This document shows positions 1 through 34,760 of a stretch of DNA of 34,760 bases, one piece after another; position 1 is the first letter of the stretch; each line of letters begins with the position of its first letter. The notes under the pieces were generated by a model. That model did not search any database. It was not told the DNA's origin and saw nothing but the letters and a program-made list of their open reading frames with translations. This stretch comes from Actinomycetota bacterium. GTDB lineage: Bacteria; Actinomycetota; Thermoleophilia; RBG-16-64-13. The stretch is from positions 1 through 34,760 of the forward strand of contig JAAYZX010000012.1 in the NCBI GenBank assembly GCA_012514635.1, written 5' to 3'. A program made the position numbers and the translations under genes.

Positions 1-669
1 AAGTTCTTGGTCAGTATGGGTGCCGATATAGAGGGGGCGGGCACGTCCACCATCAAGATTAGGGGTGTTTCTGAGCTGCATGGGGCGGAGCACAGTGTTA
101 TCGGTGATCGTATTGAGGCCGGTACTTTCCTTGTTGCAGGCGCTATTACCGGCGGCGATGTAGAAGTAGAGGGCATAAGCCCTCGACTCCTCGACTTATT
201 CCTTTCCAAGCTTCGTGCCATCGGTGCCCATATACAGGAGAACTCGCGCTCCATCCGCGTGGGCGGAGATCCTGGAACTTACGTTGGTACTGATATTGCC
301 ACATTGCCGTATCCTGGTTTCGCGACTGACCTGCAGGCGCAGACCATGGCCTTGCTTGCCGTAGCGCAAGGGCCGTCTATTGTGACCGAGAACGTTTTTG
401 AGAATCGTTTCGTCTTTGTAGACGAGCTGATACGTTTGGGTGCGGATATCAAGGTCACGGGACACCACGCAGTGGTGAACGGCGGCAGGCGCCTGATGGG
501 AGCTATTGTCAAGTGCTCCGATCTGCGGGCGGGGGCGGCGTTGGTACTGGCCGGCCTCGCGGCCGAGGGAATAACGGAGATTAGAGACATATATCATGTC
601 GATCGAGGCTACGAAGATTTCGAGGGGAAACTGCGGACGCTGGGTGCCCAGATCGAGCGCGTGGGCTGA
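1..669 (+). CDS. murA: UDP-N-acetylglucosamine 1-carboxyvinyltransferase, C-terminal part (5' truncated by window edge)
   Basis: MurA transfers enolpyruvate from PEP to UDP-GlcNAc, the first committed cytosolic step of peptidoglycan synthesis. Reading frame 1 is open from the first base, so the gene enters from the left and only about 222 C-terminal residues of a roughly 420-residue protein are visible. The segment YPGFATDLQAQ matches the conserved MurA stretch that carries the catalytic aspartate (Asp305 in E. coli). The ending, with DLRAGAALVLAGLAAEG followed by a VDRGYE motif, is typical of MurA. The catalytic cysteine loop lies upstream of the window. Together with the LCP gene just downstream this forms a cell-wall neighbourhood. 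Family assignment is secure. Confidence 0.96.
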   Translation, partial: KFLVSMGADIEGAGTSTIKIRGVSELHGAEHSVIGDRIEAGTFLVAGAITGGDVEVEGISPRLLDLFLSKLRAIGAHIQENSRSIRVGGDPGTYVGTDIATLPYPGFATDLQAQTMALLAVAQGPSIVTENVFENRFVFVDELIRLGADIKVTGHHAVVNGGRRLMGAIVKCSDLRAGAALVLAGLAAEGITEIRDIYHVDRGYEDFEGKLRTLGAQIERVG

Positions 670-684
670 CGACGGCATAACCGG

Positions 685-698
685 CGGTCATTTGACCG
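685..698 (+). terminator. possible weak terminator hairpin after murA
   Basis: A perfect 6-bp inverted repeat (CGGTCA, TT, TGACCG) starts 15 bases after the murA stop. It is followed by a pyrimidine-rich stretch (TTCGGCCTTCTTCC) rather than a clean T-run. The loop is very small, so the real stem would be shorter. It may end murA transcription before the LCP gene, but the evidence is only the repeat and its position. Confidence 0.25.
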
Positions 699-777
699 TT
701 CGGCCTTCTTCCTTCCCGTGGTGGTCGCCATTGCAGCGACGGGGTAGAATTGGACCGGGAGGACTCCGTATTTCATC

Positions 778-2616
778 ATGACTTTCCATAGCAAGCCCTA
801 CACTATCTATACTGTTGAGGGCGTGAAGCGTCCGCGGCGTTGGCTGCGGATTACTCTGATCGTCACTGCAGTCGTTGTCGCCGTTGTGGGGATCGGTGCG
901 GCGACGTCTTACGCCTGGCTGGGTTGGCTGATGTCGCGCACCCATCGCAGTCCTGAGGTTGCGGCGGCGCAGAGTGTGTTGAGTCGCACCACACTGCCGC
1001 TGGCGGCCGTAGGGAATAGCGAGGAACTGGTACTGGAGTCGCCCGGCGCTATGGACATCATCCTCTTTGGGTCGGATAACCGCGACGAGGGTGAGGGGCC
1101 GGAGGAGTACGGGCGCTCAGACACTGTGATGCTGGTGCATATAGACTCGCGGGCGAATTTCGTGTCGGTGTTGTCGTTGCCCCGGGATCTCCGGGTGGAG
1201 ATACCCGGCCACGGCGCTCAGAAGCTGAACGCGGCTTATGCGTACGGCGGTCCCGCCTTGGCGATAGAAACCGTACAGAACCTCACCGGCGTCGATCTGG
1301 ATCACTATGTGAACATAGATTTTGACGCGTTTCGTCGTGTGACGACGTCGCTGGGAGGCGTATGGGTTGACGTTGATCGCCGCTACTATCATCAGACGCA
1401 GGCGTGGGATGTTGAGTACCATGAGAATCTCGATATTCAGGCAGGATACCAGCGTCTCATGGGGGAGGATGCGCTGGACTTTGTGCGCTATCGCATCGAC
1501 TCCAACTATGATTACGGTCGCATGCAACGGCAGCAGCTCTTTCTTCTGGAGGCCAAACGCCAGTTCGTCAGTTTCGCCACAGCTCTGAAGGTGCCCCAAC
1601 TTGCATCTTTGGTGGCCGACAACATGTCCACCACTCTCACGGCCAGTGATGTCGTCAACCTGGCCATCTGGGGTCTGCGTCTGGATGGTCGTCGGGTCAA
1701 ACAGATCAGCCTGGAAGGTGATTCGCAGCAGATTGACGGTTTGTGGTACGTGCTGATCTCGGAATCGGAGCTGGAGGCTGCGGTGAGGGACTACAGGACG
1801 GCGCCTACCGATTCGGGAGCCGGAACTGCCGCCATCCAGACCGCAGACCCTGCGGTGAGTGACGCTGGTGACAGTGTGGTGTCGCCACTTTCCAAGGAAC
1901 AGGCTTCACTGGAAGGCGTGAAAGTTGAGGTGCTGAATGGCAACGGGCGTACCGGGCATGCGGCCACTGCTGCCGGTATGCTCCGGGGCGTGGGCGCGGA
2001 TGTCCTGATGGTGGGAGATGCTACGGAGATGCAGGACGAGACGTCCGTGTCATACTCGTCGGGCCGGCGGGGCGAAGCAGAGGCCGTTGTGAGAGCCCTG
2101 GGTACGGGTGGAGTTATTCTTGATGCCGGCCTGAACCACATCAAGGTGATTCTAGGATATGATTTTCGGGCCGAATTCAATAAAGTCACCTGCCCCGGAC
2201 CTTCGGGAATTATCTATGAAGACGAATATAAAGCGCTCCAGAGTATGGTGACGTTCAAATTGCTGGGCCCCGGCTATATGCCGCCGGACTATGAGTACAA
2301 TGATTGTCGGGTCTACGAGATCGACGCTGGAAAGAACAAACATTTTCCGGCAGTTAAGACCATCTACAAATGGGGATCTTTGGATCAGTATCTGGGCATC
2401 ATGCAGACCACGTTTGTAGACGCACCAATCGCGGTGGGGGGCGAACAGGTAGAGATAGGGGGAACCACCTACAACATCGTGTCTATTGCCGAAGCAACCG
2501 ACTACATCTGGTGGAAGAAGAACGGCGCGTTGTATTGGGTCTCAAACACTCTGAGCAACCTACTCTCTCGAGATGAGCTGCTGCGAGTGGCCACCAACAT
2601 GATCCCGGTTCCATAG
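778..2616 (+). CDS. LytR-CpsA-Psr (LCP) family wall glycopolymer transferase with LytR_C and an extra C-terminal domain
   Basis: LCP proteins attach wall glycopolymers (teichoic acids, arabinogalactan or capsule, depending on lineage) from a lipid carrier to peptidoglycan on the outer membrane face. This 612-residue protein has a short basic cytoplasmic N-terminus and one membrane anchor at about residues 21-44. The LCP core begins near residue 90 and shows the motifs SDTVMLVHID, SLPRDLRVEIPG, KLNAAYAYGG and DFVRYR with conserved Arg/Asp residues. A LytR_C domain starts near residue 381 (VKVEVLNGNGRTG). About 150 further residues follow, ending in an aromatic-rich segment (YIWWKKNGALYWVS) that vaguely resembles extracellular DUF4367-type domains. 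The ATG is about 14 bases from a GGGAGGA, which is rather long, so the start is not certain. The substrate cannot be told from sequence. Confidence 0.9.
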   Translation: MTFHSKPYTIYTVEGVKRPRRWLRITLIVTAVVVAVVGIGAATSYAWLGWLMSRTHRSPEVAAAQSVLSRTTLPLAAVGNSEELVLESPGAMDIILFGSDNRDEGEGPEEYGRSDTVMLVHIDSRANFVSVLSLPRDLRVEIPGHGAQKLNAAYAYGGPALAIETVQNLTGVDLDHYVNIDFDAFRRVTTSLGGVWVDVDRRYYHQTQAWDVEYHENLDIQAGYQRLMGEDALDFVRYRIDSNYDYGRMQRQQLFLLEAKRQFVSFATALKVPQLASLVADNMSTTLTASDVVNLAIWGLRLDGRRVKQISLEGDSQQIDGLWYVLISESELEAAVRDYRTAPTDSGAGTAAIQTADPAVSDAGDSVVSPLSKEQASLEGVKVEVLNGNGRTGHAATAAGMLRGVGADVLMVGDATEMQDETSVSYSSGRRGEAEAVVRALGTGGVILDAGLNHIKVILGYDFRAEFNKVTCPGPSGIIYEDEYKALQSMVTFKLLGPGYMPPDYEYNDCRVYEIDAGKNKHFPAVKTIYKWGSLDQYLGIMQTTFVDAPIAVGGEQVEIGGTTYNIVSIAEATDYIWWKKNGALYWVSNTLSNLLSRDELLRVATNMIPVP

Positions 2617-4531
<1,915 letters not shown>

Positions 4532-4589
4532 TTCAGCGGAGACGGCGAATCCGACCCAAGCCAACCGGCCCGGAGGAAGGAATCTGCGT

Positions 4590-5726
4590 GTGATCTCATC
4601 TGAAGTGCGGACTATCGAGTGGCAAAACGGCAACGTTATCATGATAGACCAGCGATTGTTGCCGACGGTGGAGACATACGTAACCTGCCGGACATGGGAA
4701 GAAGTGGCCGACGCCATTCGGACCATGATCATAAGAGGGGCGCCCGCAATTGGTGTGGCGGCGGCCATGGGTGTGGCCGTGGCCGCCAGAAGTGTCGCAA
4801 GTGGGTCCTCATTGGCCTTTCGGGAGATACTCCAGGCTGCAACCAAAGGCTTATTGGCCACTCGTCCCACTGCGTATAACCTGGCATGGGCGGTACGGGA
4901 GATGGAGGCGATCTGGCGGTCCAGTGTTGGTTCGCCTAAGGAGGTTGCCTTCGCGCTGGAGCGGAGGGCTATCGAGATTATGCGCGAAGATGTGAACTCA
5001 TGCCGACGCATTGGGGAATATGGGGCCGATGTGATTGTGGGCCGGCCTGCCGCGGGCAGCAGGCCGGCCGCAGCTCCGGTCTTCTCGGTCCCGCTGACTT
5101 TTCAGGGTGGTCCGGTCGTGTTGACGCATTGTAATGCCGGGGCTTTGGCTACTGCTGGATACGGTACGGCGCTGGGTGTGATTCGGTCCGTGTACGCGCG
5201 GGAGCCGCGTCTGCGCGTACTTGCCGATGAAACCCGCCCTCTCCTGCAGGGAACTCGTTTGACGGCGTGGGAGCTACAGCGTGACGGTATACCCTTTGAG
5301 CTCATCACGGATGGCATGGCAGGCTTCTTCCTCTCGCAGGGTGATGTCTCTCATGTAGTGGTCGGGGCGGATCGGATCGCAGCCAACGGTGATACGGCAA
5401 ACAAGATCGGAACGTATGGCTTGTCAGTAGTGGCACGGGAGCATAATGTGCCGTTCATAATTGCAGCACCGTTTTCCACCATTGACCTGTCGCTTGCCAA
5501 TGGGGGGCTCATTCCCATTGAGGAGCGCGCGCAAGACGAAGTGACCACTCTTTCGGGACGCATGATGGCGCCGGCTGGAGCGACGGCGCGCAACCCGGCC
5601 TTCGATGTGACGCCGGCTACAAACATATCAGCCATCATTACGGATAGGGGAGTGGCATATCCACCATTTGCGCACTCACTTCTCCATCTCGCCGAACAGG
5701 AAGGAGGAACAGAATGCGGGCAATGA
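4590..5726 (+). CDS. mtnA: S-methyl-5-thioribose-1-phosphate isomerase with a proline/alanine-rich insertion
   Basis: MtnA isomerises methylthioribose-1-phosphate to methylthioribulose-1-phosphate in methionine salvage or the related MTA shunts. Diagnostic motifs are IIRGAPAIGVAAAMG, THCNAGALATAGYGTALG (catalytic Cys) and VVGADRIAANGDTANKIGTY (catalytic Asp). The GTG start at 4590 has GGAGGAAGG nine bases upstream. Between GEYGADVIV and the THCNAG block lies an extra Pro/Ala-rich segment of about 20 residues (around 5037-5105) that typical MtnA proteins do not have; its DNA contains a hairpin. The 378-residue length is slightly above the usual ~345-360. The 3' end overlaps the next gene by 13 bases, implying translational coupling. 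MtnA needs an MTA phosphorylase or nucleosidase plus kinase upstream; the only local candidate is the degenerate PNP-like protein. Confidence 0.95.
   Translation: MISSEVRTIEWQNGNVIMIDQRLLPTVETYVTCRTWEEVADAIRTMIIRGAPAIGVAAAMGVAVAARSVASGSSLAFREILQAATKGLLATRPTAYNLAWAVREMEAIWRSSVGSPKEVAFALERRAIEIMREDVNSCRRIGEYGADVIVGRPAAGSRPAAAPVFSVPLTFQGGPVVLTHCNAGALATAGYGTALGVIRSVYAREPRLRVLADETRPLLQGTRLTAWELQRDGIPFELITDGMAGFFLSQGDVSHVVVGADRIAANGDTANKIGTYGLSVVAREHNVPFIIAAPFSTIDLSLANGGLIPIEERAQDEVTTLSGRMMAPAGATARNPAFDVTPATNISAIITDRGVAYPPFAHSLLHLAEQEGGTECGQ
5040..5069. repeat. 11-bp inverted repeat inside the mtnA insertion
   Basis: The arms GGCCGGCCTGC (5040-5050) and GCAGGCCGGCC (5059-5069) are perfect reverse complements separated by eight bases. 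They encode the Pro/Ala-rich insertion in MtnA. The repeat is in-frame and does not break the gene. Confidence 0.75.
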
Positions 5727-6811
5727 TCATGGCTGCGGGGCTAGGCACTCGCCTGCTCCCGCTTACCGAAATGAGCCCTAAGCCCATGGTCCCGATTCTT
5801 GGTGCCCCCATCTTGCACCACATATTGAACCTGCTTAGACGTCACAACATCACGGATGTGGTTATCAATCTGCATCACGTCCCTGACGCCATCACCGGAT
5901 ACTTCGGTATCGGAGAAGAATGGAATATGAATATCGATTACTCCTTTGAGCCAAAGCTCATGGGGACGGCCGGAGGGGTTAAGCAGAATGAAGAATTCCT
6001 CACCAAGGAAGGCACGTTTTTGGTGGTGTCCGGCGACTCTTTGATGGATGCGGATCTGAGCGCCCTTGTGGAAGCCCATCGTGATGCCGGTAGTGCCGCC
6101 ACGTTGGCACTGAAGGAAGTTGCAGACCCCTCTCAGTACGGTGTGGTAGCTTTGGATGAGCAGGGGTGCATTCATTCGTTCCAAGAGAAGCCTGCCCCGG
6201 GTGAAGAGATCTCTCGTCTCTGTAACAGTGGGCTCTATGTCTTAGAGCCGGAGGTTCTGGAACGGGTTCCCTCCGGTCATTTCTATGACTTCGGTAGACA
6301 GTTGTGGCCTGAAATGCTGGCGGACGGTGTTCGTCTGGGTTCGTACACGCTGGAGGGTTACTGGAACGATGTGGGTGACATCGGCGCATATCGGCAGGGG
6401 TGTGTTGATGCGTTGCGAGGATGCGTAAACCTGGATCGGGAGGCCCTGGAGGTACGTCCGGGTATCTGGTTTGGGCGGCGTGCGGTCGTGGACCAACGAG
6501 CCACTTTGGATCCTCCCGTGTTTGTTGGAGCGGGGTCGCGTGTGGAGGCTGAAGCGAATATTCAAGGACCTGTGGTATTAGGTGAACAGTGCATAGTCGA
6601 GGAAGGTGTCACGGTCACCGATACGATTGCCTGGTCATCTGTTGTACTGGGGCGCGGCTGTTCGTTGGAACATTGCATCGTGGGGAGTCATTCATCCATC
6701 AGGGGTTGGGTGAAGGCGGCAAATTGCGTCGTGGGTGAGCGGTGCCTGATTGGCGAGGTAGGTCAGGTGAGAGATCTCAACCTGGAAGCGGGCACGGTGC
6801 TATGGGGTTGA
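5714..6811 (+). CDS. NDP-sugar pyrophosphorylase (mannose-1-phosphate guanylyltransferase-like) with left-handed beta-helix tail
   Basis: These enzymes make nucleotide-activated sugars from a sugar-1-phosphate and an NTP in the cytosol. The N-terminus has the nucleotidyltransferase signature MIMAAGLGTRLLPLT followed by SPKPMVPI. GTAGGVK, the metal-binding VVSGDSLMDADL, the sugar-binding EKP motif and YWNDVGD follow in order. From about residue 245 the chain shows hexapeptide-like repeats (for example ANIQGPVVLGEQCIV) of a left-handed beta-helix, as in GDP-mannose pyrophosphorylases and GlmU relatives. The start overlaps mtnA by 13 bases with GGAGGAACAG just upstream. The nucleotide and sugar cannot be fixed from sequence; mannose- or glucose-1-phosphate are both plausible. 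A role in wall or capsule precursor supply is inference. Confidence 0.88.
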   Translation: MRAMIMAAGLGTRLLPLTEMSPKPMVPILGAPILHHILNLLRRHNITDVVINLHHVPDAITGYFGIGEEWNMNIDYSFEPKLMGTAGGVKQNEEFLTKEGTFLVVSGDSLMDADLSALVEAHRDAGSAATLALKEVADPSQYGVVALDEQGCIHSFQEKPAPGEEISRLCNSGLYVLEPEVLERVPSGHFYDFGRQLWPEMLADGVRLGSYTLEGYWNDVGDIGAYRQGCVDALRGCVNLDREALEVRPGIWFGRRAVVDQRATLDPPVFVGAGSRVEAEANIQGPVVLGEQCIVEEGVTVTDTIAWSSVVLGRGCSLEHCIVGSHSSIRGWVKAANCVVGERCLIGEVGQVRDLNLEAGTVLWG

Positions 6812-7575
6812 GCGCCGGCCCGACTTGTGTAACGTTGGGGTTTCGCGATCGACTGAGCGCCGCATTGGACCTATTGTTCCCTCCCCGTTGTGTTGGGTGT
6901 GGTGAGTTCGAAACCCTACTATGCTCTGCTTGTGAATCGACGCTGAAGGCACTGAGTGGGGAAGGATGCGCGCGCTGTGGACGCCCGGGCATGGTTTCCA
7001 CCAGCGACGGCTGGTGTCGTGACTGTGTGGACCGGGATCTTCGCTTCTCTTCCGCGCGCAGCGCGTTTGAATACACGGGGGTAACTCAAGAGCTGGTGGC
7101 GGCTTTGAAGTATGGTGGCCAGAGGCAGGTGGCAAAGATCATGGCTAAAACAGCGGCAGAGGCTTTCATGGATCTATGCGGTCGCGTATGTCCTGTTGCT
7201 GTGACATGGGTGCCGAGCCACTCGTCGGTTGTTCGTGACCGCGGTTACAACCAAGCTGAGTTGTTGGCCCGCGAACTGACCGTCCGAGTGCGGGTTTCGT
7301 CGCCGGTGGAACTGGTACGCAAAACGCGGAAGACTGCCCATCAGCAGGCACTCGGCCGCGAAGAGCGAGCCCGTAATTTGGCAGGCGCCTTTTCCACTAC
7401 TGCCGTACATGCGGAGTTGCAGTCTGCTGGATCGGTTGTTCTGGTGGACGATGTATACACGACAGGGGCCACGGCGAGCGCCGTAGCAGATGCGATAAGG
7501 CAGGGTAATGGGCAAGAAGTGCATGTGTTTACTTATGCGAGGGCGCTGGGAGAGGTTCCGTGTTTTGCAGACTAG
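6802..7575 (+). CDS. comF: ComF family amidophosphoribosyltransferase-like protein
   Basis: ComF proteins combine an N-terminal zinc ribbon with a C-terminal phosphoribosyltransferase (PRTase) fold; in naturally competent bacteria they support DNA uptake, elsewhere the role is less clear. The N-terminus has paired cysteines (PPRCVGCGEF, LLCSAC, CARCGRPG, WCRDC). The C-terminus has the PRPP-binding motif VVLVDDVYTTGATA. The middle contains the family block RGYNQAELLARELT and the TAHQQALGREER segment. ATG 6802 overlaps the upstream stop by ten bases and is preferred over an upstream in-frame codon at 6742 that would lie deep within the preceding gene. The length of 257 residues is ordinary. No other competence gene is visible here. 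Confidence 0.9.
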   Translation: MGLSAGPTCVTLGFRDRLSAALDLLFPPRCVGCGEFETLLCSACESTLKALSGEGCARCGRPGMVSTSDGWCRDCVDRDLRFSSARSAFEYTGVTQELVAALKYGGQRQVAKIMAKTAAEAFMDLCGRVCPVAVTWVPSHSSVVRDRGYNQAELLARELTVRVRVSSPVELVRKTRKTAHQQALGREERARNLAGAFSTTAVHAELQSAGSVVLVDDVYTTGATASAVADAIRQGNGQEVHVFTYARALGEVPCFAD

Positions 7576-7723
7576 TGCGTTCAGGTGCGCACTATGCTTC
7601 ACAGACTGACAGAGTAGGCGTGGTGTGGTATCTTCCGGGTTCGGTCTCTCGCTTAGAAGGGCGGGTTGATCGTCCGGCGGGAACTGATTGTCAATGGAGA
7701 GTCTCTAAAGGAGCGGGTACGGC

Positions 7724-8293
7724 GTGAACCTCGTTATTAAAGGCCGCAACATAGTTGTATCGGATGCCCTGAGCACATACGTGGACGAGAAAATTGGGCG
7801 CATCGGCAGGTACCTATGGGATGGCGCGCGCTGCGAGCTGGAGCTCTCAACCGAGAAGAACCCGAGCATATCGGCCAATCAGGTGGTGGAGGCTACTATC
7901 TTCACAAAAGGACCGGTTATCCGAGCGCGTGAAGCCTCGCCGGATATGTACACGTCGGTGGACTTGGTGGCGGATAAGCTGGAACGTCAAGTCAAAAAAT
8001 ATAGAGGAAAACTTGTGGCCCGAACCCAAGGCGGCCATCGAGACGTCATTCTGAGCCAGGGTTTTGCCGTGCCGGAGGAAGCCGAGCGCGAGGCCGAGGA
8101 GGCGGGCGAGCTTCCCAAGATCGTGAAGATCAAGCAGTTCATTGTGAAGCCCATGACGCCGGAAGAAGCTGCCATGCAGCTCGAGTTGGTGGGCCACGAT
8201 TTCTTTGTCTTCGTCAACTCGGAGACTCAAGACACGAACGTCGTGTATCGCAGGCGGGACGCTAACTACGGTTTGATCGAACCGCGGCGCTGA
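7724..8293 (+). CDS. hpf: long-form ribosome hibernation promoting factor
   Basis: HPF binds the 30S subunit at the tRNA/mRNA channel and, in its long form, joins two ribosomes into inactive 100S dimers in stationary phase. Residues 1-100 match the RaiA/HPF N-domain (MNLVIKGRNIVVSDAL, then DKLERQVKKYRGKL). A charged linker follows. The C-terminal dimerisation domain at about 130-189 has IVKIKQFIVKPMTPEEAAMQ and ends HDFFVFVNSET...VVYRRRDANYGLIEP. The 189-residue length is typical. GTG 7724 has AAAGGAG about 11 bases upstream. A 148-base gap separates it from comF, so it probably has its own promoter. Position just before secA is common in Gram-positive bacteria. Confidence 0.96.
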   Translation: MNLVIKGRNIVVSDALSTYVDEKIGRIGRYLWDGARCELELSTEKNPSISANQVVEATIFTKGPVIRAREASPDMYTSVDLVADKLERQVKKYRGKLVARTQGGHRDVILSQGFAVPEEAEREAEEAGELPKIVKIKQFIVKPMTPEEAAMQLELVGHDFFVFVNSETQDTNVVYRRRDANYGLIEPRR

Positions 8294-8301
8294 TATAGAG
8301 A

Positions 8302-8317
8302 CCCGGGCCCGCCCGGG
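8302..8317 (+). other. GC-only inverted repeat between hpf and secA
   Basis: CCCGGGC (8302-8308) and GCCCGGG (8311-8317) are perfect reverse complements, eight bases after the hpf stop and upstream of secA. There is no T-run, so it is not a textbook intrinsic terminator. It could slow read-through or protect a 3' end. Confidence 0.4.
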
Positions 8318-8377
8318 ACGGGCAACGCAGGAGGCGTGACCGGTCCCGGGGGAGACAGCGCCGGGCAGAAAGCCGTT

Positions 8378-11008
8378 ATGGGGTTTGTTGACAAGATCTT
8401 CCGCTTTGGCGAGGGTCGTAAGCTAAAGGCGCTCGAAAACGTGGTTGCGCAGGTTGCTGCGCTACAAGATGAGATGCGGGCGCTGGACGACGGTACCCTT
8501 CGCGCCAAGACGCAGATGTTCAAAGAGCGCCTTGTGGCCGGGGAAACCGTCGATGATCTGATGCCTGAAGCTTTCGCTGTGGTGCGTGAGGCGGCGGCGC
8601 GGGTGGTGGGCATGCGTCCCTTCGATGTGCAGGTCATGGGAGCCGTGATCCTGCATCAGGGTGGCATAGCCGAGATGAAGACAGGTGAGGGCAAGACTCT
8701 GGTTGCCACTATGCCCGTCTATCTCAACGCTTTGACGGGACGGGGCGTTCACGTGATCACAGTGAACGATTATTTGGCCAAGCGCGATACGGAGTGGATG
8801 GGGCCCATCTATGAGTTCCTGGGTCTCACGGTAGCGGCGTTGCAGAGTAACATGCCCCAAGAAGAGCGCAAGGCTGCATATCAATGCGATGTCCTTCACG
8901 GCACCAACACCGAGTTCGGGTTCGACTATCTGCGGGACAACATGGTCCTCTCGCTCGATCAGCGGGTGCAACCGGATCATCACTATGCCATTGTCGACGA
9001 GGTCGACTCCATTCTCATTGACGAGGCTCGGACACCTTTGATCATCTCCGGCCCCGGGGAACGGGCCGCCAAGACCTACTACGACTTTGCCCGCGTCGTT
9101 CGTCAGCTGAAGGAAGGCGAAGATGAGGACTACGAGGTCGATGAGAAGAAGCGTACCGTCGCTCCCACGGAGAAGGGAGTGGCCAAAGTCGAGCATATGT
9201 ACGGGGTGGAAAACCTGTACGAGGATCTCTCGGGCCAGTTGGTCAATCATCTGGTGCAGGCCCTCAAGGCTCAAGCTCTTTTCAAGCGTGATGTCGATTA
9301 CCTGGTGGCGGATGGTGAAGTCAAGATCATCGACGAGTTCACCGGGCGTGTACTGGAAGGCCGCCGCTACTCCGAAGGGCTCCATCAGGCCATTGAGGCT
9401 AAAGAGGGCGTGCCCATAAAAGAGGAGAACCAGACGCTCGCTACCATCACGCTTCAGAACTATTTCCGTTTATACGAGAAGCTGGCAGGCATGACGGGAA
9501 CGGCGGCAACGGAGGCAGACGAGTTTCACCATACGTATGATATGGATGTGGTGCCGATACCGCCAAACCGGCCTATGGTACGCGAGGACTGCAACGATCT
9601 CATCTACAAGACGGAAGCTGCCAAGTTTCGAGCTGTAGTGGAGGACCTCGTGGAGTGTTACCAGCGCAGACAACCTTTGCTGGTCGGTACTATCACTGTG
9701 GAGAAGTCGGAGCGGCTGTCCGCCATGCTGAACAGACGGGGCATTCCGCACGAGGTGCTCAACGCCAAACAACATGCCCGTGAGGCTACGATTGTGGCCG
9801 AGGCTGGTCAACCTGGGGCCATCACCATTGCTACAAACATGGCCGGTCGCGGGACCGACATCAAGTTGGGAGACGGTGTCGCCGAGTTGGGTGGCCTCTA
9901 CGTGCTCGGCACCGAGCGTCACGAATCGCGACGGATCGACAACCAGTTACGCGGTCGCTCCGGTCGTCAGGGAGATCCGGGCTTGAGTCGTTTCTACATC
10001 TCGCTGGAAGATGATCTGATGCGACTCTTTGGCGGTGAGCGCATTTTCAATGTCATGGAGCGGTTGGGTGTGGAAGAAGACATGCCCATAGAGCATCCGC
10101 TCATCTCGCGTTCGGTGGAGACTGCCCAGAAGCGTGTCGAAGAACAGAACTTCCAGATCCGTAAGAGGGTTCTCGAGTACGACGACGTCATGAACAAGCA
10201 GCGTGAGGTCGTATATACGCAGCGACGGCGTATCCTTGAGGGCCAGGATCTGCGGGATGACGTGCGCGACATCATTGACCGTGTACTCAGCGCGGTCGTG
10301 ACTCCCTATACGTCGGTGTCCAAGTATCCGGAAGAATGGGATCTAAGCGAACTGTTCACTACCTTGCGCTCGTATTACCCCATCGGTATCGGGCTCGAGG
10401 ATCTCGGGTCGCTTGACGAGCTTGATGCGGATGACATCAGTGCCCTCGTGACCGAAGATGCTTTCGCGGTTTATGACGGCAAAGAAGCGGGTCTCGGCTA
10501 CGAGAACATGAGGGAACTCGAGCGCTGGGTGCTGTTGCGCACTCTGGATGCGAAGTGGCGTGACCATTTATATGAGATGGACTACCTTCGCGAGGGCATT
10601 GGCCTGCGGGCTCTGGCGCAGAAGGACCCGTTGGTGGAGTACAAGTCTGAGGGTTACCGGATGTACATGGAAATGATGGAGACGGTGCAGGCCGACTTCG
10701 TACGGTACTTGTATCATCTGGAAGTTGTACGTCGCGAGGACACGGCTTCCGAGGGGCCCCGCCCCGTGCAACTCGTGTACTCGGGCGGAGAAGGCGTCGC
10801 GCCTGCCAGGAGTTTCGGAGGCACCGCCGACGGGATGTCTGCAGGTGCGGGCCGAAGGTTGGCGGATTCCTCGACTCGTGCCTACCAGAGTAGTCAGGCG
10901 GCCGCAAGCACGGTCACCGCTCCTCGGCGGGTTGACAATAAGGTCGGCCGCAACGACCCATGCCCGTGTGGAAGTGGCAAGAAGTACAAGAAGTGCTGCG
11001 GTGCCTGA
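8378..11008 (+). CDS. secA: preprotein translocase motor ATPase
   Basis: SecA drives unfolded preproteins through the SecYEG channel by ATP hydrolysis at the inner membrane face. Domain order is complete: DEAD-like NBD1 with MKTGEGKTL (Walker A) and [20 protein letters not shown] (Walker B region), the preprotein cross-linking domain, NBD2 with [13 protein letters not shown] and [11 protein letters not shown], and the helical wing/scaffold. It ends in a SEC-C zinc tail with [16 protein letters not shown] 8378 gives 876 residues starting [13 protein letters not shown], which matches normal SecA N-termini. An upstream in-frame GTG at 8336 would add 14 residues but its AGGAGG is only one base away. 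A low-complexity linker precedes the zinc tail. Confidence 0.98.
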
Positions 11009-11041
11009 CGGGCGCTCTCGTCGTGTCGTGCACCTGTTCGG

Positions 11042-11047
11042 TATACT
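11042..11047 (+). promoter_or_regulatory. possible -10 element upstream of prfB
   Basis: TATACT lies 25 bases before the prfB ATG in the short gap after secA. No good -35 match is found at normal spacing, so prfB may instead be read from upstream. Confidence 0.2.
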
Positions 11048-11071
11048 CTAAACTAACGATATTGAAGAATT

Positions 11072-12248
11072 ATGGGTGATAAAACGGAAACCAAGATTGT
11101 TGATGTGCTGCAGTCCTATCGGGAGCGGCTGGATTCGTTCCGAGAAAAGCTGGCCTGGATAAAGGACTATCTTTGACCCCGAACAGCTGCAGGAGCATCT
11201 CGCCGCTTTGGGCGAGCGAATGCATGATCCCTCCTTCTGGGACGATCCTGCGGTCGCGCAGTCAGTCTCCTCCCAATACAGTCGGTTGAAGAGTCGTCTC
11301 GACGACTATGTGGAGCTCACGGAGCAGATTGACGATCTCGAGCTGATGCTGGGATTGTTGGATGACGAGGACGGCTCCGGTGAGATACCTCCCGACCCGG
11401 AGCTGCTCAAGGATATGGATCAGGTGGCCGGCAAAGCGTCGTATACCCTGGATCGCTTCGAAGAACAACGTCTTTTCTCCGGAGATTTTGACGCCGGTGA
11501 CGCGGTTGTGAGCATCCATCCAGGCGCAGGCGGCACCGAGAGCCAAGACTGGGCGGAGATGTTGCTGCGTATGTATCTGCGTTGGGCACAGATGCGCGGA
11601 TTTCAAACGGAGATCAATGAGGCGACGGGTGGAGATGAGGCCGGACTCAAGAGCGCTACCTTCACTGTACACGGCGAGAATGCTTACGGGCTGTTGTCGG
11701 CTGAACGCGGTGTCCATAGGTTGGTGCGGATCTCCCCATTCGATGCCGCCGCCCGGCGCCACACTTCGTTTGTGTCGTTGGACGTGAGCCCTCTTGTGCA
11801 GGGAGGTGTGGACGTGGACATCGACGAGAAGGATCTCCGCGTGGAAACCTACCGCTCTTCGGGCGCCGGCGGACAACATGTGAACAAGACCGATTCGGCC
11901 GTGCGTATTACCCACGTGCCTACAAAAACCGTGGTGCAGTGCCAGAATGAGCGATCTCAGCTGCAGAACAGGGAGACGGCCATGCGTATGTTACGTAGCA
12001 AGCTACTCCAGCTGGAACACGACCGCAGACAGGAAGATCTGGCACGAGAGAAGGGTGAACAGAAGGAGATAGCCTGGGGTAGCCAGATACGCTCCTACGT
12101 GTTGGCTCCTTACACGCTTGTCAAGGATCATCGCACCAATCTGGAGAGAGGGAATGTAGAAGGTGTATTGAATGGTGCAATCGATGATTTTATCCGCGAG
12201 TACCTGGTGCAGCGGGCTACGGGAAAGCTGGGGACAAGGGAGGTTTAG
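11072..12248 (+). CDS. prfB: peptide chain release factor 2, expressed by programmed +1 frameshift
   Basis: RF2 recognises UGA and UAA stop codons and triggers peptide release. A 34-codon zero-frame stretch runs from ATG 11072 to an in-frame UGA at 11174-11176. The sequence AAAGGACTATCTTTGAC at the end is the classic RF2 recoding site: an SD-like AAGGA three bases before CTT-TGA. After a +1 shift the frame continues with GAC at 11175 and runs to 12248. The total is about 391 residues. The main frame shows the stop-codon-reading tripeptide SPF (VRISPFDAAARRHT) and the catalytic GGQ (SGAGGQHVNKTDSAV). Annotation that starts only at TTG 11208 would miss the N-terminus. Downstream ftsE begins eight bases after the stop. 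Confidence 0.96.
11161..11176 (+). promoter_or_regulatory. prfB autoregulatory +1 frameshift site
   Basis: An SD-like AAAGGA at 11161-11166 precedes the slippery CUU at 11171-11173 and the UGA at 11174-11176, followed by C. The spacing equals that of the E. coli site. When RF2 is scarce, termination at UGA is slow and ribosomes slip +1, so the site sets RF2 level. Confidence 0.95.
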
Positions 12249-12256
12249 GAACCGGC

Positions 12257-12940
12257 GTGATTAGGTTCGAAGACATCACCAAGATTTATCCCCCAGACAC
12301 AATCGGACTAGAGAGTGTCAGCCTTCATATTGAAAAGGGAGAGTTTGTATTTCTGGTGGGGCCCTCCGGCTCCGGCAAATCCACGTTCATCCGATTGATT
12401 ATCAAGGAACTAGAGCCTGATCGGGGTCGCATATTTGTGGGTGGGCGCGATTTGGGAACTCTGCGCCGTTGGAAGGTGCCATATCTGCGTCGCAATATTG
12501 GGTGCGTGTTTCAGGACTTCAAGTTGCTTTCCAACAAGACGGTCACCGAAAATGTCATGTATGCGCTGTTGGTTACGGGAAATAACTCATCGATGGCGCG
12601 ACGTAAGGTACGAGAGATCCTCAGTCTGGTTGGGTTGGGGCACAAAGCCGGCAACTACCCAAATGAGTTGTCCGGCGGAGAGCAGCAACGGGTTTCGCTG
12701 GCCCGCGCCTTCGTCAATCATCCTCCGCTTCTTATCGCCGATGAGCCGACAGGCAACTTGGACCCAGAGACCTCGTCGGGCATTATGCAGTTGCTGTATC
12801 GGATCAATCAGACCGGTACCACCGTGCTCATGGCTACCCACGATCGCGAGATGGTGGACAAAATGCGGCGCCGCGTGATCGCACTCGAAGACGGGCAGGT
12901 GGTTCGAGACCAGCAGAGAGGCGGCTATGGAGAGGTTTAG
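12257..12940 (+). CDS. ftsE: cell division ATP-binding protein FtsE
   Basis: FtsE is the cytosolic ATPase of the FtsEX complex, which is ABC-transporter-like but acts as a mechanical switch for peptidoglycan hydrolases at the division site. The 227-residue protein shows Walker A GPSGSGKST, Q-loop CVFQDFKLL, the signature LSGGEQQRVSLARA, Walker B LLIADEPTGNLDP and the H-loop MATHDREMV. IRFEDITKIYPP at the start is typical. GTG 12257 lies eight bases after prfB. The 3' end overlaps ftsX by 14 bases, which points to coupled translation of the two partners. Confidence 0.97.
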   Translation: MIRFEDITKIYPPDTIGLESVSLHIEKGEFVFLVGPSGSGKSTFIRLIIKELEPDRGRIFVGGRDLGTLRRWKVPYLRRNIGCVFQDFKLLSNKTVTENVMYALLVTGNNSSMARRKVREILSLVGLGHKAGNYPNELSGGEQQRVSLARAFVNHPPLLIADEPTGNLDPETSSGIMQLLYRINQTGTTVLMATHDREMVDKMRRRVIALEDGQVVRDQQRGGYGEV

Positions 12941-13805
12941 GTTCTTCTTCTCAGAAGCCTTTGGCTCGCTGCGTCGCAACTATTTCATGACCATTGCAGC
13001 AGTGCTCACCGTTTTGCTGTCGATGACGGTTCTAGGCATAGTGTTGGTCTTTGCGTCCTACATGGACGGGATGTTGCGAGATCTCAAGGATAAGGTGGAG
13101 ATCAGCGTATATCTGCTGGACTCGGCTACACCTGATTCTATTGAGGCTTTGCAGACCGAGATCGTCTCGTGGGAAGAGGTGAAAGATTCCAAGTTCATCA
13201 GTAAAGATGAGGCTCTGGAGATCTTCAAAGAAGACACCAAGGATCATCCCCAGCTCGCGGAGGCGTTGTACGCCAATGTTCTCCCTGCTTCCTTCGAGAT
13301 CTCACTGAAAGATCCGGAGCAGGTGGACATAGTGGCATCGCGTTTTGAGGGCCGGCCTGAGGTGGAGGAAGTGCGGTATGGAAAGGAGACCGCTGAGCGC
13401 ATCTTCCGTGTTGCCAATGTAGCTAGAAATGTCATGGTAGTCTTCATCGTATCGCTTGCTGTGGTTGGCGTGCTCTTGATCGGCAACACCATACGGCTAT
13501 CCATTTTTGCCCGCAGACGGGAAGTGGAGATTATGAAGTTGGTGGGCGCCACTAACTGGTTCATTCGGTGGCCGTTCGTAATCGAAGGGGTGGCGGTGGG
13601 ACTGTTGGGAGCAGCTCTGGCCGTGCTCATCGTGAGTTTAGGCAGCAACTTCGTTATGGAAAGGATCCGTGCGAGCCTCGTGTTCATGAGCGTCCAGTTC
13701 GAGTCCATAGCGCTATGGCAGTTGGCCGGTATCCTTCTCTTGGCGGGTGCCGTCATCGGTGCGCTTGGATCGGGTTTGGGGCTGAGGCGGTTCCTCAAGG
13801 TCTGA
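12927..13805 (+). CDS. ftsX: cell division permease-like protein FtsX
   Basis: FtsX is the membrane partner of FtsE and carries an extracellular loop that activates peptidoglycan hydrolases. The 292-residue protein has a first membrane span near residues 20-45, a large extracellular domain of about 120 residues (beginning KVEISVYLLDSATPDS), and three further spans from about residue 170 to the end. The region FARRREVEIMKLVGATNWFI is the conserved FtsX/MacB cytoplasmic loop that contacts the ATPase. Length and topology are normal. No EnvC or RipC-type hydrolase gene follows directly; ctpA is next after a 165-base gap. Confidence 0.96.
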   Translation: MERFRFFFSEAFGSLRRNYFMTIAAVLTVLLSMTVLGIVLVFASYMDGMLRDLKDKVEISVYLLDSATPDSIEALQTEIVSWEEVKDSKFISKDEALEIFKEDTKDHPQLAEALYANVLPASFEISLKDPEQVDIVASRFEGRPEVEEVRYGKETAERIFRVANVARNVMVVFIVSLAVVGVLLIGNTIRLSIFARRREVEIMKLVGATNWFIRWPFVIEGVAVGLLGAALAVLIVSLGSNFVMERIRASLVFMSVQFESIALWQLAGILLLAGAVIGALGSGLGLRRFLKV

Positions 13806-13817
13806 GTGGGGATCGCT

Positions 13818-13955
13818 ATGCAGTCGCAGAAGAGTAGTAGATCTAGATCTTGGCCTAATTGGATTCAGTTTGTCATGCTCCGTAATCTGTGGCATTGCAT
13901 CCAAAAAACGCTGGGGCGGCCTCCTGCCGGCGTCGGCTCACTTGGCCGTCTCTAG
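13818..13955 (+). other. possible 45-codon ORF in the ftsX-ctpA gap (probably non-coding)
   Basis: The 165 bases between ftsX and ctpA hold an ATG-started frame of 45 codons beginning MQSQKSSRSRSWPN, with GGGG a few bases upstream. It has codons that look unlike its neighbours (AGA, TCT, repeated AGATCT) and no recognisable domain. A short direct repeat AGATCTAGATCT is present. I see no clear promoter or terminator. It could be untranslated spacer or the remnant of a gene. Confidence 0.15.
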
Positions 13956-13970
13956 GCGGAAGACGAGGGG

Positions 13971-15242
13971 ATGAGGAAATCACAGCGTGTGGCCGTTGTG
14001 GCCTTGGTCTCGCTGTTGCTTGCCGCGATTCTGCTGATTACTGGGGTGTTATTGGGCTCCTCTCCTCTGGGTCGCACTCTGGTACGGTGCATGCTTCCTG
14101 AAGTGCTGGCCTCGAGTTGGGTGGGGTTGGAAGGTGATTTCCCGCTTCAGTCGGAAGTGCTGGACAAAGTAATGAATACGTACTTTGAGAGTGTTGATCA
14201 AGAGGCATTGGAGGAGGGGGCCATCCGCGGCATGTTGTCGGGCCTCGATGATCCGTACACAGCCTACTTCGATCCCGAGGAGTACGCGAAGCTCATGGAG
14301 CACACGGAAGGCTCGTACTCCGGAGTGGGTATCGTTGTGGAGATGCAACTTGGTTATGTGAGGGTGGTCTCCACCTTCAAAGGCAGTCCTGCAGAGGAGG
14401 CGGGTGTTCGTCCCGGGGACGTCATCGTGGGAGTTGACGAGCAGACGGTTCGGGGAATGCCTTTGGACCAAGTGGTGGCGCGCATCAAGGGACCGGAAGG
14501 CACGGAAGTCAAACTGAAGCTGTACCGGTTGGCGCCTGGTACCGAGATCCGGTCTCTCGAAGATGACGGCGGCATGGGTGAGCTGCCTCTGGGGGGCGAG
14601 TCTCTTGATCTCCGTCTTCCTCGACGGTCTATTGCACCGCCGGTGCTGGAGAGTGAGATTCTCCAAGAGGGAGTTCGTAGGGTGGCACACATTACCTTCT
14701 TCATGTTCTCTGAAGGTTCTGGAGACAAGTTGCGCGCAGCGGTGAAGGAGGCAGTTGAACTGGATAGAGTGGATGCACTGATCCTCGATCTGCGCAGTAA
14801 TGGCGGTGGATTGGTGGACGAGGCCGTCAAGGTGGCAGGGATATTCCTCCCCAAAGGCTCGCTCATTGCCACGACGGAAGGTCTGCATTCTCCTAAAGAC
14901 ATTCTGGTGGCAGCGGGCGACGACTACCCTGATGTCACGCTCTATCTGCTGGTGGACGAGTTCACTGCCAGCGCCTCCGAGATCGTGGCCGGGGCATTGA
15001 AGGACAGCGGTCGGGCGGTGATTGTAGGCGAGAAGACCTTCGGCAAGGGGCTCATCCAGTCTATTCAATCTCTGCCCAATGGGGGAGCGGTCAAGATTAC
15101 GTCGGCCGTATACCTAACGCCTTCTGGTGCCGACATCAACGGTAAGGGTATCGAGCCCGACGTTGTGGCTGCGGATGAGGAGGACACCGCTGAGATCGAC
15201 GAGGCCCTTGACGAGACGCTCCAGTTGATTTCACAGGAGTGA
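13971..15242 (+). CDS. ctpA: C-terminal processing peptidase (S41 family, PDZ-containing)
   Basis: CtpA/Prc peptidases are serine-lysine proteases that cut extracytoplasmic proteins, including wall hydrolases. The 423-residue protein has a signal anchor at about residues 8-28. An N-terminal helical region has GMLSGLDDPYTAYFDPEEY, and a PDZ domain near residues 115-190 has GSPAEEAGVRPGDVIVGVD. The S41 catalytic core contains ALILDLRSNGGG, the serine motif TASASEIVAGALKD (around residues 332-343) and the lysine motif GEKTFGKGLIQS with Lys359. Catalytic residues are therefore intact. ATG 13971 follows GACGAGGGG. Adjacency to ftsEX suggests a role in division-site wall turnover, which is inference. 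Confidence 0.94.
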   Translation: MRKSQRVAVVALVSLLLAAILLITGVLLGSSPLGRTLVRCMLPEVLASSWVGLEGDFPLQSEVLDKVMNTYFESVDQEALEEGAIRGMLSGLDDPYTAYFDPEEYAKLMEHTEGSYSGVGIVVEMQLGYVRVVSTFKGSPAEEAGVRPGDVIVGVDEQTVRGMPLDQVVARIKGPEGTEVKLKLYRLAPGTEIRSLEDDGGMGELPLGGESLDLRLPRRSIAPPVLESEILQEGVRRVAHITFFMFSEGSGDKLRAAVKEAVELDRVDALILDLRSNGGGLVDEAVKVAGIFLPKGSLIATTEGLHSPKDILVAAGDDYPDVTLYLLVDEFTASASEIVAGALKDSGRAVIVGEKTFGKGLIQSIQSLPNGGAVKITSAVYLTPSGADINGKGIEPDVVAADEEDTAEIDEALDETLQLISQE

Positions 15243-15248
15243 AGGAAT

Positions 15249-16073
15249 GTGAGTGGTGAGCACGCGTCGCGGCGGCCGGTGCGCTTCTTCATCGCTTCCC
15301 CATTAGAGCGAAAAAATCGAGCGGTGCATGAGGGTTCGTCGTCGGCTCCTCCGGCGGCAGGATCTCTGGCCTGTTTGGATGCGGAGGACTCACATCATGC
15401 CGTTCGCGTACTGCGGCTGCGTGTGGGCGACGGCTGCGAGATTGTACAGTCCGATGCTCCGGGCCGGGTGTGGGCGGCTACGATAGAGACAATGGGGCCC
15501 CCAGTGGGGGTGCGACTCACTCGTTTAATGGAAGAGTCAAGTGGCGCGGTGCTTCGTTTGGCACTGGTCCAGGGTCTACTGGTCCTATCGAAAGTGGATG
15601 AGATCATAGACAAGGGCACGCAGGTGGGCATAGACGAGTTTCTGATGGTCCAGGCGGAACAGTCGCCCGTGGGCGCAGAGCGGAAGGCGGCGGCACGCGT
15701 GGAGCGCTGGGAGCGTGTCGCGCGTGCCGCCGCCAAGCAGAGCCGACAACCCGCTTTACCGCGTATCACCGTTGTAAGCAGTGTGACCGAGGCTGCGCAG
15801 ACACTGAATGGTGACGGCTTTCTCTCATTGGTTTTGGATCCCGGAGCGGAGCGGACATTGAGCGGCCTGCTAAAGGAACACGAGGGCACTACGTTGTGTG
15901 GCAAGCGGCTGGCACTTTTCGTGGGCCCGGAGGGGGGATGGACGGAAGCCGAGCGTGCCTGTCTACTGAATCAGGGCGTAGAGGTGGTTCGCTTGGGGAG
16001 GCGCATTCTGCGTGCCGAGACGGCGGGGATTGTGGCTGCGGCCGTGGTACGCTCTGTTTGCGGGGATTGGTGA
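15249..16073 (+). CDS. rsmE: 16S rRNA (uracil1498-N3)-methyltransferase
   Basis: RsmE uses SAM to methylate N3 of U1498 in 16S rRNA of the 30S subunit. The C-terminal SPOUT (trefoil-knot) domain shows LALVQGLLVLSKVDEIIDKGTQVG, EQSPVGAE, the SAM-site LFVGPEGGWTEAE, and the ending VVRLGRRILRAETAG. The N-terminus (VRFFIASPLE, DSHHAVRVLRLRVGD) is the PUA-like RNA-binding part. At 274 residues it is slightly longer than usual because of the N-terminal leader and a small insertion. GTG 15249 lies six bases after ctpA with AAGGAA just before it. Confidence 0.94.
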   Translation: MSGEHASRRPVRFFIASPLERKNRAVHEGSSSAPPAAGSLACLDAEDSHHAVRVLRLRVGDGCEIVQSDAPGRVWAATIETMGPPVGVRLTRLMEESSGAVLRLALVQGLLVLSKVDEIIDKGTQVGIDEFLMVQAEQSPVGAERKAAARVERWERVARAAAKQSRQPALPRITVVSSVTEAAQTLNGDGFLSLVLDPGAERTLSGLLKEHEGTTLCGKRLALFVGPEGGWTEAERACLLNQGVEVVRLGRRILRAETAGIVAAAVVRSVCGDW

Positions 16074-16118
16074 AGGATATGAGTCCCACCAGATGAGGCA
16101 AGAGAGGTGAGGAGTATA

Positions 16119-16472
16119 ATGGCTTCAGGCATGAATGAGTGCATTTTTTGCAAGATCATCCGCGGCGATATTCCTGCCGCTTTTGCGTTGCAGAACCCCG
16201 AGTTTGTGGCTTTTCCCGATATCAATCCCAAGGCGCCGGTCCACCTGCTCGTCATGCCCAGGGCACACATAAGGTCATTGAATGACGTTGCAGCCCAGGA
16301 TGATGGTTTCGGGCAGCGTCTTCTGGCGTTTGTAGCCTCGGTTGCTGCGGCGGCGGGTGTGGACAAAGATGGATACAGGGTGATCGTCAACAATGGACCG
16401 GATGGCGGACAGGAGGTAGACCATCTTCACATACATGTGCTCGCCGGACGGATGCTGGGAGATCTGATATGA
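16119..16472 (+). CDS. HIT family nucleotide hydrolase/transferase (HinT-like)
   Basis: HIT proteins hydrolyse nucleoside phosphoramidates and related AMP conjugates; the cellular substrate of bacterial HinT types is not well settled. The protein has the CIFCKIIRGDIPA N-terminus of the PKCI/HinT branch, FPDINPKAPVHLLVMPR, and the HIT triad motif HLHIHVLAG at the C-terminus. At 117 residues it is of normal length. ATG 16119 with GAGGAG four bases upstream is preferred over GTG 16107. Its last four bases overlap yqeY (ATGA). Confidence 0.93.
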   Translation: MASGMNECIFCKIIRGDIPAAFALQNPEFVAFPDINPKAPVHLLVMPRAHIRSLNDVAAQDDGFGQRLLAFVASVAAAAGVDKDGYRVIVNNGPDGGQEVDHLHIHVLAGRMLGDLI

Positions 16473-16915
16473 GTCTTCTAGAGCAGATCAAGGCCAGAGT
16501 GACAGAATCGCTGAAAACCGGTGGCCGGGATCACGCAGCGTCTCTGCGCGTTCTTGTATCGGAACTGCAGGCTGCAGCCAAGGAAGCCCGCCGTCCTCTT
16601 ACGGAAGAAGAGGAATTGCAGGTTCTGCGGAGGGAGCGTAAGAAGCGTCAGGAGTCGGCAGAAGCCTTCCGATCCGGGGGACGTGAAGAGTTGGCCGCCA
16701 AGGAAGAATGGATGCTCGCGCTGATAGACGAGATGCTGCCCAAGCAGATGGATGAGGAGTCTCTCATGGTCCTCATCGAACAGGTGATCGCAGATGTGGG
16801 GGCGACGTCGCTCAAGCAGATGGGCAAGGTTATGAGCGCTGTCATGGCTAAAGGAGGCGCTCAGGTGGATGGCTCGCTCGCCTCGCGATTGGTGAAGGAG
16901 CGGCTGACGGCGTGA
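16469..16915 (+). CDS. yqeY: GatB/YqeY domain protein
   Basis: YqeY proteins resemble the C-terminal tRNA-binding domain of GatB and are thought to influence aminoacyl-tRNA handling, but their function is not firmly known. The 148-residue protein shows [46 protein letters not shown] and [10 protein letters not shown], and the end with [15 protein letters not shown]. All of these fit the family. It begins inside the HIT stop codon and ends 70 bases before the phoH ATG. Confidence 0.93.
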
Positions 16916-16985
16916 AAGTTTGGTCCGGTGGCCTCGGCATGGCCCCCGGGTCTTGTGCCCCGTGGGTGGGGAGCCGATCCGGCCT

Positions 16986-18005
16986 ATGATTAGGAAACGG
17001 CTGGATCTCGAAAATCAATTGGTGTCACTTCTCGTGGGCGAGCACGATGCAACCCTCCGTACGCTGGAGAATGTGGTTGGCTGTAATCTCTCTTTGCGGG
17101 GCAACCAGTTGACGCTGGAGGGCAACCCGCTCGAGGTGGAGAAAACAACCATTCTACTCGAGGAGTTGGTGCAACTGCTGGAGAGCGGCCGGCAGCTCGA
17201 CGAATCCACCGTCCGGCTGGCTGCCACCCTGAGCGAGAGTGATAGTTTGGAGGGCGTCAAACGTCTCTCCGGTATCGTTGGCGATATCATTCTGGAGCAT
17301 CGGGGGCGTCGTATCGTTCCCAAGACGGTGAACCAGAAGGCCTACGTAGATTCCATCCGGGAACACACTATCACCTTTGGTATAGGGCCTGCGGGCACCG
17401 GCAAAACCTACCTGGCCATGGCGATGGCGGCGGAAGCACTGACATCGGGTGCCGTAACGCGCATCATTCTTACCCGCCCTGCTGTGGAGGCAGGAGAGAA
17501 GCTGGGTTTTCTTCCCGGATCGCTCATGGAGAAGGTGGACCCTTACCTGCGCCCATTATTCGACGCGCTGTACGATATGATGGACAGCGAGCGGCTCACT
17601 GCCTATCTGGATAACGGCATCATCGAAGTGGCTCCTCTGGCGTATATGCGCGGCCGTACGCTCAACGATGCCTTCGTCATCCTCGACGAGGCGCAGAACA
17701 CCACTCCGGAGCAGATGAAGATGTTTCTTACTCGTCTGGGTTTCGGTTCCAAGATGGTGGTAACGGGTGACATCACCCAGATTGATCTGCCACGTGGACA
17801 ACGTTCCGGGTTGGTCATTGTGCGCGAGATCTTGGCCGAGGTGGAGGCCATTGGCTTCATCACTTTCGACGGGCACGATGTAGTGCGCCACAAGATCGTT
17901 CAGGATATTGTTACTGCTTACAAAGCGTATTCCGATCGCGAAGCACTAGTCGCCAAGGGTACCCGTCGCCGGGAACGGCCGCGGCGGCGGACCCTGGGCG
18001 CCTGA
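16986..18005 (+). CDS. phoH: PhoH-like phosphate-starvation ATPase
   Basis: PhoH proteins are P-loop ATPases, some with RNA helicase or nuclease-linked roles; this one belongs to the YbeZ-like group that sits beside ybeY. The 339-residue protein has a KH-like N-terminal part, then [18 protein letters not shown] (Walker A), [36 protein letters not shown] (Walker B and Q) and [14 protein letters not shown] 16986 follows GGTGGGGAG by 12 bases; an in-frame TTG at 16920 would extend it without improving the match. A basic Arg-rich tail ends the protein. Neighbours pgpH, ybeY and era are the standard group. Confidence 0.95.
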
Positions 18006-18021
18006 TTGCTTCTTTGCCGCC

Positions 18022-20121
18022 ATGTACTATCGGCCCGTATTGCACCAGAGGCTTGCCGGATTTCGGTCATTTGTAGAGAGTCGTAACCGGCGCAGACTGA
18101 GCCTCTTCTTAGCGGCTGTGCTGTTGGTGGGTCTCACTCTGATTATTTCGTCCAGCTACGTGCCCAGCCGGTACGACTTCGAAGTGGGCGATGTGGCTAC
18201 AGATACCTTGGTGGCATCGCGAACGCTCACTTTTCAGGATGATGTGGCCACAGCGGAGCTGAGGCGGCAGGCTTCTGAGCGTGTGGAGCCTGTCTATCGC
18301 AGCAACGCCGGTGTGCTGGTGGAAGTCAGCGCCGAGGTTAGGGCGCTGTTCGCCCGGGCGCGCAGCCTGCGGGCCGAATCTGGATCGGGCACTGCTACAG
18401 ATTACCAGATCAAACGCCTGCGGGAGCTTGCACCCAGCTCCGTCAGCGACGACACATTCCGCTATCTGCTGCAGGCGGATACTGCGGCTCTGGATGTGGT
18501 GGAGGAGGAGATCACGGGAGCTTTGCGACTGGTGCTGGGCCAGACGGTCACGGAGAGCTCTTTGGAGAGCCAGCGTCAGGTTCTGCAGGCCATTGCCGCC
18601 AGTCTTCCCATGGGTGCCGGTGCTCAGGGCACTGTGGCGGACATCTCTACGACCTACCTGCGAGCGAACACTGTACTCGATCAGCAGGCCACCGATAAGC
18701 AAAGAGAGGAAGCCGCCGATGGAGTGGCTCCGGTGGTATTGTCGGTGGCCAAGGGCGAGACGGTGGTGAGTGCCGGTCAGGTCATATCTCGGCAACAGAT
18801 CCTGAAGTTGCAGAACTTGGGTCTTGTGGGAACGCGTGCGGACTGGAAGATTTGGACCGGCATCCTGCTGACGGTCCTCCTGGAGCTGGCGGTCATTTGG
18901 CTGTACCTGCGCCGTTTTGGTGCGGCGATCAAAGAAGACAACAACCTGTTACTGGCTGGCGCCACGCTGTTGCTGCTGTTCGCGCTGCTCGGCAGGCTGC
19001 TCTCTATACCCCCACTATCGCCGTATCTGGTACCGATTGTGTCGCTTGGTATCGTGGGTTCCATTGTCTTGGGATCTCGCGCGGCGTCACTGTTGGTGGC
19101 GCTTGAGGCTCTGAACTTAGGCCTTATCACCAACCTGAGATTAGAATACGCCTTAGTGGCACTTATCAGTGGTCTATGTGCGGCTTATCTGGTGTCCCAT
19201 CTGATCGAGCGCTCGGAGCTTCTCTCGGCCGGCGCTGCGGCAACGGTTTTCTGTGTTATCACGGTATTTGCCGCTGAACTCCTCCGCGAGGCACCTATCA
19301 TCGAGGCCTTGGAGTTTGCGTTGTGGGGAGGAGGCGCCGGCATACTGGGTCTGATCCTCTCGGTTGCGTTGCTGGAAGTATTTGAGGTGGCTTTTAATCT
19401 GACTACCCCTCTCAGGCTATTGGAACTGGGCAACCCGGCGCAGCCGCTGCTGCGTCGTTTGATGCAAGAGGCACCGGGTACCTATAACCACAGCATTATG
19501 GTGGGCAATCTTGCGGAAGCGGCTGCCGAAGCAGTTGATGCTGATCCGCTGTTAACTCGTGTAGGCGCCTACTATCACGACGTAGGCAAGATCAACCGCC
19601 CTGAATACTTCATCGAGAATCAGCTACATACGCACAATCCTCATGATCGCCTCAACCCCAACCTGTCCAAGCTGGCCATAACGGCGCACGTGGGAGATGG
19701 TGTGGAGCTGGCAATGCGCTATGGTCTCCCGCGCCCTGTGGTGGACATCATCAAGCAGCACCACGGTACGTCGGTGTTGTCCTACTTCTATTACAAGGCC
19801 AAGCAGAACACTACAGAAGATGTCACCGAAGAGACGTATCGCTACGAGGAGGACAAGCCTACGTCGCGTGAGGCGGCCATCATTATGTTGGCGGATTCCG
19901 TAGAAGCAGCTGTGAAGGCCATGCAGAATCCAACCATGAAGAAGATCCAGATGTTGATCAGAGATGTTATCCGCCAGAAGATGGAAGACGGTCAACTGGA
20001 TCGCTCTCAGCTGACCTTTGGAGATTTGGGCAAGATCGCCGACGCGTTTCTTGTGGCTCTGCGGGGCGTTGTTGGGCATCGTGTCGAATACCCGAACGAG
20101 AGTAAGGTGGTGACTTCGTGA
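18022..20121 (+). CDS. pgpH: 7TM-HD phosphodiesterase, PgpH type
   Basis: PgpH proteins hydrolyse cyclic di-AMP through a cytoplasmic HD domain and sense signals through an extracellular 7TMR-HDED region. The 699-residue protein has a first membrane helix near residues 28-47. An extracellular domain runs to about residue 265, a bundle of membrane helices lies at about 275-470, and the HD domain is at about 480-690. HD residues visible are His490 (NHSIMVGN), His519-Asp520 (YHDVGKINRPEYFIENQ), the NPHDRL segment, AHVGDGVEL and KQHHGTSVLSYFYYKA, all as in PgpH. The substrate is inferred from family. The stop and the ybeY ATG share one base. Confidence 0.94.
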   Translation: MYYRPVLHQRLAGFRSFVESRNRRRLSLFLAAVLLVGLTLIISSSYVPSRYDFEVGDVATDTLVASRTLTFQDDVATAELRRQASERVEPVYRSNAGVLVEVSAEVRALFARARSLRAESGSGTATDYQIKRLRELAPSSVSDDTFRYLLQADTAALDVVEEEITGALRLVLGQTVTESSLESQRQVLQAIAASLPMGAGAQGTVADISTTYLRANTVLDQQATDKQREEAADGVAPVVLSVAKGETVVSAGQVISRQQILKLQNLGLVGTRADWKIWTGILLTVLLELAVIWLYLRRFGAAIKEDNNLLLAGATLLLLFALLGRLLSIPPLSPYLVPIVSLGIVGSIVLGSRAASLLVALEALNLGLITNLRLEYALVALISGLCAAYLVSHLIERSELLSAGAAATVFCVITVFAAELLREAPIIEALEFALWGGGAGILGLILSVALLEVFEVAFNLTTPLRLLELGNPAQPLLRRLMQEAPGTYNHSIMVGNLAEAAAEAVDADPLLTRVGAYYHDVGKINRPEYFIENQLHTHNPHDRLNPNLSKLAITAHVGDGVELAMRYGLPRPVVDIIKQHHGTSVLSYFYYKAKQNTTEDVTEETYRYEEDKPTSREAAIIMLADSVEAAVKAMQNPTMKKIQMLIRDVIRQKMEDGQLDRSQLTFGDLGKIADAFLVALRGVVGHRVEYPNESKVVTS

Positions 20122-20591
20122 TGGCGGCGGTAGAAGTGGAGGTCTCAAATTCGTCACCGCTGGAGATCAAGATCGAGGCCGTGAAAGAGTGGGCGACGGC
20201 CGTCCTCAGGCAGCGGAAGGTAGCGGGGAGTGTGGGGATCGGTTTCGTGAGCCTGGAGGAGATGAGAGGACTCAATAGGCGTTATCGTGGGATCGATGAG
20301 CCTACGGACGTGTTGGCTTTTGGGGAAGTGGATGATGATGACGAGTGGGTGGACGTCCCCGAAGATGACCAGATCGTTTATCTCGGAGACGTAGTGATCG
20401 CACCGGAGGCCGCGAGGCAGAATGCCCTCATGGATGGAGGGACTCTGTCGCATGAGCTCCGAGTGCTGGTGGTTCACGGGCTGCTCCATTTGTTGGGCAT
20501 GGATCATGAGCAGGATGCCGGAGAGATGTTGAGCACCCAGACGGCGGTGGTGGAGAGCGTTGAGCGAGACCTGTCCAGCGATCTTGTCTAA
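20121..20591 (+). CDS. ybeY: endoribonuclease YbeY (rRNA maturation factor)
   Basis: YbeY is a zinc metalloprotein needed for 16S rRNA 3' processing and ribosome quality control. The zinc motif HGLLHLLGMDHE near residue 120 is intact. GLNRRYRGIDEPTDVLAFG and VYLGDVVIAPE are the other conserved blocks. The 156-residue length is normal. GTG 20118 directly precedes ATG 20121 and either could be used; AAGGTGGTG lies a few bases upstream. The 3' end overlaps the following GNAT frame by about 30 bases. Position between pgpH and era is the expected one. Confidence 0.95.
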   Translation: MAAVEVEVSNSSPLEIKIEAVKEWATAVLRQRKVAGSVGIGFVSLEEMRGLNRRYRGIDEPTDVLAFGEVDDDDEWVDVPEDDQIVYLGDVVIAPEAARQNALMDGGTLSHELRVLVVHGLLHLLGMDHEQDAGEMLSTQTAVVESVERDLSSDLV

Positions 20592-21054
20592 ACAGCGGTT
20601 GCACATAGTCAGACTCGTCGATCCATCTGTGCAGGAACTGGAGGTGCTGTCCACCTACGACCACGAGGCCTTTGGTTCTACTGGGCTGCGTTCGTCCGAC
20701 ATCGCGTTCATGGCCCGTGCCGGCATGGTGTTTCTGGCTCAGATGGACGGAGAGACCGTTGGCGGATGTCAGTTGATGCGCATGGTTGAAGAGCCCACAA
20801 TGATGTGGGGGGTGGGATTCTACATTCGACCGCAGTGGAGGCGACAGGGCCTGGGCAGCACATTTCTAGCAGGTGTGTTGGAGCTTATCTCCACTCTGTC
20901 CTGTTCCGGGCTGATGCTCACCGTGGACGCGGGTAACGCGGCCGCCTCTGGGCTGTACAGAAGTTTTGGATTCCGGCTCCTGGAGAGTATGCCGGAGTTC
21001 TACGGTCGCGGGGAGGATCGCCACCTCATGAGGCTGGACCTGCGTGAAACCTGA
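20560..21054 (+). CDS. GNAT family N-acetyltransferase
   Basis: GNAT enzymes transfer an acyl group from acyl-CoA to amines on proteins or small molecules. The motif A region FYIRPQWRRQGLGSTFLAGVLE has the R-x-x-G-x-G acetyl-CoA loop. DAGNAAASGLYRSFGFRLLESMPEFY is motif B and resembles RimI-like ribosomal protein acetyltransferases. The 164-residue frame starts at TTG 20560, inside the ybeY 3' end, with GGTGGAGAG suitably placed; TTG 20584 is an alternative. It overlaps era by 11 bases. In many bacteria diacylglycerol kinase or cytidine deaminase sits between ybeY and era, so a GNAT gene here is less usual. The substrate is unknown. Confidence 0.82.
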   Translation: MSETCPAILSKQRLHIVRLVDPSVQELEVLSTYDHEAFGSTGLRSSDIAFMARAGMVFLAQMDGETVGGCQLMRMVEEPTMMWGVGFYIRPQWRRQGLGSTFLAGVLELISTLSCSGLMLTVDAGNAAASGLYRSFGFRLLESMPEFYGRGEDRHLMRLDLRET

Positions 21055-21973
21055 CGTGAATCCAGAGACAGTGAGCGATTTCGTCGATATGGTGTTCCGG
21101 TCGGGGTTTGTGGTTGTGGTCGGCCGACCCAACGTGGGGAAGTCCACGTTGGTCAATCGCTTGGTGGGCCGAAAGATAAGCATTGTATCCGACAAACCCC
21201 AGACTACGCGCAATCGGGTGGCGGGAGTGCTCACGAGCCAATCCGCACAGGTCATTCTGCTCGATATACCTGGTTTTCAGAAACCCCGTGACGAGCTTAC
21301 TATTCGTATGCAATCCGCTGTGGATGGCGCGATGGACGATGCCGATGGTGCGCTCTTTGTGCTTCCGGCTAACGAAGCCATTGGGAAAGGGGATGCGTTT
21401 ATAGCTTTGCAGCTACGAGCTGTCGGTGTGCCGACGATCGCCGTGGTCAACAAAGCGGATCTGGTCTCCGTCCAGACGGCGCAACAGCAGTTACAGAAGG
21501 CGGCTGCACTGGGAGAGTTTGAGAACGTCATGCTGGTCAGCGCCAAGACGGGCTTGGGAGTGACCGAACTTCTCCCTGCGCTGGAGCAACTGCTTCCCGT
21601 AGGGCCGAAATATTTCCCGGATGAGATATTGACCGATCGGCCGGAAGAATGGTTGGTGGGAGAGCTCATCAGAGAGAAGGTGTTGGCTGCGACAGAGGAG
21701 GAGATACCGCACGCGGTTTCGGTGGAAGTGTTGGAGATGGAACCGCGCTCGGATTCCGACCTGGTCGACATTCGGGCTGCCGTGTATGTGGAGCGGGCAT
21801 CGCAGCGCCCCATCATTCTTGGACGTGGTGGTCAAAAGATCAAGCAGATCGGGAGCGAGGCCCGGCGGGATATCGAGGCATTGTTGGGAACTCGTGTCTA
21901 TCTGGACTTGTTGGTGCAGGTGCGCCGCCGTTGGCGTCGCAATCCAGGTTTCTTAGGAAGGCTGGGTATATAG
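21044..21973 (+). CDS. era: GTPase Era
   Basis: Era binds the 3' end of 16S rRNA and supports 30S assembly. The N-terminal GTPase domain has G1 GRPNVGKST, switch I with SDKPQTTRNRV, G3 DIPG (commonly DTPG) and G4 NKAD. The C-terminal KH domain has IILGRGGQKIKQIGSEARRDIE and an ending VQVRRRWRRNPGFL. The 309-residue length is ordinary. GTG 21044 overlaps the GNAT gene, supporting a coupled unit from rsmE through era. The Thr-to-Ile change in G3 leaves the essential Asp and Gly intact. Confidence 0.96.
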   Translation: MKPDVNPETVSDFVDMVFRSGFVVVVGRPNVGKSTLVNRLVGRKISIVSDKPQTTRNRVAGVLTSQSAQVILLDIPGFQKPRDELTIRMQSAVDGAMDDADGALFVLPANEAIGKGDAFIALQLRAVGVPTIAVVNKADLVSVQTAQQQLQKAAALGEFENVMLVSAKTGLGVTELLPALEQLLPVGPKYFPDEILTDRPEEWLVGELIREKVLAATEEEIPHAVSVEVLEMEPRSDSDLVDIRAAVYVERASQRPIILGRGGQKIKQIGSEARRDIEALLGTRVYLDLLVQVRRRWRRNPGFLGRLGI

Positions 21974-22044
21974 GTGCATAAGGGATCGCTTGACACGCAG
22001 TGTATGATAGAGCGACGTGTAGGAACTTATATGGGGGTTCGGCT

Positions 22045-22740
22045 TTGAGACTTGAGGAACTCGCCAAGACCATTGACAGCACGCTGCTTGAGCCCACGGC
22101 CGTTCAGTCGGATATCGAGCAGCTGTGTCGTGATGCTATAGAACACCACTTTGCCTGCGTTTGCGTATTCCCGCATTGGGTCCCTATGTGTCAACGCATG
22201 CTGCAGAGCCATGATGTCAAGGTCTCCACTGTGGTGAGCTTTCCATACGGGGCGGATATTCCGCGTGTCAAGGTGAGCGCGGCTGAGCAGTCCGTAGCAT
22301 CAGGCGCAGATGAGCTTGAAGTAGTTATGAATATCTCGGCCATGCTGTCCGGCGATTTCCGCTACGTTAGGGATGAGCTCTCACGCGTTGTTAAGGCTGT
22401 GCGCATGAAGAGTGTCAACGCCGGCCGGGGCTTGGTGCTCATCAAGATCATAGTAGAGGCCTGCTATCTGGACGATAAGCTCAAGCGGCTGGCATGCAAG
22501 ATCGTTGAGGATGTGGGGGCTGATTTTATCAAGACCTCCACCGGCAAGGGGCCAGGGGGTGCAACGGTTCGTGACGTGGAGCTCTTCCGCGACCTGCTTT
22601 CTGAGGGGGTCGGCGTGAAGGCCGGCGGAGGGATCGTGACCACCGAGGATGCGGAACTCATGATCAATGCGGGTGCGGCTCGTTTGGGTACGTCGCATGC
22701 GGTAGAGATCATGAACCAGTTCTCGAGCGGGCGGGGCTAG
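22045..22740 (+). CDS. deoC: deoxyribose-phosphate aldolase
   Basis: DeoC cleaves 2-deoxyribose-5-phosphate to glyceraldehyde-3-phosphate and acetaldehyde in deoxynucleoside breakdown. The protein shows IDSTLLEPTAV, VVSFPYGAD, DELEVVMNISAM, VLIKIIVEACYL and the Schiff-base lysine region DFIKTSTGKGPGGATV, then VGVKAGGGI and the ending RLGTSHAVEI. TTG 22045, preceded by GGGGG, gives LRLEELAKTIDSTLL, which matches family N-termini; an earlier in-frame GTG at 22000 would add an unmatched leader. The length from TTG is about 231 residues. Confidence 0.93.
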   Translation: MRLEELAKTIDSTLLEPTAVQSDIEQLCRDAIEHHFACVCVFPHWVPMCQRMLQSHDVKVSTVVSFPYGADIPRVKVSAAEQSVASGADELEVVMNISAMLSGDFRYVRDELSRVVKAVRMKSVNAGRGLVLIKIIVEACYLDDKLKRLACKIVEDVGADFIKTSTGKGPGGATVRDVELFRDLLSEGVGVKAGGGIVTTEDAELMINAGAARLGTSHAVEIMNQFSSGRG

Positions 22741-22793
22741 TTATAGATTAGATTGTGGAGCATGTCGTTAGCTGCGCCGGACAGGCTCAAGGA

Positions 22794-23513
22794 ATGACAT
22801 CGTTCCGAACCATCAAGACCGAAGCCTTGGTCATGGGATCGATACGGTTAGGTGAGGCCGATCGTATCGTACGTCTGTATACGCGAGAGAAGGGCCGCGT
22901 GTCGGCGGTGGCCAAGGGTGTAAGACGGACTACGTCGCGCATCGGGGGTCGTTTGGAGCCGTTCGGCGTGGTTCATGTCCTGCTCTATCCTGGACGGAGT
23001 CTTTACACGGTGACCGGCGTCGACATGATCCGAAGCATGGTGGAGATGCGTGAGATCTTGTTTCGGTTGGAGGCGGGAGGCCGTCTCTTGGAGACGGCCT
23101 CCCGCCTCCTTCCTGAAGAGGAATCCAATCCCGGTGCGTTCAATCTGCTGGTCAGGTGTGTGGATCGGTTAACACGCACTCAGGACGCTGTGGAGGCCGA
23201 CCTGATAGAGGTGGCCGGAGTTGCCAAGCTCCTACTTCTGCAGGGATTCGGACCGGAGCTTACTCAGTGTGTCGTCTGCGGGTGTGGTCATGATCTTGTC
23301 TCATTTAGTGCACCCCAGGGCGGGGCTGTTTGTCTCTCCTGTATCGAATACGTGCCTGCCTACGAGCGGGACGCCGATCAGGACTGTCTTAGGGCCTACC
23401 GACAGATTCTGGAAAGTTCACTCTCTGAACTGCGCCTCGATATTAAGACCAGCGACGTAGTGGCTCAGGTGCGGCGTATGGCGCACCGTATCATGGGTGC
23501 GCACGCCGGGTAG
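22794..23513 (+). CDS. recO: DNA repair protein RecO
   Basis: RecO works with RecR and RecF to load RecA on SSB-coated DNA. The N-terminal OB fold reads KTEALVMGSIRLGEADRIVRLYT then EKGRVSAVAKGVRR. A helical middle follows, and a four-cysteine zinc site (CVVCGCG, then CLSC) lies in the C-terminal half. ATG 22794 fits the family start; GTG 22755 is in-frame but gives an extra unmatched leader. The 239-residue length is normal. Two oddities are a perfect 19-bp inverted repeat within the coding sequence (23069-23109) and a 23-base tail-to-tail overlap with the minus-strand gene beyond it. Confidence 0.93.
   Translation: MTSFRTIKTEALVMGSIRLGEADRIVRLYTREKGRVSAVAKGVRRTTSRIGGRLEPFGVVHVLLYPGRSLYTVTGVDMIRSMVEMREILFRLEAGGRLLETASRLLPEEESNPGAFNLLVRCVDRLTRTQDAVEADLIEVAGVAKLLLLQGFGPELTQCVVCGCGHDLVSFSAPQGGAVCLSCIEYVPAYERDADQDCLRAYRQILESSLSELRLDIKTSDVVAQVRRMAHRIMGAHAG
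23069..23109. repeat. perfect 19-bp inverted repeat inside recO
   Basis: The left arm (23069-23087, starting GGAGGCGGG and ending CCGTCTC) and right arm (23091-23109, GAGACGG... to ...CGCCTCC) are exact reverse complements with a TTG loop. It is in-frame and encodes part of the helical region around GGRLLETASRLL. There is no T-run on either side. Confidence 0.95.
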
Positions 23514-24057
23514 CGAGCCGGGCGGGGATTCTCCACTGGGTGAGAAGGCGGGCTACCGCTGGAGGAACTAGGTGCTCCCAAGCCTCGCCTTGTATCATTA
23601 GCCGCCGCACCTCTTGTGCGGAAATACCCTTGCGGGACAAAGGACGCTCCCATAAGACGTGGCAGCGGATCCCCAGACTCTCGAACAAGGCCAACTTGTG
23701 TCGGCCCCAATCGTCATAGATGGTGAGGAAGAAGACGGCGTCTGGGGGGGCGTAGTGCTGGTACAGTTGAGGTTGGTGGATGGGGAATGGGACTATGCAG
23801 AACTCTGCGTTTGGGACCTGCGCTTCCGTGAGGGCTTCCGCGATCAGGCATTGCCGTTCGTAGTAAGTGAGGGGGTTGGACTCGGGAAGATCGCGTTCGG
23901 GGTTGGTCGGTTGTAAGGTGGCATGCGTGGGGTCGGGATTGGTGATGCCTACCACCAGGAAACGGCACCGACTCTTCCCCGCCAGTAGATAGCGCAGATG
24001 ATCGTTGTGCAGGATTTGGAACCTGCCGTGAATGAACCCAATATCGTGCTCGGTCAT
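23491..24057 (-). CDS. nicotinamide/nicotinate-nucleotide adenylyltransferase-like nucleotidyltransferase
   Basis: Members of this superfamily transfer a nucleotidyl group from ATP or CTP; the closest recognisable relatives are archaeal-type NMN adenylyltransferases that make NAD. The N-terminus IGFIHGRFQILHNDHL corresponds to 'GRFQ.FH.GH', with Asp where the usual Gly of the HxGH motif lies. VVGITNPDP and NPLTYYERQCLI are further matches. Near the end, KGISAQEVRRLMIQGEAWEHLVPP mirrors the '(I/Y)SGTEIRR.M..GE.WE.LVP' block. ATG 24057 gives 188 residues; the longer frame upstream runs into the neighbouring gene. It lies 22 bases after a CDP-alcohol phosphatidyltransferase, so a cytidylyltransferase role is also conceivable. 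Substrate unsettled. Confidence 0.75.
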   Translation of the reverse strand: MTEHDIGFIHGRFQILHNDHLRYLLAGKSRCRFLVVGITNPDPTHATLQPTNPERDLPESNPLTYYERQCLIAEALTEAQVPNAEFCIVPFPIHQPQLYQHYAPPDAVFFLTIYDDWGRHKLALFESLGIRCHVLWERPLSRKGISAQEVRRLMIQGEAWEHLVPPAVARLLTQWRIPARLATRRAHP

Positions 24058-24079
24058 GGGCGACCCGTCGGCTGGATTG

Positions 24080-24673
24080 TCAGTTATTTCGGTATGCACG
24101 GACAATGCGGTAGACGACCGCCGCTGTAGGGTGCACGGCAAGATAAATGATGGCCACAAGTGGGGAGGGGGACCAAACAACAGTTCCAGCGGCGCAGATG
24201 ATCATAACCACCGATCGAGTGCCTTTGGAGACCAAGGTGGGTGGTCCCACGACCAACTCCAGACTCTCTGCCCGTGCGGCTGAGTAGCTGACGGCGTTGG
24301 ATCCCAGGAGGGCCAACCCTCCCAGGGCGAGAAGGGCCCACATAGGTAACGGCGCCGGTAATCGCACCAGGTATATGACACAGCCGATGACCATGGCACC
24401 GTCCGCATAGCGATCCAACACGGAATCGAGGAAGGCACCGGCCTTGGATTCGCGCTTGGTCATGCGGGCCAACTGTCCATCGACCGCATCCAGAACTTGG
24501 CCTAGAGCTGCTGCCAGTGCTCCCAACCACGCCCAACCCACCGCCAGGAGAACGCCCCCGGTAACTCCCAGAGCCGCACCGGCACATGTCACCATCCAAG
24601 GACGAACCCCCGGAATACGGGCGACAACAGGGGTCAGCCGTGCACCGATTACTACTTTCACCCAGCGCAGCAC
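24080..24673 (-). CDS. CDP-alcohol phosphatidyltransferase family protein
   Basis: These integral membrane enzymes join a CDP-linked lipid or alcohol to an acceptor hydroxyl to make phospholipids such as phosphatidylglycerol phosphate or phosphatidylinositol phosphate. The family motif D-x2-DG-x2-AR-x8-G-x3-D-x3-D is complete at about residues 62-87 (DAVDGQLAR, then GAFLDSVLD). The protein is 197 residues with several hydrophobic segments before and after the motif. The start is GTG 24673; no other start is available upstream in frame. It follows guaB by 58 bases and precedes the NMNAT-like gene on the same strand. The specific acceptor (inositol phosphate, glycerol phosphate or other) cannot be decided. 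Confidence 0.85.
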   Translation of the reverse strand: MLRWVKVVIGARLTPVVARIPGVRPWMVTCAGAALGVTGGVLLAVGWAWLGALAAALGQVLDAVDGQLARMTKRESKAGAFLDSVLDRYADGAMVIGCVIYLVRLPAPLPMWALLALGGLALLGSNAVSYSAARAESLELVVGPPTLVSKGTRSVVMIICAAGTVVWSPSPLVAIIYLAVHPTAAVVYRIVRAYRNN

Positions 24674-24731
24674 AAACCTGTCTGTGGACTTGGTGCGCCA
24701 GTCCGACGGACGGACAGTGGAGGAAGGAGTG

Positions 24732-26198
24732 TTAGCGTCGCTCGTAGTTCGGTGCCTCCTTGGTGATGGTCACGTCGTGCGGGTGACTTTCTATAAGTCC
24801 GGCGGTTGACACCCTGACAAAACGCGCCCGGGTGCGGAGTTGTTCGATGGTCGCCGACCCGGTGAGTCCCATGCCTGCCCGCAGGCCGCCTACCAACTGG
24901 TACACGATATCGGCCAACGGACCCTTATGTGGGACCATGCCCTCGATCCCTTCCGGCACCAGTTTCCGGAGGCCCTCCTGGAAATAGCGGTCGCCGCTGC
25001 CGGCCTGCATGGCGCCAAGCGAGCCCATACCTCGATAGGCCTTGTAGCTGCGGCCCTCCCACAGGATGCGCTCGCCGGGTGACTCCGTGGTTCCCGCGAA
25101 CAGCGACCCGATCATGACACTGCTGGCACCGGCGGCTATGGCTTTAGCCAGGTCGCCTGAGTAGCGGATGCCTCCGTCGGCGATGATGGGGACATTGAAC
25201 TCATCGGCCACGCGGGCGCAGTCGGCGATGGCTGTGATCTGCGGTATACCCGCACCGGTGACGACTCTGGTGGTACAGATGGAGCCGGGGCCGATCCCCA
25301 CTTTGACCGCATCGACACCGCGCTCTATGAGTGCGCGACAGCCTTCGGCCGTAGCTACGTTTCCGGCGACGAGTTGGATATCCGAGTATCTCTCTCGTAT
25401 CGCCTCTATGACGTCGAGCACGTCGCGGGAGTGCCCGTGCGATGTGTCGACGCAGATGGCATCGGCCTGAGCTTCCACCAACGCCTCGAGGCGGGCGAAG
25501 GTATCTCCGCTCGTGCCGATAGCGGCGGCCGCGCGTAGCCGGCCGAGATCGTCTTTGCAGGCGTTGGGGAACTCTATCTTCTTCATAATATCCTTGATGG
25601 TGATCAGACCGCGCAACTTGAAAGCGTCATCCACCACCAGCAGCTTTTCTATCTTGTGTATCTTGAATTGCTCTATAGCTTCATCGAGTGTGGTCCCCAC
25701 CGGCACTGTGACCAGGTTTTTAGAAGTCATCAGTTCCGTGATGGGACGCGTAGGGTCGTTCTCGAAGCGCACGTCGCGATTGGTAACAATTCCGGCCAGG
25801 GTGCCGTCCGGGTGAACGATAGGTACGCCGGAGATACGGTACTCGGCCATGAGGCCTTCCGCATCGCCATACTTGGCGGTTAGGGGGAGGGTGATGGGGT
25901 CCACGATCATACCCGCTTCGCTCCTCTTGACCTTGCGCACCATATCGGCTTGGCGATCGATAGGTTGGTTCTTGTGGATGATTGTGAGACCCCCCTCGCG
26001 TGCCAGAGCAATGGCCAAAGCGGTCTCGGAGACTGTGTCCATGGCGGCCGAGAGCAGGGGTACATTGAGCTCTATGCCGCGGGTGGCCTGGGTATGCACC
26101 TCGACTTCTTGAGGAACCACCTCGGACTCGGCCGGGATGAGGAGCACATCGTCGAAGGAGAGGGCCTCTGCATCAAACTTCGCCTGCCAGTCGATCAC
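24732..26198 (-). CDS. guaB: inosine-5'-monophosphate dehydrogenase
   Basis: GuaB oxidises IMP to XMP with NAD, the committed step to guanine nucleotides. The 488-residue protein begins [16 protein letters not shown]. Two CBS domains lie at about residues 95-205 ([16 protein letters not shown], then [18 protein letters not shown]). The catalytic loop is [15 protein letters not shown] with the active-site Cys. [15 protein letters not shown], then [10 protein letters not shown] in the flap, and the ending [13 protein letters not shown] complete the family pattern. It begins at ATG 26198 and probably heads a minus-strand unit with the next two genes. It is divergent from the DUF1295 gene across 185 bases. 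Confidence 0.98.
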
Positions 26199-26303
26199 GC
26201 TGCGCCTCCACCATGTCTTTTCGCTGATTCTATCCGAAAGCAGAAGAAGGTGCAGTGCGAAGGTGCCTATGAAACAGGTATATGGAAGCGATCAACGTGG
26301 GGC

Positions 26304-26332
26304 TTACGAGGTATGCAGGGTTCAGTTATGTT
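26304..26332 (+). promoter_or_regulatory. candidate sigma-70 promoter for the DUF1295 gene
   Basis: TTACGA (26304-26309) and TATGTT (26327-26332) are spaced by 17 bases, about 50 bases before the GTG start. Both match the consensus at most positions. It lies in the divergent guaB/DUF1295 gap, which has no other obvious element. Confidence 0.4.
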
Positions 26333-26383
26333 ACGCTCACGATCTGTGAGCTGTCCGGCGCGTAGCAGGCGGGGAGGTTCGCC

Positions 26384-27127
26384 GTGAGTACACTTCAGAT
26401 CCTGTGGATCAACACCCTTGTCATTTTTGTGTATATGACCGCCCTTTGGGCGGTGAGCCTGGTGCTCAAAGATGCGGGCATAGGGCGCTCGTTCTGGGGC
26501 TTAGGTTTTGTGGTGTCTGTAGTGGTGTATTTCATATTTTCCCAAGGTTATACTCTGCGAAAAATTCTGTTGCTTGTTTTGGTCGCGATTTGGGGGCTGC
26601 GCCTATCTTTCTATGTTTTCTCTCAGAACTACGGGCGACCGGAGGATCCCTGGTACCAGGCCATGCGGGCCAGATGGGGTGCGGCGTTTTGGTGGACCGG
26701 TTACTTTCAAGTGTTCTTCACTCAGGGTGTGTTGATGCTGGTGGTGTCGGTTTGTTTGGTGGCGGCGCAGAATGGCACCGCCGCCGATCGCGTCACCGCT
26801 TGGGACATAGTCGGCCTCTTAGTGTGGTTGATAGGCTTTTTCTTAGTGTTTATGGACGATCGGCGGCTTACAAGATTCAAGCACTTCGATCACAACCGCG
26901 AGCAGATGACGGATGGTGGGCTCCGACGGTACCTGCGGTACCCAAACTACCTTGGGGAGGCGGTGATATGGTGGGGCTATTTCTTGATCGCGGTGGCGGC
27001 GGGGGGTTGGTGGTCGTTCTTCAGCCCCATTCTCATGACCCTTCTCATGCTGAGGACGTCGGGCGTTATATCGTTGAAGAAGCGCCGTGCGGCTCCATAT
27101 GATGCAGCGAAGGACTCGGTCTCCTAG
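26384..27127 (+). CDS. DUF1295 (steroid 5-alpha-reductase-like) integral membrane protein
   Basis: DUF1295 proteins share the fold of steroid reductases and isoprenylcysteine methyltransferases; the bacterial substrate is unknown. The 247-residue protein has about six or seven membrane helices. Its conserved C-terminal signature reads QMTDGGLRRYLRYPNYLGEA, then VIWWGYFLIAV and SGVISLKKRRAAPYD, close to the usual 'DGLWRYTRHPNYFGE...WWG' block that binds the cofactor. The end (RAAPYDAAKDSVS) is shorter than in some relatives. GTG 26384 has GGGGAGG eight bases upstream. It stands alone between oppositely oriented neighbours. Confidence 0.88.
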   Translation: MSTLQILWINTLVIFVYMTALWAVSLVLKDAGIGRSFWGLGFVVSVVVYFIFSQGYTLRKILLLVLVAIWGLRLSFYVFSQNYGRPEDPWYQAMRARWGAAFWWTGYFQVFFTQGVLMLVVSVCLVAAQNGTAADRVTAWDIVGLLVWLIGFFLVFMDDRRLTRFKHFDHNREQMTDGGLRRYLRYPNYLGEAVIWWGYFLIAVAAGGWWSFFSPILMTLLMLRTSGVISLKKRRAAPYDAAKDSVS

Positions 27128-27173
27128 ACGGCTGAGTGGGTGCAGACGAGTGGTGGCCTGCTTTCGGTGATAG

Positions 27174-27410
27174 TTATAGCTCGTGATACCCGGCGGTCTC
27201 TACGCTGTTTCCCTGCAGAATGCCCACGATTCTCTCAAGATCCGTCCAGCTGAATCGGATGGCCAGTCCGCAATCGCTGGAGAGATGGCGCGGAGTTGGG
27301 ACCAGTTTAGTGGAAAGGTTTGCCTGACGCAGCACCTTGTCTGCTTTGATGGCGGCGGAAGTGGTGTGAAACACCACGACGCCGAGGCTGAAGGGTAGCG
27401 AAGGACTCAC
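27174..27410 (-). CDS. DUF3343 Se/S carrier-like small protein
   Basis: DUF3343 proteins (about 75-85 residues) are annotated in the family as putative selenium/sulfur carriers; direct biochemistry is limited. The 78-residue protein reads VVVFHTTSAAIKADKVLRQA, then LVPTPRHLSSDCGLAIRF with the conserved Cys-Gly of the 'P.PR..SS.CGLA.R' motif. Its GTG start overlaps the stop of the upstream cysteine desulfurase by four bases (GTGA), so the two are translated together. This pairing suggests the desulfurase hands sulfur or selenium to this protein's cysteine. That transfer is inference. Confidence 0.85.
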   Translation of the reverse strand: MSPSLPFSLGVVVFHTTSAAIKADKVLRQANLSTKLVPTPRHLSSDCGLAIRFSWTDLERIVGILQGNSVETAGYHEL

Positions 27411-28651
27411 AGTGGCTTCTCCGAAGCAGAGGGGAGGTGCTTCCCCACAGCATCCAGGCCGTTGGGGGGGTGGGGAGCGCAGGTGGCGATGTGATGGATG
27501 GCCTCGATAGTGCGGTCGACGTCGTCCGGAGAGGTGGAGTAGCCGAGAGAGAGGCGGACGGCACCATCGGGAAATGTGCCCAGCGTGCGGTGAGCGGCGG
27601 GAGCGCAGTGCAGACCCACTCGGGTGAGCACGCCGAATTCCTCGTCCAGTATCAGTCCTACTTCGTCCTGCGCTACGTTCTCAATGCGAATGGCCAGCAC
27701 CGCAGTCCTGAGAGAGGGGTCGAGCGGGCCATAGATTCGTACTCCGGGGATGGCGGCCAATGCCAGTTGGAGCCGGGCTGTGAGGTCCTGTTCTTCGGCT
27801 CGTACGCGCCGGACGGTCCGTTTGGTCAGGACATCGATGGCCGCCGCCAACCCGGCCAGGCCCACGCCGTTTGGCGTACCGGCCTCGAAGCGATCCGGCA
27901 GCATGTTGGGATGCTCTTCAAATTCGGATCGGCTCCCCGTTCCGCCGCGAACAAGAGGTTGCAATGTCTCAGGGTCGAACGAAGGTCCCAACACCAATCC
28001 ACCCGTACCCGGGGGTCCCTGCAACCCCTTGTGACCCGTGAAGGCCAGTAGATCTATGTCTGTCGCCGTGACATCGATGGGTAATACACCGGCGGTCTGG
28101 GCTGCGTCCACTACCGTGTAACTGCCGGCCGCCCGCGCTGCGGTGACGAGCAGTTCCAATGGCTGGATGGTTCCGCTGACGTTGCTGGCATGCTGAAAGC
28201 AGGCCACGCGGGCTCCTTGTGCCAGTTCATGTTGGAAGCGATCGACGTCGACGAAGCCGGCCGTATCGCAGGGAATCACCACTACCTCAACGCCACGACG
28301 TTCCAATTCTCTCAATGGTCGCATGATCGAGTTGTGCTCCATGGCCGTGGTCACCGCCCGGTCCCCGGGTTGCAGGAGGCCGAAGAGGGCTGTGTTAAGC
28401 GCGTGAGTGGCATTGAGGGTGAAGATCACGCGGAAAGGATCGTCTACGTTGAAGAGGGAGGCTACCGCTTCTCGTGCTTCCAGCACCACACGACCGGCGG
28501 CAATTGACAGCCGATGTCCCGATCGCCCTGGATTTCCGCCCGATTCGGCCAGGTATGCGGCCATGGCGGCGGCTACCTCCGGCGGTTTGGGCCAAGAGGT
28601 GGCCGCATTATCCAAGTAGATCAGATGCTTGTCCGTGTTCGCGGAAGACAA
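27407..28651 (-). CDS. cysteine desulfurase family protein (class V aminotransferase)
   Basis: These PLP enzymes remove sulfur (or selenium) from cysteine (or selenocysteine) as a persulfide. HLIYLDNAATSWPKPPEV at the N-terminus, TMEHNSIMRPL-like AMEHNSIMRP, the PLP-lysine region AFTGHKGLQGPPGTGGL, and the active-site cysteine in RVGLHCAPAAHRTLGT are all present. It matches the group of stand-alone desulfurases often seen with selenium or sulfur carrier genes rather than IscS. TTG 28651 has GGAGG eight bases upstream and is preferred over an ATG 24 codons earlier, which adds an unmatched leader. Length from TTG is 414 residues. It overlaps the DUF3343 gene. Confidence 0.9.
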   Translation of the reverse strand: MSSANTDKHLIYLDNAATSWPKPPEVAAAMAAYLAESGGNPGRSGHRLSIAAGRVVLEAREAVASLFNVDDPFRVIFTLNATHALNTALFGLLQPGDRAVTTAMEHNSIMRPLRELERRGVEVVVIPCDTAGFVDVDRFQHELAQGARVACFQHASNVSGTIQPLELLVTAARAAGSYTVVDAAQTAGVLPIDVTATDIDLLAFTGHKGLQGPPGTGGLVLGPSFDPETLQPLVRGGTGSRSEFEEHPNMLPDRFEAGTPNGVGLAGLAAAIDVLTKRTVRRVRAEEQDLTARLQLALAAIPGVRIYGPLDPSLRTAVLAIRIENVAQDEVGLILDEEFGVLTRVGLHCAPAAHRTLGTFPDGAVRLSLGYSTSPDDVDRTIEAIHHIATCAPHPPNGLDAVGKHLPSASEKPL

Positions 28652-28792
28652 TCTGAGAACCTCCGGTGTGGCTCTGTTTGGACTCGCCCTTCCGGTTCTT
28701 ATGTCGATCCATGCGCGGTACATTATCCTTGGAGGCGGCGTTGTCGACCAGTGTTCTTACCTCATCCAAAATCAAGCTCCATGGATGCCGGC

Positions 28793-29611
28793 TCAGCGCC
28801 GGAGGCGCCGAGCGGTGCGTGCGGCCTGTGCGCGCTCGATAGCGACCGTGTGGGCGCGTAATTCCACCGTGTCGTCCAAGGGCTCAAGATCAATTTCGCT
28901 CCCGTATCGGTGGCGCAGGGCGGCTGAGAGGAGTAGGTCCGCCAGGTGCGGATTCTTAGGAAGGACGGGACCGTGTAGGTAAGTACCGATGGCGTTGTTG
29001 ACGACGGCGCCTTCACCCGACCCGTCGCCTTTGTTACCGCACCCTACGATCACGGGTCCCAGTATAGAGGTTTCGTCCTGTAGGTAGGTCAAGCCACTAT
29101 GATTCTCAAAACCCACCAAGGTGTGGGGATAGCTCTCAAGGGGGGCGGCTGGATTTGCGTGTTGGGACGGGTACGCTGCAAAGAGTACGGCAGCATTCAC
29201 CACCACGTTACCCACGCACCGCTTGGTGCCGTCCACCGTGTAGCCGTCGAAGACCGAGATCCCGGGAAGCTCATCTCCATCCATAGTGCGGATGGAGCGT
29301 GTGAACAGCTGAAATCCTCCACTGACGGCGAGTGCCGGCAGACCTTTTGCTACCAGCCCGCGGATCTGCTCACCCAACTGGAACAGATGTGCGGCTATCG
29401 CTCGCTGCCCCTGATCCTGTCCCCCACCCAAGAACAGCAGGTCGGCTTGGGACAGATCAGGGTGGTCGCCGGGATCTACCTGTGTCACCTCCACACAGAA
29501 ATCGCGCCGGTGCATCCGGGAGGCCAAGACGGTCACGTTGCCCGCGTCTCCGTGCAGATTCATGTGTCGAGGATAGAGATGGAAGATGTGGATCCCGAGA
29601 GATGCGGTCAT
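28793..29611 (-). CDS. gatD: GatD-like glutamine amidotransferase subunit of lipid II isoglutaminyl synthase, nucleophile Cys replaced by Ser
   Basis: GatD releases ammonia from glutamine for MurT, which amidates D-glutamate of lipid II. The 272-residue protein shows FHLYPRHMNLHGDAGNV, FLGGGQDQGQR and the glutaminase elbow LPALAVSGGFQLF. VGFENHSGLTYL and GTYLHGPVLPKNP, with catalytic His213, follow. Where S. aureus GatD has its nucleophile Cys94 in a C-G-G-Y context, this protein has Ser97; the codon at 29321-29323 reads AGT on the minus strand. There is also an extra segment of about 25 residues before VGFENH. The ATG overlaps murT by four bases. Either the enzyme cannot use glutamine and MurT takes free ammonia, the base is wrong, or another residue substitutes. 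Confidence 0.9.
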   Translation of the reverse strand: MTASLGIHIFHLYPRHMNLHGDAGNVTVLASRMHRRDFCVEVTQVDPGDHPDLSQADLLFLGGGQDQGQRAIAAHLFQLGEQIRGLVAKGLPALAVSGGFQLFTRSIRTMDGDELPGISVFDGYTVDGTKRCVGNVVVNAAVLFAAYPSQHANPAAPLESYPHTLVGFENHSGLTYLQDETSILGPVIVGCGNKGDGSGEGAVVNNAIGTYLHGPVLPKNPHLADLLLSAALRHRYGSEIDLEPLDDTVELRAHTVAIERAQAARTARRLRR

Positions 29612-31014
29612 CGCCAGTACTCCTGCAGCACACCACGGCGGACAAGGCCGGCTCGCAGCTCCAGCATGGCTGTGTAGGTGGTCAGGATATTGAGGACGGC
29701 GGACTCTTCGACAAGCCGGACGGCTGAGTCTAGTGCCGTCAAGAGATCCGGTTCCACTATGACGCGTTCCATGGGCATTCCCGCATACTTGAGGCGCAGT
29801 GCCAGTTCGGCGGCACGAGTGCCACTCACGATCAGAATGTGAAACGATACGGCCAGAGGCGCAAAATCCACGTCCCAGATCCAGGAGACATCTGTGCCGT
29901 CGGCCGGGTTGTCGTTGAGACAGAGCAGAGCCGCTGGTCCTGCGTCCCACGCCGATACGTTGTCGATGACTTGGTTGAAGCCGGTTGGGTTCTTGACCAG
30001 GTGCATGATCCCGGTGCGACCATGGAGGACAAAGCGCTCCAAGCGACCAAAGGGAGGCTCCATGGTGGTCAGGGTATCTAGGGCTGACTTTGGATTCACG
30101 TCCAACACTTCTGTTGCCGCGACGGCAGCAAGCAGATTGTAGAGGTTGTAGAGACCGGAGAGGCCGGAGACAAGCGGCAGAATGCGGTCTCCGGCCATCA
30201 CGGAGGCTGATATCTCGGCGGATCCCAGTCTTACGTTTCGAGCCGTGATCCGAGGACGGGGTCGAGTAAACCCGCACCGGTCACACCGGAAGTGGCCCAA
30301 GTGCGAGAAGTAACGCCGCTCAAAGTGTAGAGGGGAGTGGCAAAGCGGGCAGCCGATAGTATCGATTGACGGTTCGGTCCGAGCATGCAGAGACGTGTCG
30401 TCCAGGCCATAGTAGATGACTCGTGCGCGATCTCGACCCAGTGCTGCCACCACGGGGTCGTCGGCGTTCAGCACCAGTGCGGCTTCGGGCGCCTGCTCTA
30501 TCCCGCGACGGATGAGGGAGGCGGTGGTGTTGATATCGCCAAAACGATCAAGCTGGTCCTGGAAGACGTTGGTGACAAGGATCAACCGGGGAGACACCTG
30601 TGCTGTGGCCTGCGGCATCGTTGCTTCGTCCACTTCAAAAAGGGCGATATCTTCCCTGGGGCGTGGGTTGACCAGACTGCTGCTTTGAACCAGGGCCGAC
30701 ACCAGGCCGCGGGTTAAATTGGACCCTCCACGGTTGCGTAGGACACGGAGCCCCTGGGCGGATAGGACGAGATCCATTGCCAGCGAAGTGGTTGTCTTGC
30801 CGTTGGTCCCTGTGACAATTACTGTGCCCTGGGGCAGCGTCTCCGTCAGTTCGGTAAGGATGCGTGGCGACAATCTTTCCGCAATAAGGCCCGGGAGGGC
30901 CTCCCCGCCCCCTCGATGCAGCCTGCGGGACCAGAAGGCCGCCTGTTTGGCGACCGCCAGTGCAGCCCATGTGCGCCCCGATATCACGCGGTCATTGTAC
31001 CTCTCGTCACTCAT
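29608..31014 (-). CDS. murT: MurT, lipid II isoglutaminyl synthase Mur-ligase subunit
   Basis: MurT is a cytosolic Mur ligase-like ATPase that amidates the alpha-carboxyl of D-Glu in lipid II, with GatD supplying ammonia. The P-loop VTGTNGKTTTSLAMD lies near residue 65. FEVDEATMPQATAQ and VTNVFQDQLDRFGDINTT follow, and a zinc ribbon is present (CPLCHSPLHFERRYF, then CDRCGF). The DUF1727 C-terminal domain has the catalytic-aspartate stretch SWIWDVDFAP. ATG 31014 gives 468 residues starting MSDERYNDRVISGRTW; the frame is open another 105 codons upstream but that part is antisense to the SDR gene. It is divergent from that gene by 115 bases. Confidence 0.95.
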   Translation of the reverse strand: MSDERYNDRVISGRTWAALAVAKQAAFWSRRLHRGGGEALPGLIAERLSPRILTELTETLPQGTVIVTGTNGKTTTSLAMDLVLSAQGLRVLRNRGGSNLTRGLVSALVQSSSLVNPRPREDIALFEVDEATMPQATAQVSPRLILVTNVFQDQLDRFGDINTTASLIRRGIEQAPEAALVLNADDPVVAALGRDRARVIYYGLDDTSLHARTEPSIDTIGCPLCHSPLHFERRYFSHLGHFRCDRCGFTRPRPRITARNVRLGSAEISASVMAGDRILPLVSGLSGLYNLYNLLAAVAATEVLDVNPKSALDTLTTMEPPFGRLERFVLHGRTGIMHLVKNPTGFNQVIDNVSAWDAGPAALLCLNDNPADGTDVSWIWDVDFAPLAVSFHILIVSGTRAAELALRLKYAGMPMERVIVEPDLLTALDSAVRLVEESAVLNILTTYTAMLELRAGLVRRGVLQEYWR

Positions 31015-31129
31015 GGGCGCAGATGGCGGGTGAAGAAGGGGCGATACAGGTATAGTCAGAAGTTGAAACAGACGGACTGCCGACGTAGGCGACACCGGTG
31101 GCCCGGCGACCGGGAAAAAGGAGGATAGC

Positions 31130-31861
31130 GTGGCGCGGAAGATCGCGGTAGTGACGGGGGCGAGCAGCGGGATCGGTGCCGCGACAGCAGAACGCTTGGC
31201 GGCCGAGGGTTTCGAGCTGCACTTGGGTGCGCGGAGGCTCGATCGGTTGGAAGCCGTAGCGAGACCGTTGGGAGCGCACGCGCGATTCCTGGATGTGACC
31301 GACCGGGCGGGTGTTGCCGAGTTTTGCAACCGAGTTCCTGCCTGTCACGTGCTGATCAATAACGCCGGCGGCGCTTTGGGCCTTGAGCCGGTGGCTGAAG
31401 CCGACGAATCACGATGGCGTTGGATGTTTGATGCCAATGTATTGGGTACTCTGCGCATGACTCAGGCTCTTCTGCCCAAAATAGAAGCCTCGGGTGACGG
31501 ACATATCGTCATTGTGAGCTCCATTGCGGGACTCGAGGTATACGAAGGCGGAGCCGGCTACACGGCGGCCAAGCATGCCGAGACGGTTCTGGCGGAAACG
31601 CTGCGGCTGGAGTTGATGGGACGCCCGGTACGCGTGACGGAGATCAATCCGGGGATGGTGGAGACTGAGTTCAGTTTGGTGCGCTTTGGGGGTGACCAGG
31701 AGAGGGCTGCGCAGGTTTACGAGGGCATGACTCCGCTCAGAGCTGAGGATGTGGCCGACTGTATTGCCTGGGCCGTCAGTCGTCCTTCTCACGTCAATAT
31801 CGACCGGATTGTGGTCAAACCAAGAGAGCAGGTTTCAGCGACGAAGGTGTTCCGCAGTTAA
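31130..31861 (+). CDS. short-chain dehydrogenase/reductase (SDR family)
   Basis: SDRs are NAD(P)-dependent oxidoreductases. The Rossmann motif VVTGASSGIGAATAERL, then LINNAGGALG, the catalytic serine in IVIVSSIAGLEVYEG and the YTAAK (Tyr-x3-Lys) motif are intact. The sequence IN PGMVETEF after it is typical. It most resembles NADP-dependent 3-hydroxy acid dehydrogenases of the YdfG type (GARRLDRLE supports NADP), but the substrate is not certain. The 243-residue length is normal. GTG 31130 has AAAGGAGG a few bases upstream. The gene ends just before a strong hairpin. Confidence 0.92.
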   Translation: MARKIAVVTGASSGIGAATAERLAAEGFELHLGARRLDRLEAVARPLGAHARFLDVTDRAGVAEFCNRVPACHVLINNAGGALGLEPVAEADESRWRWMFDANVLGTLRMTQALLPKIEASGDGHIVIVSSIAGLEVYEGGAGYTAAKHAETVLAETLRLELMGRPVRVTEINPGMVETEFSLVRFGGDQERAAQVYEGMTPLRAEDVADCIAWAVSRPSHVNIDRIVVKPREQVSATKVFRS

Positions 31862-31862
31862 G

Positions 31863-31901
31863 GCGACTGGGGGGAGTGCGGCCGCACTCCCCCCCAGTCG
31901 C
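31863..31901. terminator. bidirectional hairpin between convergent genes
   Basis: GCGACT-G6-AGTGCGG (31863-31881) pairs with CCGCACT-C7-AGTCGC (31882-31901); the only flaw is one extra C. The stem is about 19 bp and exactly fills the gap between the SDR stop and the minus-strand stop at 31902. No T-run follows on either side, so efficiency is uncertain, but position and strength fit a shared terminator or 3'-end protector. Confidence 0.75.
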
Positions 31902-32435
31902 TCAGTCGGTGCTTTCCTCGGGGCCCGCGGCAGTGGGCGACGGCGGAGCAGGTTGTGCCGCGTTGGTGTCGGTTGAGTCCTCTTTGCGCATCCCGGCCAG
32001 GAGCTTTTGTAGTTCCTCGTTTGCGGAGGCGAGCGCAGCCAGGAGTTTCGGTTTGATCTCTCGGACGGTCTTTTCGCCTGCCGTCCTCACTGTTTCGAGA
32101 GTCTTGCCTGCCTCGGTTTTTACCTGCTGAGCCTCCGGCGAAGCGGTACTTTCTTTTATGGCCGTGCCCAACTCGTTCACCATGGCTTCCAGGCCGCTGC
32201 GCATTTCTTTGAGATGTTTTCTGTTCTCCTCGCTTTTCCAGGCCGTGCCGAAAGCCGAAGCGAGGCCGGCGCCCAACGCATGGAACTGGGAACCCACTTC
32301 TTTCCATGCGTCTCCGGTGTCGGGCTCTTTGCTTGCCGTGTCTCCAGTCGGCGGTTCCTGGCTCTCAGTTCCGCCAGAAGTCGGGTTACGTGTATCCGAC
32401 ATGTCGGATTGCCTCTCTGTGCTTTCGTCTGCCAT
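31902..32435 (-). CDS. hypothetical amphipathic helical protein
   Basis: This is a 177-residue protein with no recognised enzymatic domain. ATG 32435 has GGGAGAAG six bases upstream and is preferred over a start twelve codons earlier. The N-terminal ~45 residues are polar and rich in Ser, Thr, Glu, Gly and Pro. A helical core from about residue 46 (DAWKEVGSQFHALGAGLASAF) continues with EENRKHLKEMRSGLEAMVNEL and TLETVRTAGEKTVREIKPKL. These are alternating charged and hydrophobic, like apolipoprotein or coiled-coil-type proteins. The tail is Pro/Ala-rich and acidic. There is no signal peptide or membrane span. I can only say it may bind membranes or form bundles; function is unknown. Confidence 0.7.
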   Translation of the reverse strand: MADESTERQSDMSDTRNPTSGGTESQEPPTGDTASKEPDTGDAWKEVGSQFHALGAGLASAFGTAWKSEENRKHLKEMRSGLEAMVNELGTAIKESTASPEAQQVKTEAGKTLETVRTAGEKTVREIKPKLLAALASANEELQKLLAGMRKEDSTDTNAAQPAPPSPTAAGPEESTD

Positions 32436-32489
32436 ATGGTCTTCTCCCTGTGCTCGCGGTACAGTGACCATATTTCTTGATGTTCCCGC

Positions 32490-33297
32490 TTACTCCGTTT
32501 GATATTCCAGGCCTGAGTCCAGTACGCGCAGAAGTTTCTTGTGCAGCCGATCCAATGTGTAGGGTTTCTGTAGGAAGGATACGCCGGTGGTCTCGGAGGG
32601 GAGGTTTCCCAGTTCGCGCCCATCGTAGCCGCTGGAGAGGATGACAGGAAGCTCCGCTTTGGCAGCGCGCAGTAGCTCTAGAGTGGCCATTCCGTCGAGG
32701 CCGGGCATCACCAGGTCGAGCACGACGCAATCTATGGGTGCGGTGCCGGAATGGATCATGCTTACGGCTTCCTCGCCACGGATTCGGCGCCTGCCGTAGG
32801 AGGCAGCGGTTCTCTCGAAAGATGAAGATGAGATCGTGGCTGTTCTCTACCAGGGTGCGGTATTCGTCTTCACTTTCTCGTAGTGACTCCTCAGCACACT
32901 TTCTCTTGGTGATGTCGCGGGAGACGCCAAGAACCTGGACGGGAGCTCCCGTCTCGTTCAGAATGGGGGTGACGGTGACCTGGAAATACCCCCCAACCCC
33001 TTGGAAGATATGTGTGAAGATATGGGCGTGCCGGAGGCCAATGCGTGATGAAAAGGGCACTCGCTGGGGGGCTGATTGTGTCGTGGATCAGTCTATAACA
33101 GTGCTCTCCATGGCATTGGGCCGGCTCCCTGCCCATGATGGTCGCCATGGCCGGATTGACCGCTACCACACGTTGCTCGCAGTCCAGGAGCGCGATGGGT
33201 TCGGGAATAAGATCGAAGCGGTGAGACCAACCGTGTTGGAGAATTTTGTCGGCACGTGGTTGCGTGATGTTGTACTCCCATCGACTGGATAAAAAAT
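32490..33297 (-). pseudogene. decayed PAS domain-receiver signalling gene
   Basis: Fragments of one signalling protein lie in three frames. The first has a PAS-like N-terminus (DKILQHGW to NPAMATIMGREPAQCHG, CYRLIHDTISPPA). A one-base loss near 33060 moves the reading to CPFHHALASGTPISS. A second one-base loss in a run of six Gs (minus strand, 32989-32994) moves it to GGYFQVTVTPILNE and the DITKRK PAS end. A second PAS start (YRTLVENSHDLIFIF) breaks off near 32820. A receiver domain follows from about 32800 to 32490 (CVVLDLVMPGLDG with phospho-Asp, and FLQKPY), but it lacks its first ~40 residues. No histidine kinase core remains and no plausible start codon is seen. A sequencing error alone would not explain the missing parts. 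Confidence 0.8.
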
Positions 33298-33336
33298 ACT
33301 AAATATACGCGATGGTCAGAGTATCATGTCAATATC

Positions 33337-34218
33337 TTGGCTTCTATTATTGAGATAGTTCTCCCCACCTTCGCCACCATGGGGGTGGGTTACGTCTTTG
33401 GACGGCTGTCCAATGTAGATCTGCGTAGCGTGATCGACGTAGCCATGTATATAACCCTTCCCGCCTTGGCTTTTACCTCGATGCTGGACAAACCTATTAT
33501 CCTGGGAGAAGCGGCGAAACTGTGGGCTGCCGCCGTTTTCGTGGCCTTGGGCAGTTACGCTCTGGCTTGGGTGTTCTTCCGAATCACGCGTCAGCAGCAC
33601 TCAGGGCTGTATCTGGCAATCATATTCATGAACAGCGTTAACATTCCCTTTCCTATCATCTATTTAGCTTTCGGGGCAGAGGGTCTCGCTGTGGCTACGC
33701 TCTTCTACATACCGAATGCCTTGCTGATCTACACGTGGGGAGTTCACATTGCCTACCGTGCTGAGAATTGGAAGGACAGCGTCAAGGAGGTTTTGCGGGT
33801 CCCGTTGATTTATGGCGCCGTAGGCGGCCTTATCTTCAATCTGGCGCATGTACAACCGCCGGCACTCATTATGGGTACGCTGGAATTCATTGGACAGGCG
33901 GCCATTCCCCTGGTACTGATTGTGGCAGGGGTAGATATCGCCGGGATCCGACCTACTGCTTGGCCCACCGCCATCACCGCTGGTGCTATTCGGATGGGAG
34001 GCGGTTTCCTGCTGGGTGTAGCCGCTGCCGTCCTCTTTCGTTTCACGGGTGTGGCTAGAGCGGTGGTCATATTTGATGCGGCTATGCCCACGGCCGTGTT
34101 TGCCTCGATTCTCTGCGCCAAGTATCGCAATGAATCTGAGTTGGTATCGTCTGTTGTCCTCATAACGACAGTGGCCAGTGTGGTGACTGTGCCCCTGCTT
34201 CTCTATTTCCTGCGGTGA
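33337..34218 (+). CDS. AEC (auxin efflux carrier) family permease
   Basis: AEC proteins are membrane transporters for organic anions or similar solutes; substrates vary and cannot be read from sequence. The 293-residue protein is strongly hydrophobic with about ten predicted helices in two halves. Typical segments are VLPTFATMGVGYVFGR, YITLPALAFTSM, FMNSVNIPFPIIYLAFG, and near the end FDAAMPTAVFASILCAKY. That last block, with small residues before the final helices, is characteristic of the family. The start is TTG 33337; no ATG or GTG is in frame before it and no clear SD is visible, so the exact start is unsure. It diverges from the broken signalling gene. Confidence 0.88.
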   Translation: MASIIEIVLPTFATMGVGYVFGRLSNVDLRSVIDVAMYITLPALAFTSMLDKPIILGEAAKLWAAAVFVALGSYALAWVFFRITRQQHSGLYLAIIFMNSVNIPFPIIYLAFGAEGLAVATLFYIPNALLIYTWGVHIAYRAENWKDSVKEVLRVPLIYGAVGGLIFNLAHVQPPALIMGTLEFIGQAAIPLVLIVAGVDIAGIRPTAWPTAITAGAIRMGGGFLLGVAAAVLFRFTGVARAVVIFDAAMPTAVFASILCAKYRNESELVSSVVLITTVASVVTVPLLLYFLR

Positions 34219-34255
34219 AGGGTAGAATCGTGATCGATTGCCGTGCGGATGCGTG

Positions 34256-34284
34256 GTGGCACTCTCGTCGGTCCGCTCTATAAT
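34256..34284 (+). promoter_or_regulatory. sigma-70-type promoter upstream of the SufC-like gene
   Basis: GTGGCA (34256-34261) and a consensus TATAAT (34279-34284) are 17 bases apart, about 65 bases before the ATG. This is the best promoter match in the window. Confidence 0.6.
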
Positions 34285-34291
34285 CTGCCAT

Positions 34292-34321
34292 GTGTACGGA
34301 CTATCACCGATGTGGGTACAC
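34292..34321 (+). promoter_or_regulatory. inverted repeat in the SufC-like leader (possible operator)
   Basis: GTGTAC (34292-34297) and GTACAC (34316-34321) are reverse complements 18 bases apart, starting just past the expected transcription start. A repressor site is possible, but short arms can arise by chance. Confidence 0.25.
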
Positions 34322-34348
34322 GCTGTTGTTCCAAAAAGCGAGGTAGAC

Positions 34349-34760
34349 ATGGAAACAACGCCGCTCCTCGATATACAAGATCTTCATGTGAATGTCGGAG
34401 ATAAGCCGGTGCTGAAGGGCATCAACCTACGCATTAATCCCGGTGAAGTGCACGCCATATTCGGGCCGAACGGTTCAGGCAAAACCACTCTCGTCAATAC
34501 CGTTATGGGCTTCAGTGGTTATACGGTCACAGAGGGACGCATCATCTTCAAGGGACAGGACATCACTGATTTGCCTATCAATGAGCGGGCACGGTTGGGA
34601 ATAGGTATGTCCTTCCAGCGGCCACCCGTCATTCGGGGAGTGACGCTGGGGCAACTGGTGGAGGCATCGGCTCGACGCAACGGGAAACTGCTGGACAAGT
34701 ATGCTGCGGAGCTAAATGTTGGAGAGTTTTTGCCACGCGAAATCAATCTGGGATTCTCCG
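34349..34760 (+). CDS. sufC: SufC-like Fe-S cluster assembly ATPase, N-terminal part (cut by window edge)
   Basis: SufC is the ABC-type ATPase of the SufBCD complex that builds Fe-S clusters in the cytosol. The 137 visible codons show LLDIQDLHVNVGDKPVLKG, Walker A FGPNGSGKTT, then MGFSGYTVTEGRIIFKGQDI, LPINERARLGIGMSFQRP and VIRGVTLGQL. This order, with the short 'Y.VTEG.I.FKG.DI' segment, is typical of SufC rather than transporter ATPases. ATG 34349 follows GAGGTAG by a few bases. The rest, including the signature and Walker B motifs, lies outside. The expected neighbours sufB/sufD should follow if the call is right. Confidence 0.85.
   Translation, partial: METTPLLDIQDLHVNVGDKPVLKGINLRINPGEVHAIFGPNGSGKTTLVNTVMGFSGYTVTEGRIIFKGQDITDLPINERARLGIGMSFQRPPVIRGVTLGQLVEASARRNGKLLDKYAAELNVGEFLPREINLGFS

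Follow-up and report, generated by a model that had tools for sequence, protein, structure and literature searches.

The question raised by this locus is whether a MurT/GatD pair, which amidates the peptidoglycan precursor lipid II, can remain in use after its glutaminase subunit has lost the catalytic cysteine. The gene concerned, gatD, is located at 28793..29611 on the minus strand of the window, that is, the whole stretch of 34,760 nucleotides that was analysed, and it encodes a GATase_3 (CobB/CobQ-like) domain protein of 272 residues. The assignment was based on a Pfam match (GATase_3, 104.5 bits), a PDB search in which a solved GatD structure was retrieved (6gs2, E=8.9e-41), and an AlphaFold2 model of the protein (pLDDT 88.6, pTM 0.90). 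The model matched S. aureus GatD (6h5e_A) with a Z score of 31.7, and the GatD proteins of S. aureus, S. pyogenes, and S. pneumoniae were all matched at Z 30-32, as against approximately 17.7 for the next family (HisH). The NCBIfam GatD models also matched the protein, with scores (172.1 and 149.6) that fall short of the curated cut-offs (450 and 400, respectively).

The ATG start codon of gatD overlaps the stop codon of murT, and the two genes have uninterrupted frames in conserved synteny with those of the nearest relative (genome G007); the sequence-only reading, which had described a GatD coupled to an intact murT, was correct in this respect. A gene of the class-V aminotransferase/cysteine desulfurase family adjoins gatD (27407..28723, minus strand; the order is the same in G007), and because its own catalytic cysteine (RVGLHC) is intact it served as an internal control. 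No second GatD was found by a search of the window genome (G000). One other GATase_3 match (L002) was rejected as GatD, being a weak match of the CobB/CobQ type below the cut-off.

In the nucleophile elbow, the codon AGT at 29321..29323 (minus strand) encodes Ser97, which corresponds to Cys94 of S. aureus GatD and Cys107 of S. pneumoniae GatD. The residue stands in the context LPALAVSGGFQLF (elbow AVSGGFQ) in the window and in LPALAVCGGYQLF, with the Cys codon TGC, in G007. A serine in place of the catalytic cysteine had been read from the sequence of this codon, and an alignment of GatD homologues from related genomes had been proposed as a check; when these were aligned, Cys was present at the nucleophile column in 60 of 60 homologues and the window GatD alone had Ser. 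When the elbow pattern was run against 399 genomes of the class it matched in 337, and among the approximately 155 matches listed there were 11 without Cys, none of which was a GatD. Serine-codon patterns (AGY and TCN) were also searched across 346 genomes of the phylum and no further Ser-GatD was found; the other Ser/Thr elbows from these two surveys were ruled out as GatD by profile. There is little doubt that the serine at codon 97 is genuine. Class GatD matches in five of the surveyed genomes (G052, G037, G045, G053, and G060; L006, L011, L020, L025, and L026) cross one stop codon, which is most likely the normal end of the gene.

The other catalytic motifs of GatD are kept, as had been noted previously. 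The catalytic His213 is present in GTYLHG (codon CAC, 28973..28975, minus strand; S. aureus His189), as are the glutamine-capturing Arg131 (CGG, 29219..29221, minus strand; S. aureus Arg128) and the GGG oxyanion glycines. Invariance was counted by leaving out each sequence in turn, and 30 GatD columns were fully invariant in the remaining ones; the window GatD departs from these at two positions, Y20H and C97S. His20 (CAC, 29552..29554, minus strand) replaces a Tyr found in 60 of 60 relatives, which forms the cap or plug over the nucleophile (Tyr17 in S. aureus, Tyr30 in S. pneumoniae). Tyr17 of S. aureus GatD touches both Cys94 and His189 and closes off the entrance (PMC5871853), and Tyr30 of S. 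pneumoniae GatD plugs the passage toward MurT; the Y30A mutant had lower activity in vitro and was tolerated in vivo (PMC6085368). Because of this placement of the tyrosine, Y20H and C97S are considered to be structural neighbours. In the helix after the nucleophile, Thr104 (ACA, 29300..29302, minus strand) is found in place of a Gly that is present in 59 of 60 sequences, and its codon is two base changes away from Gly.

Judged from the sequence, no clear replacement nucleophile is evident in GatD: the remaining cysteines (positions 40, 132, and 191) are absent from the GatD of G007, and none of them is located at the elbow. An extra stretch before VGFENH, which had been counted toward the divergence of the protein, does exist (about residues 141-162; 29126..29191, minus strand) and is the least confident section of the GatD model. 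It was ruled out as part of the Ser change, since comparable inserts are carried by the Cys-bearing relatives G007, L033, and L034. The insertion marks a clade and lends no support to a claim of glutaminase loss.

The partner gene, murT (29608..31014, minus strand), encodes a Mur ligase middle domain, a Cys4 Zn ribbon, and a MurT_C domain (Pfam, 108.3 bits). Residue numbers were counted from the start of the frame at 31029, such that the Met is residue 6. The GTNGKT motif, the acidic pair, the Zn cysteines, and Asp380, the third residue of the shared triad (GAT, 29890..29892, minus strand; S. aureus MurT Asp349), are all kept. The window sequence departs from 46 columns invariant in the other sequences at two positions, R157Q and E165D. 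Gln157 (CAG, 30559..30561, minus strand), the first residue of the channel loop, stands where all 43 relatives have Arg (Arg133 in S. aureus, Arg135 in S. pneumoniae), and Asp165 (GAT, 30535..30537, minus strand), the last residue of the same loop, replaces an invariant Glu (S. pneumoniae Glu143). The S. pneumoniae MurT numbering was derived from the offset given by Lys321-Asn322-Pro323 and was checked on Asp112-Glu113. In the S. pneumoniae complex, loop 135-143 of MurT is located at the GatD interface and is a possible ammonia conduit; a change of Glu143 to Ala had minor effects only, and Arg135 was outside the four loop residues tested (PMC6085368). Since R157Q and E165D correspond to the two ends of this loop, all four changes in GatD and MurT are placed on the route from glutaminase to ligase. 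Relative-rate counts for MurT indicated a faster window sequence for one of five outgroups. The view of Ser97 as an isolated residue had to be revised, as C97S forms part of a coordinated change with Y20H and with R157Q and E165D in MurT, and as CarA, HisH, and one further GATase encoded in this genome show parallel nucleophile losses.

These losses were identified by a genome search with PF00117 (class-I GATase), which returned four proteins, namely PyrG and three without the Cys. In CarA (L095; G000:C8:32587-33186, plus strand) the elbow reads FGIGLGHQ with Gly (GGT) in place of Cys (C285G), and the catalytic His, aligned with E. coli CarA His353, is replaced by Gln (H393Q). Both catalytic residues are retained in all relatives aligned for CarA; the Cys is kept in the orthologues from 11 relatives, one of which is G007, where the spacing to the mur cluster is similar, and a Cys codon is found in a CarA-type elbow in most genomes of the family. 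The gene that follows L095 is carboxylesterase-like and is not carB. In HisH (L096; G000:C10:20801-21205, minus strand) the elbow reads LGVGLGLQ with Gly (GGC) in place of Cys, PGVG is changed to AGDG, and the catalytic His is kept; orthologues with the Cys kept were found in two family genomes. The HisH gene shares a his cluster with hisD, hisB, and hisA; the place after hisA is taken by an MFS-like gene instead of hisF. HisH-like GVGLG matches in other genomes of the family were rejected because they had no match to HisH. The remaining protein is an orphan stand-alone class-I GATase (L097; G000:C110:2025-2501, plus strand), PRK07053-like with a match below the cut-off, in which the elbow reads LGIGLGAQ and the Cys is again replaced by Gly (GGT).

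The GMP synthetase of the same genome (L198:11016-11975, minus strand; G000:C68) is a 320-residue ATP-PPase domain protein without a glutaminase domain; it is immediately preceded by a stop codon and by a gene unrelated to it, and the PF00117 search of the genome gave no glutaminase domain of the GuaA type. The same search found no TrpG or PabA glutaminase, and GVCLGHQ elbows are present in many other family genomes. The nucleophile losses affect different genes and involve different replacement codons, and they are therefore treated as separate events.

Other catalytic sites in the genome are intact. PyrG keeps its Cys nucleophile, PurL (GATase_5; LGVCNGCQ and MPHAER) and PurF (HDECGVFG) are unchanged, and the catalytic cysteines of IMPDH (GSICTT), the desulfurase beside gatD, and GAPDH (SNASCTTN) are present. 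Together with the intact Zn ribbon of MurT, these sites ruled out a general loss of catalytic cysteines, and those of PyrG, PurL, and PurF also ruled out a genome-wide end of glutamine use. The nucleophile losses thus appear to be specific to some glutaminases. In a sample that is small, the enzymes with losses (GatD/MurT, CarA/CarB, and HisH/HisF) have separate glutaminase subunits, and those that keep the site (PyrG, PurL, and PurF) are fused. A glutamate dehydrogenase gene is present in the window genome; the approximately half of the genome covered by the reading showed no glutamine synthetase, ammonium transporter, CarB, or HisF. Literature searches found no precedent for a genome-wide loss of glutaminase nucleophiles, and a keyword search of a paper on nitrogen in Blattabacterium likewise returned none.

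Mur ligases of peptidoglycan synthesis are present in the window genome. MurT/GatD was found in only 2 of 18 genomes of the family, the window genome and G007, and the gene neighbourhood is the same in both. In a phylogenetic tree, the MurT/GatD proteins of these two genomes grouped with those of two uncultured bacteria, one of them labelled Patescibacteria (support 96/83), and the family pair was placed apart from the rest of the class (window 28793-31014; L004, L033, and L034). Given this grouping with uncultured, partly Patescibacteria-labelled genomes, the pair was likely acquired horizontally in this family.

The consequences of losing the nucleophile are known from published mutants. The C94S variant of S. 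aureus GatD folds into a stable protein that has no activity in the amidation of lipid II (PMC6113224). The C94G change abolishes amidation from glutamine and leaves amidation from ammonia at pH 8.5 as it was, a reaction for which GatD is still needed; the wild-type MurT/GatD showed no use of ammonia in vitro at pH 7.5 (PMC3266927). These two mutants and E. coli CarA C269S (PDB 1c30) resemble the window GatD in that the same residue is lost and the fold is kept, and both GatD mutants have lost the use of glutamine. Unlike the window GatD, they were engineered and are without the plug or channel-loop changes. The glutamine-dependent activity of the window GatD has very probably been lost.

A natural parallel is provided by human CPS1, which has Ser294 at this Cys position and uses ammonia (PMC4655335). 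Vertebrate CPS1 is like the window GatD in that a class-I GATase domain is retained with Ser at the nucleophile position and the nitrogen source is ammonia; it differs in its synthetase and substrate, in being one fused protein, and in being a single enzyme instead of several per genome. The MurT/GatD pairs of S. aureus and S. pneumoniae share with the window pair the gene pair and its order, the GATase_3 fold, the catalytic His, the glutamine-capturing Arg, the oxyanion glycines, the MurT ATP site, the Zn ribbon, and the triad Asp, whereas the window pair differs from them in the change of Cys to Ser, the change of the plug Tyr to His, and the alteration of both ends of the channel loop. As in pseudo-glutaminases of the CPS1 type, the GATase domain is retained and the nucleophile is gone in GatD, CarA, HisH, and the orphan GATase.

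The explanation preferred here, and considered somewhat probable, is that GatD is a pseudo-glutaminase kept for its structure and that MurT amidates lipid II from free ammonia. GatD has lost its thiol nucleophile and tyrosine plug and has retained its fold, its MurT interface, and its MurT partner; free ammonia would reach the MurT active site directly, GatD would serve as a required structural subunit of MurT, and the pair would most likely still amidate the D-Glu of lipid II. The organism would be expected to amidate its own wall and to live with sufficient free ammonia. A GatD without a nucleophile need not be useless, because the C94G complex supports ammonia-driven MurT (PMC3266927). As the wild-type pair does not use ammonia at pH 7.5, high internal ammonia or changes in the channel would be needed. 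The sequence-only reading had suggested that the pair is kept without glutaminase activity and depends on free ammonia, or that wall amidation has been lost or reassigned; the loss of glutaminase activity is well supported, and free ammonia is the best supported of these options.

GatD would also be one case of a wider shift that includes CarA, HisH, the orphan GATase, and a GMP synthetase without a glutaminase domain. Whether a set of amidotransferases (for wall amidation, carbamoyl phosphate, histidine, and GMP) has moved from glutamine to free ammonia is evenly balanced. The same even judgement applies to its fuller form, in which the nucleophile and domain losses were independent, the dead subunits are structural, and glutamine is used only by PyrG, PurL, and PurF. 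Within this proposal, strong sequence evidence argues for the loss of glutaminase activity, and ammonia may be what takes the place of glutamine. The intact glutaminase sites of PyrG, PurL, and PurF count against it, since they imply that glutamine is still a donor somewhere in the cell.

Because 16 of the 18 family genomes are without both genes, amidation is dispensable in the family and the pair may be on its way out. The glutaminase would then have been lost first from a decaying MurT/GatD and the operon would no longer amidate the wall, after the loss of both genes from most of the family; the changes at two invariant residues of MurT and the further damage around the CarA and HisH sites are consistent with this. 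However, neither frame is broken and their overlap is of the kind found in functional operons, the ATP-site, Zn, and triad residues of MurT are kept, the changes at invariant sites are clustered on the ammonia route and not scattered, and by relative-rate counts the window GatD is not significantly faster than that of G007. The pathways of CarA and HisH are seldom dispensable, and their genes are also retained. Decay, the main rival of the preferred explanation, was judged to be unlikely. Ammonia might also be supplied in trans by a docking glutaminase or deaminase, or GatD might be a regulator or scaffold without any transfer of ammonia; MurT physically needs GatD even with supplied ammonia (PMC3266927), and the MurT-facing parts of the window GatD are conserved. 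Either arrangement is improbable, as the genome has no second GATase_3 glutaminase of the GatD type and its other PF00117 proteins are only PyrG and the three without Cys.

Other proteins of the wider class-I GATase-like fold, those of the peptidase E type, have serine nucleophiles, and Ser97 could be a working nucleophile, aided by His20 and His213, with glutamine still hydrolysed. His213, Arg131, the oxyanion glycines, and Asp380 of MurT are all kept and the new His adjoins the nucleophile, but S. aureus C94S is inactive (PMC6113224) and in CarA, HisH, and the orphan GATase the Cys has given way to Gly, which leaves no side chain to act; a functional Ser97 is therefore highly doubtful. An assembly or sequencing error at codon 97 would need only one base, as AGT is one change from TGT, and the sequence is from a single draft genome in 129 contigs. 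Such an error is nevertheless very unlikely, almost to the point of being negligible, because Y20H and G104T are also changed and three other glutaminases are without the nucleophile, a four-gene pattern that would require many independent errors at catalytic codons in a genome with intact catalytic cysteines in IMPDH, the desulfurase, GAPDH, PyrG, PurL, and PurF.

Because most of the ammonia in the cytosol is protonated, its channelling from glutaminase to synthase is usually regarded as all but indispensable in bacteria. If the ammonia-driven reading is true, independent losses in several unrelated amidotransferases of one genome, with Cys in the nearest relatives, would be nature's own test of when a cell can do without channelling, and the genome would also bear on why a dead glutaminase subunit is retained. 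A natural GatD variant would help to separate the structural from the catalytic role of GatD. Pseudo-glutaminases like CPS1 are already known; the multi-enzyme pattern in a single genome merits follow-up. Beside the corresponding locus of G007, a DUF1295-like gene (L078:5038-5472) gave matches in two pieces in different frames and is possibly a frameshift or a pseudogene.
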